Source of the DNA: Lachnospiraceae bacterium
GTDB lineage: Bacteria; Bacillota; Clostridia; Lachnospirales; Lachnospiraceae
Assembly (NCBI GenBank): GCA_015057525.1
Contig: SVEE01000001.1
Span: 310,001 to 374,000 of the forward strand
Reading direction: 5' to 3'
DNA length: 64,000 nt
Under the pieces are notes generated by a model, which saw only the letters and a program-made list of their open reading frames with translations, searched no databases and was not told the DNA's origin. Both the position numbers and the translations under genes were made by a program. Below, piece after piece: positions 1-64,000 of this stretch (positions are counted from its first letter, which is position 1; each line of letters starts with the position of its first letter).

Positions 1-1026
1 ATTATTGTTTTAGTAATAATCGGTAATACAATGGGCTGGTTTGGTTCAGGAAACAAAAATAAAGACAAAAATAATGACAAGGAAACAGAGGCAACTTCAT
101 CGGAGGATGCAGTTGGTGAACTTGTGATGATTGATGTATATGGTTTCATGGGTGAAGCTGCTAAGGAGCAGTTAGAGAACATGGGATTCACAAATGTAAA
201 GATTTCAATCGAGACTAACAGCGATGTTCAGGAAGGTCTTGTATTCGGACAGAACTATGCCGAGGGAGATGTGGTTCCTGTTGATGCAGAGATCATTATC
301 CAGGTTAGTGGCGGAGCAGAGCTTCTTATGGTTCCTGATGTAACAGGCTATGAGGATGCTCAGGCAGTTACTCTTATTGAGGAAGCTGGATTTAAGGTTA
401 GCCATGCATATGCTTATGACGAAGAGGTTGAGAAGGACAAGGTTATTAGTCAGGACCCAGTTGGTAATACTCAGGCTCCGGCAGGCTCAACAATCACAAT
501 TGTTGTAAGTAATGGTTCAGAGAAGGCAGAGGTTAAAATTCCTAATCTATATGGTCTTACAGAGGCAGAAGCAATCGCTTCTATAGAAGCATTAAAACTC
601 AAGGTGGGTACAATATCACAGGAGTTTAATGATACAGTTGAAGCAGGTCGTGTTATAAGTCAGAGCCCAGTACAGAATTCTGATGCTGTCGAGGGTGATA
701 CGGTAGACTTTGTTATAAGTAAGGGACCAGAGCCGAAGGAAACAACATATACAGCTAATTTAGCTGCGACAGTATCATATAATGGAACTGATTTTGATGG
801 TCAGTCTGTAACTATTCTTGTAGTATTTAACGGTGAAACAGTTAATACTATAACAACAGATCCTTTAGTTGCAGGATATTCTGTAAGTGTGTCGGGTTCT
901 AAGACAGGACTTACAGCACAAAGTGGTTCTGCGGAAATTATAGTTAAGGATGCAGCTGGTAACAATGTAACAGGTTCATTCTCTATTTCGGGACCGACCG
1001 TATCTTATATAGTTGAAGAAGGCTAA
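1..1026 (+). CDS. prkC: PASTA-domain Ser/Thr protein kinase (PrkC/Stk type), C-terminal part
   Basis: The gene enters from the left edge. Frame 1 is open from base 1, and the first ten residues (IIVLVIIGNT) look like the end of a membrane helix. The ATG at 31 is therefore internal and the kinase domain lies outside the window. Three PASTA repeats follow at about residues 41-104, 109-171 and 178-243 of the visible part. Family knowledge: such repeats sit outside the membrane and bind muropeptides or peptidoglycan, and the kinase controls cell-wall metabolism and growth. A further beta-rich domain of about 95 residues follows the third repeat (245-341). The stop at 1024-1026 lies just before rsgA, which matches the usual prkC-rsgA-rpe-thiN order. 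Identity rests on PASTA architecture and neighbours, because the catalytic domain is not visible. Confidence 0.88.
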   Translation: MIVLVIIGNTMGWFGSGNKNKDKNNDKETEATSSEDAVGELVMIDVYGFMGEAAKEQLENMGFTNVKISIETNSDVQEGLVFGQNYAEGDVVPVDAEIIIQVSGGAELLMVPDVTGYEDAQAVTLIEEAGFKVSHAYAYDEEVEKDKVISQDPVGNTQAPAGSTITIVVSNGSEKAEVKIPNLYGLTEAEAIASIEALKLKVGTISQEFNDTVEAGRVISQSPVQNSDAVEGDTVDFVISKGPEPKETTYTANLAATVSYNGTDFDGQSVTILVVFNGETVNTITTDPLVAGYSVSVSGSKTGLTAQSGSAEIIVKDAAGNNVTGSFSISGPTVSYIVEEG

Positions 1027-1030
1027 TTTG

Positions 1031-1918
1031 ATGCAAGGAAAAATAATTAAAGGTGTAGGTGGATTTTATTATATCCACCTACATGATAATAGAATATTTG
1101 AATGTAAGGCAAAAGGAGCATTCCGCAATCAAAATATTAAGCCTGCAGTGGGAGATAATGTAGAAATAGATATTATTGATGAGGAAAAATTAACTGGTAA
1201 TATTATTTCTATTCATGAGAGAACCAACAAGCTTATAAGACCAGCGGTTGCCAATGTCGATCAGGCGGTTATTATTTTTGCACTGTCAGATCCTGAGCCT
1301 AATTATAACCTGTTGGACAGATTTCTTATTATGATGGACCGACAGGATGTTCACACAATTTTGTGCTTGAACAAGTCAGATCTTATAGAAGATGATTCGG
1401 CGTTGAAAGTTAAAAATATCTATGAAGCTTGTGGTTATGATGTTATCATAACCTCAACTTATTCTATGGGACAAAATTCCGGTATTACAGAACTTAAAGA
1501 TAAAATAAAAGGTAAAACCACAGTGTTTGCAGGACCATCAGGTGTTGGCAAATCCTCACTGTTAAACAGTCTAAATCCTAAAACAACTGTTGAGACAGGT
1601 GAAATAAGCGAAAAAATTAAACGTGGTAAACATACCACTAGACATTCGGAACTTATTAATATTTCAGAGGATACCTATATTATGGACACACCAGGTTTTA
1701 GTTCTCTTTATGTAGAGGATATGGAACCTGAGGACATAAAGAATTATTATGATGAGTTTACCCAATTTAGTTGTGACTGCAGATTTAACGGATGTGTTCA
1801 TATTAATGAACCAGATTGTAAGGTTAAGGAAGCGGTTGAGGATGGAATTATAAGTAGACTCAGATATGATAATTACAAACAACTTTACGAAGAACAGAAG
1901 AGTAAAAGGAGATGGTAA
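1031..1918 (+). CDS. rsgA: Ribosome small-subunit-dependent GTPase A
   Basis: RsgA is a circularly permuted GTPase that helps late 30S subunit maturation. An N-terminal OB-fold comes first, then GTPase motifs in the permuted order G4 (LNKSD, about residue 112), G1 (GPSGVGKSS, about 168) and G3 (DTPG, about 218). The C-terminal zinc-binding Cys/His cluster (CDC, CVH and a later Cys) is at about 245-262. All key residues are present and the 295-residue length is normal. ATG 1031 is chosen because AAGAAGG at 1016-1022 lies 8 bases upstream; an in-frame TTG at 1013 would overlap the kinase stop and has no ribosome binding site. It sits between prkC and rpe in what looks like one operon, with one base before rpe. 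Confidence 0.95.
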   Translation: MQGKIIKGVGGFYYIHLHDNRIFECKAKGAFRNQNIKPAVGDNVEIDIIDEEKLTGNIISIHERTNKLIRPAVANVDQAVIIFALSDPEPNYNLLDRFLIMMDRQDVHTILCLNKSDLIEDDSALKVKNIYEACGYDVIITSTYSMGQNSGITELKDKIKGKTTVFAGPSGVGKSSLLNSLNPKTTVETGEISEKIKRGKHTTRHSELINISEDTYIMDTPGFSSLYVEDMEPEDIKNYYDEFTQFSCDCRFNGCVHINEPDCKVKEAVEDGIISRLRYDNYKQLYEEQKSKRRW

Positions 1919-1919
1919 A

Positions 1920-2573
1920 ATGAATATTCTATCACCATCATTATTGTCTATTGATTTCAACAATATAGAAAGAGATGCTACAATTTTAGACAAGGCAGGA
2001 GCCCAGTGGTTTCACCTTGATGTTATGGATGGAACATTTGTGCCTAATATTTCATTTGGACCTCCTGTTATTAAAAGTATTAGAAAAATAACAGACAGGT
2101 TTTTTGATGTTCACTTAATGATTGTGGAGCCTATAAGATATGTAGATGTATTTAAGGATGCTGGTGCCCAGATGCTTACAGTTCATTATGAAGCCTGTGA
2201 GGACTTAGAGGCAACAATATATGCCATCAAAAAGGCAGGTATGAAGGTGGGCGTGTCTATAAAACCAAATACGCCAGTTACAGTTTTAAAGGACTATATT
2301 TCCATGATAGATATGGTTCTTGTGATGAGTGTAGAACCAGGATTTGGTGGACAGAAATTCATGCCGGATGCTATTGATAAGATTAAGCAAGTGAAAGCAC
2401 TTTCGGAAGAATATAACAAGGAATTATATATTCAGGTTGACGGTGGTATCACGTTGGATAATGTAAAAACAGTAATAGATGCAGGTGCCAATGTTATTGT
2501 TGCAGGTTCAGCAGTGTTTAACGGTGATATTACTTCGAATGTTAACAAATTTTACGAAGTTATGAATGGGTAA
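1920..2573 (+). CDS. rpe: Ribulose-phosphate 3-epimerase
   Basis: This enzyme interconverts ribulose 5-phosphate and xylulose 5-phosphate in the pentose phosphate pathway. The TIM-barrel motifs are present: HLDVMDG with the following FVPNISFGP near residue 30, MSVEPGFGGQKF near 136, QVDGGI near 173 and VAGSAVF near 196. The Asp and His metal ligands are in place. At 217 residues it has the family's usual size. ATG 1920 has AAAGGAG at 1905-1911. An in-frame ATG at 1866 would extend into rsgA and add a non-family tail, so it is rejected. It lies one base after rsgA and five bases before thiN, so the three are probably co-transcribed. Confidence 0.95.
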   Translation: MNILSPSLLSIDFNNIERDATILDKAGAQWFHLDVMDGTFVPNISFGPPVIKSIRKITDRFFDVHLMIVEPIRYVDVFKDAGAQMLTVHYEACEDLEATIYAIKKAGMKVGVSIKPNTPVTVLKDYISMIDMVLVMSVEPGFGGQKFMPDAIDKIKQVKALSEEYNKELYIQVDGGITLDNVKTVIDAGANVIVAGSAVFNGDITSNVNKFYEVMNG

Positions 2574-2578
2574 ATGCA

Positions 2579-3232
2579 ATGTATCAACCAAAATGTATTT
2601 TGATTGTAACAGGTGGTACAGTTTGTTTAGAGTTTCTAGCTGATTATATAAGGTGCAATAATCCGGATTTTATAATTGGTGTAGATAAAGGCCTGGACAG
2701 TCTTATTAAATTGGATATAAAGCCTCAGCTTATTATAGGAGATTTTGACTCGGCAAATAAAGTGGCGAGAGAGTTATATGAGAATAGTCCTAATGCTATA
2801 CTATTGAATCCTATGAAGGATTTCACAGATACACATGTAGCTTGTGAGGAGGCGATAAAGTTAAAACCTGAACAAGTTGATATTATAGGTGCCACAGGTA
2901 CAAGACTTGATCATGTTTCGGGGAATATAGCGTTGTTGAAGCTGTTTGTTGATGCAGGTATCACTGCTACAATAATAGACAAAAACAACAAAATAACAAT
3001 GATAGATAAGCATTACAAGATATGCAGGAAAGATATGTTTGGAAAATATATTTCATGTATTCCATTCTCTGACAAGGTTTCAGGTATATCGATTTCCGGA
3101 TTTTGCTATGATTTGGAAGATGCTACTATGATAAAAGCTGATACCATAGGTATAAGCAATGAATTAAGAGAGGAGGAGGGTCACATATATGTAGGTGAAG
3201 GTTGCCTGCTTATTATGGAGACCAGAGATTAA
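2579..3232 (+). CDS. thiN: Thiamine pyrophosphokinase
   Basis: ThiN transfers pyrophosphate from ATP to thiamine to make thiamine diphosphate, the cofactor of transketolase and Dxs. Family signatures visible are IGDFDS near residue 53, DFTDT near 81 and GATGTRLDH near 104-112. The C-terminal half forms the thiamine-binding beta domain. The 217-residue length is usual. The N-terminus (MYQPKCILIVTGG) lies five bases after rpe. No TPP riboswitch is seen upstream, as expected for a salvage kinase gene inside an operon. The prkC-rsgA-rpe-thiN order is conserved in Firmicutes. The stop is directly followed by the putP start. Confidence 0.93.
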   Translation: MYQPKCILIVTGGTVCLEFLADYIRCNNPDFIIGVDKGLDSLIKLDIKPQLIIGDFDSANKVARELYENSPNAILLNPMKDFTDTHVACEEAIKLKPEQVDIIGATGTRLDHVSGNIALLKLFVDAGITATIIDKNNKITMIDKHYKICRKDMFGKYISCIPFSDKVSGISISGFCYDLEDATMIKADTIGISNELREEEGHIYVGEGCLLIMETRD

Positions 3233-4777
3233 ATGACAGTTTGGGTAATTGCAGCATTTGCAGTATATATGCTAGGTATGATGATAATCGGTATATCAAG
3301 TGCTAAGAAAAACAAAAATGCAGATGATTATTTTATTGGAGGAAGAAATTTAGGTGGCTGGGTGGCTGCATTATCAGCACAGGCTTCTGATATGAGTGGA
3401 TGGCTTCTTATGGGACTTCCAGGATGTGTCTATGCATATGGAACTAATCAGGCATGGATTGCCATAGGTCTTTTCATAGGAACAGTATTAAACTGGCTCT
3501 TTATTTCCGGCAGATTGAGAAGATATACTATTAAGGCTGGAAATGCAATGACAATTCCAGAATACTTAAGTAACAGATTTAAAGATGAAAAACATATTTT
3601 AATGGCAATTTCAGCAATTGTTATTGTTGTATTTTTCCTTGTTTATACTGCATCAGCTTTTTCAGCAGGCGGTAAACTTTTTGATGGTCTTACAAGTCTT
3701 GATTATCATCAGGCTCTTACTTTAGGTGCAATTGTTATATTGGCGTATACATTTTTAGGTGGATTTCTTGCTGTATGTAAAACAGACTTTATACAGGGTA
3801 TGCTCATGCTTGTTGCAATTCTTACAGTGCCTATAATTGCAGTTATGCTTATGGGTGCAGGAAATATAATTCCAAATCTTGTGGATAGTGATTTGGGTGT
3901 TGATGCTAACATTTTCCTTAATATTATGTATGAGAATGGAGAACCAATATCAATAAAGAGTATTGCCTCACAGCTTGCATGGGGTCTTGGTTACTGTGGT
4001 ATGCCACATATTCTTGTAAGATTTATGGCGGTTAAGGATGAAAAAGAACTTTCAAAGTCTAAAAAGATAGGTATAGTTTGGGTTCTTCTTTCACTTTCGG
4101 TTGCTTGTGTTATAGGTGTAATTGGTAGAGCATATCTTTTCCCTACAATTTTATCTACAGAAAACGGTACTCACGAAAATGTATTTATTGAGATGATTAA
4201 AAAGGTGTTTATGGAGGATACAAATCTTCCTTTCATCGGTGGATTATTCCTTTGTGGTGTACTTGCAGCTATTATGTCTACAGCAGATTCTCAGCTTCTT
4301 GTTTCATCTTCATCAGTGGCTAAGGATTTGTTTAAGGGAGTATTCTTTAAGAATCTTACTGAAAAACAGATGCTTATTATTAGTAGAGTAACTGTTATAG
4401 TTGTTGCAATAATAGCTTATATAATAGCTTGGAATCCAAATTCAAGTATTATGCTTCTTGTGTCTGATGCATGGGCTGGCCTTGGTTCTGCATTTGGTCC
4501 AACAATACTTTTATCTCTTTATTGGAAGAAAATTAATATACCTGGAGCAGTTGCAGGTATGGTAAGTGGTGGTCTTACAGTTATTATATGGGATTACATA
4601 AAGTTTATTGAGATGAATGGAGAGATGGTTACACTTGGAACATATACAGGAATTTATTCTCTCTTAGTAGGATTTTTCTTAAGTCTTGCTCTTATCGTTA
4701 TTGTATCTTTAGTTACACCTAAGGTTAGCGATGAGATTATTCAGGAATTTGAAGATGTAAAGAATGGAAATCTCTAA
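3233..4777 (+). CDS. putP: Sodium/proline symporter (SSS family)
   Basis: A 514-residue polytopic membrane protein of the sodium:solute symporter family, with about 13 hydrophobic helices. The N-terminal signature ADDYFIGGRNLGG and the following SAQASDMSGWLL (residues about 30-60) are typical of PutP. GGFLAVCKTDFIQG (about 175-190) and STADSQLL (about 345) match the sodium-binding core region. PutP imports proline with Na+. The exact substrate is inferred from family likeness, since pantothenate and other solutes use related transporters. The start ATG directly follows the thiN stop, so it is probably the last gene of this operon. A strong terminator follows at 4791-4824. Confidence 0.88.
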   Translation: MTVWVIAAFAVYMLGMMIIGISSAKKNKNADDYFIGGRNLGGWVAALSAQASDMSGWLLMGLPGCVYAYGTNQAWIAIGLFIGTVLNWLFISGRLRRYTIKAGNAMTIPEYLSNRFKDEKHILMAISAIVIVVFFLVYTASAFSAGGKLFDGLTSLDYHQALTLGAIVILAYTFLGGFLAVCKTDFIQGMLMLVAILTVPIIAVMLMGAGNIIPNLVDSDLGVDANIFLNIMYENGEPISIKSIASQLAWGLGYCGMPHILVRFMAVKDEKELSKSKKIGIVWVLLSLSVACVIGVIGRAYLFPTILSTENGTHENVFIEMIKKVFMEDTNLPFIGGLFLCGVLAAIMSTADSQLLVSSSSVAKDLFKGVFFKNLTEKQMLIISRVTVIVVAIIAYIIAWNPNSSIMLLVSDAWAGLGSAFGPTILLSLYWKKINIPGAVAGMVSGGLTVIIWDYIKFIEMNGEMVTLGTYTGIYSLLVGFFLSLALIVIVSLVTPKVSDEIIQEFEDVKNGNL

Positions 4778-4790
4778 AAAAGATAAAACA

Positions 4791-4824
4791 AAAAATGCCG
4801 GTGGAACATAACCGGCATTTTTTT
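4791..4824 (+). terminator. Rho-independent terminator after putP
   Basis: AAAAATGCCGGT (4791-4802) pairs with ACCGGCATTTTT around an 8-base loop (GGAACATA) and runs into a T tract ending near 4824. It closes the prkC-rsgA-rpe-thiN-putP transcription unit. Confidence 0.9.
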
Positions 4825-4958
4825 GTATAATTAAAGAGAGGATTTATGAAAAAAACTTTAATTAAAGTATAGAACTAAATTATGAACAAAGTATGACAAG
4901 AGTAACAACATTGTGTAAAAAAGATGTTGCGATTTTGAAAAAATGGGAGAAAAAACTA

Positions 4959-5411
4959 GTGTATAAGCTTAAATTAATAGTAGTAGGTAAGATAAAAGAA
5001 GAATATTATAGGAAAAAAGTTGCAGAGTTTTCAAAGATTATTGAAAAGAAAATCAATTTCCAAATCATAGAATTAGAAGATGAAAGTATTCCTAAAAAGG
5101 CTAGTGATAGTATTATGTCTCAGGTAAAGGAGAAGGAAGGAAATAGAATCCTTGAACACATAGACAATCAGGATTATGTAGTTGCCCTTTGCATAGATGG
5201 AAAAACTACAACAAAAGAAGGAATGAAAAATATTTTTCAAAATGTAACAAATCAAAGTATAGAATGTGTTGATTTTGTAATAGGTGGTTCCTTAGGTTTA
5301 TCTGACAGAGTGGTAAGAAGGGCAAATTATAAACTTAGCTTCTCAAAAATGACATTTCCTCATCAGTTAATGAGGGTTATGTTACTTGAACAGATAATGG
5401 ATTCTATATAA
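4959..5411 (+). CDS. rlmH: RlmH-type 23S rRNA pseudouridine-1915 N3-methyltransferase, lacking the C-terminal tail
   Basis: RlmH is a SPOUT-fold enzyme that uses SAM to methylate pseudouridine 1915 in 23S rRNA helix 69. The N-terminus KLIVVGKIKEEYYRKK, the central QVKEKEG, the SAM-pocket FVIGGSLGLS and LSFSKMTFPHQLMRVML are all typical. The protein ends LLEQIMDSI, whereas family members continue with a conserved tail of the form YRA...PYHK; about a dozen residues are missing. Other frames past the stop do not restore this tail. GTG 4959 is chosen because GGGAGA at 4945-4950 is well placed and the 150-residue product aligns from its first residues. The in-frame ATG at 4893 has no ribosome binding site. 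The stop abuts the stop of the convergent rlmH-like gene at 5412. Family assignment is sure; activity alone is doubtful. Confidence 0.88.
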   Translation: MYKLKLIVVGKIKEEYYRKKVAEFSKIIEKKINFQIIELEDESIPKKASDSIMSQVKEKEGNRILEHIDNQDYVVALCIDGKTTTKEGMKNIFQNVTNQSIECVDFVIGGSLGLSDRVVRRANYKLSFSKMTFPHQLMRVMLLEQIMDSI

Positions 5412-5819
5412 TTATTTGTGGTAAGTAATATTGTTAAGAATAGTATAGGCACGGTACAACTGCTCTGTAAGAACAACAGTAGTTAGGTCTGTACTCATGG
5501 AAAAAGATGATACACTAAAAGTCTCAGTATCATATTCTTCTAAGTGTATGGCATTGTTGGACACAATGAATTCGATACAGGAGAACCCCTTTAGATTAAG
5601 TTCCTTAATTAAGCTTGCAAGTTCTTCTGATGTTATAGTATTTGAACTGGGACTTACAATATATTTTTTTGAGGATTTTGACATATCCAGCTTAATTAAA
5701 TTTTTATAGGTTTTGATAGATAACTTACAAAAGGGTGATGTACGTTTTACATATTCTGCAATCGCCTCTTTAAAGCAAGTGTCTATTTTTTTTGTATCCA
5801 TGTGTATTATGATTTCCAT
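5412..5819 (-). CDS. Divergent RlmH paralogue without SAM-pocket glycines
   Basis: A 135-residue protein that I recognise as RlmH-like by reading it against the family. The N-terminal CFKEAIAEYVKRTSPFCKL matches the family's first helix. ITSEELASLIKELNLKG matches the middle region, and the C-terminus TEQLYRAYTILNNITYHK is the classic RlmH tail. The segment that should be FVIGG reads FIVSN, and the MTFPHQ segment reads MSTDLT, so the SAM pocket is probably lost. A family segment of about 24 residues (QVKEKEG region) is absent. Translation is supported by AGGAG (5830-5834) and a good promoter at 5850-5878. It runs tail to tail with rlmH, with no base between the stops. It may be an inactive paralogue, or a partner that supplies the tail rlmH lacks. 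Confidence 0.72.
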   Translation of the reverse strand: MEIIIHMDTKKIDTCFKEAIAEYVKRTSPFCKLSIKTYKNLIKLDMSKSSKKYIVSPSSNTITSEELASLIKELNLKGFSCIEFIVSNNAIHLEEYDTETFSVSSFSMSTDLTTVVLTEQLYRAYTILNNITYHK

Positions 5820-5849
5820 TATAAATTAACTCCTAATAAATTTATTTAA

Positions 5850-5878
5850 ATTTTATCATACATCTTCAAAATTATCAA
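5850..5878 (-). promoter_or_regulatory. SigA-type promoter of the rlmH-like gene
   Basis: On the minus strand TTGATA (5873-5878) is followed after 17 bases by TAAAAT (5850-5855). This is about 30 bases before the start codon, with an AGGAG ribosome binding site between. It shows that the paralogue has its own expression signals. Confidence 0.6.
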
Positions 5879-5941
5879 AAATAATGATATGATAACTATA
5901 ACTGAGCTTTAATATTATACTAATCATGTGAGGAACAATTA

Positions 5942-6748
5942 ATGGATAAAAAAATACTTATTTTAGATATTGATGGAACACTTGTTAATTCTAAAAAGGA
6001 GATCACACCAAATACTTTGGAGCATCTTTTGAAGATACAGGAGATGGGACATATTGTGGCACTTGCATCAGGACGTCCTTATCCTGGTATGAAGAAATAT
6101 GCAGAGGAGTTACAACTTGATAAATTCGGTGGTTATGCCATTTCCTTTAATGGAGGAAGAGTAATCAATTGTGCAACTAAAGAAGCTGTTTTTGAGAAGA
6201 AAATACCTAATTCTTATGCTAAGATAATATACGACTATGCTGTAGAACACGGAATTGGTATGGTAACATATAAGGACAATAAGGTTATTACAGGTACAGA
6301 GGTTGATGAGTACATGCAGTACGAGGCAAGGCTCAATTGGATGCCTATTGAGAAGGTTGAAGATTTTATCGGATTTGTGGATTTTGATATGGTAAAATGT
6401 CTTCTTACAGCAGACCCTAAGGTGGCACCTGAGCACGAGAAAGCATTGTATGATAAGCTTTCACCAAACTTAAATGTTTTTCGTTCAGAACCATATTTTA
6501 TTGAGATAACAACTCAGGGAGTTGATAAAGCTGAATCTATTGACAACCTTTTAAAAATTATTGGAATCTCTAGAGAGAATTCTATTTGCTGTGGTGATGG
6601 ATTTAATGACCTTACTATGGTTAAGTATGGTGGAGTTGGTGTTGCTATGGATAACGCTCAGCAGATTGTCAAGGATAATGCTGATTATATTACAGCATCT
6701 TGTGATGAAGATGGAATTGTAGAAGTAATAAATAAATTTATTTTATAA
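5942..6748 (+). CDS. Cof-type HAD-IIB family phosphatase
   Basis: A 268-residue haloacid dehalogenase superfamily hydrolase. Motif I is ILDIDGTL with nucleophile Asp9 and acid/base Asp11; motif II is ASGRP near residue 40; the motif III lysine lies in GVDKAESI; motif IV is GDGFNDLTM near 217-226. A type IIB cap domain lies between motifs II and III. Family members dephosphorylate sugar phosphates, flavin mononucleotide or other small phosphoesters; the substrate cannot be read from sequence. The start has a GAGG ribosome binding site at 5930-5933. TATACT at 5916-5921 could be a -10 box. It is divergent from the rlmH-like gene and 13 bases before the next gene, so probably co-transcribed with it. 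Confidence 0.9.
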   Translation: MDKKILILDIDGTLVNSKKEITPNTLEHLLKIQEMGHIVALASGRPYPGMKKYAEELQLDKFGGYAISFNGGRVINCATKEAVFEKKIPNSYAKIIYDYAVEHGIGMVTYKDNKVITGTEVDEYMQYEARLNWMPIEKVEDFIGFVDFDMVKCLLTADPKVAPEHEKALYDKLSPNLNVFRSEPYFIEITTQGVDKAESIDNLLKIIGISRENSICCGDGFNDLTMVKYGGVGVAMDNAQQIVKDNADYITASCDEDGIVEVINKFIL

Positions 6749-6761
6749 GAGGAATGCAAAT

Positions 6762-8792
6762 TTGGAAAACAAAGTTATATCTACCAAGGCGGATACGCTT
6801 TTAGCAATTAAAAACCATGTAAAAAGAGCACATATTGAAGATATGGTTATTGTAACAGTGGAAGAGTTTATGAACAAAAAAATAGAGACTTTCCATAAGG
6901 TATATGAACAGTTTAAGGGAGATAAAATTGTAGTACGAAGTTCTCCTAAGAACGAGGATGATGTTACAGCTGTGGATGACCTTCATCTTGCCAATGTATT
7001 AGATGTGGATTCAGGTGATTCAGATCAAGTTTGTGATGCCATATTAAGCATTGTTAAGTCTTATGTTAAGGGCGAATTAAACGAGGGTAGCTTGGAGCTA
7101 ATTAAAGATGAACAGATTTTAATACAACGTGAGTCTAAAAATATAGTTGTATCAGGTGTAGTATTTACACGAGATATTATTCATAACAGACCATATTATA
7201 TGGTTAATTATGATGCCAACAGAAAAACTGATTTTATATCTGTTAGAAAAAATGAAAGAACTCTTTGGATTGCTAGAAATGTATCTAGAGAATTTCTTGA
7301 TATAAAGTTTTTAAAGCTTCTTATGGCAATTAAAGAAATTGAAGATATGTTTCCAGAAGAGGAGGCATTGGATATTGGTTTCGGAATAGATGAAAAAAAT
7401 AATATAATCATATTCCGTGTCAGACAGCTGGTTCGATTGATTGGTAAGAGTAAGACTATGACAGACAGAGAATTTGCTGATACGAAAGCCTTTGCAAAGT
7501 GTTCATATTTGGATACAAACCATATTCTTTCTGATATGGCATACTGTGGTGTTGCTGAGCTTATAGGGCATAATCCAAGACCCCTTGATTATTCCATTGT
7601 AAAGGAATTTATTGCATCCAAAATTTGGAACAGGGGACTTTGTGATTTAGGATATTCTTATGTTCCTGATGGCTTAATACAGAAGATTGGTAACAAACCA
7701 TATCTTTCTTTAAGCTATAGCTTTGAAGGTCTCACACCTGAGGACTTAAATTCTCAGTTAAAGTTCAAATTATATGCGTATTACGAGAAAAAGCTTAAGC
7801 AGGATAAATCATTACATGATAAGCTGGAATCAGAGGTTATGTTTAGCACATTTGATTTTGCTACAGATAAGAGATTAGAGGAGCTTAATGAAGAGGGCTT
7901 TAATCAAGGAGAAATCGAACAAATTAGAACATGCTTATATAAGCTGACTAAGGAAGCTATTTATGCATATGATGAGGTTACGAATGCAGATAAGTCAGCG
8001 TTGTTGCTACTTATTAAGCTGAGACGGCAGATAAGTGACGGTGCTCCTCTTGAAGAAAGCAATGTTATGAAGCTTCACAAATACATTATGGAGTTGACAG
8101 ATTCTATCAAAAAACATGCAGTTCAACAGCTTGCGAGACAAGACAGATATGCTTCCATGGCAAGAAATTTCTGTGAGTCACTTGTTAAGCAGGGATATTT
8201 TACAGAGTCTGAAATGGATGCTTTTAAAGCCTCTATAACAACTGTGTTTATGGATTTTGATATGGATTTTGATAAGTTTATTCATGGAAGTTTAAGTCTT
8301 GAAGAATTTAATGAGACATATGGTCAGCTTAGAATGAGTCCATACAACATAAGAACAGATTGCTATAGTAATATGAGCTTTGAAATAATACCAGATTCTC
8401 CTTCGCGTAAGGATAAAAAATCAAAAGAAGCTAAATTGCTGGATACAAAGAAACTCATGGAGGCATTGAAGAGCGTAGGCTTAAACATATCGCCAGAAAA
8501 ATTCATGGAATTTATGGTTAAAGCGATAAAAAATAGAGAGTTTTTCTTTTTTGAATACTCCAAATCAATTAGTCTTATGCTTGATATAATTATTCAGGTA
8601 GGAGAACTGATTGGTATAGCTAGAGAAGATATGTCTTATCTTGAAATACAGGATTTACTTAGCTATCACAGTAGAGAATCCTATATTCAGATAACACAGA
8701 CAAATAGAAGTATTTATCACTCAAATACATATTTGGTGTTACCTAATGTTATTTTCGATGTGGGGGATATCGATGTAATCGGTAAAAGTTAA
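6762..8792 (+). CDS. PEP/pyruvate-binding (ATP-grasp-like) domain protein, function unknown
   Basis: A 676-residue protein. The first 230 residues or so resemble the ATP-binding domain of PEP synthase and pyruvate phosphate dikinase (IVVRSSPKNED, then ILIQRES, VVSGVVFTRD and GFGIDEKNNIIIFRVRQL). The swivelling phospho-His domain and the PEP-utilising barrel of those enzymes are absent. Instead there is a mostly helical region of about 440 residues with NPRPLDYSIVKEF and NKPYLSLSYSF, which I recall from stand-alone PEP/pyruvate-binding proteins in surface polysaccharide or nucleotidyl-transfer loci. The start is TTG 6762, with AGAGGA upstream; no better ATG exists in frame. It lies between a HAD phosphatase and an alpha/beta hydrolase. 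The reaction is unknown and I do not assign one. Confidence 0.75.
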   Translation: MENKVISTKADTLLAIKNHVKRAHIEDMVIVTVEEFMNKKIETFHKVYEQFKGDKIVVRSSPKNEDDVTAVDDLHLANVLDVDSGDSDQVCDAILSIVKSYVKGELNEGSLELIKDEQILIQRESKNIVVSGVVFTRDIIHNRPYYMVNYDANRKTDFISVRKNERTLWIARNVSREFLDIKFLKLLMAIKEIEDMFPEEEALDIGFGIDEKNNIIIFRVRQLVRLIGKSKTMTDREFADTKAFAKCSYLDTNHILSDMAYCGVAELIGHNPRPLDYSIVKEFIASKIWNRGLCDLGYSYVPDGLIQKIGNKPYLSLSYSFEGLTPEDLNSQLKFKLYAYYEKKLKQDKSLHDKLESEVMFSTFDFATDKRLEELNEEGFNQGEIEQIRTCLYKLTKEAIYAYDEVTNADKSALLLLIKLRRQISDGAPLEESNVMKLHKYIMELTDSIKKHAVQQLARQDRYASMARNFCESLVKQGYFTESEMDAFKASITTVFMDFDMDFDKFIHGSLSLEEFNETYGQLRMSPYNIRTDCYSNMSFEIIPDSPSRKDKKSKEAKLLDTKKLMEALKSVGLNISPEKFMEFMVKAIKNREFFFFEYSKSISLMLDIIIQVGELIGIAREDMSYLEIQDLLSYHSRESYIQITQTNRSIYHSNTYLVLPNVIFDVGDIDVIGKS

Positions 8793-8812
8793 TATTTAAG
8801 AAGGTGATTTTA

Positions 8813-9358
8813 ATGGGGAAAAACAAGTTGCTAGTCTTGTTTCCAGGACGAAATTATAGTGTGGATAAGCCCTTACTTTATTATGCGGGTAAGGTCTTCG
8901 AAAAAAGAGACTATGATGTAGTCAGACTTCACTATAATTATAAGCTCAAATCAAACAAAGATGATATACCGGCTCTAATAGAAGAGGCGAAGGTATACGT
9001 AATACATGCGCTTAGTAAAATTGATTTTAGCAAGTATGAGGATGTTGTATTTATATCAAAGAGTATGGGCACTGCACTTGCAGGATATGCGGAGTTATAT
9101 TTTAAAATTAAAGCAAGACATGTGTATCTTACACCTGTGGCAGATAGTTTAAAATATATGTCTAGAGGCAAATGCATTGTTGTGTCCGGGAAAGATGATA
9201 AGATATTAGACAGTAGAAAGCTAAAAATATACTGTGTGGAACAAGAGATAGCTCTTAAACAATTTGAGGATGTTGGACATTCTTTGGAGCATGCTGATGA
9301 CATCAACAAAACTTTTGCTATTCTTATGGTTATGATACGAATGTACAAGGAGTTTTAA
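8813..9358 (+). CDS. Alpha/beta hydrolase family protein
   Basis: A 181-residue protein with a compact alpha/beta hydrolase pattern. The N-terminal beta strand LLVLFPG is followed by a nucleophile elbow FISKSMGT (Ser near residue 84, in the degenerate form SKSMG instead of GxSxG). The acidic residues are in SGKDDKILD (near 127) and the His is in VGHSLEH (near 156). The catalytic triad is thus plausible. The substrate is unknown; small proteins of this type are esterases or thioesterases. ATG 8813 is preferred because AAGGTGA (8801-8807) is its ribosome binding site; the in-frame GTG at 8804 overlaps that site. It follows the PEP-binding gene by 20 bases, so the two are probably one transcript. 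Confidence 0.78.
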   Translation: MGKNKLLVLFPGRNYSVDKPLLYYAGKVFEKRDYDVVRLHYNYKLKSNKDDIPALIEEAKVYVIHALSKIDFSKYEDVVFISKSMGTALAGYAELYFKIKARHVYLTPVADSLKYMSRGKCIVVSGKDDKILDSRKLKIYCVEQEIALKQFEDVGHSLEHADDINKTFAILMVMIRMYKEF

Positions 9359-9387
9359 TTGATTTAATATGCACCATAGTGTATAAT
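9359..9387 (+). promoter_or_regulatory. SigA-type promoter of the bactofilin gene
   Basis: TTGATT (9359-9364) and TATAAT (9382-9387) are separated by exactly 17 bases. This is 38 bases before the bactofilin start and directly after the hydrolase stop, so a new transcription unit probably starts here and leads into pyrH. Confidence 0.6.
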
Positions 9388-9424
9388 GTCGTATAAGAAT
9401 GTGATTAAGTCAAAGGAGGATAAA

Positions 9425-10711
9425 ATGGGGTTTTTTAAAGATTTCAAAAGAGACTTTGCTCAGGCAGTTAATGAGCTTATGCCTGATAAGGATGAATTAG
9501 CTAACGAATATGATGATGAAGATATGGTCAATACTTTTGACGATAATGACAATATGGACATTGCTCCAGAAGATATGCTAGAGGACTTAGATGATTACAC
9601 TATAGATGATAAGATTTTCCCTGATGAATCTGATAGAGAGGACGAAATAGAGAGACCGGAAACTGACTATGAGGATGAAGAAGAGGAAGAAGAGGAAGAC
9701 ATTTTCGAAAAAGTTCCGGAAGCAGAAATTATCACAGAATCAAATGATATGCCTATAGAAGATTCGAGAGATGAAATAGTGGCTAATACTATGGTGTCAG
9801 AGCTTCTTAATCAGGAACCAACTCTTGATACAGATTTTGGTGATGAAGAGGAACCAACTCTTGACACGGATTTTAGTGATGAACCAGAAAACATGCTCGA
9901 TACAAATTTTGATGATGAGCAAGAAGAAATGCTTGACGAGGGCTTAAACGAAGAACAGGAGATGTTTGACACAGACTTTGGTAATGAAGCAGATGATGAA
10001 CTTGTTGAGACAGATAATCTGGATGAAAAGGATATGCTTGAAAGCATAGATGAGGCTATGGCCTTAGATGGAGATAATGCTACACTTCAGGAAACTATTT
10101 TAGGTGTAGATCTTAAGGATGTTGATTTGAATAAGGCGGTTGAGGCAGCGCTTAATCCAAAACAGCCAAAAAATGCCGAGGAGGACGAGGTAGAAGATAT
10201 GGTAGTAAAGACAGAAGAAGTAGATAATATTGTTAAAGATAAAGAGCAGGAAGTAGAAAGCATTTTATCAAATGACACTACGTACATTACTAAGGGAACA
10301 ATTATTAAAGGTGATATTGAAACTGAAGGAGGAATCGATTTAATCGGTGAGGTTCAGGGAAATGTTACTTGTGCAGGTAAACTAATAATTGGTGGAACAA
10401 TTAAAGGTAATGTTAAGGCTGGAGAGATTTATGCTAATGCGGCTAAAATCGAAGGCGAAATTACAACAGAAGAGAGTGTAAAAATAGGTGTTGGTTCTGT
10501 TGTTATGGGTAACATAGTTGCTAATTCAGCAGTTGTTGCAGGTGCGGTTAACGGAGATATTGATGTGCATGGTCCTGTTATTGTAGATTCAACAGCAGTA
10601 ATAATGGGTAACATTAAATCACGCTCAGTTCAAATAAATAATGGTGCTGTAATTGAAGGATTTTGTTCACAGTGCTATTCAGAAATAGATGTTAAGAGCT
10701 TTTTTGAATAG
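9425..10711 (+). CDS. Bactofilin-domain (polymer-forming) protein with long acidic N-terminus
   Basis: The C-terminal part (about residues 285-428) is a bactofilin beta-helix: short repeats such as TIIKGDIETEGGIDLIGEV, GNVTCAGKLIIGGTIKGNV and MGNIVANSAVVAGAVNGDI. Bactofilins self-assemble into cytoskeletal filaments that position envelope enzymes. The N-terminal 280 residues are unusual: strongly acidic, apparently disordered, with about five degenerate 12-residue repeats around LDTDF (nt 9820-10000). The first residues MGFFKDFKRDF could form a short amphipathic membrane-binding helix, as in other bactofilins (inference). ATG 9425 follows an excellent AAAGGAGGA (9412-9420). The in-frame start at 9386 has no ribosome binding site and overlaps the -10 box. 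It is followed closely by pyrH. Confidence 0.85.
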   Translation: MGFFKDFKRDFAQAVNELMPDKDELANEYDDEDMVNTFDDNDNMDIAPEDMLEDLDDYTIDDKIFPDESDREDEIERPETDYEDEEEEEEEDIFEKVPEAEIITESNDMPIEDSRDEIVANTMVSELLNQEPTLDTDFGDEEEPTLDTDFSDEPENMLDTNFDDEQEEMLDEGLNEEQEMFDTDFGNEADDELVETDNLDEKDMLESIDEAMALDGDNATLQETILGVDLKDVDLNKAVEAALNPKQPKNAEEDEVEDMVVKTEEVDNIVKDKEQEVESILSNDTTYITKGTIIKGDIETEGGIDLIGEVQGNVTCAGKLIIGGTIKGNVKAGEIYANAAKIEGEITTEESVKIGVGSVVMGNIVANSAVVAGAVNGDIDVHGPVIVDSTAVIMGNIKSRSVQINNGAVIEGFCSQCYSEIDVKSFFE

Positions 10712-10721
10712 GAGATACGAT

Positions 10722-11426
10722 ATGGAGATGAATAGAATACTTCTCAAGCTCAGTGGAGAGGCACTGGCTGGAGATAAAAAGACAGGTTTTGATGAGGCCA
10801 CAGTAATTGATGTCGCAAGCCAGGTTAAGAAAATTGTAGACAAAGGAATACAGGTAAGCATAGTTATAGGTGGAGGAAACTTCTGGAGAGGAAGAACCTC
10901 TGACAATATGGATCGTGTTAAGGCTGACCAGATAGGTATGTTAGCCACAGTAATGAACTGTATTTATACATCGGATATGTTTAGAGCAGCAGGACTTAAG
11001 ACTCATATTATGACACCATTTGCATGTGGTAGTATGACAGAGCTTTTTAACAAAGACAAAGCTATAGAATACCTTGAGAATGGTGAAGTAGTATTTTTTG
11101 CAGGAGGAACAGGGCATCCTTATTTCTCTACAGATACAGCAACTGTTCTTATGGCTATTGAAGTTGAGGCAGATGTTATTTTATCAGCTAAAGCTATAGA
11201 TGGTGTATATGATAGCGATCCTAAGGTTAATCCTAATGCTAAGAAATATGATAGCATGAATATAAGCGAAATAGTGGATAAAAAGCTTGGTGTTATTGAC
11301 CTTGCATCTGCTGTGCTTGCTATGGAAAACAAAATGCCTATGATGCTCTTCGGTCTAAATGGCGAGGATAGTATTGTTAAGGCTGTTACAGGTGGATTTA
11401 CAGGTACACTGGTTAAGTGTGATTAA
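10722..11426 (+). CDS. pyrH: UMP kinase
   Basis: PyrH phosphorylates UMP to UDP and is the committed step to all pyrimidine nucleotides. The amino-acid kinase fold is clear: ILLKLSGEALAG at the N-terminus, VIGGGNFWRGR near residue 47, the FAGGTGHPYFSTDTA region, and LSAKAIDGVYDSDPK near 155. The 234-residue length is normal. ATG 10722 is chosen for GGAG at 10711-10714; ATG 10728 is possible. The longer in-frame start at 10689 overlaps the bactofilin gene. The pyrH-frr-uppS-cdsA order is widely conserved in Firmicutes, which supports the call. Confidence 0.96.
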   Translation: MEMNRILLKLSGEALAGDKKTGFDEATVIDVASQVKKIVDKGIQVSIVIGGGNFWRGRTSDNMDRVKADQIGMLATVMNCIYTSDMFRAAGLKTHIMTPFACGSMTELFNKDKAIEYLENGEVVFFAGGTGHPYFSTDTATVLMAIEVEADVILSAKAIDGVYDSDPKVNPNAKKYDSMNISEIVDKKLGVIDLASAVLAMENKMPMMLFGLNGEDSIVKAVTGGFTGTLVKCD

Positions 11427-11470
11427 GAAGACAAACTTAAGATTAAAACATCTATTTAGGAGGAAACAAA

Positions 11471-12016
11471 ATGTTATCACAGTATGAAAGCAAAATGGAA
11501 AAAGCAGTAGACAGCTTAAAGTCGGAGTATGCATCTATCAGAGCAGGTAGAGCAAACCCACATATTTTAGATAAACTCAGAGTAGATTACTATGGTTCGC
11601 CAACACCAATTCAGCAGGTTGCCAACGTAACAGTACCTGAGGCTAGAACACTTATGATTACACCTTGGGAATCAAGCCTTATTAAGGAAATCGAGAAGGC
11701 AATTATATGCTCTGATTTAGGAGTTTCGCCTAACAATGATGGTAAGAACGTAATTATCAATTTCCCAGAGCTTACTGAGGACAGAAGAAAGGAAATTGCT
11801 AAGGACATCAAGAAAAAGGGTGAGGCAGCAAAGGTTGTTGTTAGAAACGTAAGAAGAGATGCAAATGATGCATTAAAGAAGATGAACAAGGGTAATGAGC
11901 TTTCTGAGGATGAACTTAAGACTAATGAAGATAAGGTTCAGAAGCTTACTGACAAGTACGTTGCAGATATTGACAAGGCAATTGATGAAAAGACTAAAGA
12001 AATTCTTACTGTTTAG
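11471..12016 (+). CDS. frr: Ribosome recycling factor
   Basis: RRF, with EF-G, splits the post-termination ribosome. Recognised by the N-terminal helix EKAVDSLKSEYASIRAGRAN, the LDKLRVDYYGSPTPIQQVA segment and DRRKEIAKDIKKKGEAAKV. The 181-residue length is standard. The start has a strong AGGAGGA ribosome binding site (11458-11464). It lies 44 bases after pyrH and 11 before uppS, with no terminator between, so it belongs to the same operon. Confidence 0.97.
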   Translation: MLSQYESKMEKAVDSLKSEYASIRAGRANPHILDKLRVDYYGSPTPIQQVANVTVPEARTLMITPWESSLIKEIEKAIICSDLGVSPNNDGKNVIINFPELTEDRRKEIAKDIKKKGEAAKVVVRNVRRDANDALKKMNKGNELSEDELKTNEDKVQKLTDKYVADIDKAIDEKTKEILTV

Positions 12017-12027
12017 GGGATGCTGTT

Positions 12028-12756
12028 TTGAAGAATATTATTGATGGTGAAGAATTAAATATTCCTGAGCATGTTGCCATTATTATGGATGGCAATGGTC
12101 GTTGGGCAAAGAAAAGACTTATGCCAAGAAATTTCGGGCACAAGGCTGGAGCAAAAGTAGTTGAGCAGATATGTGAAGATGCGCATAACTTAGGAATTAA
12201 GTATCTTACTGTGTATGCTTTTTCTACTGAAAATTGGCGTAGATCCGTTGAAGAAGTTACAGGAATTATGAATTTACTTCGCGCATATTTAAAGGATTGT
12301 ATAGAACGTGCATCTAAGAACAATATGCGTGTTAGAGTAATCGGAGATAGAACAGCATTAGATAAGGATATTGTTGAGAAGATAGAAGAGCTTGAGGCTA
12401 AAACAGCTTGCTATGATGGCCTTAATTTTACTATAGCACTAAATTATGGCGGAAGAGATGAACTTAGAAGAGCAGTTTTAGATATAGCGAAGGATGTAAA
12501 GTCAGGTGAGCTTACCCCTGATGATATAGATGAAAAACTTATATCTTCAAGACTTGATACAAAGGATATGCCAGATCCTGATTTATTGATTAGAACAAGT
12601 GGTGAACTTCGCCTATCAAACTATCTTATATGGCAGCTTGCATATACGGAGTTTTATTTTACAGATGTTTTATGGCCAGATTTTGATATTAATGAATTAA
12701 AAGATGCTATAAGATATTTCAATGGCAGAGAAAGAAGATATGGCGGGGTAAAATAA
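12028..12756 (+). CDS. uppS: Undecaprenyl diphosphate synthase (cis-prenyltransferase)
   Basis: UppS condenses isopentenyl diphosphate onto farnesyl diphosphate to build C55 undecaprenyl diphosphate, the lipid carrier for cell-wall synthesis. Signature motifs: HVAIIMDGNGRWAK with the catalytic Asp near residue 21, TVYAFSTENWRR near 68, and RTSGELRLSNYLIWQLAYTE near 190-210. All are intact and the 242-residue length is normal. The start is TTG 12028, with AGGGGA at 12015-12020. It works with ispA (61784-62674), which makes its allylic substrate, and with the MEP genes dxr, ispG and dxs in this window. Confidence 0.96.
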   Translation: MKNIIDGEELNIPEHVAIIMDGNGRWAKKRLMPRNFGHKAGAKVVEQICEDAHNLGIKYLTVYAFSTENWRRSVEEVTGIMNLLRAYLKDCIERASKNNMRVRVIGDRTALDKDIVEKIEELEAKTACYDGLNFTIALNYGGRDELRRAVLDIAKDVKSGELTPDDIDEKLISSRLDTKDMPDPDLLIRTSGELRLSNYLIWQLAYTEFYFTDVLWPDFDINELKDAIRYFNGRERRYGGVK

Positions 12757-12757
12757 T

Positions 12758-13561
12758 ATGTTTAAAACTAGATTGTTAAGTGGCATAGTACTTGTGATTT
12801 TAGCGGTTGCAGTGTTGTATTTTGGTGGATATGTAACAGCTGCAGCAACATTACTATTGGCTATAGGTGGCGTGCTGGAATTATTAAGAGTGTATAAGCT
12901 TCACAATAAACTGATAGGGTGGGCTGCGTATATTGCAACAGTGGTATATTTTGCACTTCTTGTATTTGACTACAGCCAATATGTTATGCCAGTAATAATT
13001 GTTTTTGTCTTAGCTGTACTTGCCATATATGTAATAACATATCCTACTTACACAGATAAGGATGCCATGGCTGTAATACTTGCTTTTTTCTATGTTACAG
13101 TTATGATTTCTTATGTGTATCTTATAAGAGATTTAGAGCATGGTGGAGCATTCGTTGTTCTCATATTTGTGTGCTCATGGGTTAACGATACCTGTGCGTA
13201 CTGTGTTGGAGTTACAATGGGCAAGCACAAGATGACCCCTAAGCTCAGTCCTAAGAAGAGCGTAGAAGGCCTTATTGGTGGTATTGCAGGTTCTGCAATT
13301 GTTGGTGCTCTTTATGGAATATTTATCAACAATAATGTATATGAATTAAATAATGCACCAATTATTTTTGCTGTAATAGGTGCTCTTGGAGCCTGTGTGG
13401 CAGTTATAGGTGACCTTGCTGCATCGGCAATTAAGCGTAACAATGATATTAAGGATTATGGTAAGCTTATACCTGGTCATGGTGGTATACTTGATAGATT
13501 TGACAGTATAATATTTACTGCACCTATTATCTATTATTGTCTTACCTATATGATTGGATAA
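12758..13561 (+). CDS. cdsA: Phosphatidate cytidylyltransferase
   Basis: CdsA makes CDP-diacylglycerol from phosphatidic acid and CTP, the branch point of phospholipid synthesis. A 267-residue membrane protein with about seven or eight hydrophobic helices. The family signature near the C-terminus is present: IKRNNDIKDYGKLIPGHGG followed by ILDRFDS. The start lies one base after the uppS stop. Position between uppS and dxr is the usual one in Firmicutes. Confidence 0.95.
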   Translation: MFKTRLLSGIVLVILAVAVLYFGGYVTAAATLLLAIGGVLELLRVYKLHNKLIGWAAYIATVVYFALLVFDYSQYVMPVIIVFVLAVLAIYVITYPTYTDKDAMAVILAFFYVTVMISYVYLIRDLEHGGAFVVLIFVCSWVNDTCAYCVGVTMGKHKMTPKLSPKKSVEGLIGGIAGSAIVGALYGIFINNNVYELNNAPIIFAVIGALGACVAVIGDLAASAIKRNNDIKDYGKLIPGHGGILDRFDSIIFTAPIIYYCLTYMIG

Positions 13562-13576
13562 TCCGGAGGTTTAATC

Positions 13577-14719
13577 TTGAAGAATATAGCAATAATAGGT
13601 TCCACAGGATCTATAGGAACACAAACATTAGATATTGCCAGAGCAAACAAGGACATAAGGGTAGTGGCTCTTGCTGCTGGTAATAACATTGAATTATTAG
13701 AGAAACAGGCTAAAGAATTTAGACCTGACATAGTTGGTATTTGGAGTGAAGACAAGGCTAAGCAGTTAAGTGAGGCCTTGTCTAACTTTGATATAAGGAT
13801 AGTTTGGGGTATGGAAGGACTTATTGAGATTGCAAGATACGCTAAGTCAGACATACTTGTAACAGCTATTGTTGGAATGATAGGTATTAAGCCTACAGTT
13901 GAAGCAATTAAAGCAGGCAAGGATATTGCCCTTGCTAACAAGGAAACTTTGGTAACAGCAGGACATATTATTATGCCCCTTGCCAAGGAAAAGGGTGTTA
14001 AAATCCTTCCTGTAGATAGTGAGCATTCTGCTATTTTCCAATGTCTTCACGGAGAAACCGGAAATAAAATAAGCAGACTTCTAATAACTGCATCAGGAGG
14101 ACCTTTCAGAGGTAAAGATAGAAAATTTCTTGAGACAGTTACTCTTGAGGATGCTTTAAAACATCCGAATTGGTCAATGGGCAAAAAAATAACCATCGAC
14201 TCTGCTACACTAGTTAACAAGGGATTGGAGGTTATAGAGGCCAAGTGGCTTTTCGATATTGAACCATCCAATATAGAGGTTGTTGTACAACCACAGAGTA
14301 TAATACATTCTATGGTAGAGTTTGAAGATGGCTCAATTAAAGCTCAGCTTGGAACCCCAGACATGAAATTACCTATTCAGTATGCACTTTATTATCCTGA
14401 AAGAAGATATCTTGCAGGGGACAGAATGGATTTTACAGCACTTTCGGGCATAATAATAGATAAACCTGATAGAGAAACTTTTAAGGGATTAGATTTTGCC
14501 TATAAGAGCATTAGCATAGGTGGAAGCATGCCAACTGTCTTCAATGCAGCCAACGAAAAAGCTGTAGCAATGTTTCTTGCTAAGGACATAGAATTTTTAC
14601 AAATATATGATATTATTGATGACTGTATTAAAGCACACGAGGTGATTGAAAACCCTACTTTGGAACAAATATTTGAAACAGAGCAGTGGGTATATGATTA
14701 TATTAGGAGTAAGTATTAA
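13577..14719 (+). CDS. dxr: 1-deoxy-D-xylulose 5-phosphate reductoisomerase
   Basis: Dxr rearranges and reduces 1-deoxyxylulose 5-phosphate to 2-C-methylerythritol 4-phosphate with NADPH, the second MEP-pathway step. The N-terminal nucleotide-binding GSTGSIGTQTLDI, the ALANKETLVTAG segment, the metal site PVDSEHSAIFQ and the flexible-loop ITASGGPFRG are all visible. HPNWSMGKKITIDSATLVNK is also intact. The 380-residue length is standard. The start is TTG 13577, with CGGAGG upstream. It is followed two bases later by rseP. Confidence 0.97.
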   Translation: MKNIAIIGSTGSIGTQTLDIARANKDIRVVALAAGNNIELLEKQAKEFRPDIVGIWSEDKAKQLSEALSNFDIRIVWGMEGLIEIARYAKSDILVTAIVGMIGIKPTVEAIKAGKDIALANKETLVTAGHIIMPLAKEKGVKILPVDSEHSAIFQCLHGETGNKISRLLITASGGPFRGKDRKFLETVTLEDALKHPNWSMGKKITIDSATLVNKGLEVIEAKWLFDIEPSNIEVVVQPQSIIHSMVEFEDGSIKAQLGTPDMKLPIQYALYYPERRYLAGDRMDFTALSGIIIDKPDRETFKGLDFAYKSISIGGSMPTVFNAANEKAVAMFLAKDIEFLQIYDIIDDCIKAHEVIENPTLEQIFETEQWVYDYIRSKY

Positions 14720-14721
14720 AC

Positions 14722-15777
14722 ATGAACATTATTTTAATTATTCTGGTATTTGGTGTCATAGTCTTCTTTCATGAATTGGGACATTTCCTTATGGCAAAGT
14801 ACAACAAAATTGCAGTAACTGAATTTGCAATAGGAATGGGACCTGCCATAGTATCTTTCAAGAAAAATGAGACAAAATATTCTATTAGATTATTTCCTAT
14901 AGGTGGATATTGCCTCATGGTAGGAGAAGATGAGGAATCAGAGGACGAAAATGCATTTGGCAACAAGTCTATTTTGGCAAGAATGGTGGTCGTGGCTGCC
15001 GGTCCAATATTCAACTTTATTTTAGCATTTGTATTTTCAATTGTGTTAATTCATTTCACTGGTTGTGACCCTGCAATTCTTGATACAGTTGTGGAGGATA
15101 GTCCTGCCCAGGAAGCTGGTATTGTGGCTGGTGATACTATATTAGAGCTTGATGGAAAGAAGATATATAATTATAGAGAGCTTCTTCTTTACATGCAGAT
15201 TAATGACCCTTCAAAGCCAATTGAACTTCTTATGGAAAAACCAGATGGAAGCACATATACTGCAACTGTAACACCAGAATATAACGAGAAACTTGAAAAA
15301 TATATGATTGGAGTCTCAGGTGGTTATATTGCTACAGATGGTATTGGTACTGATTTGAAATATGCTGCACTTGAACTTAGATATTGGGTTAAGGCAACAA
15401 TAACAAGTCTTAAGATGATAATCACAGGCGGAGTTGAAAGTGGAGATATTATGGGCCCTGTTGGAGTTGGCGGTGCTATGAATGATATCATAGAGGAAGT
15501 TAAGGAAGAAAGTGATTCAACCAAGGAAGCTGTTATTAATGTAATTTTAAATATGCTTAATTGGTGCATACTTTTAAGTGTCAATTTAGGTATAATGAAT
15601 TTACTTCCTATACCAGCTCTTGATGGTGGAAGATTACTATTCCTTATCATCGAAGCAATAAGAAGAAAGAAAATACCATCAGACAAGGAAGCGGTTGTAA
15701 ACCTTATTGGATTTGCACTTCTTATTCTTCTTATGGTAGTGGTATTTTTCAACGATATTAAGAATGTATTTTTCTAA
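14722..15777 (+). CDS. rseP: RIP metalloprotease RseP (site-2 protease, M50)
   Basis: An intramembrane zinc protease that cuts anti-sigma factors and remnant signal peptides. The catalytic HELGH lies near residue 18, inside the first membrane helix. A PDZ domain lies in the middle (about 115-190, with SPAQEAGIVAGDTILELDG), and the second metal motif NLLPIPALDGGRL lies near 293. Four membrane segments and 351 residues are typical. Start ATG 14722. The dxr-rseP-ispG order is conserved. No substrate is obvious in the window; the sigK here does not seem to need processing. Confidence 0.94.
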   Translation: MNIILIILVFGVIVFFHELGHFLMAKYNKIAVTEFAIGMGPAIVSFKKNETKYSIRLFPIGGYCLMVGEDEESEDENAFGNKSILARMVVVAAGPIFNFILAFVFSIVLIHFTGCDPAILDTVVEDSPAQEAGIVAGDTILELDGKKIYNYRELLLYMQINDPSKPIELLMEKPDGSTYTATVTPEYNEKLEKYMIGVSGGYIATDGIGTDLKYAALELRYWVKATITSLKMIITGGVESGDIMGPVGVGGAMNDIIEEVKEESDSTKEAVINVILNMLNWCILLSVNLGIMNLLPIPALDGGRLLFLIIEAIRRKKIPSDKEAVVNLIGFALLILLMVVVFFNDIKNVFF

Positions 15778-15820
15778 AATGATAGTGAATTAACAAGATA
15801 CATCCTGAAAGGAATATGTT

Positions 15821-16891
15821 ATGAATAAGATAATTCATAGAGACAATACAAAAATAATAAAAATAGGCAATGTAGCAATTGGTGGAGGTAATCCTATTGC
15901 CATACAGTCTATGACTAATACAGAAACTTCTGATATAGAGGCAACAGTTAAACAGATTCTTGCACTTGAGGATGCGGGATGTCAGATTGTGCGTTCAACT
16001 GCCAATACACCTGAGGCGGCGTGTGCTTTTCATGAAATAAAAAAGCATATTCATATACCTATAGTTGCTGATATACATTTTGATTATAAGCTTGCTATTA
16101 TGGCTATGGAGCATGGTGCAGACAAAATCAGAATCAACCCTGGTAATATAGGTGGTGAGGATAACCTTAAAAAGGTTGTAGAAGAGGCAAAGAAAAGAAA
16201 TATTCCTATAAGAGTAGGCGTAAACTCAGGTTCCTTAGAAAAAGAACTTGTTGAAAAATATAACGGCGTAACCGCAGAAGGAATTGTAGAAAGTGCCTTA
16301 GATAAGGTGTCTATGATTGAAAGATGCGGTTATGATAACATGGTTATAAGTATAAAGTCTTCTGATGTAATGATGTGTGTTAAAGCACATGAACTTATTG
16401 CTGAGAAGACAAGCTATCCATTACATGTGGGAATAACTGAATCAGGAACAGTATATAGAGGAAATATTAAGTCGGCAGTAGGCCTTGGGCTTATATTGGG
16501 ACAGGGTATAGGTGACACTATAAGAGTATCCCTTACCAGTGATCCTGTGGATGAAATTGTATCAGCTAAGACTATACTTAGAGCTCTTAATCTGAGAAAA
16601 GATGGAATAGAGCTAGTGTCTTGTCCTACATGTGGCAGAACTAAAATTGATTTAATTGGGCTTGCGGAGCAGGTTGAAAAATTAATCCAAGAATACGACC
16701 ATCTTAACATAAAGGTGGCTGTTATGGGATGCGTTGTCAATGGACCAGGAGAGGCTAAGGAGGCTGACCTTGGTGTTGCAGGTGGCAACGGCGAAGGTTT
16801 ACTTTTTAAGAAGGGCGTTATTGTGAAGAAGCTTCCTCAGGAGGAACTCCTTGGGGCTTTAAAGAACGAACTTGACAATTGGGAGGAATAA
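15821..16891 (+). CDS. ispG: 4-hydroxy-3-methylbut-2-enyl diphosphate synthase (IspG/GcpE)
   Basis: IspG is a 4Fe-4S enzyme that converts methylerythritol cyclodiphosphate to HMBPP, the penultimate MEP step. The N-terminal TIM barrel carries IQSMTNTETSD and RINPGNIG; the C-terminal cluster domain has CPTCGRT and MGCVVNGPGEAKEADLGVAG, giving the three cluster cysteines and the Glu ligand. The 356-residue length is usual. The ribosome binding site is AAAGGA before ATG 15821. It is followed three bases later by polC. Confidence 0.97.
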   Translation: MNKIIHRDNTKIIKIGNVAIGGGNPIAIQSMTNTETSDIEATVKQILALEDAGCQIVRSTANTPEAACAFHEIKKHIHIPIVADIHFDYKLAIMAMEHGADKIRINPGNIGGEDNLKKVVEEAKKRNIPIRVGVNSGSLEKELVEKYNGVTAEGIVESALDKVSMIERCGYDNMVISIKSSDVMMCVKAHELIAEKTSYPLHVGITESGTVYRGNIKSAVGLGLILGQGIGDTIRVSLTSDPVDEIVSAKTILRALNLRKDGIELVSCPTCGRTKIDLIGLAEQVEKLIQEYDHLNIKVAVMGCVVNGPGEAKEADLGVAGGNGEGLLFKKGVIVKKLPQEELLGALKNELDNWEE

Positions 16892-16894
16892 AGT

Positions 16895-19800
16895 TTGGAT
16901 AAGAAACTTTTTAGAGAAGTATTTCCAGGCTTGAAATTAGGTAAAGATTTAGATGACCTCATAGGACAGACAGAGGTTACAAAAATAACCATGTTCAAAT
17001 CAAAAAAGAAGATGGTTATTTCTATTTCAAGCAATAATTTAATAGCTAAAGAATTGATATTTAAGGCTGAAAATATGTTAACTGAGTTCGTTTTTGGTAA
17101 GGGAACGGACGTGTGTGAGATAGATGAACATTACACATTGTCAAAGCAGTACAGCCTTCCTCATTTGACTAATATATACAAGGATAGTTTTCTTGAAGAA
17201 ATCAAGCTTAAAAGCTATGTAGATTACAGAATCTTGAAACGTGGCGAATGGTTTTTTAATGAAAACATAGTGACTCTTGCCTTGGAGGATACTAACCTTG
17301 CTAAAAGTCATGCTCCTGTTATTAAGGAGTATCTTGAGGATACCTATAAGAATAGATTTGGTATGGATGTTGTGGTTGGTTTTGATTTTACAGATGAACA
17401 AAAATCAAGCTTGAGAGCTGCCAACGAATTAAGACTTAAACAGGAACTTCTTGCCATTGAACAGGCTAATGTAAAGCTTAGACAGACTAGTGAACAGGGA
17501 CAAGATGAGGTAGCTTCGTCAGAGGGTATAGATGGGCAAGTATCTGGACAAGAAACTAAAGCAACATCAACTCTTGAGGTTAGTAAATCTGAAGAAAAGC
17601 CTGATACATCAAATAAAAAAGAAAAGGATGTGGAACCAAAGTCTTCAGCAGATGTCGCTATGCCTAAAGATAAGAATCAGCCTAAACAAAAGAAAGCATA
17701 TGGACAGGATCCTGATGTTTTCTACGGCAAAAACTGTGAGGCTGACATGATGAACATAAAGGATATATACGATGGAGTTGGTCAGGTATGTATTCATGGT
17801 CAGATTCTTATGTTGGAAGATAGAGAACTGAGAAGCGGTAAGTTTATTATTAATGGAACTATTACAGATTTTACGGATACAATAAGCTTTAAGCTTTTCG
17901 TGTCCCCTGATGACAGGGAGCCAATACTGGATGAGCTTAAAAAGGGTAACTTCTACATAATGAAGGGTGTTCCAATGTACGACACATATGCTCGTGAGGT
18001 TACATTTTCATCAATAGCAGGAATAAAGCCAGCTAATGATTTCAGAGAAAAACGAGTAGACACATCCATAGATAAGCGTGTAGAACTTCACATGCACACT
18101 GTTATGAGCGAGATGGACAGTGTGGTTGATATAAAGAAAATAATACAGAGAGCTAAGGATTGGGGACATAAGGCTATTGCTATAACAGACCATGGCGTAG
18201 TACAGGCATTCCCTATAGCAAATCACTGTGTAAGCAAGGATGAAGATTTCAAAATAATCTATGGCTTAGAGGGTTATTTTGTTGATGATTTGAAGGACCT
18301 TGTGGTGAATGATAAGGGACAGTCTATAGATTCAGAATATGTGGTGTTTGATATTGAAACCACAGGCCTAAGTCCTAGATTTAACAAGATAATAGAAATA
18401 GGTGCTGTTCGTGTTAAGGATGGCAAAATTAAGGATACATATTCCCGTTTTGTTAATCCTGAGGTGCCAATACCATACAGTATAACAAAACTTACATCCA
18501 TTAATGATAATATGGTTCTTGAGGCTCCGACTATAGAAGAGGTATTGCCTGAGTTTTTAGATTATGTGGGAGATGCTATTCTTGTAGCACATAATGCAAG
18601 CTTTGACACTGGCTTCATTAAGGAGTTTGCCATAAGACAAGGTCTTGCTTTCGATTACACAATTGTAGATACAATGACTCTTGCTCATATTCTTATTCCT
18701 GAGCTTGGTAAGTATACTTTGGATAGGCTTTGTAAGCAGTTTAATGTATCCTTGGAGAATCATCACAGAGCCTGCGATGATGCGGCTGCTACAGCGGAAA
18801 TATTCGTAAAAATGCTTAAGATGATTAAGGACAAGAATATAGAAACCATAGCGGACCTTAATATTATGGGTTCAGCATCCCCTGATAGCATTAAAAAGGC
18901 AAAAACATATCACGGTATAATATTAGTTAAAAATGAGATTGGTAGGGTAAACTTATATAGACTGGTTTCTGAATCTCATATAAATTATTTTAATAGAAGA
19001 CCTAGAATACCTAAGAGTCTTATTAACAAGTACAGAGAAGGATTAATCATAGGCTCAGCTTGTGAAGCAGGAGAACTTTATAAAGCCATGCTCTACAATG
19101 AGAGTGAGGATGAAATAACCCGTCTAGCAAACTTTTATGATTATTATGAAATACAGCCTACAGGCAACAACATGTTTATGCTTTCTGATGAAAAAATACC
19201 TGTTAATTCAGTAGAGGATTTACAGGACGTTAATCGACGTATTGTTGATTTAGGTAAGCAGTTTAATAAGCCTGTTGTGGCTACCTGTGATGTTCATTTT
19301 CTTGACCCTGAGGATGAAATATACCGTAGGATTATTATGGCAGGAAAAGGCTTTGCAGATGCCGATAATCAGCCACCACTTTTCTTTAGAACTACAGAGG
19401 AAATGCTTGAGGAATTCCAGTATTTGGGAAGTGATGAGGCAAAAGAGGTTGTTATAGAAAATACCAATAAGATTGCAGATATGATAGAAAAAATATCTCC
19501 GGTTCGTCCGGATAAGCAACCTCCTATAATAGAGAATTCTGACGAGACACTTACTAACATATGTTACGACAAAGCTCATGAAATATATGGTCCGAATTTG
19601 CCAGATATAGTTGTAAAAAGATTAGAGAAAGAACTTAACTCTATTATAACTAATGGCTTTGCGGTTATGTATATTATAGCTCAGAAACTGGTATGGCGTT
19701 CTAATGACGATGGATATTTGGTAGGCTCTCGAGGTTCTGTAGGTTCATCCTTTGTTGCAACTATGGCAGGTATAACAGAGGTTAATCCTTTGCCTGCCCA

Positions 19801-21424
19801 CTATATATGTCCACATTGCTTCTTTACAGATTTTGATTCAGAGGCAGTTAAACCATATCAGATGCAAGGTCAGTCTGGCTGTGATATGCCAGATAGGGAT
19901 TGCCCTAAGTGTGGCACTAAACTAATAAAGGAAGGTCATGATATTCCTTTCGAAACCTTCCTGGGATTCAAGGGGGATAAGGAACCGGATATTGACCTTA
20001 ATTTCTCAGGAGAATACCAGCCTAATGCTCATGCTTACACAGAAGAACTCTTTGGTAAAGGGAAGGCATTTAGAGCAGGAACTATAGGAACAATGGCGGA
20101 AAAGACTGCCTTTGGATATGTATTTAATTATTACAGAGACAAGGGTGAAGAAAAACGTCGCTGTGAGATGGAGAGAATAGCAGAAGGGTGTACAGGTGTA
20201 AAGAGAACTACGGGACAGCATCCTGGTGGTATGATAGTTCTTCCTAAGCACGAAGAAATATATTCTTTTACGCCTATTCAGAAACCTGCCAATGACATGA
20301 GTACGGATATAATAACTACACATTTCGAATATCATTCCATTGACCATAACTTGTTGAAACTTGATATTCTGGGACACGACGATCCTACCATGATTAAGAG
20401 ACTTGAGGACCTTACAGGTCTTGATGCCAAGACAATTCCTCTTGACGATAAAGAGGTTATGTCATTGTTTCATGGCACTGAGGCACTTGGAATTACACCT
20501 GAAGATATAGGTGGAACAAAGCTTGGTTCCCTTGGGGTTCCTGAGTTTGGAACTGAGTTTGCTATGCAGATGCTTATTGATGCCAATCCGCAAAATTTCT
20601 CGGATTTGGTACGTATAGCAGGTCTTTCTCATGGTACAGACGTATGGCTTGGCAATGCACAGACTCTTATTCAGGAGGGTAAGTGTGTACTTGGAACAGC
20701 CATTTGTACTCGTGATGACATTATGATATATCTTATAAACATGGGACTTGAATCAGGTCTTGCCTTCACTATCATGGAAAGTGTACGTAAGGGTAAAGGT
20801 CTTAAGCCAGAGTGGGAGGAGGAAATGACTGCCCACGGAGTGCCAGATTGGTATATATGGTCATGCAAGAAGATTAAATACATGTTCCCTAAGGCCCATG
20901 CAGCTGCATATGTTATGATGGGATGGAGAGTTGCATATTACAAGGTTAACTATCCTCTGGCATATTACACAGCATTTTTCAGTATTAGAGCTTCAGCTTT
21001 TGATTATAAGCTTATGTGTCAGGGCAAAGAGGCCTTGGAGGCTAATTTGGCAGAATTCCAGAAAACACCTAAGGATCAACAAACAGCAACAATCAAAGAT
21101 ACAATAAGAGATATGAAAATAGTACAGGAAATGTATGCCCGCGGTATTGAGTTTATGCCTATTGATATTTATAGGGCTGATGCTCAAAGATTCCAAATAA
21201 TTGACGGCAAAATTATGCCGAGCTTTGGCTCTTTGCCTGGAATGGGTGCAAAGGCAGCGCAGCAGCTTCAGGAAGCAGCATCCCAGGGTACATTTACATC
21301 CAAGGAAGATATAAGAAACAGAGGAAAGGTTTCAAAAACAATTTTGGATGATATGGAGGAACTTGGTTTGTTGAAGGGATTGCCTGAAACCAACCAGTAT
21401 GATTTCTTTAGCCTGTTGCAGTAA
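16895..21424 (+). CDS. polC: DNA polymerase III alpha subunit, Gram-positive PolC type
   Basis: The replicative polymerase of low-GC Gram-positives, with built-in 3'-5' exonuclease. An N-terminal domain (about 1-190) is followed by a low-complexity Lys/Glu/Ser/Gln linker (about 190-270), an OB fold and a PHP domain starting at HMHTVMSEMDSV (about 400). The DnaQ-like exonuclease inserted in the PHP domain starts at VVFDIETTGLS (about 483). The Gram-positive zinc site has CPHC and CPKCGTK (about 970-1015), and the palm has EPDIDLNFSGEYQ (about 1030). The GTIGTMAEKTAFGYV motif is also present. At 1509 residues it is somewhat longer than B. subtilis PolC, mainly through the linker. The start is TTG 16895, with GGGAGG 8 bases upstream. 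Confidence 0.97.
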   Translation: MDKKLFREVFPGLKLGKDLDDLIGQTEVTKITMFKSKKKMVISISSNNLIAKELIFKAENMLTEFVFGKGTDVCEIDEHYTLSKQYSLPHLTNIYKDSFLEEIKLKSYVDYRILKRGEWFFNENIVTLALEDTNLAKSHAPVIKEYLEDTYKNRFGMDVVVGFDFTDEQKSSLRAANELRLKQELLAIEQANVKLRQTSEQGQDEVASSEGIDGQVSGQETKATSTLEVSKSEEKPDTSNKKEKDVEPKSSADVAMPKDKNQPKQKKAYGQDPDVFYGKNCEADMMNIKDIYDGVGQVCIHGQILMLEDRELRSGKFIINGTITDFTDTISFKLFVSPDDREPILDELKKGNFYIMKGVPMYDTYAREVTFSSIAGIKPANDFREKRVDTSIDKRVELHMHTVMSEMDSVVDIKKIIQRAKDWGHKAIAITDHGVVQAFPIANHCVSKDEDFKIIYGLEGYFVDDLKDLVVNDKGQSIDSEYVVFDIETTGLSPRFNKIIEIGAVRVKDGKIKDTYSRFVNPEVPIPYSITKLTSINDNMVLEAPTIEEVLPEFLDYVGDAILVAHNASFDTGFIKEFAIRQGLAFDYTIVDTMTLAHILIPELGKYTLDRLCKQFNVSLENHHRACDDAAATAEIFVKMLKMIKDKNIETIADLNIMGSASPDSIKKAKTYHGIILVKNEIGRVNLYRLVSESHINYFNRRPRIPKSLINKYREGLIIGSACEAGELYKAMLYNESEDEITRLANFYDYYEIQPTGNNMFMLSDEKIPVNSVEDLQDVNRRIVDLGKQFNKPVVATCDVHFLDPEDEIYRRIIMAGKGFADADNQPPLFFRTTEEMLEEFQYLGSDEAKEVVIENTNKIADMIEKISPVRPDKQPPIIENSDETLTNICYDKAHEIYGPNLPDIVVKRLEKELNSIITNGFAVMYIIAQKLVWRSNDDGYLVGSRGSVGSSFVATMAGITEVNPLPAHYICPHCFFTDFDSEAVKPYQMQGQSGCDMPDRDCPKCGTKLIKEGHDIPFETFLGFKGDKEPDIDLNFSGEYQPNAHAYTEELFGKGKAFRAGTIGTMAEKTAFGYVFNYYRDKGEEKRRCEMERIAEGCTGVKRTTGQHPGGMIVLPKHEEIYSFTPIQKPANDMSTDIITTHFEYHSIDHNLLKLDILGHDDPTMIKRLEDLTGLDAKTIPLDDKEVMSLFHGTEALGITPEDIGGTKLGSLGVPEFGTEFAMQMLIDANPQNFSDLVRIAGLSHGTDVWLGNAQTLIQEGKCVLGTAICTRDDIMIYLINMGLESGLAFTIMESVRKGKGLKPEWEEEMTAHGVPDWYIWSCKKIKYMFPKAHAAAYVMMGWRVAYYKVNYPLAYYTAFFSIRASAFDYKLMCQGKEALEANLAEFQKTPKDQQTATIKDTIRDMKIVQEMYARGIEFMPIDIYRADAQRFQIIDGKIMPSFGSLPGMGAKAAQQLQEAASQGTFTSKEDIRNRGKVSKTILDDMEELGLLKGLPETNQYDFFSLLQ

Positions 21425-21439
21425 AGAGTTAATAAAGAG

Positions 21440-21473
21440 TTGCTATTTTTGGTCAAATATATTAGAATAGCAA
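21440..21473 (+). promoter_or_regulatory. Promoter with overlapping inverted repeat upstream of ireB
   Basis: TTGCTA (21440-21445) and TAGAAT (21463-21468) have a 17-base spacer and make a plausible SigA promoter for the ireB operon. The same stretch holds an 8-base inverted repeat, TTGCTATT (21440-21447) and AATAGCAA (21466-21473), overlapping both boxes, so it may be an operator. Confidence 0.45.
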
Positions 21474-21498
21474 TATATGTTTTAAAGGACGTGATGAG

Positions 21499-21756
21499 AT
21501 GAGTAACCAAAATACACAGGATATAGGTATAATCAGAGAGACCATGATAGAGGTGCCGGATATTCTTGCACAGGTGTATGCAGCCCTCTCTGAGAAAGGT
21601 TATAATCCTGTTAGCCAAATAGTAGGTTATGTTATGAGCGGAGACCCAACCTACATTACAAGTTATAAGAACGCAAGAAGTCTTATTATGAAGGCAGAAC
21701 GCGATGAGATTATCGAAGTATTGCTGGAGAATTATATCGATACAAGACTCAAATAA
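21499..21756 (+). CDS. ireB: IreB family regulatory phosphoprotein (UPF0297)
   Basis: A small 85-residue protein matching the IreB/YrzL family along its length ([46 protein letters not shown] at the end). In Enterococcus faecalis IreB is phosphorylated on threonine by the PASTA kinase IreK and tunes cephalosporin resistance. The PASTA kinase at the left edge of this window is therefore a likely partner (inference). It is followed by ruvX and a DUF1292 gene, the standard Firmicutes order. Confidence 0.93.
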
Positions 21757-21781
21757 ATTTTATTTACAACAAGCATGATTA

Positions 21782-21821
21782 TGGATATAGTCTGATGGGT
21801 ATTATCTCATGGTGGCTATAT
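21782..21821 (+). other. Stem-loop between ireB and ruvX
   Basis: GGATATAG (21783-21790) pairs with CTATATCC (21814-21821) in the 95-base gap, with further partial pairing inside (GATGGG against CTCAT). No long T tract follows, so it is more likely an RNA-processing or attenuating hairpin than a strong terminator. Confidence 0.4.
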
Positions 21822-21851
21822 CCTTAATTAGTGTATGAAAGGTTATTTGCA

Positions 21852-22280
21852 TTGAGAATTATTGGATTAGATTACGGAACAAAGACAGTTGGTGTGGCAC
21901 TTAGTGACGAAACAAAGCTTATTGCCCAACCATTTGTCACTATAGAGAGAAAACAGGCCAACAAGCTTCGTCAGACATATGCTCAGATTGAGGCTATAAT
22001 TGAAGAACAGGATGTAGAACTTATTGTACTTGGTTTACCGAAGAATATGAACAATACAGAAGGGGAACGTGCAGATGCTACATATGAGTTCAAGGAGGCA
22101 CTTGAGAGAAGAACAGGACTTACTGTAGAGTTGGTTGACGAGAGACTAACAACTATGCAAGCAGATAGAATATTGGAAGATACAGGAGTAGCTCACAGCG
22201 CTCGTAAGGAACATATTGATAAGATGGCAGCAGCCATTATTTTGCAGACATATTTAGATAGGTTAAACATGAAGAATTAA
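21852..22280 (+). CDS. ruvX: RuvX/YqgF Holliday-junction resolvase-like nuclease
   Basis: A 142-residue RNase H-fold protein of the YqgF family, thought to act as a putative Holliday junction resolvase and in 16S rRNA 5'-end processing. Motifs: RIIGLDYGTKTVGVALSD at the N-terminus (first catalytic Asp), IVLGLPKNMNNTEG in the middle and VELVDERLTTMQADRIL near the end, all with conserved acidic residues. TTG 21852 is chosen because it gives the family N-terminus and has AAAGG at 21838-21842. The upstream in-frame GTG 21831 adds seven non-family residues and lacks a ribosome binding site. Confidence 0.92.
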   Translation: MRIIGLDYGTKTVGVALSDETKLIAQPFVTIERKQANKLRQTYAQIEAIIEEQDVELIVLGLPKNMNNTEGERADATYEFKEALERRTGLTVELVDERLTTMQADRILEDTGVAHSARKEHIDKMAAAIILQTYLDRLNMKN

Positions 22281-22322
22281 ATACTAAAGCTAAGTATTAA
22301 AAATATGATTGGATGGGATAAT

Positions 22323-22592
22323 ATGGAGAACAAAAACGAAAAAATAGTATTTGAAACAGAAGATGGGGTAGAAGAATTTTATGTTCTTGAGCAGACTATG
22401 CTCGGCGGAATAAATTATATACTTGTAACTGACGACATGGAGAGTGAGGAGGGAAGCTTTCTTATACTTAAAGAGGGCTCTGATAGTGAAGATGACTTCG
22501 CTTCTTACGAAATTTTAGAAGATGAGAACGAACTTAAAGCAGTAATTAAAATATTTGATGAATTACTGGATGACTTTGATTTGGAGGTATAA
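22323..22592 (+). CDS. DUF1292 family protein (YrzB-like)
   Basis: A small acidic protein of 89 residues with the DUF1292 pattern (KIVFETEDGVEEFYVLEQT, NYILVTDDM, ASYEILEDENELKAV). Function is unknown. It is nearly always found after ruvX in Firmicutes, as here. ATG 22323 follows the purine-rich GGATGGGA; an in-frame ATG at 22305 lacks a ribosome binding site. Its stop is two bases before the rnj start. Confidence 0.88.
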   Translation: MENKNEKIVFETEDGVEEFYVLEQTMLGGINYILVTDDMESEEGSFLILKEGSDSEDDFASYEILEDENELKAVIKIFDELLDDFDLEV

Positions 22593-22594
22593 AC

Positions 22595-24259
22595 TTGAAA
22601 GAATATTCAAATAAGCCAGTGAAGATAATTCCTTTGGGCGGACTGGAACAGATAGGAATGAACATCACTGCAATAGAGTACGAGGACAGTATCATAGTAA
22701 TAGACTGTGGTCTGGCCTTCCCTGAGGATGAAATGTTAGGTATAGACCTTGTTATTCCTGATGTTACTTACCTTAAGGAAAATGCAGACAAGGTAAAAGG
22801 TCTTGTGGTAACTCATGGACATGAGGATCATATTGGAGCAATACCTTATGTTGAAAATGAAATCAATATGCCTATATATGCAACTAAGCTTACCATGGGT
22901 CTTATTGAGAACAAACTAAAAGAGCATAACAATCTTAACAATGTTAAGAGAAAGATAGTTAAACATGGACAGATAATTAATCTTGGTTGTTTTAGAATAG
23001 AATTTATAAGAACTAACCATTCCATTGTTGATGCGGCGGCTCTTGCCATATATACTCCAGCAGGTATAATTATTCACACAGGTGATTTTAAGGTTGATTA
23101 TACACCTGTATTTGGAGAGGTCATTGACCTTCCAAGATTTGGAGAGTTGGGCAAGAAGGGTGTGCTTGCACTTATGGCAGATTCTACTAACGTAGAAAGA
23201 CCTGGATATACTCAGTCAGAAAAGACTGTGGGAAAAACCTTCGACCATCTCTTTGCAGATAACAAGGACCACAGAATTATAATAGCTACATTTGCTTCAA
23301 ATGTTGACCGTGTTCAGCAGATTATTAACTCGGCTTACAAATACGGACGTAAGGTAGTAGTAGAGGGCAGAAGTATGGTTAATATCATACAGACTGCTAC
23401 GGAGCTGGGATATATTAATATACCAGAGAATACACTTATTGATATAGAGCAGATTAAGAATTATCCTGATGAGCAGATTGTTCTTATAACAACGGGAAGT
23501 CAGGGAGAAAATATGGCTGCATTATCTCGTATAGCAGCTTCTATTCACAATAAGGTATCCATTAAACCGGGAGATGTAGTTATATTCTCGTCTCATCCTA
23601 TTCCAGGTAACGAGAAGGCTGTATTTAAGGTTATTAACGAGCTTGAGATGAAGGGTGCTCAGGTTATATTTCAGGATACCCATGTGTCAGGACATGCATG
23701 TCAAGAAGAGCTTAAGCTTATGTATGCTCTTACTAAGCCTAAATATGCAATACCAGTTCATGGCGAGTACAGACATTTGAAAAGACATGGTGAGCTTGCT
23801 GTTGAGATGGGCGTACCTAAGGAGAATGTCAAGATAATGTCCACAGGAGATGTTCTTGAGATATCTGAAGATACATTTAACATCACCGGAAAGGTTCCTG
23901 CTCAAGGTATTCTTGTAGATGGCCTTGGAGTAGGTGACGTAGGAAATATAGTTTTAAGAGACAGACAACATCTTTCGCAAAATGGTCTACTTATAATAGT
24001 TGTTACTCTTGAAAAAGAATCTAATCAGCTTATTGCGGGACCAGATATTGTTTCAAGAGGTTTTGTTTATGTAAGAGAATCAGAAACATTAATGGATGAT
24101 TGTCGTGAGGTTGTACAGGAAGCTCTTGATTCTTGCTTGATGAGAGGCATATCTGATTGGGGCAAGATTAAGACAAGCATAAAGGACTCTTTGGGTGAAT
24201 TCTTGTGGAAGAGAACTAAGAGAAGTCCTATGATTCTTCCAATTATTACAGAGGTATAA
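22595..24259 (+). CDS. rnjA: Ribonuclease J
   Basis: RNase J is a metallo-beta-lactamase/beta-CASP enzyme with 5'-3' exonuclease and endonuclease activity, central to mRNA decay and rRNA maturation in Firmicutes. The metal motif THGHEDHIGAIPYV lies near residue 73. MADSTNVERPGYTQSE, the beta-CASP Asp/His motifs (HGEYRHLKRHGELA near 387) and the C-terminal domain are present. The 554-residue length is normal. The start is TTG 22595 after GGAGGT. Whether it corresponds to J1 or J2 of B. subtilis cannot be told from one copy. Confidence 0.95.
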   Translation: MKEYSNKPVKIIPLGGLEQIGMNITAIEYEDSIIVIDCGLAFPEDEMLGIDLVIPDVTYLKENADKVKGLVVTHGHEDHIGAIPYVENEINMPIYATKLTMGLIENKLKEHNNLNNVKRKIVKHGQIINLGCFRIEFIRTNHSIVDAAALAIYTPAGIIIHTGDFKVDYTPVFGEVIDLPRFGELGKKGVLALMADSTNVERPGYTQSEKTVGKTFDHLFADNKDHRIIIATFASNVDRVQQIINSAYKYGRKVVVEGRSMVNIIQTATELGYINIPENTLIDIEQIKNYPDEQIVLITTGSQGENMAALSRIAASIHNKVSIKPGDVVIFSSHPIPGNEKAVFKVINELEMKGAQVIFQDTHVSGHACQEELKLMYALTKPKYAIPVHGEYRHLKRHGELAVEMGVPKENVKIMSTGDVLEISEDTFNITGKVPAQGILVDGLGVGDVGNIVLRDRQHLSQNGLLIIVVTLEKESNQLIAGPDIVSRGFVYVRESETLMDDCREVVQEALDSCLMRGISDWGKIKTSIKDSLGEFLWKRTKRSPMILPIITEV

Positions 24260-24262
24260 AAA

Positions 24263-24592
24263 ATGATAGAAGTAATTAATGGTAGTAGACAATTGAATGA
24301 ACAAATCAAGCAGTCTGCTGAATACCAAAATTATATAGATACAAAAAAGAAATTATGTGCTAATATGGACTTGTGTAATAAGCTTAGAGAATTTAGAATG
24401 CGCAACTATGAATTACAAAACAGAACAAATCCTTATGATGAGGTTAGTGGGCTTGTCAGAGAATATGACGAGCTATTACATAATTCAATCGTAAGTGATT
24501 TTCTCCGAGCTGAACAGCGTATATGTAGAATGATGCAGAAAGTATATAATTCGATTGCAGAAGGATTGGAGTTTGATTATTTAGATGAGTGA
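24263..24592 (+). CDS. YlbF/YmcA family regulator
   Basis: A 109-residue helical protein of the Com_YlbF family (LNEQIKQSAEYQNYIDTKKK, LRAEQRICRMMQKVYNSIAE). In B. subtilis YlbF, YmcA and YaaT form the Y-complex, which modulates RNase Y-dependent mRNA processing, sporulation and competence. Its position directly after an RNase J gene fits a role in RNA turnover (inference). The start lies three bases after the rnjA stop, and its 3' end overlaps the next gene by 8 bases. Confidence 0.85.
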   Translation: MIEVINGSRQLNEQIKQSAEYQNYIDTKKKLCANMDLCNKLREFRMRNYELQNRTNPYDEVSGLVREYDELLHNSIVSDFLRAEQRICRMMQKVYNSIAEGLEFDYLDE

Positions 24593-25016
24593 TACAACTA
24601 AGAAAAAGAAAAAAAAGAAAAAAGATACATCTGATATGGTGAGAAAAGGTCTTAAGAGATCATCAGGATTTACATGGGGCTTGTTGGTTAACCTTGTAAT
24701 AGTATTTCTTGTTATAAAGGCGTTTTCATTTTCCTTTAATTTTGCTTACAGTGTATTTGGCGATGTATGTGCAGACCCTCTTTCAAGAGAGTATAAGGTT
24801 ATTGAAATACCAGCAGATTCCACTATTCTTGAAATAGGCGAGGCGTTGGAAGAAAGCCAGATAATAGAGGATAAATATGTGTTCTATGTTAAAGTGAAGG
24901 TTAAGGGATATGGTGATAAAATCAAGTCAGGAAAATATGGACTTTCCGCTTCTATGTCTTATGAAGAAATATTAGATATTATCTGTAATATAGACACTGA
25001 GGAAGAGGAGGAATAA
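24585..25016 (+). CDS. Short MltG-like (YceG) protein without catalytic domain
   Basis: A 143-residue protein with a Lys-rich cytoplasmic N-terminus (nine lysines in residues 6-14), a membrane helix at about 31-52 and an outside region resembling only the N-terminal LysM-like subdomain of MltG (VIEIPADSTILEIGEALEESQ, KIKSGKYGLSASMSYEEIL). Full MltG lytic transglycosylases are over 300 residues and carry a catalytic Glu domain, which is absent. The C-terminus is a run of acidic residues. There is no frameshift: the next gene starts two bases after the stop in an unrelated family. It may be a peptidoglycan-binding regulator rather than an enzyme. Confidence 0.75.
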   Translation: MSDTTKKKKKKKKDTSDMVRKGLKRSSGFTWGLLVNLVIVFLVIKAFSFSFNFAYSVFGDVCADPLSREYKVIEIPADSTILEIGEALEESQIIEDKYVFYVKVKVKGYGDKIKSGKYGLSASMSYEEILDIICNIDTEEEEE

Positions 25017-25018
25017 CC

Positions 25019-25663
25019 TTGGTAACATTAGACAGGGTATCGTCATTTGTTAAGTCATTCATTCCAGATGACGAAGGCTTTCTTGGAGAAATATATGCTA
25101 AGGCCATTAGAGATATGGTGCCGGTTATGCGACCTGAGGCAAGGGAATTTATTAAAACTCAACTTTTGCTTAAGAAGCCACTTAATATTGTGGAGGTTGG
25201 AACCGCAGTAGGATATTCTGCTCTTTATATGAGTCAGTTTATTTCAGAGGAAGCACATATAACAACTATTGAGCTTGATGAAGATAGAGTCCGTGAGGCT
25301 ACTGCCAATATTAAGGCAGCAGGTAAAGAAAATCAGATTACTGTTTTACAGGGTGATGCAGCTTTAGTTTTGCAGACTCTTAATACTGAAGAATATGATT
25401 TTGCATTTGTAGATGCAGCTAAGGGACAATACATTAATTATTTGCCTGATGTAAAACGTATTCTTAAGTCGGAAGGACTTATTATATCAGATAATATACT
25501 TCAGGATGGAGAGGTTTTGGAATCCCATTTTGTAGTAGAAAAAAGAAATAGAACTATACATGATAGAATGCGAGAGTATCTGTATGTGATTACTCACGAT
25601 CAAGAGCTTTCCACTGCAATACTTTCAGTTGCTGATGGTATAGCAGTATCAATAAAAAAATAA
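25019..25663 (+). CDS. SAM-dependent O-methyltransferase (TrmR/YrrM-like)
   Basis: A 214-residue class I methyltransferase of the O-methyltransferase family 3. SAM motif I is VEVGTAVGYSALYMS (about 58-72), followed by TTIELDEDRV; FVDAAKGQY lies near 130 and ISDNILQDGEV near 160 (metal-binding residues). B. subtilis YrrM (TrmR) methylates 5-hydroxyuridine in tRNA and is encoded next to the U32 proteins YrrN and YrrO; the same neighbour follows here. A tRNA wobble-uridine role is therefore likely (inference from context). The start is TTG 25019 with GAGGAGG upstream. Confidence 0.88.
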   Translation: MVTLDRVSSFVKSFIPDDEGFLGEIYAKAIRDMVPVMRPEAREFIKTQLLLKKPLNIVEVGTAVGYSALYMSQFISEEAHITTIELDEDRVREATANIKAAGKENQITVLQGDAALVLQTLNTEEYDFAFVDAAKGQYINYLPDVKRILKSEGLIISDNILQDGEVLESHFVVEKRNRTIHDRMREYLYVITHDQELSTAILSVADGIAVSIKK

Positions 25664-25679
25664 ACATATGGTGATTGAT

Positions 25680-26948
25680 TTGGACAACAAAAACAAGATT
25701 AAAAAACCAGAATTACTTATTCCAGCAGGAAGTCTTGAGGTACTTAAGGTAGCTGTAGATTATGGAGCGGATGCAGTATATATAGGTGGACAGAAATTTG
25801 GCCTCAGAGCTAAGGCAGGCAATTTCTCAATAGATGAGATGAAGCAAGCTGCTGATTATGCTCATGCAGCTGGTACAAAGCTTTATGTAACAGTTAACAT
25901 ATTCGCTCATAATGATGATATTGAGGGAATAAAAAAATATTTCACAGAAATTAAGGAAGCTGGTCTCGAAGAGAAGATAGATGCATTTATAATATCTGAC
26001 CCAGGAATTATTGGACTTGCTATGGAGATGCTTCCAGGCATAGAGGTTCATATAAGCACACAGGCTAACAATACTAATTATCTCACATATAATTTTTGGT
26101 ACAAAATGGGTGCTACAAGAGTGGTGGCGGCTAGAGAACTTTCCTTGAAGGAATTAAAGACAATAAGAGAAAATATACCTGCTAATATGGAGATAGAGGC
26201 ATTTATCCATGGAGCTATGTGTATATCATATTCAGGTAGATGTTTGCTCAGTAGTTACTTTACGGGAAGAGATGCAAACAAGGGAGCCTGTACCCATCCT
26301 TGTAGATGGAAATATGCCATCATGGAGGAACAGAGACCAGGAGAGTACCTTCCTATAGAGGAAGATGAAAGAGGGACATATATTTTCAACTCTAAGGATT
26401 TATGTATGATAAAATATATTCCAGAGCTGATTGATGCCGGTGTTAATTCTTTCAAAATAGAAGGTCGTATGAAAACAGCACTTTATGTGGCTGCTGTTAC
26501 AAGAACCTATAGACAGGCAATAGATGATTATTTTGAGTCAGAGGAGTTGTATCGAAGTAGACAGGATTATTATGACTCAGAGATTTCGGCTTGCACATAC
26601 AGACAGTTCACTACAGGTTTTTATTTTGGAAAAACAGACGAAAATTCTCAGATATATGATAACAATACCTATATTAAGAACTACACATATTTGGGAACTA
26701 TAGAGGATATATCAGAGGACGGACTTATAACAATTCACCAGAAGAACAAGTTCTTGGTGGGTGACGAAATAAGTATCATGCTTTTTGACGGCACTAACAA
26801 GGAGACTTTGGTTACAGGTATCTATGATGAGAAGATGACACCTATGGAATCAGCTCCTCATCCTAAGCAGTTGTTATACGTTAAACTAGAAGATATGTCA
26901 CAAGTAAAAAAAGGAATGATTATAAGATCAAAGCACTGCGAAGCTTAA
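25680..26948 (+). CDS. U32 peptidase-family protein, probable tRNA hydroxylation protein TrhP
   Basis: A U32-family protein of 422 residues. Landmarks are KPELLIPAGSLEVLKVAVDYGADAVY at the N-terminus (read as two blocks), EAFIHGAMCISYSGRC near 177, GACTHPCRW near 201 and FKIEGRMK near 257. Although named peptidases, members such as TrhP (YrrN/YrrO in B. subtilis) take part in forming 5-hydroxyuridine at tRNA position 34. The neighbouring methyltransferase fits that pathway. TTG 25680 is preferred: GGTGAT at 25670-25675 is a good anti-SD match; an in-frame ATG at 25668 has none. Its last 29 bases overlap the convergent sigK gene. Confidence 0.88.
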   Translation: MDNKNKIKKPELLIPAGSLEVLKVAVDYGADAVYIGGQKFGLRAKAGNFSIDEMKQAADYAHAAGTKLYVTVNIFAHNDDIEGIKKYFTEIKEAGLEEKIDAFIISDPGIIGLAMEMLPGIEVHISTQANNTNYLTYNFWYKMGATRVVAARELSLKELKTIRENIPANMEIEAFIHGAMCISYSGRCLLSSYFTGRDANKGACTHPCRWKYAIMEEQRPGEYLPIEEDERGTYIFNSKDLCMIKYIPELIDAGVNSFKIEGRMKTALYVAAVTRTYRQAIDDYFESEELYRSRQDYYDSEISACTYRQFTTGFYFGKTDENSQIYDNNTYIKNYTYLGTIEDISEDGLITIHQKNKFLVGDEISIMLFDGTNKETLVTGIYDEKMTPMESAPHPKQLLYVKLEDMSQVKKGMIIRSKHCEA

Positions 26949-27543
26949 GCAGTGCTTTTTTTTCGATTCGTGAAACATAGGAACGGGAGATATTAAGTTT
27001 TTTGGAAATGTCTCGTTGAGTCATTTCATCATAACCAAAGAGTCCATATCTCATAGCGATTATTTCTTGCTCCCGTTTGTCTAAAACATTGAAGTAGACT
27101 TTACTTATTTTTTCTATACCATCACAAACAATAATATTATTTATGATGCTTTCGTCATCGTTACTTATTATATCCATTAGGCTTATTTCGTTGCCTTCCT
27201 TGTCAGTTCCAATAGGTTCATATAAAGAGACTTCTCTGGCTTCTTTTCGCTCCTGTCTAAGTCGCATGAGAAGCTCGTTTTCAATGCACCTAGAAGCGTA
27301 TGTAACCAGTCGACTACCTTTGCTTTCATCGTAGGTATTAATTGCTTTAATGAGTCCTATGGTTCCAATTGATAATAGGTCCTCTGTATTTCTGTTTCCA
27401 GATTGATATTTTTTTACTATATGAGCAACTAATCTGAGATTGTATTCAACCAGTAGATTTCTGGCTTCCAAATCACCCTGTCTGCTTTTTGTGAGATAAT
27501 AAGCTTCCTCGTCTTTGTTTAGTGGTTTTTTGAAAGTCTGCAC
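26920..27543 (-). CDS. sigK: RNA polymerase sporulation sigma factor SigK
   Basis: A sigma-70 family factor of 207 residues. Region 2 reads NLRLVAHIVKKYQSGNRN, then EDLLSIGTIGLIKAINTYD and YASRCIENELLMRLR. Region 3/4 has PIGTDKEGNEISLMD, LDKREQEIIAMRYGL and ISRSYVSRIEKKALLKL. PIGTDKEGNEISL is almost that of B. subtilis SigK, which drives late mother-cell genes. The gene is whole: no skin element. It lacks the hydrophobic N-terminal pro-sequence of the B. subtilis protein. GTG 27543 is chosen for a GAGGT site; TTG 27558 would add five residues but its AGAGGG is only two bases away. SigE and SigK are close relatives, so SigE is the main alternative. Confidence 0.83.
   Translation of the reverse strand: MQTFKKPLNKDEEAYYLTKSRQGDLEARNLLVEYNLRLVAHIVKKYQSGNRNTEDLLSIGTIGLIKAINTYDESKGSRLVTYASRCIENELLMRLRQERKEAREVSLYEPIGTDKEGNEISLMDIISNDDESIINNIIVCDGIEKISKVYFNVLDKREQEIIAMRYGLFGYDEMTQRDISKKLNISRSYVSRIEKKALLKLRSALIL
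26931..26964 (+). terminator. Terminator of the U32 operon, inside the 3' end of sigK
   Basis: AAGCACTGC (26931-26939) pairs with GCAGTGCTT across an 8-10 base loop and is followed by a run of eight or nine Ts. It lies within both the U32 stop region (plus strand) and the last codons of sigK (minus strand), so the hairpin doubles as coding sequence. Confidence 0.85.
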
Positions 27544-27615
27544 AATGACCTCACACAATCCCTCTTTTTAATAAGATATGTGAAAAAAATAAAAAAGTGC
27601 TTTTCCTACAAAAAT

Positions 27616-27640
27616 AAAAAGCAGGAGTGAACCTGCTTTA
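27616..27640 (-). terminator. Terminator of the TraX-like gene
   Basis: On the minus strand AAAGCAGG and CCTGCTTT (27618-27625 and 27632-27639) form a hairpin with a 6-base loop, followed by TTTTTATTTTT. The hairpin starts at the stop codon of the TraX-like gene. It separates that gene from sigK. Confidence 0.75.
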
Positions 27641-28405
27641 TAATACAATAGATATAAAATATATAATCAAAAGGTGCAAAGGGTAATATGTATAGAACAT
27701 GTATTTAAGCCCTTTGCCTTTTTTGTGGTTATGCATAGCTATAGGAATAAGTGCAAACAAGCTGTATATCTGTAGCTGTGAGGAAAATAAAAATGAAATA
27801 GCCCCCATGGCTACAAACTGTGCAAACAGTGCCTTGGTCTCTGCGTCTGGATTGTCGAGGGTTTCCTCTTTAGCTCTGAAAAAGTAAAATACTAATATCA
27901 GGAGTAGTCCATATACACCGTAATCAATAGGTAAGAAATTGTCTACTGCATAAAAAATAGCTAAAACAGCAAAGAGGTATGGCAGTATAATTCCTTGATG
28001 AGGAACATCCTCTTTCGAGTGTATTTTTTTTATTGCAGTGTCAATTAACCATACTAATATAAGCCCAAACAGAAGAGTGAAAAATATGTTAAGGTTATAG
28101 AAATGAGATATTCCACCCTTTAGAGCCAAGTTATAAGGCAACTGAGAAATAACTGCAAATCCTAGAAGTCTTATGGCATATTTTTTTACGCTTCTTGTGT
28201 GAAAGTATCCTTCCACAATTAAATAACAAAATATAGGAAATGCCAGTCTTCCTATTGTTCGTAAAATCATATATGTATCATAGGGGAGAATTCCGTCATA
28301 GTTTTTTGTACCAAGAATGGCTCCTACATGATCTATAGTCATAGTAAGGATTGCTATTATTTTTAAAGCAAATGAAGATAAGCATTTGTAATTATTGTTT
28401 CCCAT
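27638..28405 (-). CDS. TraX family membrane protein
   Basis: A 255-residue membrane protein with about eight helices. The N-terminal SSFALKIIAILTMTIDHVGA, the LRTIGRLAFPIFCYLIVEGY segment and the C-terminal MFYTYYPLHLLIIYF are the TraX family signature. F-plasmid TraX acetylates the N-terminus of F pilin; chromosomal homologues in Firmicutes are of unknown function. ATG 28405 is chosen because it has AAAGGA about 9 bases upstream and lies downstream of a strong promoter; the longer in-frame start at 28453 would fall before the likely transcription start. It is divergent from the membrane-protein genes that precede the pilus locus. Confidence 0.87.
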   Translation of the reverse strand: MGNNNYKCLSSFALKIIAILTMTIDHVGAILGTKNYDGILPYDTYMILRTIGRLAFPIFCYLIVEGYFHTRSVKKYAIRLLGFAVISQLPYNLALKGGISHFYNLNIFFTLLFGLILVWLIDTAIKKIHSKEDVPHQGIILPYLFAVLAIFYAVDNFLPIDYGVYGLLLILVFYFFRAKEETLDNPDAETKALFAQFVAMGAISFLFSSQLQIYSLFALIPIAMHNHKKGKGLKYMFYTYYPLHLLIIYFISIVL

Positions 28406-28457
28406 GCAATATAATCCTTTCTTAATGTAGCTATTGTCCAATAATAAGCACATGACT

Positions 28458-28485
28458 ATTATAACAAAATAAAATGTGTTTTCAA
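28458..28485 (-). promoter_or_regulatory. SigA-type promoter of the TraX-like gene
   Basis: On the minus strand TTGAAA (28480-28485) and a perfect TATAAT (28458-28463) have a 16-base spacer. Transcription would start near 28450, which rules out the 28453 start codon. Confidence 0.65.
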
Positions 28486-28574
28486 GGTGTGAAGCTATAA
28501 ATGCAGATAGACTTTCACGTTGAAATATGCTAAATTTAACACAAGACTTTAAAGTAATTAAGGGGAATGGTTAG

Positions 28575-30065
28575 ATGTTTAAAGTGGGGGATAAAAAGCT
28601 TTGGATAATCACCAATGTTTTAACATATATTTTTTATTTGTATATTGCTGTATGTATTCCCTACACTCATGACGATTGGGATTGGGGACTGTCTGTAGGA
28701 TTAGAGCAATTAAAGAATGCCAGTCTTAACAGTAGATACGCTGGCAATTTTTTTGCTGTCATAATGACCAGGTCCGAACTAATAAAAAATATTATTATAA
28801 GTGTTGTTGCTTGGGGTATACCATATACATATTCAGGAATAATTAGTAAGTCATACAAAGAAAAAACTGTATCCTTTTTGCTTTGTAATGTTTTTGTTAT
28901 GCTTATGCCTGTAGAGATGTGGGCACAGACCTATGGTTGGGTATCTGGGTTTGCTAATTATGTTATTTCCCTATTGTGTATAGGAATATTTATCAGAATG
29001 TGCAACGGAAGTGATGAACCTATAACAGGTAGATTAAATGCCAGAGATATTTTCTTTTTTGTGTTTGTAGTTATATTCCAGCTCTTTCTTGAAAACATTA
29101 GTATATACTTTTTCTCAGTAAGTATTTTTATTTGTGTTGTGGCTATAAAGAAACAAACTCATAAGAGAAGATATGCCATTATATTAGCGGCAAATATAAT
29201 AGGCCTGATAATAATGTTTAGCAGTAATATATATGGAGAGTTATTTAAGACGGGCGAAACACTGACTCATTTGGTAGTGGTAAGAAAATTTTCCTTTGAT
29301 ATGGATAAAGGATTACTTTCTATTATTAAGAATGTTTTAGATAATTTTGTCACTATTAGATTGGTTGATATTTGGCGTTCCACAAAGTGGTTAGTGTTAC
29401 TTGTATTAATAGTTACATTTTTGCTTATTCAAAAAAATAAAACTAAACTAGAGAAAAAGTATAAGATTGCAATTATAGCAGAGCTAGCAACTCTATTTGT
29501 GTATTTAGGAATGTTGTTTAATTTGACTGTGGTCAATGAAAACCGGACTACAGATATTTTCTTTGGTTTGTTCTACATATGGTTTATATTTTTTGTTTTG
29601 TTTATCATATGCAGTGTAACAGATAAAAAAGTTAAATATACATGTGTGTTTTCTTGGATAAGTGCATTTCTTTCTGTAGTACCACTTTCAGCAATTCTTG
29701 AAAATGGGTCTAGATTATATTTGGCTTCATATATGTTTATAATCATAACAGTTATAGAGTTGATTATATATATATTTAAAGATTCGTCTTTTGAATTTAA
29801 GATAAAACCGGCCATAGTATTAGGGATAGTTGTGTTTGGTTTATTTGTGCATCGTTTTTACGTTTATACAGATATATACTTGAATACATGTAACTCTAGA
29901 GAACAAATACAAAACGCAATAAAAAATAATAGTGACGAAGTACATCTTAATTATTACAATTATGAAGAGTACTTGTGGGGAGAATATCCTGTAGATGATG
30001 AAAGAATAGATTTTTATAAGAAGTTTTATCATATACCTGAAGAAATGGAGATAATATATGAATAA
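28575..30065 (+). CDS. Polytopic membrane protein, DUF6056/GtrII-like
   Basis: A 496-residue protein with about 12 hydrophobic helices. The first outside loop has the acidic motif THDDWDWG near residue 32, followed by RYAGNFFAVIMTR. This layout (helix 1, then a D-D-W loop) resembles DUF6056/GtrII-like putative glycosyltransferases of the GT-C fold, where the acidic loop lies at the active site. The C-terminus is a soluble stretch of about 60 residues (LNYYNYEEYLWGEYPVDDE). ATG 28575 has AGGGGA upstream. A role in transferring lipid-linked sugars outside the membrane is inference; no partner enzyme is nearby. It shares direction and close spacing with the next two membrane genes. Confidence 0.7.
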   Translation: MFKVGDKKLWIITNVLTYIFYLYIAVCIPYTHDDWDWGLSVGLEQLKNASLNSRYAGNFFAVIMTRSELIKNIIISVVAWGIPYTYSGIISKSYKEKTVSFLLCNVFVMLMPVEMWAQTYGWVSGFANYVISLLCIGIFIRMCNGSDEPITGRLNARDIFFFVFVVIFQLFLENISIYFFSVSIFICVVAIKKQTHKRRYAIILAANIIGLIIMFSSNIYGELFKTGETLTHLVVVRKFSFDMDKGLLSIIKNVLDNFVTIRLVDIWRSTKWLVLLVLIVTFLLIQKNKTKLEKKYKIAIIAELATLFVYLGMLFNLTVVNENRTTDIFFGLFYIWFIFFVLFIICSVTDKKVKYTCVFSWISAFLSVVPLSAILENGSRLYLASYMFIIITVIELIIYIFKDSSFEFKIKPAIVLGIVVFGLFVHRFYVYTDIYLNTCNSREQIQNAIKNNSDEVHLNYYNYEEYLWGEYPVDDERIDFYKKFYHIPEEMEIIYE

Positions 30066-30098
30066 AAACAGTAGTGTATAAATGTCGGGGTGAGTTAT

Positions 30099-31922
30099 AT
30101 GATAGTATGGTCAATTAAATTATTACTTTTTGTCTTATCCCTATCAGGTTATATATACTTGTGGTCTTGTAAAGATAAAAAGATTAAATTTGAATTTATT
30201 CCAATATTAATAATAAGCATCATGTCTAATGGGTTACTGTTATTTGCGTATGTTGGTTTGCTAAAGTTTTTTTCGATAGTTATATATATAGGTGGTTTAA
30301 TTGCTTTTTTATACATAGCCTTTAATAAACGAGATGTTATTAAAACAAATTACAGTTACCTGCTTTTTTTAATAGGTGTAATCACTATAGCTTTTTTGAC
30401 TTATGGGAGATTGTTTAATGAACATGATTCTTATTCCCATTATGGAATTATGGTAAAGAGAATGCTCTTACATGGTGGACTTCCTGATGGGACGGATTCA
30501 GTTATAATATTTAAGAGTTATCCAGCTGCAATGTCATGTTTTATGTATATGTCCTGTCTATTTAATAACGGTGCAGATTGGACTATGACAGCAACACAGG
30601 GCATAGTGCTAATTGCTTGTGTGTATGCACTTGTGGGTGTGATAAAAAGCAATAAAACTCTTTCTTGTATATATATAGCTCTTGTTGGATATGGAATGAT
30701 TTTTTATTGTAATTTTATAACCAGCTTAATGCTTGACACCATAATACCTCTTTTGGGTGGCGTCGCCTTCTTGATTTATTTTGAATACAGGGAAGATTTA
30801 AAATCATATTTTCCTTATATAGCAATTATATTAAGCTTCTGTGTTTTAACTAAGAATAGTGGTTTTGCTTTTGTTGTTGCTTTAGCAATAGTTATACTCA
30901 TATTTGAGAAATCATGTAAAGTAAAATCTATAATATATACAGTGCTTATTCCTGGAATAATGTATTTTTTGTGGACTGTACATGTAAAGGTTGCTTTTCC
31001 GGGAGGAATGGAATCGAATCATGCCATGTCGGTAAAACACTATGCGGATGTATATAGCTCAAGAAGCGAAGAGATGATAAAAGCAATATGTATATCCTTT
31101 TATGACAGGATGTTCAACAGACCTAATCCAGGCTTTCACATCCTCAAAATTTTTATTTTGGCAATAATAGTTTTGTACATATCTAAACAAAGTAAAATAA
31201 AAGATACCATACATATAATAGGTTCAGTTCTAATTTCCTATGTTGTATGGATGGCAGGAACACTTGGAATGTACATTTTTTCTATGGAGGACACAAAACC
31301 CTCCATATTGGATTGCTTCGAACGGTATAGAAGCTCTGGGGAGATGTTTTGTGTATTTTTAATAAGCTATATTGTGATTAGTCAGATTTCCCGTTTACAA
31401 CCAAGTAAATATATACAGATGATAAAAGGGATACACATAACCATATTGCCGGAGAAGAAAACAGCTAATAAAGAACCTGATAAGGAAAAACGCAAAGAGA
31501 ATATAAGATTAGTTGCTGCATTGGCTGGTTTTGTTTTGTTAGTTGTTTCAGTTGCTCCCCTTTGGACAAATAAGCACATAGGAGAGAGGACAGGCATATC
31601 CACTGAGTACAGGGAAGCAATCTCAGAGATAATTGGGGATAAGAAGCTAGATGCAGATTTATCCTATTTGATTTATGGAGAGGATGATTTTGATTACAGA
31701 GTTATTGAAGGAAATATGTTGTCGCCCTTCAGACCTTTTTTTACTGTTCAGTATGAACTTAATTCAAGGAAGATTGTTTTTGCAAACAGTGAAACCTTTT
31801 TGACGTGGGTAGACAAACAACAGTATGATGTTGTTATATTCTTAAAAGAAGATGAAATAAGCACTTTATACAAGCAAACTAATGGGTATAGTTTGTCAGA
31901 TAAAATAATATGTAAGGAGTAA
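30099..31922 (+). CDS. Large polytopic membrane protein, glycosyltransferase-like
   Basis: A 607-residue protein with at least 12 membrane helices and a C-terminal outside domain of about 130 residues. The loop after the fourth helix reads FNEHDSYSHYGIMVKRML (residues about 108-125). Its acidic/His motif and the helix pattern are GT-C-like, but I do not recognise a named family. ATG 30099 is preferred because GGGGTGA at 30087-30093 is its ribosome binding site; the in-frame GTG at 30090 is part of that site. It lies between the DUF6056-like gene and the CPBP protease. A cell-surface glycan role is a guess from topology. Confidence 0.65.
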   Translation: MIVWSIKLLLFVLSLSGYIYLWSCKDKKIKFEFIPILIISIMSNGLLLFAYVGLLKFFSIVIYIGGLIAFLYIAFNKRDVIKTNYSYLLFLIGVITIAFLTYGRLFNEHDSYSHYGIMVKRMLLHGGLPDGTDSVIIFKSYPAAMSCFMYMSCLFNNGADWTMTATQGIVLIACVYALVGVIKSNKTLSCIYIALVGYGMIFYCNFITSLMLDTIIPLLGGVAFLIYFEYREDLKSYFPYIAIILSFCVLTKNSGFAFVVALAIVILIFEKSCKVKSIIYTVLIPGIMYFLWTVHVKVAFPGGMESNHAMSVKHYADVYSSRSEEMIKAICISFYDRMFNRPNPGFHILKIFILAIIVLYISKQSKIKDTIHIIGSVLISYVVWMAGTLGMYIFSMEDTKPSILDCFERYRSSGEMFCVFLISYIVISQISRLQPSKYIQMIKGIHITILPEKKTANKEPDKEKRKENIRLVAALAGFVLLVVSVAPLWTNKHIGERTGISTEYREAISEIIGDKKLDADLSYLIYGEDDFDYRVIEGNMLSPFRPFFTVQYELNSRKIVFANSETFLTWVDKQQYDVVIFLKEDEISTLYKQTNGYSLSDKIICKE

Positions 31923-31925
31923 ACA

Positions 31926-32594
31926 ATGGGGTTAAAGGATTTAAATAAGAATATAGAAATAAAAAATGAAAAGAATATAAAAATATTAATTTTGATGATT
32001 GTCATAAATCATTTGTCATTGTATTTGTATGATATTACAGACAGACTTATACATATGTGGCCATGGCCGTATAATTTTGCCACAGCCGGAATGGTGATAG
32101 TGACTACATTGCCTATCTTGATAGTATATTTTAAATTTGGGTTATATAAAGAATCTGTTAATTTCAAAAATTGGAAGCAGTATGTAATAGGCATTATCCT
32201 TGCAGTGCCAATTTGGTTATTAAGCCTAATTTCATACACAGATATATTTGCAGATTTTTCAGACTATGCAAGATATGATGGAGATATCCTGTGGTACTTT
32301 TTCTATTATTTTATATTTGTTGCATTAGTGGAAGAGTTTATATATCGTGTGTACATGCAGGGAGAACTGACAGTTCTTTTGGGTAAGGCAAAATGGTTAG
32401 CTCCTCTTTTGGCATCTATAGTGTTTGGCTTTGCCCATATAGTTCAGGGAAGTATGGAACAGGTTATATTTACTTTCTTTATGGGACTTGTACTTGGATA
32501 TGCAAAATATTTCATAAAGGATTGTACTTTTATCAGTGTGATTATTGCTCACGGATTATATGATTTTTGGCTTGCTGTAAGTGCATTTATTTAA
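31926..32594 (+). CDS. CPBP family intramembrane metalloprotease
   Basis: A 222-residue membrane protein with about six helices and the three CPBP (CAAX protease and bacteriocin-processing) motifs: VEEFIYR near residue 136, FGFAHIVQG near 176 and IAHGLYDFW near 208. The Glu-Glu pair and the two His residues that form the active site are present. Family members cut membrane-embedded substrates or protect against bacteriocins; the substrate here is unknown. It starts three bases after the preceding membrane gene and ends 100 bases before pilB. Confidence 0.86.
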   Translation: MGLKDLNKNIEIKNEKNIKILILMIVINHLSLYLYDITDRLIHMWPWPYNFATAGMVIVTTLPILIVYFKFGLYKESVNFKNWKQYVIGIILAVPIWLLSLISYTDIFADFSDYARYDGDILWYFFYYFIFVALVEEFIYRVYMQGELTVLLGKAKWLAPLLASIVFGFAHIVQGSMEQVIFTFFMGLVLGYAKYFIKDCTFISVIIAHGLYDFWLAVSAFI

Positions 32595-32629
32595 GGATAA
32601 AAAATAGTTGACAATAATATAAGTTATGC

Positions 32630-32658
32630 TTTCCAAATGATGTAATTTGTGGTATATT
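32630..32658 (+). promoter_or_regulatory. Possible promoter of the type IV pilus locus
   Basis: TTTCCA (32630-32635) and TATATT (32653-32658) are 17 bases apart, 37 bases before the pilB start. A perfect TTGACA at 32608-32613 has no matching -10 box at 16-18 bases. I see no cyclic-di-GMP riboswitch in this 100-base gap. Confidence 0.35.
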
Positions 32659-32694
32659 ATTGTTATATATTATTTAAAATGAGAGGGAATGTGT

Positions 32695-34416
32695 ATGCGA
32701 ATTAGTACTGGTAGAAAAAAGATTCGTGTAGGTGACTTGCTTGTTGAAGCGGGGGCGATTACAGAAGAAGAGCTCCAAGAAGCACTTGCCTACCAAAAAG
32801 AACACGGTGGAAGAATTGGTAATGTCATTATGGAGCTTGGTTTCATTAGCCAGGATCTTCTTGTTACAGTTCTCACCACTCAGATGGGTATTGATTTCAT
32901 CGAACTTAAGGCATGCAAGCTTGACGAGGAAATACTTAAGCTTGTACCAGAGAACCTTGTTAATAAATACAAGGCGGTTCCTATTGGATACGATGAGATG
33001 AATCCGAACGTACTTCGAGTTGCCATGGTTGACCCTATGGATATCAATGCAGTTGATGATATAGGTATTGCCACTAACACTCAGGTAGAACCACTCCTTG
33101 CCATGGAAGATGATGTCATGGAGACTATCGGTAAGTACTTTGGTAATTCACAGGCTATGGAGGCCGCTGAGCAGTACCGTCGTGAGATGGAGTCAGAAGG
33201 ACTTACAACTGCTGAGGAAGAAGCACTTAACGAGGATATTGAGAATTCTCCAGTCGTTCTCCTTGTTAAACAGATTATTGAGGGTGGAGTAAGACAGAGA
33301 GCTTCCGATATACATATTGAACCACTTGAGTCAAGTGTAAGAGTTAGATATCGTATTGACGGTGCCTTAAAGCACGTTATGACATATGACTACAGTCTTC
33401 TTTCAGGTATTAGTGCCCGTATCAAGATTATCGGTGGTATGGATATCGCTGAGAAGAGAAAACCTCAGGATGGTCGTATTACCATCATGGTAGATAGAAG
33501 AGAATTTGACGTCCGTGTTTCTATCCTTCCTACTGTATACGGCGAGAAGACAGTTATGAGACTTACTTCCAAGGATGGTCTTACAAAGCCTAAGAGTGCC
33601 CTTGGATTCGATGCAGAAACACTTAAAGTATTTGATGGTATCCTTAGTAATCCACATGGTATCATCCTTGTTACTGGACCTACAGGTTCCGGTAAGTCAA
33701 CAACACTTTATACTTCTCTCAGTGAGCTTAACACAGAAGATGTTAACATTATCACAGTTGAGGACCCTGTCGAGGCAAATATCGATGGTATCAATCAGGT
33801 TCAGGTTAATGTTAAGGCGGAACTTACATTCGCAGCTGCACTTCGTTCTATTCTCCGTCAGGACCCTGATATCATCATGATAGGAGAGATTCGAGACGGT
33901 GAGACTGCACAGATTGCGGTACAGGCCGCTATCACAGGACACCTTGTTGTATCAACACTCCATACTAACTCAGCAGCCTCTACTGTTACACGTATTATTG
34001 ATATGGGTATTGAACCATATGTTGCAGGTGATGCCTTAGTAGGTGTTATTGCACAGCGACTCGTAAGAAGACTTTGTACATCTTGTAAGCAGGCCAGACT
34101 TGCAGAAGAAGATGAGAAGAAGATTCTTGGTATCGAGGATATGGATGAGGATGTTGTTATATATGAGCCAGTTGGTTGTACTCTCTGTGGAGATACAGGA
34201 TTTGCAGGACGTATCGGTGTATACGAGATGATGCCTGTATCCAAGGAACTTCAGGCAGTTATCGCAAGAGGTTCTACTGCAGACGTTATTGAGAAGCAAG
34301 CATTATCGGAAGGTATGCTTACACTTAAGATGGGTGCAGCTAAGCATGTAGTCAACGGAATTACATCACTTAGTGAAATGAAGAAGATTACATACGAGAC
34401 TGGTGATGAATATTAA
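32695..34416 (+). CDS. pilB: Type IV pilus assembly ATPase PilB (GspE family)
   Basis: The hexameric motor that powers pilus extension. An N-terminal MshEN/GSPII_E domain (KKIRVGDLLVEAGAITEEEL and the following 140 residues) is followed by the secretion ATPase core. Walker A is GPTGSGKSTT (about 328), the Asp box is ITVEDPVE, Walker B is DPDIIMIGEIRD (about 390) and the His box is STLHTNSA. The zinc-binding tetracysteine of extension ATPases is present (CTSC near 461 and CTLCGDTG near 496), which separates it from PilT. 573 residues is normal. ATG 32695 is spaced 7 bases from AGAGGG; the ATG at 32689 is too close. The MshEN domain can bind cyclic-di-GMP in other bacteria. Confidence 0.94.
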   Translation: MRISTGRKKIRVGDLLVEAGAITEEELQEALAYQKEHGGRIGNVIMELGFISQDLLVTVLTTQMGIDFIELKACKLDEEILKLVPENLVNKYKAVPIGYDEMNPNVLRVAMVDPMDINAVDDIGIATNTQVEPLLAMEDDVMETIGKYFGNSQAMEAAEQYRREMESEGLTTAEEEALNEDIENSPVVLLVKQIIEGGVRQRASDIHIEPLESSVRVRYRIDGALKHVMTYDYSLLSGISARIKIIGGMDIAEKRKPQDGRITIMVDRREFDVRVSILPTVYGEKTVMRLTSKDGLTKPKSALGFDAETLKVFDGILSNPHGIILVTGPTGSGKSTTLYTSLSELNTEDVNIITVEDPVEANIDGINQVQVNVKAELTFAAALRSILRQDPDIIMIGEIRDGETAQIAVQAAITGHLVVSTLHTNSAASTVTRIIDMGIEPYVAGDALVGVIAQRLVRRLCTSCKQARLAEEDEKKILGIEDMDEDVVIYEPVGCTLCGDTGFAGRIGVYEMMPVSKELQAVIARGSTADVIEKQALSEGMLTLKMGAAKHVVNGITSLSEMKKITYETGDEY

Positions 34417-34455
34417 AATACATTTACCTATATTATATATAAAGGAGAAGAGATT

Positions 34456-35508
34456 ATGTTAGATATGAAAGAATTGCTCGCCTTTGCGGTTGAACAGAAC
34501 GCATCGGACGTGCACCTTGCATGTGGTATTCCTCCTAAGCTTAGAATTCATGGTAAGCTTACAGAGGTAGAGGTAGCACCACTTAGCCCAGCGGATGCAG
34601 CAGAAGCTATTGGTTCCACAATGCATGAGAGACACAAACAAATCCTTAAAGAAAGAGGAGAGGTGGACTTTTCTTACGCTTCTGCCGAGACAGGACGTTT
34701 CCGTGTTAATGTATTCATGGATAGGGGTAACATGGCAGCTGCATACAGAAAGGTAGATACACAGATTCCAAGACCTGATATGTTAGGTATCCCGGAATCG
34801 GTAGTACAGTTATATAAGAAGAAAAGAGGACTTGTACTTGTAACAGGACCTACAGGTTCTGGTAAGTCAACAACACTTGCTTCTATTATTAATAAAGCTA
34901 ATGAAAATTTAACTGACCATATTATTACGCTAGAGGATCCTATCGAGTATGTACACAAGCATAAGAAGTCAGTTGTTAACCAGCGAGAAGTTGGTATGGA
35001 TACACTTAGTTATGCTAACGCACTTAGAGCTGCGCTTCGTGAAGACCCGGATATAATCCTGGTAGGAGAGATGCGTGACCTTGAGACAATTTCTACAGCT
35101 ATTACCGCTGCCGAGACTGGTCACTTGGTTTTCTCCACACTGCATACTATCGGTGCTGCGTCTACTATCGACCGTATCATCGACGTATTCCCAACTCACC
35201 AGCAGCAGCAGACAAGAATTCAGCTTTCTATGATTCTTGAAGGTGTTATATCTCAGTCACTTATACCTACAGCTGATGGCAATGGTCGAGTAGCTGCCTT
35301 TGAGGTAATGCTTGCCAGCCCTGCTATACGAAGCCTTATCCGTGAGTCTAAGACTCATCAGATACAGTCTACAATTCAGACTAGTAGAGCTCAGGGTATG
35401 ATTACTATGGATGATTTCCTTATGGAGTTATATAGAGGTGGAAGAATCACTAGAGATAATGCACTTATATATGCTCAGGATCAGGCTTCTATGAAGAAGC
35501 AAATGTAA
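34456..35508 (+). CDS. pilT: Twitching motility ATPase PilT
   Basis: The retraction ATPase that depolymerises pili and drives twitching. It has 350 residues with Walker A GPTGSGKSTT (about 132), DHIITLEDPIEYVHKHKKS, Walker B DPDIILVGEMRDLET, the His box STLHTIGAASTIDRI and the C-terminal AIRSLIRESKTHQIQS motif. The latter is the family's AIRNLIRE motif with Ser for Asn. It has no tetracysteine. The start has AAAGGAG and lies 39 bases after pilB. Presence of PilT implies that these pili retract. Confidence 0.94.
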   Translation: MLDMKELLAFAVEQNASDVHLACGIPPKLRIHGKLTEVEVAPLSPADAAEAIGSTMHERHKQILKERGEVDFSYASAETGRFRVNVFMDRGNMAAAYRKVDTQIPRPDMLGIPESVVQLYKKKRGLVLVTGPTGSGKSTTLASIINKANENLTDHIITLEDPIEYVHKHKKSVVNQREVGMDTLSYANALRAALREDPDIILVGEMRDLETISTAITAAETGHLVFSTLHTIGAASTIDRIIDVFPTHQQQQTRIQLSMILEGVISQSLIPTADGNGRVAAFEVMLASPAIRSLIRESKTHQIQSTIQTSRAQGMITMDDFLMELYRGGRITRDNALIYAQDQASMKKQM

Positions 35509-35556
35509 TCTTTTTTGTACATATTTAACAAAAAATTAATTTTTTATTGAACTTTA

Positions 35557-35585
35557 TTGCAAAAAATACAAAACTATTGTATTAT
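35557..35585 (+). promoter_or_regulatory. SigA-type promoter upstream of pilC
   Basis: TTGCAA (35557-35562) and TATTAT (35580-35585) are separated by 17 bases in the 141-base AT-rich gap between pilT and pilC. This suggests that the platform and pilin genes can be transcribed apart from the motor genes. Confidence 0.5.
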
Positions 35586-35649
35586 CTTTTAAGATACATA
35601 TTGTTAATAATTTGTTCATTTTTTAAAATTATGGGTCGGAGGAATAAAA

Positions 35650-36855
35650 ATGGCACAATATAATTACAAAGTTATGGACAAAAATGGTAAGAATAAGAAG
35701 GGTACCATTGAGGCCATAAGCGAAGACAAAGCCAAAGAAAAGCTTAAGTCAGAAGGCTATATTGTTCAGGATATTAAGGAACAGGGTAGCGGTGGACTTA
35801 AATTAGGCGGTAAGAAGGTTAAGGATAAGGACCTTGCAGTATTCTGTAAGCAGTTCGTATCAGTTCTTAATGCTGGTGTTACAATTATTACAGCTCTTGA
35901 TATGATGGCTGAGCAGATGGACAACAAGACTCTTCAGAGAGGTGTTAGAGAAGCTCAGGCATATGTTCAGAAGGGTGGTACTTTAGCAGATGCGTTCAAG
36001 TTAAATCCTAAGATTTTCCCACCTATCATGGTTAACATGGTAGCTGCCGGAGAAATGTCAGGTAACCTTGAAGTATGTTTCGAAAGACTTACAACTCATT
36101 TTGAGAATGCTAATAAACTTCAGGCTAAGGTTAAGGGTGCTATGACATACCCTATCGTTATCCTTATAGTAGTTATCGCGGTTGTTATTATCCTTTTAGT
36201 AACAGTTATTCCGCAGTTCGCAGAGATGTTTGAGGACTTAGGTTCAAGTCTTCCTAAGGCAACTCAGTTGCTGGTAGACCTGTCAGAGTTCTTACAGCAT
36301 AAGTGGTACATAGTTATTGCTCTTGTTGCAGCTGTTGTTCTTGCGATTAAGATGTTCAAGAGCACAGAGCCAGGTACTATGCTTTTTGCAAAGATGGGTA
36401 TTAAGATGCCGCTTTTCGGCAACTTAACTATTAAATCTGCAGCAGCAAGCTTTGCAAGATCTCTTAGTACTCTTATGGCATCAGGTATTCCTCTTATGGA
36501 TGCTATTGAGCAGGTTGCTAAGATGCAGAAGAACAAGATTATTAGAGATGGTCTTTTAGATGCTAAGGTTCAGGTTGCGAAGGGTGTTCCTCTTTCAAAG
36601 CCTATTAGAGATATGGAGATATTCCCACCTATGTTACCTCAGATGATTAAGATTGGTGAGGAGACAGGTAATATCGAAGACATGATGGATAAGGTTGCTG
36701 ACTACTACGAGATGGAAGTTAACAACGCTACAGATGCTCTTACAGCAATGCTTGAGCCTATGATTATCGTTCTTATGGCTGTTGTAGTTGGTGGTATCGT
36801 TATTGCGATTTATTCACCTATGCTTGGTATGTACGACGCTATCGACAGCTACTAA
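35650..36855 (+). CDS. pilC: Type IV pilus inner-membrane platform protein PilC (GspF family)
   Basis: A 401-residue membrane protein with the duplicated GspF domain. The first copy starts at VFCKQFVSVLNAGVTIITALD (about 65) and the second at ASFARSLSTLMASGIPLMDAI (about 265). Each is followed by a FPPIMVNMVAAGEMSGNLE or FPPMLPQMIKIGEETGNIE motif. Three membrane helices lie at about 170-195, 215-235 and 370-395. PilC couples the PilB and PilT motors to pilin insertion and removal. The N-terminal YNYKVMDKNGKNKKGTIEA is the typical adaptor. The ribosome binding site is CGGAGG. Confidence 0.95.
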   Translation: MAQYNYKVMDKNGKNKKGTIEAISEDKAKEKLKSEGYIVQDIKEQGSGGLKLGGKKVKDKDLAVFCKQFVSVLNAGVTIITALDMMAEQMDNKTLQRGVREAQAYVQKGGTLADAFKLNPKIFPPIMVNMVAAGEMSGNLEVCFERLTTHFENANKLQAKVKGAMTYPIVILIVVIAVVIILLVTVIPQFAEMFEDLGSSLPKATQLLVDLSEFLQHKWYIVIALVAAVVLAIKMFKSTEPGTMLFAKMGIKMPLFGNLTIKSAAASFARSLSTLMASGIPLMDAIEQVAKMQKNKIIRDGLLDAKVQVAKGVPLSKPIRDMEIFPPMLPQMIKIGEETGNIEDMMDKVADYYEMEVNNATDALTAMLEPMIIVLMAVVVGGIVIAIYSPMLGMYDAIDSY

Positions 36856-36959
36856 AGTTTTATTACATAATCCTATGGGATATTATTCGCTGGGCGAGGA
36901 CGGCGGATTTATATCATATATAATTAAAGAAGAAAGAAAAAGAAAAGGAGAGAAAAATT
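36856..36959 (+). promoter_or_regulatory. pilA leader region
   Basis: This 104-base gap holds a small dyad (AATCC and GGATATT near 36868-36884), an unusually GC-rich patch (about 36888-36907) and a TATAAT at 36919-36924 without a clear -35 box. I do not see the conserved core of either cyclic-di-GMP riboswitch class. Confidence 0.3.
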
Positions 36960-37592
36960 ATGAAGAAAATGAACAACAAAGGTTTCTCATTAGTTGAGCT
37001 TATCATCGTTATCGCGATCATGGCTATCTTAGCAGGAGCTATCGCTCCAGCACTTATCAGATACATTGATAAGTCAAGAAGATCTAACGACGTATCATCA
37101 TGTGATACTATCGAGACTTCAGTAAACACTGCACTTGGTAACGAGTCTATTTCAGAGTACCTTACATCAAATGCTGCAGGTACTGTTATCACTCTTACAC
37201 CAGCTGGTAAGTTCGGTAGCACTACAGGTTACACTTTAGCTAAATCAAACAAGGCAATTGCTCTCGTTGGTAACACAGATACTACTTGGAAGTCAAGCTC
37301 AGGAAAGACTATAGCAGAGTGTCAGGATTTACTTGTTAACGAGCTTGGTCAGTCTCTTAACGGAACAGTTCCAAAGCTTAAGTACAAGAAGGATGCTAAG
37401 ACAAACGACGCTGAGCCTTCTCAGTCATTCTATGTATATGTTTCTCCAAAGGGATCTGTAGAAGTATACATTGGTGAGTCTGGTAAAGAGGCAACATTTA
37501 CATCTAACTATGACGCAACTGCTAAGGTTCTTGATGGTGGTTCAGATGTAGTTTACGAAATCTGCCCAGAGGTTTGCGATAGCTACCAGTAA
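36960..37592 (+). CDS. pilA: Major type IV pilin PilA
   Basis: A 210-residue prepilin. The short leader MKKMNNKG is followed by the cleavage site G|FSLVELIIVIAIMAILAG with Glu5, the classic type IVa class III signal. The head domain has two cysteines near its start and end regions (SSCDTIE, and EICPEVCDS near the C-terminus), allowing the usual C-terminal disulfide loop. Codons are strongly biased and the gene is followed by a hairpin, both as expected for the most abundant pilin. AAAGGAGAG (36946-36954) is the ribosome binding site. It is called major because it sits between platform and peptidase genes and is compact; the other prepilins downstream are larger or less typical. Confidence 0.88.
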   Translation: MKKMNNKGFSLVELIIVIAIMAILAGAIAPALIRYIDKSRRSNDVSSCDTIETSVNTALGNESISEYLTSNAAGTVITLTPAGKFGSTTGYTLAKSNKAIALVGNTDTTWKSSSGKTIAECQDLLVNELGQSLNGTVPKLKYKKDAKTNDAEPSQSFYVYVSPKGSVEVYIGESGKEATFTSNYDATAKVLDGGSDVVYEICPEVCDSYQ

Positions 37593-37616
37593 GATTTTAT
37601 AACACATAACAGTTAG

Positions 37617-37642
37617 ATTCCACCTGATTCGCCAGGTGGAAT
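37617..37642 (+). terminator. Hairpin after pilA (terminator or attenuator)
   Basis: ATTCCACCTG (37617-37626) and CAGGTGGAAT (37633-37642) form a perfect 10-bp stem with a 6-base loop. The T tract that follows is weak (TTAGCTGTATATTTT), so partial read-through into pilD is likely. This would give much more pilA than downstream mRNA. Confidence 0.7.
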
Positions 37643-37686
37643 TTAGCTGTATATTTTAGTATTAGGACTTGGAAGGAATCGGACTT

Positions 37687-38454
37687 ATGTTTGATGTGAT
37701 TGATTTAATTTTTTCTATATTGTTTGGTTTGTATGGTGTGATTATTGGCAGTTTTGTCAATGTTCTCATATTAAGACTACCTATTAGAGAAAGTGTCACC
37801 CTTACCAGGTCTCATTGTATGAATTGTGGTCATACCTTAGCTTGGTATGATTTATTTCCATTATTCAGTTATTTATTTTTAGGTGGAAAGTGCAGGTACT
37901 GTAAAGCTCATATATCCGCCCAGTATCCTGTTGTCGAAGGACTTAACGGCTTGCTGTATGTGATTCTTTACCTCGTAAAAGGTTTCACATTGGAGACATT
38001 TCTTTACTGCCTGTGTGCTTCTGCCTTGCTTGCGCTGAGCTTTATTGACTGGCGCACACATGAAATCCCAGTAGGTTTCAACATTTTTATATTACTTTTA
38101 GGACTGATTAGACTTATTACTGATATAGGTAATTGGAGTCAGTACGTAATCGGTTTGTTTGCAGTCAGCGGTTTTTTATTCTTGCTGTTTCTATTTACAG
38201 GAGGCAGAGGTATAGGAGGCGGCGACATAAAACTTATGGCAGCAACCGGCTTACTATTGGGCTGGCAGCTTAATATTATAGGATTTCTGATAGGATGTAT
38301 TGTAGGTTCTATTATACATCTTACGTTAATGGCTATAAAAAAAGCTGACAGAGTGTTGGCTTTTGGTCCATACTTATCTATGGGCGTATTTATAGCAATG
38401 ATATGGGGTGAGCAGCTCGTGAGCTGGTACCTGAGTATGTGGGCTACCTTTTAG
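37687..38454 (+). CDS. pilD: Prepilin peptidase (A24 family)
   Basis: PilD cuts prepilin leaders after Gly and N-methylates the new first residue. The N-terminal methyltransferase/zinc region has MNCGHTLAWYDLFPLFSY and CRYCKAHISAQYPVVE, with the two CxxC pairs. The aspartyl protease motifs are FIDWRTHEIP and GGGDIKLMAATGLLLGW. It has about eight membrane helices and 255 residues. ATG 37687 is chosen for AAGGA at 37673-37677; the in-frame TTG at 37669 lies before that site. All the prepilin-like proteins of this locus are its likely substrates. Confidence 0.93.
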   Translation: MFDVIDLIFSILFGLYGVIIGSFVNVLILRLPIRESVTLTRSHCMNCGHTLAWYDLFPLFSYLFLGGKCRYCKAHISAQYPVVEGLNGLLYVILYLVKGFTLETFLYCLCASALLALSFIDWRTHEIPVGFNIFILLLGLIRLITDIGNWSQYVIGLFAVSGFLFLLFLFTGGRGIGGGDIKLMAATGLLLGWQLNIIGFLIGCIVGSIIHLTLMAIKKADRVLAFGPYLSMGVFIAMIWGEQLVSWYLSMWATF

Positions 38455-38501
38455 TCCTTTAAAATTATTAAATCACTGATTAGCGAGGGAGGCTATAACG
38501 A

Positions 38502-40106
38502 ATGGCAAAGAGCAATAAAGTGTTATCTATTGATATCACAAACGAAAGTATTACAATTATTGAACTTACTGCTTCACAGAAAAAGCAGACAAATATTCAC
38601 AACGTTATTATTTTTGAAACACCAGAAGATTCATATGAAGATGGTGTAATTAAGGAGCCTGAGAAAATAGCAGATGCTATTAGAGAACAGCTCGTATCAA
38701 GAGGTATTTCTAACAGAAATGCAATCTTCGTACTTTCTTCAACTAAGATTGTTAACAGAGAAGTTATTATACCTTTCGTAAAAGAGAATAAAATCAGAGG
38801 AATCATTAACCAGAACTCTTCAGAGTATTTCCCTGTAAATATAGAAGATTACGTGGTTTCTCATTCAGTACTTGAAACAGTTATCGATGAGCAAAACAAC
38901 AAGCAGTTAAGAGTTCTTGCAGTAGCTGCACCATCACAGATGGTTAAGTCATACTATGATCTTGGAATCTTAGCAGGATTAAATGTAGTTTCACTTGATT
39001 ACATTGGTAATGCTATGCTCCAGCTTATCAAGACTCAGACTGTTGCTAACGCAACAACCATGGTAATCCAGTTAGGAAGCGAGTCTACTGTACTTAATAT
39101 TGTACAGGGTGACAACCTTCTTCTTCAGAGAACAGTGCCATATGGTACTAACTCAGTAGTTAATGTAGTAATGGATGAGAAGGGTGTAGATGCAACTACA
39201 GCTATGACATTACTTCAGAATGACAGACTTATAACTGTAGATTTCGATGACAATGAAGCTACAGGCGCATTTAGATACCTTATTAACAACATCGGTCGTG
39301 TTATGGACTATTACGCAACTAAGAATCCAGATAAGCCAATCGAGGATGTATTCCTTACTGGTGATGGAGCTCTTATTAGAGGTATTGATGGTCTCTTCAA
39401 GATACAGTTAAATGTAAGTACTCGTATCATGGATAGCCTTTACAATATCAAGTTTGACCCAAGCATTGACCTTAAGGTTTACAACCCTGTATACCTTGTA
39501 ACACCTATCGGTGCAGCATTTGCTCCTATGAATTTTGTACCACTTGATGTGGCTAAGAAGTCTGGCAAAGAGGGTGGTGGAAGCATAGCCCCATATGTTG
39601 CTTTAGTTGTATTAGCAGCTATTGCGTCAGCAGGACTTGCATTCTACTCAATTAATGCTAAGAACAAGGCACAGGATGAGGTAGATGATTTAGAGAGAGA
39701 TATCGCTAAGATTAAGGATATCGAAACAGTTATTGCAGATTGGGAAGCTGCACAGGCTACATTTGCTGATTCAGTAGCTATGTATGCTTCTACATACCAC
39801 TTAAATGAAAACGTAAGCACATTTATCAACCAGTTAGAGGAGAAGACTCCTACAGGTGTTGTAATCACAGGTTTCTCATCTAACAACGCTGGTGTATCCC
39901 TCCCAGCTAGAGCAGCAAGCTATGAGGATGTAGCGGAGTTTATTGTTCAGCTTAAGACTATCGACTGTGTAGATGACGTATTTATTGGAAACCTTACTAA
40001 AGAAGAGGGTGACAATGGTGAAATAACATTTAATTTCTCAGTGTCAGCTATATACGTTGTACCTGTTGATGAAGCAGCAGATGAGGCTGCAACTGAGGCA
40101 GAATAG
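38502..40106 (+). CDS. pilM: PilM-PilN fusion protein of the type IV pilus
   Basis: A 534-residue protein. Residues about 1-350 are an actin-like PilM domain (LSIDITNESITIIELTASQ, VVIQLGSE-type ATP motifs, and VFLTGDGALIRGIDGLF). A membrane helix lies at about 362-385. Residues about 386-530 form a PilN-like coiled coil and ferredoxin-like domain (NENVSTFINQLEEKTPTGVV). In proteobacteria PilM and PilN are separate, with the PilN N-terminus docking into PilM; a fused pilMN is also known from Clostridioides difficile. The fusion places the cytoplasmic ring and the membrane arm in one chain. The gene has a GGGAGG ribosome binding site and is followed by pilO. Confidence 0.88.
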   Translation: MAKSNKVLSIDITNESITIIELTASQKKQTNIHNVIIFETPEDSYEDGVIKEPEKIADAIREQLVSRGISNRNAIFVLSSTKIVNREVIIPFVKENKIRGIINQNSSEYFPVNIEDYVVSHSVLETVIDEQNNKQLRVLAVAAPSQMVKSYYDLGILAGLNVVSLDYIGNAMLQLIKTQTVANATTMVIQLGSESTVLNIVQGDNLLLQRTVPYGTNSVVNVVMDEKGVDATTAMTLLQNDRLITVDFDDNEATGAFRYLINNIGRVMDYYATKNPDKPIEDVFLTGDGALIRGIDGLFKIQLNVSTRIMDSLYNIKFDPSIDLKVYNPVYLVTPIGAAFAPMNFVPLDVAKKSGKEGGGSIAPYVALVVLAAIASAGLAFYSINAKNKAQDEVDDLERDIAKIKDIETVIADWEAAQATFADSVAMYASTYHLNENVSTFINQLEEKTPTGVVITGFSSNNAGVSLPARAASYEDVAEFIVQLKTIDCVDDVFIGNLTKEEGDNGEITFNFSVSAIYVVPVDEAADEAATEAE

Positions 40107-40129
40107 TAAGATAAAAGGAGGGTTTGATT

Positions 40130-41224
40130 ATGTCTAAAAATAACGCAAAGATATTATTATTTTTACTTGCTGTTCTTATGGTAGGTGCAACATATATGTA
40201 TGTATTTAAACCTAATCAGGATGAGACAGCTAAGCTTGAGTCAGAGGCAGAGACTCTTGAAACTAAGTTAAAAGATCTTAAAGCTAAGGAAGCAGATAGA
40301 GAAATGTATGAAACTCAGATAGTTGAGTTCAACGAGGGATTCCAGGAAATTATTGCTGAATTCCCAGCGGCTCTTAATCAGGAAGTAACAGTTATGTTTA
40401 TCAAGGGTGTTGAAGATGTACATCAGGGTGAGTTCCAGATAGCATCAACTGGTTTAGGTGCACCACAGCAGTTTTATACATTAGCTGGTTCAACTGATGC
40501 TGAGGGTAATGTAACTGGTGGTTATACTTGTGAGAAGGCTATCTTCCCAATTAGTTACACTGGCTCATACGAGGGTGTTAAAGATTTTGTTGAGTACATA
40601 ATGAACTACAAATACAGAATGAACATCAGTGATATTAGTATAGCATATGATGAAGCTAATGATATTTATTCAGGTGGTGTTACACTTTATGCTTATAGCG
40701 TAGCAGGTGAAGGAAGAACTCCTGAGACAGTTGACCTTGATGTTGAAACTGGTGTTGACAACATCTTCCACGGCGGTGCAGGTGCTCCTGCAGCAGAGAC
40801 TTACGAGTATGATGAAGATGACGGAGCTTCAATCAAGGGTGACCACGATATTAAGATTATGTTAAACAATGCTAACAATGATGCTACAGATGGTGTTATT
40901 GTTTCAGCAGGTAGCTCAGACACTTATGTAACTTACGGCAACAACGATGTTGCTTCACTTGAGATTAAGGTATACGAGGAAGATGGCAAGAATTATATGT
41001 CATACACAATTGGTGATCAGACATATTCAGCAGAAATCACATCTTCAGACCTTACAATTTATGTAGAGTCTTCACAGAGAGTAGACTCAGATGATAAGAA
41101 CGGAGTTAAGGTATCAGTTAGCAACACTACAAGTGTTCCAGTATTCTTCAAGGTTGATGGAGATGATACAACTGCTCCAAGATTTGCTATGGGAAGTAAG
41201 TCAGGTACTGTAAAGGTTTACTAA
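40130..41224 (+). CDS. pilO: PilO-like type IV pilus alignment protein
   Basis: A 364-residue protein with a short cytoplasmic start, one membrane helix (about 8-25), a coiled coil (LESEAETLETKLKDLKAKE) and a PilO-like domain (about 70-210, with YTGSYEGVKDFVEYIMNYKYRM split over two strands). A C-terminal beta-rich extension of about 130 residues is not part of typical PilO. PilO pairs with PilN to align the platform. ATG 40130 is chosen for AAAGGAGG at 40115-40122; the in-frame TTG 40124 is too close to it. Confidence 0.85.
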   Translation: MSKNNAKILLFLLAVLMVGATYMYVFKPNQDETAKLESEAETLETKLKDLKAKEADREMYETQIVEFNEGFQEIIAEFPAALNQEVTVMFIKGVEDVHQGEFQIASTGLGAPQQFYTLAGSTDAEGNVTGGYTCEKAIFPISYTGSYEGVKDFVEYIMNYKYRMNISDISIAYDEANDIYSGGVTLYAYSVAGEGRTPETVDLDVETGVDNIFHGGAGAPAAETYEYDEDDGASIKGDHDIKIMLNNANNDATDGVIVSAGSSDTYVTYGNNDVASLEIKVYEEDGKNYMSYTIGDQTYSAEITSSDLTIYVESSQRVDSDDKNGVKVSVSNTTSVPVFFKVDGDDTTAPRFAMGSKSGTVKVY

Positions 41225-41239
41225 GAGAGGATGGGATTT

Positions 41240-42919
41240 ATGGCAAGAAACAAGAATAAAGGTTTCACTTTAATTGAAGTCGTAATCGCCATAGCCATAT
41301 TAACAATACTTATTACACCTATATTAAAGCAATTTTCAGCAACCATGTATACTAACCGCAAGGCTAAGGAACAGCAACATGCCAACGAAAATGCGGAATA
41401 TGTATTAGAATATTATCAAAAGTCAAGTATGGAAGTGTTAGAGTCAGTAGACAACACTCAGGAGATTTATTGTCAGGCAGCTCCAACAGTTGCCCAGGCA
41501 GACTGTAAGCTGTACACAATAGATCCTTCAACTGGTGAGGTTTCAGACACACCGCTTGCTATATATAACGAAGCGTCTAATCTTTATGATTTAGATGCCG
41601 TTACATATAACATTCGTACTTATACACTTAACGATGTTAAAATAACTGGTTCTCAGACAACATATTCAAGAACAGTTGTGCTTGATGATTTGAACAATAA
41701 GATTATGGCTGCCAAGGTTGATGGCGATAAGAGTTATCGTATAGACTATGGCATGAGTGCTGCTAATATAGGTTCATCAGACTTTGTACTTACTAGCGAA
41801 GGAAGTCTTGTTAAATATGATGCAACAGGCACATACGTTGAGGCTATTGTCTGTAAAGAAATCGGTGCTTATTCCGATAAAGCAGTTACAGACCCTAACG
41901 AAATAAATCTCGGTAATATGCATGATTTAGATGCAACAAAGATTCCTATTATAACAGGTAGTGCAACAAACTTTGACGTTCAGGCTGAGAAAGACCTCTA
42001 TGCTAAGGCAATGGAGCGTATGAAAGTAGCCGACCCTGAGAAGTGGAAAGCGCAGATGCTTGGTACTAACACAGGTTACCTCAGTACATATGGGTATGTA
42101 AACGGATTAAAGAAGCTTACAAAGATATATGTAGATGAAGGTATGGATGATGAAGGTAAGGAATATTTCATAGTTAAGGTTGATGTATACTACGAGAATG
42201 AGGTTGCCCAAAATATTGCAACTGATGAGGTTGTTGATGGCAACAGAAATGATAAACTTACTTATAACGTATTTTCTCAGTTATTCTACAAAGAGGATGT
42301 AGGTGAGGATTGCCCTGATATTTACATGGAATATCAGCCGTTCTCTACTGATAGTTATGGAAATAATATTTTCTACGCTGAGAAAGAGTATATTATTATG
42401 GATTGTCACATTGAGAATTCTGATAAGGATGGAGATGGCAATCCAGACCCAGTAAAGATGTATCTTTACAAACCACAGTGGGATCAGGCTAATGCTTATG
42501 CGGTTGATGTTAAGACTTATGGATATGATGATTCCTTACTTGTTGATGTTGAGTCTGTCTACTATGTAAACAACGAGACTGATAACAATAAGGTTAACAT
42601 TTTTATTAACAATGCATCTGCATCAAGTGATAAGTATGTAGATATATATACTAATTTGCCTGCTGAGCATGTCAATACAAGTATTGAAGAACCAGACCCA
42701 CAGTTTACTTGTAATGAATTGATTTTGTATTTTAGTTATGTAGTTTCAGATAAGGTAGGTGCTTCTGCTGTAAGAGCAGTTTATAAAGAGCAGTATATTC
42801 ATCCTTTATCTGAAGACGAATTCTTTGAAGACAGACTTTACACTGTAACTGTTAAGCTCACACCAGATGATGACAGAGCTAACACAGTAATTCTTACTGG
42901 AGCAAAGGGGGTTAATTAA
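41240..42919 (+). CDS. Large minor prepilin (PilV-like position)
   Basis: A 559-residue prepilin with leader MARNKNKG and G|FTLIEVVIAIAILTILITPIL, including Glu5. After the pilin helix comes a very long outside region, several times the size of a normal pilin head. It contains an Asp-rich loop DKDGDGNPDP (about residue 395) like thrombospondin type 3 calcium loops. Large minor pilins are thought to prime assembly and sit at the fibre tip. ATG 41240 is 9 bases after AGAGAGG; ATG 41231 is too close. It occupies the place of pilV in the C. difficile cluster (context inference). Confidence 0.8.
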   Translation: MARNKNKGFTLIEVVIAIAILTILITPILKQFSATMYTNRKAKEQQHANENAEYVLEYYQKSSMEVLESVDNTQEIYCQAAPTVAQADCKLYTIDPSTGEVSDTPLAIYNEASNLYDLDAVTYNIRTYTLNDVKITGSQTTYSRTVVLDDLNNKIMAAKVDGDKSYRIDYGMSAANIGSSDFVLTSEGSLVKYDATGTYVEAIVCKEIGAYSDKAVTDPNEINLGNMHDLDATKIPIITGSATNFDVQAEKDLYAKAMERMKVADPEKWKAQMLGTNTGYLSTYGYVNGLKKLTKIYVDEGMDDEGKEYFIVKVDVYYENEVAQNIATDEVVDGNRNDKLTYNVFSQLFYKEDVGEDCPDIYMEYQPFSTDSYGNNIFYAEKEYIIMDCHIENSDKDGDGNPDPVKMYLYKPQWDQANAYAVDVKTYGYDDSLLVDVESVYYVNNETDNNKVNIFINNASASSDKYVDIYTNLPAEHVNTSIEEPDPQFTCNELILYFSYVVSDKVGASAVRAVYKEQYIHPLSEDEFFEDRLYTVTVKLTPDDDRANTVILTGAKGVN

Positions 42920-45784
42920 TTGAAGAAAATTAAAAAGCTTTTCAAAAAATTAAATAATCGCGGTTCCAGTGTAGTTATGGTTATAGTAGCGTTGGCATTT
43001 ATCGGTATTGTAGTTGGAGCACTTCTTTCAGCTGCAGGCTATGCATATAAGTTAAAAATGCAGGATTTGAATGCTAAAGACAACTTCTATTACGTTGAGC
43101 AGGCTATGCAGGAGATTTATGCCGGTGTAGGAACTCACACAGTAGAGCAGTTGAAGGATGCATATAACTATACAATTGAAAATATGGTCAGATATGACAT
43201 TGAATTGGGTACATACAAGACTATATCAGACGCTGATGCAAATGCCATGTTCAAAGAAAAGTTCATGGATAACATTAAAGACAGCGATTATTTTAGTCAG
43301 GGTAATCTTATACTTGCAGAGTCCCTTGCTAATTATATCTCTAACGATACAGTCGTTATGGACAAAGAAAAACTTGTACTTTCTGTAACAGATGATGCGA
43401 TTACTATTAAGAACATTACTCTTACAAGAACACAGGAGTACACAACTACAGGAAGTGGAACATATACGCAGACACTTTCTACAGATATTGTAATAAGCGA
43501 GCCAGACTTCGAGGTTAACTTTAATAACCTTTCCTCTGATTATTCAGCAATCTTTGATTTCGCTATGATAGCAGATATGGGTGTTGAGGTTACACAGGCT
43601 GGTACTCCACTTACAATTGTTGGTAATATATATGCTGCGGCAGATTATTACAACAAGGAATACAATTTATCTGATATGGATGCTACAGCAAGAAAGTATG
43701 AGATGGAAATTCAGACTGCAGAAGGTCCGGTTAATTTCTCTTATGACTTATCACCTGTAACATCTAAGCATTATACTACAGTATTAGATAATGACTATGA
43801 GAACCTTTATGCTAAGGATGAAGAAGGTCATGATGCTAAGTTCGATGGTGAGAACTTCAATAGTATGTATTCAGGCTTTTATATTGATAACACAGATGTA
43901 TCAATCATGGCAGATACAATTATAGTTCCAGGTACATTTACAGTTATGAACTTAGGTTCTGTATCTGTATATGGTAAAAGTGGTACTATAACTAATCCAG
44001 CAGAAATGTGGGTTGATAACTTTGTACTTGATGGATACAGTGGAATCAATGAGGATAAGACATACGAAGGTGCTGAGGCCATCTTGAGAGCAAACCTTTT
44101 TGTTAAGGATGACACTGAAATAAACTCGGCTGGTGCCTCGTTCACATTAAAGGGTAGCTATTATGGCTATGGTGATAGCACTGAGAAGGATTCACGAGTT
44201 TTTGTTCCAACTGTAGTAACAGAGAACTTCACAGTTCCTGTATATGATGCAAATGGAAATATAGTAATGGTTGATGGTACTATGGCGACTGAGAACAGAG
44301 GTCATTATAACAGTAGTGCTATCGTTGTAAATGGTCAGGGTGCAACTCTTAACTTACAGGAAGCACAGGAGCTATTCCTTGCAGGTCGTGCTTACATAGA
44401 GTTATCTAAGGATAATACTGTTAGTGAACAGACTCTTGATCAGGGTACAGAGGATACATCAGATGATGTAGATGTACTTTCTAGGGAGTACGCATATATG
44501 CCTACGGAGTCGGTAACAGCTACTGATGGAACTGTTACAACAAGCTATATCAGAGACTACAAGACAGGTGAAAGTATTGCTATGGCAAGTTCACAGCTTG
44601 CTTATATGCCAGTTGCCAAGTCTGGTGCTCCTTCAGTTATGACTGCAGGTACAAAATCATATATTGGTGCTGTATTAGATGACCAACTTGCAGGAGTAGG
44701 TTTCTTTGAGGATTTCTTCCCAGTAAGTATTTTTGATGGTGCTGTTCCTGTAATAACACAGACAGTATCAGGCAAGGTTTACACTTATTATGATTTTGCT
44801 ACAGCTTATGATATTATTGAGAGTCAGGGTGCAATTAACTTAGATGCAGCTTGGATTCTTTCAGAGTATGACTCTGCTGATGCTTTTGCAACAGGATTTA
44901 TTGTTGCTTATCAGACAGAGGTTGCTAAGGGTGAAGACAGTACAATGCCAATTCTTGTTGATTATCTTAACGGATACGAGGATTTCTCAGTTGAAGATAT
45001 TAAGGCTCCTGGTATTGCAGCTAATGTATATTCAAGTGGTGCAATTACAACTAAGAATGGTACTAAATTTACTATGGTGACACAAAATAATGCAGACATT
45101 GTAAGTCAGTTATTAAATGATCCTGTATACAATAATTTATCACAAAATGTTACTACTAATACTGTTGTTGATGGAATTGAGGTTAATGCGTTACTTTTGT
45201 CTAATGACCTTGAAATGGAATACAACTTTATGAAGTGGAATCTCAAGCGTTATGAATCCCTTGACCTTGAGAAGCAGTATGTTAAAAGTATTGTATCAGA
45301 CCCACAGTATGGTGAGTCTTGGTTAACACCAATCAACAAGTATCTTGTAGTTAAGAATATTGATACTGAGGTTACTCCAGCTAACCTTAAGCTTGCATCA
45401 GGATACAATGTTTGGATAAGTGAAGGAGAGGAAACTCTTACAATTACTGGTGATGCAAATATTAGAGGTATTATTATCACTAAGGGTGATGTAATATTTG
45501 GAGATGACGTTGTTACATTTGAGGGTCTTATTGTCTCAGGTGGTAAGATTTACATCAGAAACGGTCTTACAAATATTACAGCCAGCCCAGAAATTTGTAG
45601 AAGCGTTTTAAGAGAGTGTTTAACTTCAAGTGACCCATTGTGTCAGGAGGTACTCACAGTGTTCAAGGAATACGAGGATTACGAGCCAGAAGAGGATGGA
45701 GCACAGAGTGAAGCTATAACAATTGACCAGATTAATTACACTGATGTTGTTAGTGTATCTAACTGGATGAAAAACGTAGAATAG
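42920..45784 (+). CDS. Giant GspK/PilX-like minor pilin
   Basis: A 954-residue protein. The N-terminus has a basic leader, NNRG, then SSVVMVIVALAFIGIVVGAL. This resembles a prepilin signal but lacks Glu5, as in GspK and PilX-type minor pilins. The outside region is huge, mostly beta-rich, with stretches such as GSVSVYGKSGTITNPAEMWV and NIRGIIITKGDVIFGDDVV, like the polymer-repeat sections seen in surface proteins. GspK-type pilins cap the pseudopilus tip, and a Glu5-less subunit can only sit at the top of the fibre, so a tip role is likely (inference). The start is TTG 42920 with a GGGGG ribosome binding site; no ATG fits the leader better. Confidence 0.78.
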   Translation: MKKIKKLFKKLNNRGSSVVMVIVALAFIGIVVGALLSAAGYAYKLKMQDLNAKDNFYYVEQAMQEIYAGVGTHTVEQLKDAYNYTIENMVRYDIELGTYKTISDADANAMFKEKFMDNIKDSDYFSQGNLILAESLANYISNDTVVMDKEKLVLSVTDDAITIKNITLTRTQEYTTTGSGTYTQTLSTDIVISEPDFEVNFNNLSSDYSAIFDFAMIADMGVEVTQAGTPLTIVGNIYAAADYYNKEYNLSDMDATARKYEMEIQTAEGPVNFSYDLSPVTSKHYTTVLDNDYENLYAKDEEGHDAKFDGENFNSMYSGFYIDNTDVSIMADTIIVPGTFTVMNLGSVSVYGKSGTITNPAEMWVDNFVLDGYSGINEDKTYEGAEAILRANLFVKDDTEINSAGASFTLKGSYYGYGDSTEKDSRVFVPTVVTENFTVPVYDANGNIVMVDGTMATENRGHYNSSAIVVNGQGATLNLQEAQELFLAGRAYIELSKDNTVSEQTLDQGTEDTSDDVDVLSREYAYMPTESVTATDGTVTTSYIRDYKTGESIAMASSQLAYMPVAKSGAPSVMTAGTKSYIGAVLDDQLAGVGFFEDFFPVSIFDGAVPVITQTVSGKVYTYYDFATAYDIIESQGAINLDAAWILSEYDSADAFATGFIVAYQTEVAKGEDSTMPILVDYLNGYEDFSVEDIKAPGIAANVYSSGAITTKNGTKFTMVTQNNADIVSQLLNDPVYNNLSQNVTTNTVVDGIEVNALLLSNDLEMEYNFMKWNLKRYESLDLEKQYVKSIVSDPQYGESWLTPINKYLVVKNIDTEVTPANLKLASGYNVWISEGEETLTITGDANIRGIIITKGDVIFGDDVVTFEGLIVSGGKIYIRNGLTNITASPEICRSVLRECLTSSDPLCQEVLTVFKEYEDYEPEEDGAQSEAITIDQINYTDVVSVSNWMKNVE

Positions 45785-45795
45785 AGGTGGCCGAC

Positions 45796-46365
45796 ATGAA
45801 GAGAAGATTTATGAAAAATAACAAAGGCTACTCTCTAGTTGAGATGATAATATGTATTGCAATTATCGCGATATTATCGAGTGTAGCGCTTGTTACAGTT
45901 TCGATGATTAATTCTGCTAAAGCTAAGGATGCAGCAGTTAACTTTAACTCTGTTGTATCAGAGACTATCTCTAAGGCAAAGGGACAGATGTGTGTTGTAA
46001 ATGGAGTTGAAGAGCCTACTTACAAGAGATGTCTTCACTTATACTTAGAGGATTCAAGTGGAAGATATTATTTAAGGATAGGATATTATAATCCAGATGG
46101 AGCAAGTGATGCTGATAAGTACATCTTTGTGGATTCTGAAAATAAGAATGAAGGTAAGGGTAATAACCTTACATCAAAGGTATCTATTCAGTACAAGGAC
46201 TTAGACGGCAACAAATCAACAATTGATTCAGATGGTGTATATATTATCTTCAATAAAAACGGAACATGTTATGAAGGTGCTGGCTTATTTGAGTTTTATA
46301 AGCGCAACGGTAATCTTGTTGACGAAGTAAGTATTAAGACTAACGGTAGTCATCAATTATATTAG
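45796..46365 (+). CDS. Minor prepilin, GspH/PilU-like
   Basis: A 189-residue prepilin with leader ending NNKG and G|YSLVEMIICIAIIAILSSVAL, with Glu5 present. The head domain is of normal size. ATG 45796 is chosen because GAGGTGG (45785-45790) is its ribosome binding site, and the in-frame GTG at 45787 lies inside that site. It is eleven bases after the giant GspK-like gene and 17 bases before the next prepilin; these minor pilins probably form one tip complex. Confidence 0.85.
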   Translation: MKRRFMKNNKGYSLVEMIICIAIIAILSSVALVTVSMINSAKAKDAAVNFNSVVSETISKAKGQMCVVNGVEEPTYKRCLHLYLEDSSGRYYLRIGYYNPDGASDADKYIFVDSENKNEGKGNNLTSKVSIQYKDLDGNKSTIDSDGVYIIFNKNGTCYEGAGLFEFYKRNGNLVDEVSIKTNGSHQLY

Positions 46366-46382
46366 GATAGGAGTGATAAACT

Positions 46383-47306
46383 GTGAAAAGAAAGATTAAA
46401 AGTAACGGCGGTTTCACTCTTATAGAGTTGATAATTGCCATGGCAGTATTGGCATTCTTGATGACAGCAGTTTGTGCATTCATGGGTTCCAGCGTTGCTA
46501 GTTATAAGAAGTCTAAAGCAGACATTTCAGTTCATAACTCAGCACAGGAAACATATGATCAGATTACCGATTCAATAATGCAGGCTTCCGATATTTATGT
46601 TTTAGGTTACATTTCAGCAGATGGCTCTGATGTTCTCGACTTTGAAATAAGTGACAGAGATGCACAGGGCTCTGTGGAACTTAAATATTTTGTTAGAGAT
46701 GAAGCTCAGAAGATTGCTCTTGAGGCAATGCCAGAATATGTGAGTGGATATCCTATAGAATATTTTGAAAATGTTGCAGCAGGTTCATCTATCTATGTTA
46801 AGGAGCTTATCATAGATACAGCAGTAGCAATCGATATGAATTATGTCGGTGGATATACACCTGGTGCTACAGAATTCACAAATAATCTTACTGGAGAAGC
46901 TGACATAGAAATCGTTCAGGCGACTTCTAAAGTTGGCGGTGTTGATACTCCTGTATACTCAGATGCAGGAAATCCAGTATACAACATTAACGACACATTA
47001 AGAAATATTTATTCTTTTGATTCAGACAATTTGTACTATGAAAGAAAATATGCATTTATGACAGAGTTAAATGACTATTACAATAGTGCAGATGCTGATG
47101 ATACTTTAATTAATTACACATACAGCAGTTCATTCAGTTTCTTGAACTTACCTGATGGTACTACTGTAAGTGGATGCACAATTGTAGTTGATGCCGAGAA
47201 TGGTTCAATTGGTCTTGATCTTAACTTCTCAGATAAGAACATGACTTACACAACTCTTGGTATGGTAAACATAAGAAATTCTTATGTATTAAAAGCAAAA
47301 AAATAG
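46383..47306 (+). CDS. Minor prepilin, PilW/GspJ-like
   Basis: A 307-residue prepilin with leader KRKIKSNGG and G|FTLIELIIAMAVLAFLMTAVC, with Glu5. The length and the long head resemble GspJ/PilW-type minor pilins. The start is GTG 46383 after AGGAGTGAT. It is the last prepilin gene before the 1801-residue exported protein, 18 bases away. Confidence 0.85.
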   Translation: MKRKIKSNGGFTLIELIIAMAVLAFLMTAVCAFMGSSVASYKKSKADISVHNSAQETYDQITDSIMQASDIYVLGYISADGSDVLDFEISDRDAQGSVELKYFVRDEAQKIALEAMPEYVSGYPIEYFENVAAGSSIYVKELIIDTAVAIDMNYVGGYTPGATEFTNNLTGEADIEIVQATSKVGGVDTPVYSDAGNPVYNINDTLRNIYSFDSDNLYYERKYAFMTELNDYYNSADADDTLINYTYSSSFSFLNLPDGTTVSGCTIVVDAENGSIGLDLNFSDKNMTYTTLGMVNIRNSYVLKAKK

Positions 47307-47324
47307 TGAGGAGGTAAAAGCTAA

Positions 47325-50300
47325 ATGAAACTTAACAGAAAAATAATGATATCAGCGTTATCTGTAGTACTTCTTATGGCACTTGCTGTAACTGCTCTTA
47401 CTTTCTCTCTTGCAGATGACCCAACAAATGATGAGGTTTTACAGGATGTTGTGATTGCACAGCAGCCAAGTTCTACAACTAACATTGATTACATTATTCA
47501 GAATTCTTATGATGAGGATGAAGTTGATGATGTTGATAAACCGATTGCAGACACTGCGTATTATCGTATTGTAGAAATCGGTTCAGGTGCTTCTTCACCT
47601 AGCTTTCAGGCTATGATAGCTGATGGAAGCTTTAAGGATTTTGTTATTGATGGTAACAGAACTATTGAAGATACTATGAAGTCTGGCGATCTTGTTTCTT
47701 ACAATTATTTCCAGGCATCTAAGGTTACTGATGATAACGAAGCTGCTCTTGCAACTATTGCTGCAGCTGATTTCATCTACGTAAGTCAGGATTCAGCAAG
47801 TCCTTATATTGCTGGCAATGATTTTGGAGAGTCTTTATATAACCTTCTCCATTCATATGCGATTGGTAGCTACAAGCCTTTAGTTATTGATAGCCCAGAG
47901 GCTTCTTCGCCATCGATTGGTGGTACAGAGGAAACAATGACAATGGCATCGTTGGCTACAGATTACTTCGGTGCGTCAGGTATTTACTATTCTACTTATG
48001 AGTGGAATGCATCATGGTCACTTGATTACTTCTTAGCAGGTGCTATTGGTTCTGATTCTATGTATATTCCAATTATTGGTAGAGACAGACAGTCTTACTG
48101 GACAGAGGTAACTGCAGGTGAGAACAAGGCAAAGATGGCTAAGTTCCTTGTAGTAAGTGACAGCGGAAATGTTATGAATTATTCAGGTTCCCTTGGCTAT
48201 CGTATGTTCAATGAGGCTCTTACTGCTAATACTAGTATTTATACTGATGCCGATGGAGCAGTGATTCCTAACGTATATTATTGTGACGGTTTGCTTGAGA
48301 CAGCAGCATACAACCAGAGATATGTAGTTCCTGATTGTATACAGGTAGAAGAGGTAGCTCTTGCAAGTCTTGAAACAAGCCAGATTAACTTTGATGATTA
48401 TGATATGATCATAATCGAGGCAGAGTGTGGACCATTATCTATATCAGTAGACCTTTACAAGAAATTTGTAGCTGCTATGTATGCTAATGTTCACATTACA
48501 TATGATGGTGCTTTAGCAACTAATACAGCAGGTGGTGCTGGTTCATCAGATGCAGAAGACACTTTCAATGATACAAACTATAAAGAACTCTTCTATATGG
48601 TTGCTACAGCAAACGGAATTGCAAGATATCAGAATGTTATGATAACTGATGCAACAGAGTTTGGTATTATCGCAACAAGTAAGAGTGCTTCAACATGTAA
48701 GATAATTGCTGACTTAATTAACAACTCTTCATATAGAGGAATTGGTGGTCCTGGATCAACATCTACTATGTTTACAGTACTTGAGATTCAGCCATGTTAT
48801 CCAATAGACACTGCTATTGCAGAGGCTAATGGAAGCTACTACACAATTCCATATGATGTAATTAATGGTCAGACAAGAGAGCAGCTTGGTATGCAGATAG
48901 ACGAGAATGGTAACACTGTCGTAGACGAAAACGTGGTAGAGTACTATGCTTGGGAATTATCTGAGGCTAAGATTGCAGATGCTCTCGGAATGAGTGCAAG
49001 TCAGGTTAAGGTTGTACACATGTCATCAGAGGAGTTGGCTACTAACAAGGATGTAATCCTTGGTAACTACGATATGGTTTATATCGGTGGTAATAGAACT
49101 GCCTTAAAGGATGCAACACAGTGGAACAGCTTAAAGGCTTTACACAATGACTTTAGATACACTGATGCTAACGGAATTGAGAAGCTTCCTATTTACACTA
49201 TGTATACACATACAGGTGATATGGTTAAGAACCTCTTATCCGTAGAAGAAGGTCCTGTTCAGTCAGGTTCACCTATTAACGCAGCACCAGGCAAAACATC
49301 AGGAAACACATTCGTAACATTAAATGGTAATGATATTACTTATGATGATGTTGTAGATTTGAAGAAGTTTGTTGATGCAGGAATGCCTGTAGTTATCAGT
49401 GATGACGTTGCTAACGTATATGTACCTTTCATACAGGATGCTGAGAAGAATGGTACTAATCCATATTATCAGAATTCAATTGACCCAGATTCTCATATGT
49501 GTGATTTCCTTGACTACTGTGTAGGACAGGATTCAGTTCTTTGGGGATTTGATGTTAAGAATACAGAACTTGTTGACAATGACGGTGGAAGACTTGGAAG
49601 TACTATGACAGGTTATGTTGAAGTATTTGCAGGAGATTCTAAGGCAGAGTTCAACAGTGCGTATACAGATGGAAATAAACGACTTAAACTTGCTGTGACA
49701 AATATGCCAGCTCCATATAATGTTTATGATCCATCATCAAGAACTAAGTATGTTGGTGATGCAATAAACTTAAATTATGAGCTTGATATCATAGGTTTAG
49801 AGAGTGGATACACAATTTATATGTATCTTGACAGTGATAAGAATAGTATATTTGATGCAGATGAAAAGGTTGGAACTTATACTGATGTTGAGTCTCTTAC
49901 ATTAGCATTACAAAATGTTGCTCAGTATGGTGAAGATTATTCAGGTCCTGTTTATTGGAAACTCGAGGTTGTAGATAATGCAACAGGAGCCAAGTCTTCA
50001 ACTCAGCAGCTTGCTTACGTAGAACCAGCTAATAAAGAGAATGCAGATAAAACACCAGTAAATGTTTTACAGATATTACCAGACGAATCTATTCAGGGTG
50101 CTTATGGTGCTAACAGCTGGGTTTCATTAATCTTCTGTACTGAGTGTCAGAGAGCTATTGAAATTCTTGACCGCAATCCAGGTTACGAGGGTGGTTACCT
50201 TTATGATAACAACTACGGTAACTTGTATGATGGTAAGATTGGTGATAATCAATTAGATGCCAATGGATATTACAATGGTATTTATACAGGTAGACATCAG

Positions 50301-52730
50301 CATACATTTGGTGTTGTAAAATATGATAGTGAGTCAACAGTAGACGACTGGTATTATAACTTTGCTGATGATGTATCAGATATGTATGACTTTAGCATTG
50401 ACATTATGACTTCAAGAGAGTTTGAGGCTGCTGATGCGAAGGTTAGAGCAGATTTTGCTACATTCTTAGCTACATATTATCCTGGAGTAGATACTGCTAC
50501 AATAGATCCAACAGTTTTAGAGACTGACCTTCAGGCTTATCTTGCTCCTGCTCAGGCTGCATATGATGCATATGTAACTTTGGATGATGTGTTAGCAGAG
50601 AAGTATGATGGTAAGGCATATGGAGATTTAACTCCAGCAGAAAGAACAGTTCTTCAGGCAGGATTAACAACTGCGAACGGTGAGCTTGCATTAGCAGAGG
50701 CTAAGCTTTTAGATCTCTTAATAGAGATTAAGGATGCTTCAGGAAACGCTGCTATTACTACAGCTCTTAATAATATTTACAATTCACGTCAGTATGCTGA
50801 CTATGTAATATCATTTAGAGAGGTTCAGAATCTTAGTGCTGATTGGCATTATACTGAGTATAAGACTTTATATGAGGCTTATGCATTAGCATTAGATAAG
50901 AAGTTAGCTCTTAAGGATGATTATGATGCTAAGTTAAGATTAGCAAACTATGACAACTGGTTACTTGGATGCTATGACAGTGTTATTATCGGACCTGCAG
51001 AGTCTTTCTGTGGTGACGATATTAAGACAGATGGTGCTCTTGAGACTCTTAAGGGATATATGGATGGAGATGGACATATGCTTCTCTTCCATGATACTTT
51101 AACTAAGTACTCAGATGCAGGTTCACAGAAACTTACAGATACCCTTATGTATGCATATGGTATGGATAAGAACCACGCTGTGCTTGATACAGCATTAGCA
51201 ACAGGTTCACAGACAGTGACATCAACAGTTCAGACTCCAAGATGGCAGAATAATCAGGGTAGATCACTTACACTTTACGTAGGTGATAATGCTTACGGTA
51301 CTCAGTACAATAACTTAAACTTCTCTAACGCATATGATGAGGTTACGTTTACATGTAAGATAAATGACCAGAATAGTGGTAAGGTTTCAGACGGTAAGGA
51401 TACTGATGGAGCATCAGCTTCAGTTGAAGTTAAGTTCACATTTAACATCACTAATGCAGATGGTACTCCATACAGTGGTAATTTCAGAGTTGTGTTTGCT
51501 GATGATACTAAGGAATATGCTGGTGTAGCAGAGAATGGTGTTGCAACAGTTTATATACCTAACTATACAACAGCAGAGGTTACTTCGACTTATACAGCTG
51601 ATGATGCATGGTTCTTACCATACACATTTGCTAAGGATGAGGATGGTAACGTTGCTTATGCTAGCCCAGAGTACAAGTTGCCAGAGTTATCATATAGAGG
51701 TAAGACTGATAATAGCAGATACTTCACATGGAAGGCAGATATGACTCAGGTTTACGCAAAGCTTTCTCAGGCGTCAGCAAGATACTATTCACCAATGTAT
51801 GCTTACACAGACAGCTTAAATCTTGGTCACAACGACAACGAGCCTTATTCACCATATAAGTATGCAACAGTTGAATGGCATGCATGTACTCAGAACGGTT
51901 ATGCAGCTTCTGTTACAGCTTTAGGTTCTAACAAGGCAAGTAAGACTAATGATGGTTTAGTTACATTATTCCCATTCACACTTAGTGATGAGCTTAATAT
52001 AGCACCAACTCATGCACAGGCTTACGCGCTTGACGTTGAGAACGAGGACTTATCAGTTTGGTATACAATTGCAGGTGGTAATAACAATAAGGCAGCATCA
52101 GAGATGCAGGGTGCTACACCTCATGACGGTACAGATAACTACTTTATCTACAGTCTTGGTAATTTGAACTACTGTGGTGCTGGACATACAAAGGTAACTG
52201 GTCAGAATAAGGATAATAACGATGAGAGAATGCTCTACATCAATATCATCTGTAACTCAGTTACAATGCAGCCTAAGTCTGATATTAAGGTATATGACTA
52301 TACATCAACTGATGAGGATAAGACTAATGAGATTGTTAAAGACAAACCTACATCAGATTATGATTATATAATCAAGCTTGATGAGGATGTAGTTCGTCCA
52401 GACTTCTCGTTCGAGTATGACCTTGCTAAGGGTAAGACTCTTAGAGATATTAAGATTTACTATAACCTTGATGATTTAAATAGCTTTAATGCAGACAATG
52501 ATAAGTTAATTAAGCAGTTTACTTCAGCAACTGCTAAGGAAGGTGAACTTATTTATGTACCAGAGAGCTTAGAGTCTGGAGCAGATTTTGAGAACCTTCT
52601 CATTGATCCAAGCTACTTAACTGATGGTAAGTATGTTGATATAGTAATTGCCTTGACTGATACAGAAGGTAAGACAACATACAAGGTAATCAGAGTACAG
52701 TACAAGGATAAGTTATTTAACTTAACTTAA
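47325..52730 (+). CDS. Giant secreted protein of the pilus locus (DUF5057-like), candidate tip protein
   Basis: An 1801-residue protein with a clear Sec signal peptide (KLNRKIMISALSVVLLMALA, cleavage near residue 30 at SLA|DD). It has no LPxTG, membrane tail, choline-binding or S-layer repeats, so how it stays at the surface is open. It contains at least three Rossmann-like segments ending in 'YD-hydrophobic-IG/E' (MIIIEAECGP, MVYIGGNRT, SVIIGPAESFCGDD), which recall the GATase-like parts of DUF5057 proteins. A full EF-hand-type calcium loop lies at residues 836-847 (DSDKNSIFDADE), and an Ala-rich helical region at about 1030-1210. GGAGG precedes the start. It is co-directional with and only 18 bases after the minor pilins and ends at a strong terminator, so it is the last gene of the pilus locus. 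Function is not known. Confidence 0.75.
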   Translation: MKLNRKIMISALSVVLLMALAVTALTFSLADDPTNDEVLQDVVIAQQPSSTTNIDYIIQNSYDEDEVDDVDKPIADTAYYRIVEIGSGASSPSFQAMIADGSFKDFVIDGNRTIEDTMKSGDLVSYNYFQASKVTDDNEAALATIAAADFIYVSQDSASPYIAGNDFGESLYNLLHSYAIGSYKPLVIDSPEASSPSIGGTEETMTMASLATDYFGASGIYYSTYEWNASWSLDYFLAGAIGSDSMYIPIIGRDRQSYWTEVTAGENKAKMAKFLVVSDSGNVMNYSGSLGYRMFNEALTANTSIYTDADGAVIPNVYYCDGLLETAAYNQRYVVPDCIQVEEVALASLETSQINFDDYDMIIIEAECGPLSISVDLYKKFVAAMYANVHITYDGALATNTAGGAGSSDAEDTFNDTNYKELFYMVATANGIARYQNVMITDATEFGIIATSKSASTCKIIADLINNSSYRGIGGPGSTSTMFTVLEIQPCYPIDTAIAEANGSYYTIPYDVINGQTREQLGMQIDENGNTVVDENVVEYYAWELSEAKIADALGMSASQVKVVHMSSEELATNKDVILGNYDMVYIGGNRTALKDATQWNSLKALHNDFRYTDANGIEKLPIYTMYTHTGDMVKNLLSVEEGPVQSGSPINAAPGKTSGNTFVTLNGNDITYDDVVDLKKFVDAGMPVVISDDVANVYVPFIQDAEKNGTNPYYQNSIDPDSHMCDFLDYCVGQDSVLWGFDVKNTELVDNDGGRLGSTMTGYVEVFAGDSKAEFNSAYTDGNKRLKLAVTNMPAPYNVYDPSSRTKYVGDAINLNYELDIIGLESGYTIYMYLDSDKNSIFDADEKVGTYTDVESLTLALQNVAQYGEDYSGPVYWKLEVVDNATGAKSSTQQLAYVEPANKENADKTPVNVLQILPDESIQGAYGANSWVSLIFCTECQRAIEILDRNPGYEGGYLYDNNYGNLYDGKIGDNQLDANGYYNGIYTGRHQHTFGVVKYDSESTVDDWYYNFADDVSDMYDFSIDIMTSREFEAADAKVRADFATFLATYYPGVDTATIDPTVLETDLQAYLAPAQAAYDAYVTLDDVLAEKYDGKAYGDLTPAERTVLQAGLTTANGELALAEAKLLDLLIEIKDASGNAAITTALNNIYNSRQYADYVISFREVQNLSADWHYTEYKTLYEAYALALDKKLALKDDYDAKLRLANYDNWLLGCYDSVIIGPAESFCGDDIKTDGALETLKGYMDGDGHMLLFHDTLTKYSDAGSQKLTDTLMYAYGMDKNHAVLDTALATGSQTVTSTVQTPRWQNNQGRSLTLYVGDNAYGTQYNNLNFSNAYDEVTFTCKINDQNSGKVSDGKDTDGASASVEVKFTFNITNADGTPYSGNFRVVFADDTKEYAGVAENGVATVYIPNYTTAEVTSTYTADDAWFLPYTFAKDEDGNVAYASPEYKLPELSYRGKTDNSRYFTWKADMTQVYAKLSQASARYYSPMYAYTDSLNLGHNDNEPYSPYKYATVEWHACTQNGYAASVTALGSNKASKTNDGLVTLFPFTLSDELNIAPTHAQAYALDVENEDLSVWYTIAGGNNNKAASEMQGATPHDGTDNYFIYSLGNLNYCGAGHTKVTGQNKDNNDERMLYINIICNSVTMQPKSDIKVYDYTSTDEDKTNEIVKDKPTSDYDYIIKLDEDVVRPDFSFEYDLAKGKTLRDIKIYYNLDDLNSFNADNDKLIKQFTSATAKEGELIYVPESLESGADFENLLIDPSYLTDGKYVDIVIALTDTEGKTTYKVIRVQYKDKLFNLT

Positions 52731-52749
52731 AAATTAATCAAGATTTTAT

Positions 52750-52780
52750 GGAGCGAAGATTTGTCTTCGCTCCTTTTTTT
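52750..52780 (+). terminator. Terminator of the pilus locus
   Basis: GGAGCGAAGA (52750-52759) pairs with TCTTCGCTCC (52764-52773) around a TTTG loop, followed by seven Ts. A strong intrinsic terminator. Confidence 0.93.
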
Positions 52781-52847
52781 GTTATAATAAACCTGTTAAT
52801 GTTTATAATTTATTTTAATATTTAATTTTAATTAGAAGGGAATACTT

Positions 52848-53936
52848 ATGGATAAGAGATTTAATAAATTAGAAAAGGTTATAGCAGATAATAGTTTGGA
52901 TGGAGTTATTTTAACAGATGGATATAATATTCATTATATTTCCGGATATAAAGGCCATACAGGCTGTATGCTAGTAATTAAGGATAATAAATATATTCTA
53001 ACAGATTCAAGATACACAGAACAGGTTAGCATAGAGGCACCTGATTTTATTTGTGTTGATGTTGGACTTGAAGGTTATTCAAAGACTATATTAAGGCTTA
53101 TAAAGGAGTTATCCTGTCAAGAGAGGATAAGTATTGGTTTTGAGAACGAAGAGATTTCATATAAGCAGTATAAGGCATTTGAAGAGTCCTTAGGAGAGGT
53201 TGCTTCTTTAGTATGTTTAGATAATAAGGTTAATGCTCTTAGGATGGTTAAGGATAGTTATGAGATTGAATGTATAGCTAAGGCGGAAAGTATAGGAGAT
53301 GAGGCATTTAATCATATTATTGAGTTTATTGAAGCTGGTATGACAGAAAAGCAGGTTGCCTTGGAACTGGAGTATGCTATGAAGAGTTTAGGTGCTTCCG
53401 GTCTTAGTTTTGATACAATTGCAGCCTCAGGTCCTAATTCCTCCCTGCCTCATGCCCAGCCTTCTGACAGAGTTTTGCAGGATGGAGATTTTCTCACCTT
53501 AGATTTTGGATGTATATATGATGGATATTGTTCAGATATGACTAGAACAGTTTATATAGGAGAAGAGCCAAACAAGAAGCAATATGATGTCTATGCTACA
53601 GTTTTAAAGGCTCAGAGAGAGGCTCTCAAACTGGTTAAGCCTGGAGCAAGGTGTTCAGATATAGATGCCTGCGCAAGAAATATTATTGCTGAAGCCGGAT
53701 ATGGAGATTATTTTGGTCATGGTCTTGGTCATAGTGTTGGTTTATATATCCATGAGGAACCTAGATGTTCAAGAAAGTGTGATACTATACTTGAAGTTGG
53801 TATGACCATGACTATCGAGCCTGGAATATATTTACCCGGGGAATTTGGTGTTAGGATAGAAGACCTTGTAGTTGTAACAGAGGATGGATATAGGAATCTT
53901 GCTTTCTCTGAGAAAAATCTATTTTTACTGGCATAG
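52848..53936 (+). CDS. Xaa-Pro aminopeptidase family protein (M24B)
   Basis: A 362-residue creatinase/prolidase-fold metallopeptidase. The N-terminal creatinase domain (GVILTDGYNIHYISGYKG) is followed by the pita-bread domain. Metal ligands are in LDFGCIYDGYCSDMTRT (two Asp), GHGLGHSVGLYIHEEPR (His), MTIEPGIYLPGEFG (Glu) and VRIEDLVVV (Glu). It removes N-terminal residues before proline from peptides. The gene is very often next to efp in Firmicutes; here the two are convergent rather than co-directional. ATG 52848 has AGAAGGGA upstream. Confidence 0.92.
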   Translation: MDKRFNKLEKVIADNSLDGVILTDGYNIHYISGYKGHTGCMLVIKDNKYILTDSRYTEQVSIEAPDFICVDVGLEGYSKTILRLIKELSCQERISIGFENEEISYKQYKAFEESLGEVASLVCLDNKVNALRMVKDSYEIECIAKAESIGDEAFNHIIEFIEAGMTEKQVALELEYAMKSLGASGLSFDTIAASGPNSSLPHAQPSDRVLQDGDFLTLDFGCIYDGYCSDMTRTVYIGEEPNKKQYDVYATVLKAQREALKLVKPGARCSDIDACARNIIAEAGYGDYFGHGLGHSVGLYIHEEPRCSRKCDTILEVGMTMTIEPGIYLPGEFGVRIEDLVVVTEDGYRNLAFSEKNLFLLA

Positions 53937-53974
53937 TAATCAACATTTTATTAACAGTGAGTTGTGTACAAAAA

Positions 53975-54010
53975 AAAGAACCGTCGATGTGTGTCGACGG
54001 TTCTTTTTTT
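53975..54010. terminator. Bidirectional terminator between the aminopeptidase gene and efp
   Basis: AAAGAACCGTCGA (53975-53987) and TCGACGGTTCTTT (53994-54006) form a 13-bp stem with a 6-base loop. It is flanked by A and T runs on both sides, so it can stop both convergent genes. Confidence 0.92.
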
Positions 54011-54042
54011 ATCAACATGGATATGTTGATTGTATGTGGATA

Positions 54043-54600
54043 TTAAACTCTTGAAAGATATTCGCCAGTTCTAGTATCAATCTTAATTGTATCGCCTTGG
54101 TTAACGAATAATGGAACGTTGAGAGTAGCACCAGTTTCAACTGTACATGGCTTAGTAGCACCAGTAGCAGTATCACCCTTAACACCTGGCTCACACTCTG
54201 TAATGAGAAGCTCTACAAATAAAGGTGGCTCTACAGCGAATACTACACCGTTGTGTGAAGCAATCTTACACATCTCGTTTTCTTTAACGAACTTGAGTGC
54301 ATCGCCGATAACTTCCTGATTAAGTGCAATCTGCTCATATGACTCCATATCCATGAAGTTGTATAAGTCACCATCTGAATATAAGTACTGCATTTCCTTT
54401 CTGTCGATGTGTGCCTTAGGACACTTCTCTGTTGGACGGAAAGTCTTCTCAACAACACCACCACTCTTTATATTCTTAAGCTTTGTTCTAACGAACGCAG
54501 CACCTTTACCTGGCTTAACGTGCTGAAACTCGATGATCTGATAAACATTACCTTCTAATTCGATAGTAACGCCATTTCTAAAATCGCCTGCTGATATCAT
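54043..54600 (-). CDS. efp: Elongation factor P
   Basis: EF-P rescues ribosomes stalled at polyproline. It has 185 residues and three OB-like domains; the loop that carries the modified lysine in other bacteria reads [14 protein letters not shown] (Lys near residue 32). The C-terminal domain ends TGEYLSRV. The start ATG (54598-54600) has AAGGAGGA on the minus strand and a promoter at 54631-54659. It is divergent from the spoIIIA operon, which is the normal neighbourhood in Clostridia. The aminopeptidase gene converges on it. Confidence 0.97.
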
Positions 54601-54630
54601 AATTATCCTCCTTAAAATCGCATATACCTA

Positions 54631-54659
54631 ATTTTAATATATATGATAGTTTTTTTCAA
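54631..54659 (-). promoter_or_regulatory. SigA-type promoter of efp
   Basis: On the minus strand TTGAAA (54654-54659) and TAAAAT (54631-54636) have a 17-base spacer, 30 bases before the efp start codon. Confidence 0.6.
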
Positions 54660-54683
54660 CTATTTTTTCCTTATATATCTTTG

Positions 54684-54711
54684 TCATATTTCTATATTTA
54701 CAGCATATATA
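54684..54711 (+). promoter_or_regulatory. SigE-like promoter of the spoIIIA operon
   Basis: TCATATT (54684-54690) matches the B. subtilis SigE -35 consensus (G/T, A/C, ATATT) at every position. After 13 bases comes CATATATA (54704-54711), close to the SigE -10 (CATACAnT). It is 18 bases before the spoIIIAA start. SigE control of this operon is established in B. subtilis. Confidence 0.55.
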
Positions 54712-54729
54712 TAAATTAGGGGTGAAATT

Positions 54730-55692
54730 GTGAGAAAAAGTATTACTAAAATGTTATCACCGGGTATCAGATGTTTAATTAATAAATTTAATATAGATTT
54801 TACTGATTTATTGGAGATTAGGCTTAGAATTAATGAGCCTTTGATTTTGGTGTTTTCTCATGGTGACTATTTTATTCACGAATCACGTGGTCTTGTTGAA
54901 AAAAAAGCAGGTGTTTATCTAGTAACACAGTCGGATATAAAATCTACTCTTGATTTTGTATCTGATTATTCTTTATATGCCTTTGAGGATGAAGTGAGGC
55001 AGGGATTTATTACTGTAAGGGGTGGACACCGTGTTGGATTGGCAGGACAGGTGGTTTTAGACAGAGGGAGAATAAAGAGCGTGAAGCATATATCGTTTAT
55101 TAATATTAGAATTTCCCATCAGGTTATAGGATGTGGAAATGAGGTTTTACCATATATAATAAGTAATGGAAGATTGTTACATACACTTATAATATCTCCG
55201 CCAGGATGTGGTAAGACAACTTTGCTTAGAGATGTGGTAAGACTTATTTCAGATGGTAATAGTTACTCAAAGGGTATGAATGTGGGGGTGGTAGATGAAA
55301 GATCCGAGATTGGTGCCTGTCATATGGGTATTCCTCAAAATGATGTGGGAATGCGAACAGATATTTTAGACTGTTGCCCAAAGGCATCTGGAATGCTTAT
55401 GCTGCTTCGTTCCATGAATCCAAGGGTTATTGCTGTGGATGAAATTGGTAGCAGGGAGGATATTGATGCAATTTCATATGTAATCAATGCGGGATGTAGT
55501 ATTATAGCAACTGTTCATGGTGATTCCATTGATGACATAAGGACTAAGCCAATTTTAAGAAAACTGGTGGAAGAAAAGGTATTTCGGAGATATATTGTTC
55601 TAGGCCAAAGTAGAGGGATTGGCAGTGTAGAAAGTATTTTTGACGAAAGGGGTAATGAGTTATACATACACTCGTATTCTGTTGCAAATTAA
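54730..55692 (+). CDS. spoIIIAA: Stage III sporulation protein AA (ATPase)
   Basis: The ATPase of the SpoIIIA channel that joins mother cell and forespore; it resembles secretion ATPases of type II, III and IV systems. It has 320 residues with the N-terminal region EIRLRINEPLIL, GGHRVGLAGQVV, Walker A SPPGCGKTTLLRDV (about 158), VVDERSEIGAC, Walker B IAVDEIGSREDIDAI and the ATVHGDSIDDI switch. The start is GTG 54730 after AGGGGTGA. It is the first gene of the eight-gene operon. Confidence 0.95.
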   Translation: MRKSITKMLSPGIRCLINKFNIDFTDLLEIRLRINEPLILVFSHGDYFIHESRGLVEKKAGVYLVTQSDIKSTLDFVSDYSLYAFEDEVRQGFITVRGGHRVGLAGQVVLDRGRIKSVKHISFINIRISHQVIGCGNEVLPYIISNGRLLHTLIISPPGCGKTTLLRDVVRLISDGNSYSKGMNVGVVDERSEIGACHMGIPQNDVGMRTDILDCCPKASGMLMLLRSMNPRVIAVDEIGSREDIDAISYVINAGCSIIATVHGDSIDDIRTKPILRKLVEEKVFRRYIVLGQSRGIGSVESIFDERGNELYIHSYSVAN

Positions 55693-55700
55693 TAGGTTCA

Positions 55701-56201
55701 TTGCTTATAGTTGTGGGATGTCTTTTTTTAGGGATTTATCTTAGCAGAATATATAGAAATAGACTTAATCAATTGCAAGATCTTGAACGTCTAATTAGTT
55801 TTTTGCAGGGGGAGATTAAATACAAGCATTCTGTTCTTTCTGAAGCTTTTTTGCATGCTTCAGAAAGATGTAGGATGCCTTTTAAAATATGGTTATATGA
55901 GCTTTCAGAGGCTTTACAAAATAATAATCAGGAAAACACATTTATAGAGATTTGGGAAAGCTCCATGTCATATTTGAAGGAAAATTCTTCGCTTAATGAT
56001 AGTGATTTTGGGGAGCTTAGGTCTGTTGGACAAGCTCTTATTGATATGGATATAGAAAGTCAGGACAAGGCTCTTTGTTATGAGAAGGAATTAATACATT
56101 CCAGGGTTAATGAGTTGAGTAAGGCTATAGCAGATAAAATTAAGATTTCTATAGTGTTAAGTACGTTATGTGGAATTCTTATAGTGGTTATCCTTTTATA
56201 G
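55701..56201 (+). CDS. spoIIIAB: Stage III sporulation protein AB
   Basis: A 166-residue GspF-like membrane protein of the SpoIIIA complex. An N-terminal helix (LIVVGCLFLGIYLSRIYRNR) is followed by a helical domain with RLISFLQGEIKYKHSVLSEAF and a C-terminal helix (ISIVLSTLCGILIVVILL). Start TTG 55701; AGG lies five bases before it. It follows spoIIIAA by eight bases. Confidence 0.92.
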   Translation: MLIVVGCLFLGIYLSRIYRNRLNQLQDLERLISFLQGEIKYKHSVLSEAFLHASERCRMPFKIWLYELSEALQNNNQENTFIEIWESSMSYLKENSSLNDSDFGELRSVGQALIDMDIESQDKALCYEKELIHSRVNELSKAIADKIKISIVLSTLCGILIVVILL

Positions 56202-56213
56202 AGGTGTGTATAT

Positions 56214-56408
56214 ATGACTATATCGTTAATTTTCAAAATTGGAGCAGTGGGAATAATTGTTTCTTTACTTAATCAGATTTTGAAACATTCAGGAAGAGAT
56301 GACCAGGCGTATCTTGTAAGTCTGGCAGGACTTTTGATTGTTTTATCCTGGATAGTTCCGTATGTGTATCAACTTTTTTCAGATATTAGCAGACTTTTTG
56401 AGTTTTAG
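56214..56408 (+). CDS. spoIIIAC: Stage III sporulation protein AC
   Basis: A 64-residue protein with two membrane helices (LIFKIGAVGIIVSLLNQIL and YLVSLAGLLIVLSWIVPYVY). Size, sequence and place in the operon match SpoIIIAC, a membrane part of the feeding-tube complex. GAGGTG is the ribosome binding site. Confidence 0.93.
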   Translation: MTISLIFKIGAVGIIVSLLNQILKHSGRDDQAYLVSLAGLLIVLSWIVPYVYQLFSDISRLFEF

Positions 56409-56416
56409 GAGGTCAT

Positions 56417-56803
56417 ATGGATGTAGGTGTAATCATGGCACTTTTAGTGGTTGCCGTTATGCTGGCACTTAGTCTTAAGAGCCGTTCACCTGAGATAAGC
56501 AGTCTGGTAAGTGTTGCAATATGTATAGTGGTTATTGGACTATGTATTACTCGAATTTCTGCCATTATAGATTTGGTGCATCGTCTTACTGAATATATAT
56601 CCATTGATTCTACTTATATCATGATTTTACTTAAGCTTATAGGCATTGCATACCTTTGCGAGTTTGCCTGTGGAATAAGCAAGGATGCAGGTTACAGTGC
56701 CATAGCATCACAGATAGAGCTTTTAGGTAAATTGACTATGTTGATGGTTTCTGTTCCTGTGTTGTTAAAGGTTATTGAATCAATTATGGAGATGAGCTTT
56801 TAA
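56417..56803 (+). CDS. spoIIIAD: Stage III sporulation protein AD
   Basis: A 128-residue membrane protein with four helices; KLIGIAYLCEFACGISKDAG is typical of SpoIIIAD. It is related to SpoIIIAC and lies 8 bases after it. The start has AGGAGGT. Confidence 0.93.
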   Translation: MDVGVIMALLVVAVMLALSLKSRSPEISSLVSVAICIVVIGLCITRISAIIDLVHRLTEYISIDSTYIMILLKLIGIAYLCEFACGISKDAGYSAIASQIELLGKLTMLMVSVPVLLKVIESIMEMSF

Positions 56804-56805
56804 AA

Positions 56806-57981
56806 ATGTATAGATATATTATTATGTGTAGCTTTATATTTTTCGGGTCACCGTATATATATAATAATGATAAGTATGATATGAACCTTTATACAGGGGT
56901 GAGCTATGAGGAGGAAAGTGAGGAGGAGATATACGAGGATATTTATAAGGAACTTGACATAGAGGAAATAGAGAAGGAGTTAAATGCTAAGGATATAGAT
57001 ATAGGTATGGATTTTTCTCAAGTTGTTAGAGAAATTTCCCAGGGGAATATAGAAAATGTTATACAGGTATTTAAAAAGAGTGCAGGCAATATACTCACAG
57101 GTGAATTGAGTGAGAATAGGAAACTTATGATTCAACTGATTTCTATAGTGTTGCTGGGCTCTATTTTTATGCATATATCAGGTTCCTTTGGAAATGGATT
57201 TATAGGGGAGAATGGATTTTATGTTACATATTTGATAATTACTTCTATCTTGCTTGTGTCTTTTAGTATTGCCCTTGATGTGGTCAGCAGTGCCCTTGAA
57301 GTGATTTTAACATTGATTAGGGTTATTGTTCCTGTATATGCAGTAGCAATGAATTTTGTAGGTCACAGCTCAGTATCCATGAGTATGTACAATCTTATAA
57401 TGTTAGGTGTCTGGGTTGTACAAGCTGTTATTTTAAAATTCATAGTGCCTATGATTAAGTTTTATGTCACATTGTCTTTTGTAAATAATCTAAATAAAGA
57501 AGAAAATTTCTCCAAGCTTTGCCAGCTGATAAAGAGTGCTGTGTCTTGGCTTTTAAAGACCATAGTTATATTTGTGGTGGGATTGAATATTATAAAAAGT
57601 CTTATTGACCCTCAAATTGATGCCCTTGGCAGAAATACAGTCAACAAGGTTATTTCTTCTTTTCCCGGTGGAGGCATGATGTCTGTGCTTACAGGAACCT
57701 TTCTTGGGGCAGGTATGATTATAAAAAATAGTATTGGTATTGCGGGAATAATTATACTTGGGTTGGTGGTTTTGTTTCCTGTGTTAAAAACTTTTCTAAT
57801 TATGCTTACTGTTAAGCTTGTTGCAGCAATGGTTCAGCCTGTGGCTGAAAAACGTTACGTAACGGGCATTGAGACCCTGTCTCAGGGAATTGGTCTTTTG
57901 CTGCAGGCACTAGGGAGTTCTGTGGTTTTGTTTGTGCTCACTTTAGCTATTATGGCATTTGCCAGTAATGGAGGGGGATAG
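56806..57981 (+). CDS. spoIIIAE: Stage III sporulation protein AE
   Basis: A 391-residue membrane protein. A possible signal sequence (YRYIIMCSFIFFGSPYIY) is followed by an acidic outside stretch (EEESEEEIYEDIY) and about eight helices. FPGGGMMSVLTGTFLGAG and KLVAAMVQPVAEKRYVTGI are family landmarks. It is the largest membrane subunit of the SpoIIIA channel. It starts two bases after spoIIIAD. Confidence 0.93.
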   Translation: MYRYIIMCSFIFFGSPYIYNNDKYDMNLYTGVSYEEESEEEIYEDIYKELDIEEIEKELNAKDIDIGMDFSQVVREISQGNIENVIQVFKKSAGNILTGELSENRKLMIQLISIVLLGSIFMHISGSFGNGFIGENGFYVTYLIITSILLVSFSIALDVVSSALEVILTLIRVIVPVYAVAMNFVGHSSVSMSMYNLIMLGVWVVQAVILKFIVPMIKFYVTLSFVNNLNKEENFSKLCQLIKSAVSWLLKTIVIFVVGLNIIKSLIDPQIDALGRNTVNKVISSFPGGGMMSVLTGTFLGAGMIIKNSIGIAGIIILGLVVLFPVLKTFLIMLTVKLVAAMVQPVAEKRYVTGIETLSQGIGLLLQALGSSVVLFVLTLAIMAFASNGGG

Positions 57982-57990
57982 GAGAGTGTT

Positions 57991-58461
57991 ATGTTATTTG
58001 GATGGATGAAGAATATTATTATTTATTTGATTTTATCAGGTATAGTTATTAATATTTCACCAGGAAATAATTATAAAAAATATATAAATTTTTTGTCTGG
58101 GCTTATTGTAATAGTTATCTTAGCAGAGCCTCTTACATATATTTTTAACCTTAGTGTGGGGGATATAGATTCTATATATAATGAGGCTGGACTATTTGTG
58201 GAAGAAAGTTATGGGGAAGGAAATTTTGATAACAGTGGGGAGGATTATTATAGTCTCAGTTTAAATGAGTCTATTTTGAGTTATCTAGAGGGTCTTGGCT
58301 ATGATGTGGAGGAAGTGTCAGTTATTACGGATAAGGACAATAATATTACTGAATGTATAATTATAACAGGAGAGAAGGCGGATTTATGTCTAGAAATAAA
58401 AAATATTATTTCAGAAGTCTATAATGTTGAGGTTAATAGTATATATATAGTAAGACGGTGA
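57991..58461 (+). CDS. spoIIIAF: Stage III sporulation protein AF
   Basis: A 156-residue protein with two N-terminal helices (IIIYLILSGIVINISPG and YINFLSGLIVIVILAEPL) and an outside domain of the ring-building type (about 95-156, ending VEVNSIYIVRR). It is the SpoIIIAF subunit by order and layout, nine bases after spoIIIAE. Confidence 0.91.
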   Translation: MLFGWMKNIIIYLILSGIVINISPGNNYKKYINFLSGLIVIVILAEPLTYIFNLSVGDIDSIYNEAGLFVEESYGEGNFDNSGEDYYSLSLNESILSYLEGLGYDVEEVSVITDKDNNITECIIITGEKADLCLEIKNIISEVYNVEVNSIYIVRR

Positions 58462-58464
58462 ATT

Positions 58465-58893
58465 ATGGGGATTGAATTTAAGAAAAATGACAAGCTGACT
58501 AAGATAGTTACGGCTATTTTAGTTGGTGTACTACTACTGATTATATTTATTCCGATTAACAATGAAGAAAAAGCAGTGACTTCGAATACTTCAAATGAGG
58601 TTAATTCCTCATGGGATTATGAGTCCTACTCAGATTACTATGAAACTCGTCTGAAGGAAATATTGGAGGAGTCTTATGGGGCTGGAACAATGAATGTTAT
58701 GGTCAGAGTTTCGGAATATAGTGAGGGAGATACTACATATATATCTTATGATGAGAAAAATGAGGTTACCGTAGATGGGGTTTTAATTGTTGCAGATGTA
58801 AATAGTGAGCAGGCGGTGTCTGATATTACATTTGCAGTATGTGCATTATTTGATTTGCCGGCTCACAAGGTGGCGGTAATGATTAAAAATTAG
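58465..58893 (+). CDS. spoIIIAG: Stage III sporulation protein AG
   Basis: A 142-residue protein with one membrane helix (about 13-32, IVTAILVGVLLLIIFIPI) and an EscJ/PrgK-like ring-forming domain (YYETRLKEILEESYGAGTMNV read in two blocks, and SDITFAVCALFDLPAHKVAV). In B. subtilis SpoIIIAG makes a large ring around the channel on the mother-cell side. This version is shorter than the B. subtilis protein (about 230 residues), with much of the beta-triangle insertion missing. Confidence 0.92.
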   Translation: MGIEFKKNDKLTKIVTAILVGVLLLIIFIPINNEEKAVTSNTSNEVNSSWDYESYSDYYETRLKEILEESYGAGTMNVMVRVSEYSEGDTTYISYDEKNEVTVDGVLIVADVNSEQAVSDITFAVCALFDLPAHKVAVMIKN

Positions 58894-58910
58894 GAGGATT
58901 TTTATTTAGT

Positions 58911-59543
58911 ATGAAGAAAATAATTAAAAAGAATCAGGTGATAATCGCAGCTCTTGCATTGCTTTTAGGTGTTGCCGGGTATATTAATTTTTCAGGAAAT
59001 ACTATTGATCTTGCTAAAGGAAATGAAGAAGGTATAGAGGGTGAATACACAGAAGTTGCTTTTGTAGAAACAGACATTGAGGAAACAGCAGGAGAGGTTA
59101 CCTTGCAGGATATAGAGGACGAGGAAAATATTGAACTTAATTCCGATGAAGAAAACATAGGAGAAGCTGTATATACCTCTGCGGATACAGCTCCTGCTAC
59201 ATTAATAAATATGAAATTAAACAGAGAACAGGTAAGGTCTAAATCAAAGGAGTATTATTTGGAAATTATCAATGGAGATAATATGGATGAAATGTCTGTG
59301 CAATCAGCTACAGATGCGTATATTAAGATGACAGAGGATATGGAGAAGGAATCTGAGGCCGAAACCTTGCTTGCAGCAAAGGGTTTTTCTAATTCCATAG
59401 TTTCTATTGGTGATGGCACTGTTGACGTTGTAATAGGAAAGAGTGATATTACTGATGTTGAGAAAGCTCAGATAGAAGATATTGTGGTTAGAAAAACTGG
59501 TTGCAATGTTGAAGATATCATTATAACAACCGTTAATGAATAA
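58911..59543 (+). CDS. spoIIIAH: Stage III sporulation protein AH
   Basis: A 210-residue protein with one membrane helix (about 8-26) followed by an acidic linker and a YscJ-like ring domain (about 95-210, with VRSKSKEYYLEIINGDNMDE read in part, and GFSNSIVSIGDGTVDVVI). It binds forespore SpoIIQ, or its clostridial counterpart, across the intermembrane space. The acidic linker (EDEENIELNSDEENIGEA) is strongly charged. It is the last gene of the spoIIIA operon. RBS AGGAGGA-like, 12 bases upstream. Confidence 0.92.
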   Translation: MKKIIKKNQVIIAALALLLGVAGYINFSGNTIDLAKGNEEGIEGEYTEVAFVETDIEETAGEVTLQDIEDEENIELNSDEENIGEAVYTSADTAPATLINMKLNREQVRSKSKEYYLEIINGDNMDEMSVQSATDAYIKMTEDMEKESEAETLLAAKGFSNSIVSIGDGTVDVVIGKSDITDVEKAQIEDIVVRKTGCNVEDIIITTVNE

Positions 59544-59554
59544 TACTTAATTTG

Positions 59555-59606
59555 TTGCATTATCATAAAGAATTGGGTATAATTATTTTAGTATTTTTTA
59601 TGATAA
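59555..59606 (+). promoter_or_regulatory. Promoter with 10-bp inverted repeat upstream of the asp23-like gene
   Basis: TATAAT (59578-59583) has a weak -35 (TTGCAT, 59555-59560) at 17 bases. Around it lies a perfect inverted repeat, TTATCATAAA (59560-59569) and TTTATGATAA (59597-59606), placed symmetrically on the -10 box and reaching the ribosome binding site. It looks like an operator or an RNA hairpin that could control this housekeeping operon. Confidence 0.45.
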
Positions 59607-59619
59607 GGAGGCATTTTCA

Positions 59620-59982
59620 GTGGAAGAAAGATTAAATGAACAAACTACAATTGGTAACATAAGTATAGCTGATGATGTTGTGGCTTCCATCGCTGGGATC
59701 GCTGCAATAGAGGTAAAAGGTGTTTCGAAGTTAACAGGTAACATATCTAAGGAGTTAGTTAGCAAGTTAGGTAAGAAGAATCTTGCTAACGGTGTTAAGG
59801 TTGATATCGATAAGGGTGCTGTTAAGGTATATATTTCTGTTGAGGTTGAATACGGCAATAGCATCAAGAAGGTTTCAGAAGAGATTCAGGCTAAGGTTAA
59901 GCAGTCTGTAGAGAATATGACAGGTCTTACAGTTAAGGTTGTAAATGTTGTTGTATCAGGCATTAAATTAGAGAAAAATTAA
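59620..59982 (+). CDS. Asp23/Gls24 family envelope stress response protein
   Basis: A 120-residue protein of the Asp23/Gls24 (YqhY) family: GNISIADDVVASIAGIAAIEVKGV (read in part), NGVKVDIDKGAVKVYISVEVEYG and NMTGLTVKVVNVVVSGIKL. Family members attach to the cytoplasmic membrane side or bind acetyl-CoA carboxylase regulation in B. subtilis (YqhY). It is usually directly before nusB, as here. The start is GTG 59620, with AAGGAGG at 59605-59611. Confidence 0.92.
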   Translation: MEERLNEQTTIGNISIADDVVASIAGIAAIEVKGVSKLTGNISKELVSKLGKKNLANGVKVDIDKGAVKVYISVEVEYGNSIKKVSEEIQAKVKQSVENMTGLTVKVVNVVVSGIKLEKN

Positions 59983-60001
59983 TCGGAAAGCAGGTTTAGT
60001 G

Positions 60002-60400
60002 ATGACTAGAAGAGCTCTTAGAGAAAGTATTTTTCGTATTTTATTCAGAGTAGAATTTAACAGCATAGATGAGATGAAAGAGCAGATTGATTTTTCAATT
60101 GATACTATAGAAGGTATTGAAGCTTCTGATGAAGAGTATATTATCCATAAGACTAATAAAATTATTGGTCTTATGGATGATATTGATAAGATTATTGAAA
60201 GTATTTCAGATGGATGGAAGATTGAAAGAATCGGCAAGGCTGAGCTTGCTATTTTGCGTCTTGCCATCTATGAGATGAAGTATGATGATGACGTACCTTT
60301 TAAGGTTGCAATTAATGAGGCTGTAGAGCTTGCCAAAATATACTGTAATGAAGATGCAAAAGGCTTCATTAACGGTTTATTGGCCAAAGTAGAAGAATAA
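60002..60400 (+). CDS. nusB: Transcription antitermination factor NusB
   Basis: NusB binds boxA RNA with NusE (S10) and promotes rRNA antitermination. It has 132 residues and is all-helical. Landmarks are TRRALRESIFRILFRVEF at the N-terminus, RIGKAELAILRLAIYEMKY and KVAINEAVELAKIYCNEDAKGFING near the C-terminus (read in parts). ATG 60002 is preferred over the GTG directly before it (59999). Confidence 0.95.
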   Translation: MTRRALRESIFRILFRVEFNSIDEMKEQIDFSIDTIEGIEASDEEYIIHKTNKIIGLMDDIDKIIESISDGWKIERIGKAELAILRLAIYEMKYDDDVPFKVAINEAVELAKIYCNEDAKGFINGLLAKVEE

Positions 60401-60403
60401 TCT

Positions 60404-61597
60404 ATGAAAATTTTTAGTGTGGGACAGGTTAACAACTACATAAAGAATATTATAACCCAGGATTATATGCTTAAGAGCCTTACCATTAAGGGTGAGGTCT
60501 CTAATTGTAAGTATCATAGCCTGGGACACATTTATTTTTCGCTAAAAGATGAGACAGGTTCCTTGCCGGCAGTGATGTTTAAGGGTAATGTCAGCTCAGG
60601 CCTAGGCTTTACTCTTAAGGATGGTCAGTCTGTAATCGTATCTGGTAGCATTGGTGTATACGAGAGAGATGGAAGATATCAGCTTTATGCAAGTAAAGTA
60701 ACTTTAGATGGTGCCGGTAAGCTTTTTGAGGAGTTTGAGCGATTAAAATACAAGCTTAATGAGGAAGGTTTGTTTGACTTTGATATTAAGAAGCCTATAC
60801 CACAGTATCCTAAGAAGGTAGGAATCGTAACTGCTAAAACAGGAGCAGCTATTCAGGATATTATGAATATTGCAAGAAGACGAAACCCATATGTTCAGCT
60901 GGTGTTATATCCGGCAAAGGTTCAGGGTGAAGGCGCGTCTGATACAATTGTTAAGGGTATTAAAGTATTAGATTCTATGGATGTTGACACCATTATCATA
61001 GGCAGAGGTGGTGGTTCCATGGAGGATTTATGGGCTTTTAATGAGGAAAATGTTGTCCGTGCCATATACGAGGCTAAGACTCCTATTATTTCGGGAACCG
61101 GACATGAGGTAGATATTACCTTAGCTGACTATGCAGCAGATTTAAGGGCACCAACCCCTTCTGCAGCGTGTGAGCTGGCTATACCAGATATAATGACAAC
61201 TATAAATACTCTTAATAGTATTAATAATTCTTTGTATATTAGTATGTCAAATAAGCTGTCATTCGCAAGGATTAGACTGGATAATTTTGAAACTAAGCTT
61301 AGTATGCTTAACCCGGTTTATAAGCTTGAACAGCAGAACCAATATCTTGCGGAACTGTTTGATAGAATGAAGCTTGCTATGAATAAAAAATATCAGGACA
61401 GTTATCACCGACTGGAGCTTTTGGCAACAAAGCTTGACGGACTTTCTCCAACAGCCAAATTAGTTAAAGGCTTTGGTTATATTGAGTCAGGTGGTAAGCC
61501 GGTAACAGATGCCAAGTCATGTAATGTTGGTGACAAGATTAGCATTACTGTACACGATGGTACAATCAATGCAAGAGTGGAAGAGGTAACAACATGA
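60404..61597 (+). CDS. xseA: Exodeoxyribonuclease VII large subunit
   Basis: XseA is the catalytic subunit of exonuclease VII, which degrades single-stranded DNA. An N-terminal OB fold (SVGQVNNYIKNIITQDYML, then VSNCKYHSLGHIYFSLKDE) is followed by the catalytic domain with VGIVTAKTGAAIQDI, IGRGGGSMEDLWAFNEE and ISGTGHEVDITLADYAADLR. The coiled coil is shorter than in E. coli, giving 397 residues, as in most Firmicutes. It overlaps xseB by four bases (ATGA). Confidence 0.96.
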   Translation: MKIFSVGQVNNYIKNIITQDYMLKSLTIKGEVSNCKYHSLGHIYFSLKDETGSLPAVMFKGNVSSGLGFTLKDGQSVIVSGSIGVYERDGRYQLYASKVTLDGAGKLFEEFERLKYKLNEEGLFDFDIKKPIPQYPKKVGIVTAKTGAAIQDIMNIARRRNPYVQLVLYPAKVQGEGASDTIVKGIKVLDSMDVDTIIIGRGGGSMEDLWAFNEENVVRAIYEAKTPIISGTGHEVDITLADYAADLRAPTPSAACELAIPDIMTTINTLNSINNSLYISMSNKLSFARIRLDNFETKLSMLNPVYKLEQQNQYLAELFDRMKLAMNKKYQDSYHRLELLATKLDGLSPTAKLVKGFGYIESGGKPVTDAKSCNVGDKISITVHDGTINARVEEVTT

Positions 61598-61794
61598 GTG
61601 AAATTAACAAGGATAATTTAGTTATAGAGGAGGCATTTGCACGCCTCACAGAGATAACATCCATGATGGAAAAATCAGATATTGGTTTGAAGGAATCCTT
61701 AGATTTATATTCAGAGGGAGTTAAGCTAGTTTCCCTTTGTAAGGAAAATCTTGAAGGTGTTGAAAAGGAGATACAGATTCTAAATGAAGTATAG
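61594..61794 (+). CDS. xseB: Exodeoxyribonuclease VII small subunit
   Basis: A 66-residue helical hairpin, with FARLTEITSMMEKSDIGLKE and SLDLYSEGVKL typical of XseB. It packs in several copies on the XseA coiled coil. It overlaps xseA at the start and ispA at the end by 11 bases, so translation is probably coupled. Confidence 0.95.
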   Translation: MSEINKDNLVIEEAFARLTEITSMMEKSDIGLKESLDLYSEGVKLVSLCKENLEGVEKEIQILNEV

Positions 61795-62674
61795 CACTGA
61801 AGACATAGAACAAATTATATATCCATATCTTCCTAGTGAGGAGGGTTATGCTAAGGACGTAATTGTAGCCATGAATTATGCATTTAGGGCAGGCGGAAAA
61901 AGACTTAGACCTATGATGATGAAGCTTTGCTATGATTTGTTCGCAGAGAATAAGGATGACGTGAGCTTAATCGGTCCATTTATGGCCGCAATAGAGATGA
62001 TTCATACATATTCTCTCATTCATGATGACCTTCCGGCATTAGACAATGATGTGCTTAGACGTGGACTTCCAACAGTTCATGTTAAATTTGGTGAAGACAT
62101 AGCCATTTTAGCAGGAGATGGTTTGCTTAATTATGCCTATGAAACAGCTGCAAAGACATTTATGGTTTCACCAGGAGATGTAAGAGTTGAGAAGGCATTT
62201 TCTTTGCTTACAGCTAAACCGGGAATATATGGTATGATTGGTGGTCAAACGCTTGATGTTGTTATGTCAGGTAGTAAAATAGATGACAATCAGCTTGAAT
62301 ATATTTACTTAAATAAAACAGCAGCCTTGATTGAGTGTTCTATGATGATAGGTGCAATTTTAGGTGGGGCAGATGATGCCACAGTAGAAAATATTGGTCA
62401 GGCAGCCAAAGCTGTTGGTATGGCATTTCAGGTTCAGGATGATGTTCTTGATATATTAGGTGATGAGGCTACACTTGGTAAGCCTGTACTTAGTGATGAA
62501 AAAAATGACAAATATACTTATGCAACAATTTATGGTATTGATAAAGCAAAAACATACGTAAATAATATGTCAGATAAGGCTAATAATATTATTAATGAAA
62601 TTAGTTCAAAAAATAAAGAGTCTAAGGAAGCTCTTGTTAGTCTTATTAAGACATTAATTGACAGGGATAGATAA
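61784..62674 (+). CDS. ispA: Farnesyl/geranyl diphosphate synthase
   Basis: A 296-residue trans-prenyltransferase that joins isopentenyl and dimethylallyl diphosphate to make farnesyl diphosphate. The first Asp-rich motif is HDDLPALDND (about 83), the second is FQVQDDVLDILGD (about 218); AGGKRLRPMMMKL and KTAALIECSMMIGAILGG are also present. The product is the substrate of UppS (12028-12756). Start ATG 61784 overlaps xseB. Confidence 0.95.
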   Translation: MKYSTEDIEQIIYPYLPSEEGYAKDVIVAMNYAFRAGGKRLRPMMMKLCYDLFAENKDDVSLIGPFMAAIEMIHTYSLIHDDLPALDNDVLRRGLPTVHVKFGEDIAILAGDGLLNYAYETAAKTFMVSPGDVRVEKAFSLLTAKPGIYGMIGGQTLDVVMSGSKIDDNQLEYIYLNKTAALIECSMMIGAILGGADDATVENIGQAAKAVGMAFQVQDDVLDILGDEATLGKPVLSDEKNDKYTYATIYGIDKAKTYVNNMSDKANNIINEISSKNKESKEALVSLIKTLIDRDR

Positions 62675-62675
62675 T

Positions 62676-64000
62676 ATGAGTGTATTAGATAAAATACAGC
62701 ATGAAAACGATATAAAGAAAATCAACAAAAAGGATTACGACAAGCTAGCGTCTGAAATCCGTTCTTTTTTAGTTGATAAAGTTAGTGAAAAAGGTGGGCA
62801 TTTGGCTTCAAATCTTGGCTCTGTTGAGCTTACTATGGCACTACATCTGTGCATGGATTTCCCAGAGGACAAGCTTATATTTGATGTTGGTCATCAGGCA
62901 TATACACACAAGCTTTTAACAGGTAGAAGAGATGGCTTTGATTCCTTGAGACAGTATGGAGGAATGAGTGGTTTTCCTAAGACTAAGGAAAGTGACTGTG
63001 ATTCCTTTAACACTGGACACAGCTCTACCAGTATTTCTGCTGCAATGGGTTTTGCCGTTGCCAGAGATTTGAAGAAAACAAATGAGAAGGTTGTGGCTGT
63101 TATTGGCGATGGCTCTTTGACTGGCGGAATGGCTTATGAGGCTATGAATAGTCTTGCACAGGCAAGAACAGGCTGTGTAATTATTCTTAATGATAATGAG
63201 ATGTCCATAGACAAAAATGTAGGTGGATTGTCTAAATATTTAAATAATATTCGTGTGGGAGCAGCCTATAATGATTTAAAGGTTGGAGTGGAACATAGTC
63301 TTCTTGGTTCAAAAACAGGTGAAATTGTGGCCAGAACAATCAAGCGTTCCAAGGATTCCCTTAAACAGTTACTTGTTCCTGGAATGTTTTTTGAGGAACT
63401 TGGAATTACCTATGTAGGCCCTATAGATGGACATGACATAGAATCTATGGTTTCTACGTTCAATAAGGCATTTAGATTAAATAAACCTATTATTATTCAT
63501 GTTAAGACAAAAAAGGGTAAGGGATACAGATACGCGGAGAAACATCCGGATTATTTTCACGGAATTTCTCCTTTTGATAAGGAAACAGGCAGAGAATTAA
63601 CTAAGAAGACCACTAGCTCATATACAGATGTATTTTCAAAGCATTTGGTTACCTTGGGAGAAAAATACCCTAACATGACAGCCATAACTGCGGCTATGTC
63701 CATAGGAACTGGTTTGCATAGATTTAATGCTAAATATCCTGACAGAATGTTTGATGTGGGTATTGCAGAACAACATGCGGTTACTTTTGCAGCGGGAATG
63801 GCGGCATCAGGAATGATTCCTGTTGTAGCAATTTACTCATCCTTTTTACAGCGTGCTTATGATCAGTTATTGCACGACGTATGTTTACAAAACTTACATG
63901 TGGTTTTTGCCGTTGACAGGTCTGGTCTTGTGGGACAGGACGGTGAGACTCATCAGGGAATATATGATATATCATATCTGACACATTTACCAGGAATGAC
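62676..64000 (+). CDS. dxs: 1-deoxy-D-xylulose-5-phosphate synthase, 5' part
   Basis: Dxs condenses pyruvate and glyceraldehyde 3-phosphate with thiamine diphosphate, the first MEP step. The frame is open from ATG 62676 to the window end (441 codons), so the C-terminal third is missing. Landmarks: KGGHLASNLGSVELTMALH, FDVGHQAYTHKLLTGR, the TPP motif VIGDGSLTGGMAYEA followed by VIILNDN, and GIAEQHAVTFAAGMAASG in the transketolase middle domain. It starts one base after the ispA stop. ThiN (2579-3232) makes its cofactor and Dxr (13577-14719) takes its product. Confidence 0.95.
   Translation, partial: MSVLDKIQHENDIKKINKKDYDKLASEIRSFLVDKVSEKGGHLASNLGSVELTMALHLCMDFPEDKLIFDVGHQAYTHKLLTGRRDGFDSLRQYGGMSGFPKTKESDCDSFNTGHSSTSISAAMGFAVARDLKKTNEKVVAVIGDGSLTGGMAYEAMNSLAQARTGCVIILNDNEMSIDKNVGGLSKYLNNIRVGAAYNDLKVGVEHSLLGSKTGEIVARTIKRSKDSLKQLLVPGMFFEELGITYVGPIDGHDIESMVSTFNKAFRLNKPIIIHVKTKKGKGYRYAEKHPDYFHGISPFDKETGRELTKKTTSSYTDVFSKHLVTLGEKYPNMTAITAAMSIGTGLHRFNAKYPDRMFDVGIAEQHAVTFAAGMAASGMIPVVAIYSSFLQRAYDQLLHDVCLQNLHVVFAVDRSGLVGQDGETHQGIYDISYLTHLPGM

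Follow-up and report, generated by a model that had tools for sequence, protein, structure and literature searches.

Two genes of the RlmH family lie tail to tail within the window, the stretch of 64,000 nucleotides of a Lachnospiraceae genome that we analysed here. The gene on the plus strand, which we call alpha, encodes a protein with the SAM pocket of RlmH, and the gene on the minus strand, beta, encodes a protein with the catalytic C-terminal tail. Their stop codons abut (TAA at 5409-5411 on the plus strand, 5412-5414 on the minus strand). The locus contains the following features:

4945..4949, plus strand: GGGAG, the likely ribosome-binding site of alpha, as read from the sequence
4959..5411, plus strand: alpha, a tail-less RlmH of 150 amino acids with a GTG start and a TAA stop at 5409-5411; SAM pocket intact, helix-1 KR, R142 and YHK tail lacking (reading frame, alignment, residue counts)
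5274..5300, plus strand: FVIGGSLGL of alpha, SAM-binding bight 2 (alignment; role according to PMC5430550)
5352..5366, plus strand: TFPHQ of alpha, SAM-binding bight 3, with H129 (alignment; role according to PMC5430550)
5412..5819, minus strand: beta, an RlmH paralogue of 135 amino acids with the tail and without the SAM pocket (alignment, residue counts)
5415..5423, minus strand: YHK of beta, the catalytic C-terminal tail, corresponding to E. coli Y152 H153 R154 (alignment; mutants inactive in PMC5430550)
5448..5465, minus strand: EQLYRA of beta, which includes E138 and R142 in E. coli numbering (alignment)
5742..5747, minus strand: K25 R26 of beta, corresponding to E. coli R25 R26 and found in 56/56 beta rows of the alignment (alignment)

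A preliminary description of this locus, made from the DNA letters, had placed both genes at these positions and in this orientation, and the window sequence agrees. It had also noted FVIGG and TFPHQ without the YRA...YHK tail in alpha, and in beta the tail without the SAM-binding motifs; the alignment bears this out, with both FVIGG glycines and PHQ gone from beta. The helix-1 KR pair and R142, which it had overlooked, are further monomer-B residues that are divided, being present in beta only.

Both proteins match the Pfam SPOUT_MTase profile PF02590, for which the cut-off is 27 bits. The match of alpha spans profile positions 2-141 of 154 (E-value 9e-42, 143.1 bits) and stops before the tail, and that of beta spans positions 1-154 of 154, tail included (E-value 4e-17, 63.2 bits). 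On the NCBIfam RlmH equivalog models, alpha scores 172.2 bits on one model with a cut-off of 172 and remains under the cut-offs of the others, and beta remains under all of them. Both chains presumably adopt the trefoil-knotted SPOUT fold. No third PF02590 match was found at an E-value of 0.001 in the window's genome (2.35 Mb, 97% complete), so that a second full-length rlmH, which the preliminary description had named as the kind of result that would contradict a split enzyme, is absent at this threshold. All 11 tested catalytic and SAM-site residues are present in the window's pair when the two chains are taken together, and neither protein carries SAM pocket and catalytic tail on one polypeptide, a combination seen in 0/54 of the pairs that we collected.

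In the E. coli RlmH homodimer, the SAM site is provided by one monomer, and the C-terminal tail of the other contributes essential residues (PMC5430550); the composite active site from which the idea of a split enzyme had started is thus correct. Koh et al. (2017) assign the SAM-site residues to monomer A, and R25, R26, R142 and R154 together with the essential tail to monomer B. The Y152F, H153F, R154A and E138 mutants of the E. coli enzyme show no detectable activity (PMC5430550).

We found that this division between two monomers recurs as a division between two genes. Our alignment comprised E. coli RlmH and 98 full-length, 54 alpha and 56 beta rows; the full-length rows are mostly high-scoring, and the conservation that they give is an upper view, because divergent full-length RlmH proteins from among the suspected splits were left out. 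Alpha keeps, and beta has lost, the residues contributed by monomer A in E. coli RlmH: G103, G104, G107 and H129 are present in 54, 52, 54 and 54 of the 54 alpha rows and in 15, 0, 0 and 1 of the 56 beta rows. For the residues contributed by monomer B the opposite holds, though their loss from alpha is not complete: R25 (as K), R26, R142, Y152, H153 and R154 (as K) are each found in 56/56 beta rows and in 24, 6, 9, 0, 0 and 2 of 54 alpha rows, respectively. If close substitutes are allowed (A at 103, A or S at 104, K or R at 25, D at 138 and K, R or H at 154), 53/54 pairs are complementary for all 11 tested residues, which 98/98 full-length rows hold on a single chain, and there is no pair (0/54) in which one subunit also holds the residue set of the other. 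Among the 53 columns conserved in at least 85% of the full-length rows, alpha alone keeps 26, beta alone 12 and both chains keep 2 (S123 and E138); the other 13 are mixed. Conservation falls below 50% in 15 of these columns in alpha and in 30 in beta; only 2 are shared, compared to 8.5 expected (hypergeometric p 8e-5).

Some positions depart from this pattern. E138, part of the proposed catalytic triad, is also retained by alpha (51/54), which a clean split does not predict, and the alpha copy may also serve the site or the dimer helix; the beta of genome G794 carries K at this position. In the dimer patch, positions 122, 125 and 127 are hydrophobic in 56, 55 and 55 of the 56 beta rows, and position 74 in only 11/56. 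The rRNA contacts of E. coli monomer A, K11, K42 and R43, give the split no support, because they are partly or not conserved in full-length rows and not kept in alpha. The position aligned with K42 is K in 76/98 full-length rows, the other two contacts not being conserved there; K at position 11 occurs in 44/56 beta rows and is commoner there than in alpha, and 53/56 beta rows are gapped where E. coli has K42 and R43. At the alpha loci of G218, G223, G007, G015 and G294, the Pfam match continues for a few positions beyond one or two stop codons, and these stretches are possibly relics of a tail.

The pair is the rule in the genus of the window's organism. Among its 37 genomes, 30 encode alpha and beta, five have a single full-length RlmH without the pair, and two, which are 79% and 64% complete, have no match. 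Alpha without beta occurs in 0 of these genomes, as does alpha or beta alongside a full-length RlmH. A tail-less RlmH that lacks its paralogue, named beforehand as a refutation, was thus encountered in 0/30 tail-less genus genomes. The chance of such a perfect split among the 35 informative genomes, calculated by hand, would be 1 in 324,632 if they were independent, a value that only describes the fit because the genus genomes are related. The arrangement of the genes is conserved as well: 29/30 pairs lie tail to tail on one contig, with the pair of G030 on two contigs, and the stop codons are between 26 nt apart and 29 nt overlapping in 28 pairs and 109 nt apart in G015. The sodium:solute symporter gene of the window adjoins alpha in 30/30 genus genomes and its HAD hydrolase gene adjoins beta in 25/30; the latter was not found in the fetched stretches of G008, G011, G012, G026 and G029. 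At the five full-length genus loci, neither neighbour was present within up to 1.5 kb.

Two observations concern the surroundings of beta. An open frame of 676 amino acids at window positions 6762-8789 adjoins the HAD gene and has no Pfam match at 1e-3; parts of it were matched beside the HAD gene in a few genus genomes. Furthermore, genome G005 has a second beta next to a HAD gene on another contig (L073), for which a second alpha was not found, perhaps reflecting a mixture of strains in the assembly.

Since the same pair occurs in 30/37 genus genomes, including the single-contig assembly G018, and also in the single-contig assemblies G657 and G1178 from outside the family, it is neither a product of chance nor an assembly error. 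Both genes are moreover under purifying selection, which speaks against decay. We compared 11 pairs of closely related genus members, selected by us and with some genomes used in more than one pair: dN/dS was 0.05-0.16 for alpha and 0.06-0.26 for beta; the ratios are rough, because dS exceeds 1 and is saturated in several to many of the pairs. Genus co-occurrence, conserved neighbours and dN/dS together rule out an assembly error or a pseudogene at this locus. The broader notion that the two genes are remnants of an RlmH that is being lost, or assembly artefacts, could draw on relatives without any RlmH match and on frameshifted or broken copies such as those of G562 and G912. We regard its probability as close to nil, given the reciprocal conservation in 54 pairs, the dN/dS values well below 1 in the 11 genus pairs, the symporter beside every genus alpha and the HAD gene beside most genus betas, and the presence of the pair in G018, G657 and G1178.

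Beyond the genus, such pairs are found in several bacterial groups. The 54 pairs that we collected comprise 30 from the genus, 10 from ten other genera of the family, 13 from ten other family codes and one from a Clostridiales MAG (L065); L066, which is a full-length RlmH with tail, duplicate loci, the G513 fragment and divergent full-length suspects were left out of the counts. In the family sample of 397 genomes, 11, including that of the window, encode a beta that outscores every full-length RlmH, and all 11 encode alpha. The class sample (391 genomes) contains the pair in nine and the phylum sample (398 genomes) in six genomes, again with the window's included. No genome with alpha only was met in these three samples, in agreement with the genus; outside the genus, re-reading covered genomes that had two matches or whose best match was unusually weak, and not all of those, so that some alpha-only genomes could have been missed among the weak single matches that were not read for the tail. 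The converse case, beta with no alpha found, is G597 of the class sample, where beta begins 6 bases from a contig end; G513 of that sample has a beta fragment only.

Gene order outside the genus is variable. The two genes are convergent and adjacent in G076, G106, G142, G223, G768, G832, G1035, G1146, G1178 and L065, and convergent with about 2.5 kb between them in G167. They are adjacent in tandem in G294, G500, G574, G657, G794 and G847, lie on the same strand 1.1 to 46 kb apart in G218, G354, G278, G742 and G460, and are found on two contigs in G198 and G540. The tandem pair of G657 (G657:C1:1494966-1495702), a single-contig genome of 1.5 Mb from outside the family, is very divergent with long branches and possibly an extreme case.

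Many other suspected splits were rejected. They proved to be contig edges or gaps (G099, G131, G290, G463, G709, G560, G454, G785), frameshifted or broken copies (G562, G912, G568, G1038), an insert (G433), a second match under the cut-off (G939), a gene cut off before PHQ (G735) or single full-length RlmH proteins, some of them divergent (G806, G720, G302, G415, G409, G250, G105, G411, G108, G145, G925, G950, G995, G873, G980, G1134, G1138). An intermediate state with full-length RlmH and beta was sought in genomes with a full-length match: in 10 genomes with two PF02590 matches, no beta was present in the 7 to 14 kb surrounding the full-length gene, in a search in which the second matches were not all located and G652 was left out.

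Extra rlmH copies of a different kind were observed in three genomes. In G897, one of the 10 genomes just mentioned, the 3' end of rlmH is duplicated about 2.5 kb from the full-length gene (L268:4848-4955), and partial or broken extra copies that include the 3' part lie 2.5 to 7 kb from the full-length gene in G897, G568 (L196) and G912 (L189). These copies resemble the insertion of an element at the 3' end of rlmH, which is the insertion site of staphylococcal cassettes. Finally, 66/398 genomes of the phylum sample have no PF02590 match; with completeness of at least 90% and contamination of at most 5% required, the figure is 65/393. Several of the genomes without a match share single family codes, for example f130, and some lineages may have lost RlmH completely.

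Taken together, the sequence data make it highly probable, in our view, that an obligate heterodimer of alpha and beta takes the place of the RlmH homodimer. We infer the physical heterodimer, its methylation activity and the target as follows. Alpha would fold the SAM pocket. Beta would have lost SAM binding; what it has kept is the Y-H-K tail, the E138-R142 helix, the lysine-arginine pair of helix 1 and the larger part of the dimer patch. Its tail, laid against the SAM of alpha, would complete a single active site, and the enzyme would make N3-methylpseudouridine 1915, a helix-69 nucleotide of the 23S rRNA. The split would thus make genetic a division that in the homodimer is already functional: the KD of E. 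coli RlmH for a first SAM is 5.6 uM, and the other site is empty below 500 uM (PMC5430550). A 2022 review takes the asymmetry of the RlmH dimer to suggest that one cofactor site is used in catalysis, and its main text does not mention a heterodimer (PMC9508554). The RlmH homodimer therefore seems to need only one of its two sites, and because a one-site dimer can divide its residues between two genes, we expect alpha to bind SAM, beta to provide the tail and basic residues and the heterodimer to form m3-psi-1915.

Alpha could, alternatively, act as a homodimer without a tail, or with another residue as the base, which would make beta dispensable or a regulatory leftover. Some RlmH orthologues do stop at H153 and lack R154 (PMC5430550), and alpha retains E138, both of which would suit such an enzyme. 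Yet the E. coli tail mutants are inactive (PMC5430550), and alpha has lost R142 in 45/54 and R26 in 48/54 rows, two residues that beta holds in 56/56. Beta is also under purifying selection in the tested pairs and accompanies alpha in 30/30 genus genomes, and we therefore consider an alpha homodimer very unlikely. Slightly different is the question of the target. A genuine heterodimer might methylate another RNA or another position, m3-psi-1915 having been lost in this organism. RlmH may indeed be dispensable, because 66/398 phylum-sample genomes have no PF02590 match, and a search of the window's assembly for an exact 19-base helix-69 pattern found nothing. However, the tested monomer-A and monomer-B residues persist in one or the other subunit in 53/54 pairs, the pair and full-length RlmH are mutually exclusive in the genus, and the window's genome has five pseudouridine-synthase matches, which leaves another target improbable.

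How could such a pair have come about? We calculated two trees from which the tail columns had been removed: a quick one of 156/208 rows, and a careful one of 72 rows in which the longest branches (G657 and G768) were left out. Beta forms one group in both (quick tree, 99 SH-aLRT; careful tree, 100/99 and 99% of the bootstrap trees), and it still does so on the columns that beta has kept, tail included. For alpha, the quick tree needs eight changes, four of them forced by starred branches, and the careful tree, for which the bootstrap had not settled, needs six, all forced; these changes may be gains or losses, and we read them as separate tail losses because regain of a tail seems unlikely. 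A single clade of all alphas was rejected (p-AU 4e-7). The alpha of G1178 falls inside the full-length RlmH of its own genus (100/98), that of G540 inside the RlmH of its own family (100/98), and those of G1035 and G1146 beside the full-length RlmH of their own families (100/93). With a single group of betas in the trees, and alphas that originate several times among resident RlmH proteins, beta looks acquired. This fits an order of events in which beta was acquired and the tail was then lost in the resident gene, with the long branches as a concern.

We lean towards a scenario in which beta had a single origin, perhaps in an RlmH of the family to which the window belongs, and was passed between families of the Bacillota as a SAM-less tail donor. 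Each time that it settled, the resident tail would have become redundant, resulting in a one-way ratchet from homodimer to obligate heterodimer. On the columns kept by beta, with the tail included, the nearest full-length row belongs to the window's family for 6/10 beta rows listed, a family that makes up 36/98 full-length rows. The tail would be lost first, followed by R26 and R142 in either order, and several stages of the process may still be visible, with G1178 as the youngest. As expected of a young stage, the alpha of G1178 lacks the tail but retains K25, R26, E138 and R142. Compared with three relatives, its end has an 11-nt gap, through which part of the tail is missing and tail-like letters now stand out of frame.

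The competing view of the origin is that the gene was duplicated locally and in inverted orientation, separately in each lineage, and that the single beta group is a long-branch artefact of repeated losses of the same SAM-pocket residues. Long branches are a feature of the beta rows, which parallel losses of the same columns can draw together; the tail-to-tail order is common; and the convergent gene ends of G1178 are spanned by a perfect 24-nt inverted repeat (4-nt loop), which covers the last codons of beta (L176:1450-1501). This repeat may serve as a two-way terminator or be left over from an inverted copy, and since it spans both gene ends, the end of the G1178 alpha may have been copied from the side of beta. 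Several results nevertheless argue for acquisition. The G1178 beta is 53% identical to the beta of G847, which belongs to another family, and 31% to the RlmH of its own family. Among the 98 full-length rows, ranked on the beta-kept columns, own-family RlmH occupies ranks 71, 83 and 98 for the beta of G1178, 59 and 95 for that of G540 and 64-76 for that of G1035. Placement of beta with its own family's RlmH was rejected for all three families tested (f89, f145 and f26; p-AU 0.0004, 0.01 and 0.006), and beta remains one group on the kept columns including the tail. Identity, p-AU values and ranks together rule out that beta is a copy of the resident rlmH in f89, f145 and f26, families other than that of the window. 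Local duplication is consequently the less likely origin in our assessment, though one that deserves to be taken seriously. Direct traces of a mobile beta were not seen: a query with the beta alignment found no relative among 263 pattern matches in viral contigs, and plasmid and phage matches to the G847 beta were all below 60% identity, with at most 35% among the matches listed (20 of 36 and 20 of 24). The listed matches are rlmH or ybeA where annotated, and their spans exceed beta, like those of ordinary RlmH.

Among SPOUT methyltransferases RlmH is the smallest, and its symmetric dimer is believed to work with one site. A natural enzyme whose half-sites reside on different genes would directly test this one-site use. 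Since each chain shows the residues of its own side, the 26 alpha-only and 12 beta-only columns provide a ready map of the two roles. This map covers positions 81, 95 and 96 on the tail side and 133 on the SAM side (E. coli numbering), none of which was mutated in PMC5430550. The pair would furthermore represent a bacterial transition from homodimer to obligate heterodimer, which the trees suggest was repeated several times and whose early and late stages would exist side by side. For genome annotation, this means that an intact activity may be present where a truncated RlmH and an unnamed relative are scored.

The preliminary description knew of no described split RlmH, and none appeared among the matches listed in the open-access PMC literature. 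The split of RlmH thus appears to be new, with homodimeric RlmH and a heterodimer of SPOUT paralogues (Upa1-Upa2, assumed) already known. Trm6-Trm61 and METTL3-METTL14 are eukaryotic Rossmann-fold enzymes that combine one SAM-binding with one non-catalytic subunit. As two-subunit RNA methyltransferases they can be likened to the pair, but they are not SPOUT proteins; Trm6-Trm61 is treated in PMC5007650. In the SPOUT methyltransferase NHR for nosiheptide resistance, an engineered wild-type/R135A heterodimer keeps reduced activity, so that one functional subunit suffices; unlike the natural split pair, this heterodimer was made in the laboratory from one gene (PMC4409310). The yeast proteins Upa1 and Upa2 are two SPOUT paralogues whose heterodimer is assumed by the authors. 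They differ from the pair in being eukaryotic, in originating from a whole-genome duplication and in not belonging to RlmH, and reciprocal half-sites were not found in the parts of that report drawn on here (PMC8994135). With the RlmH homodimer itself (E. coli YbeA, S. aureus OrfX; PF02590), the pair shares the sequence family, the SAM-pocket motifs, the dimer patch, the tail and a composite site that would be built from two chains. The homodimer consists of two identical chains with two potential sites, whereas the pair, as known here from sequence, consists of two genes that each encode half of the residues and would form at most one site.
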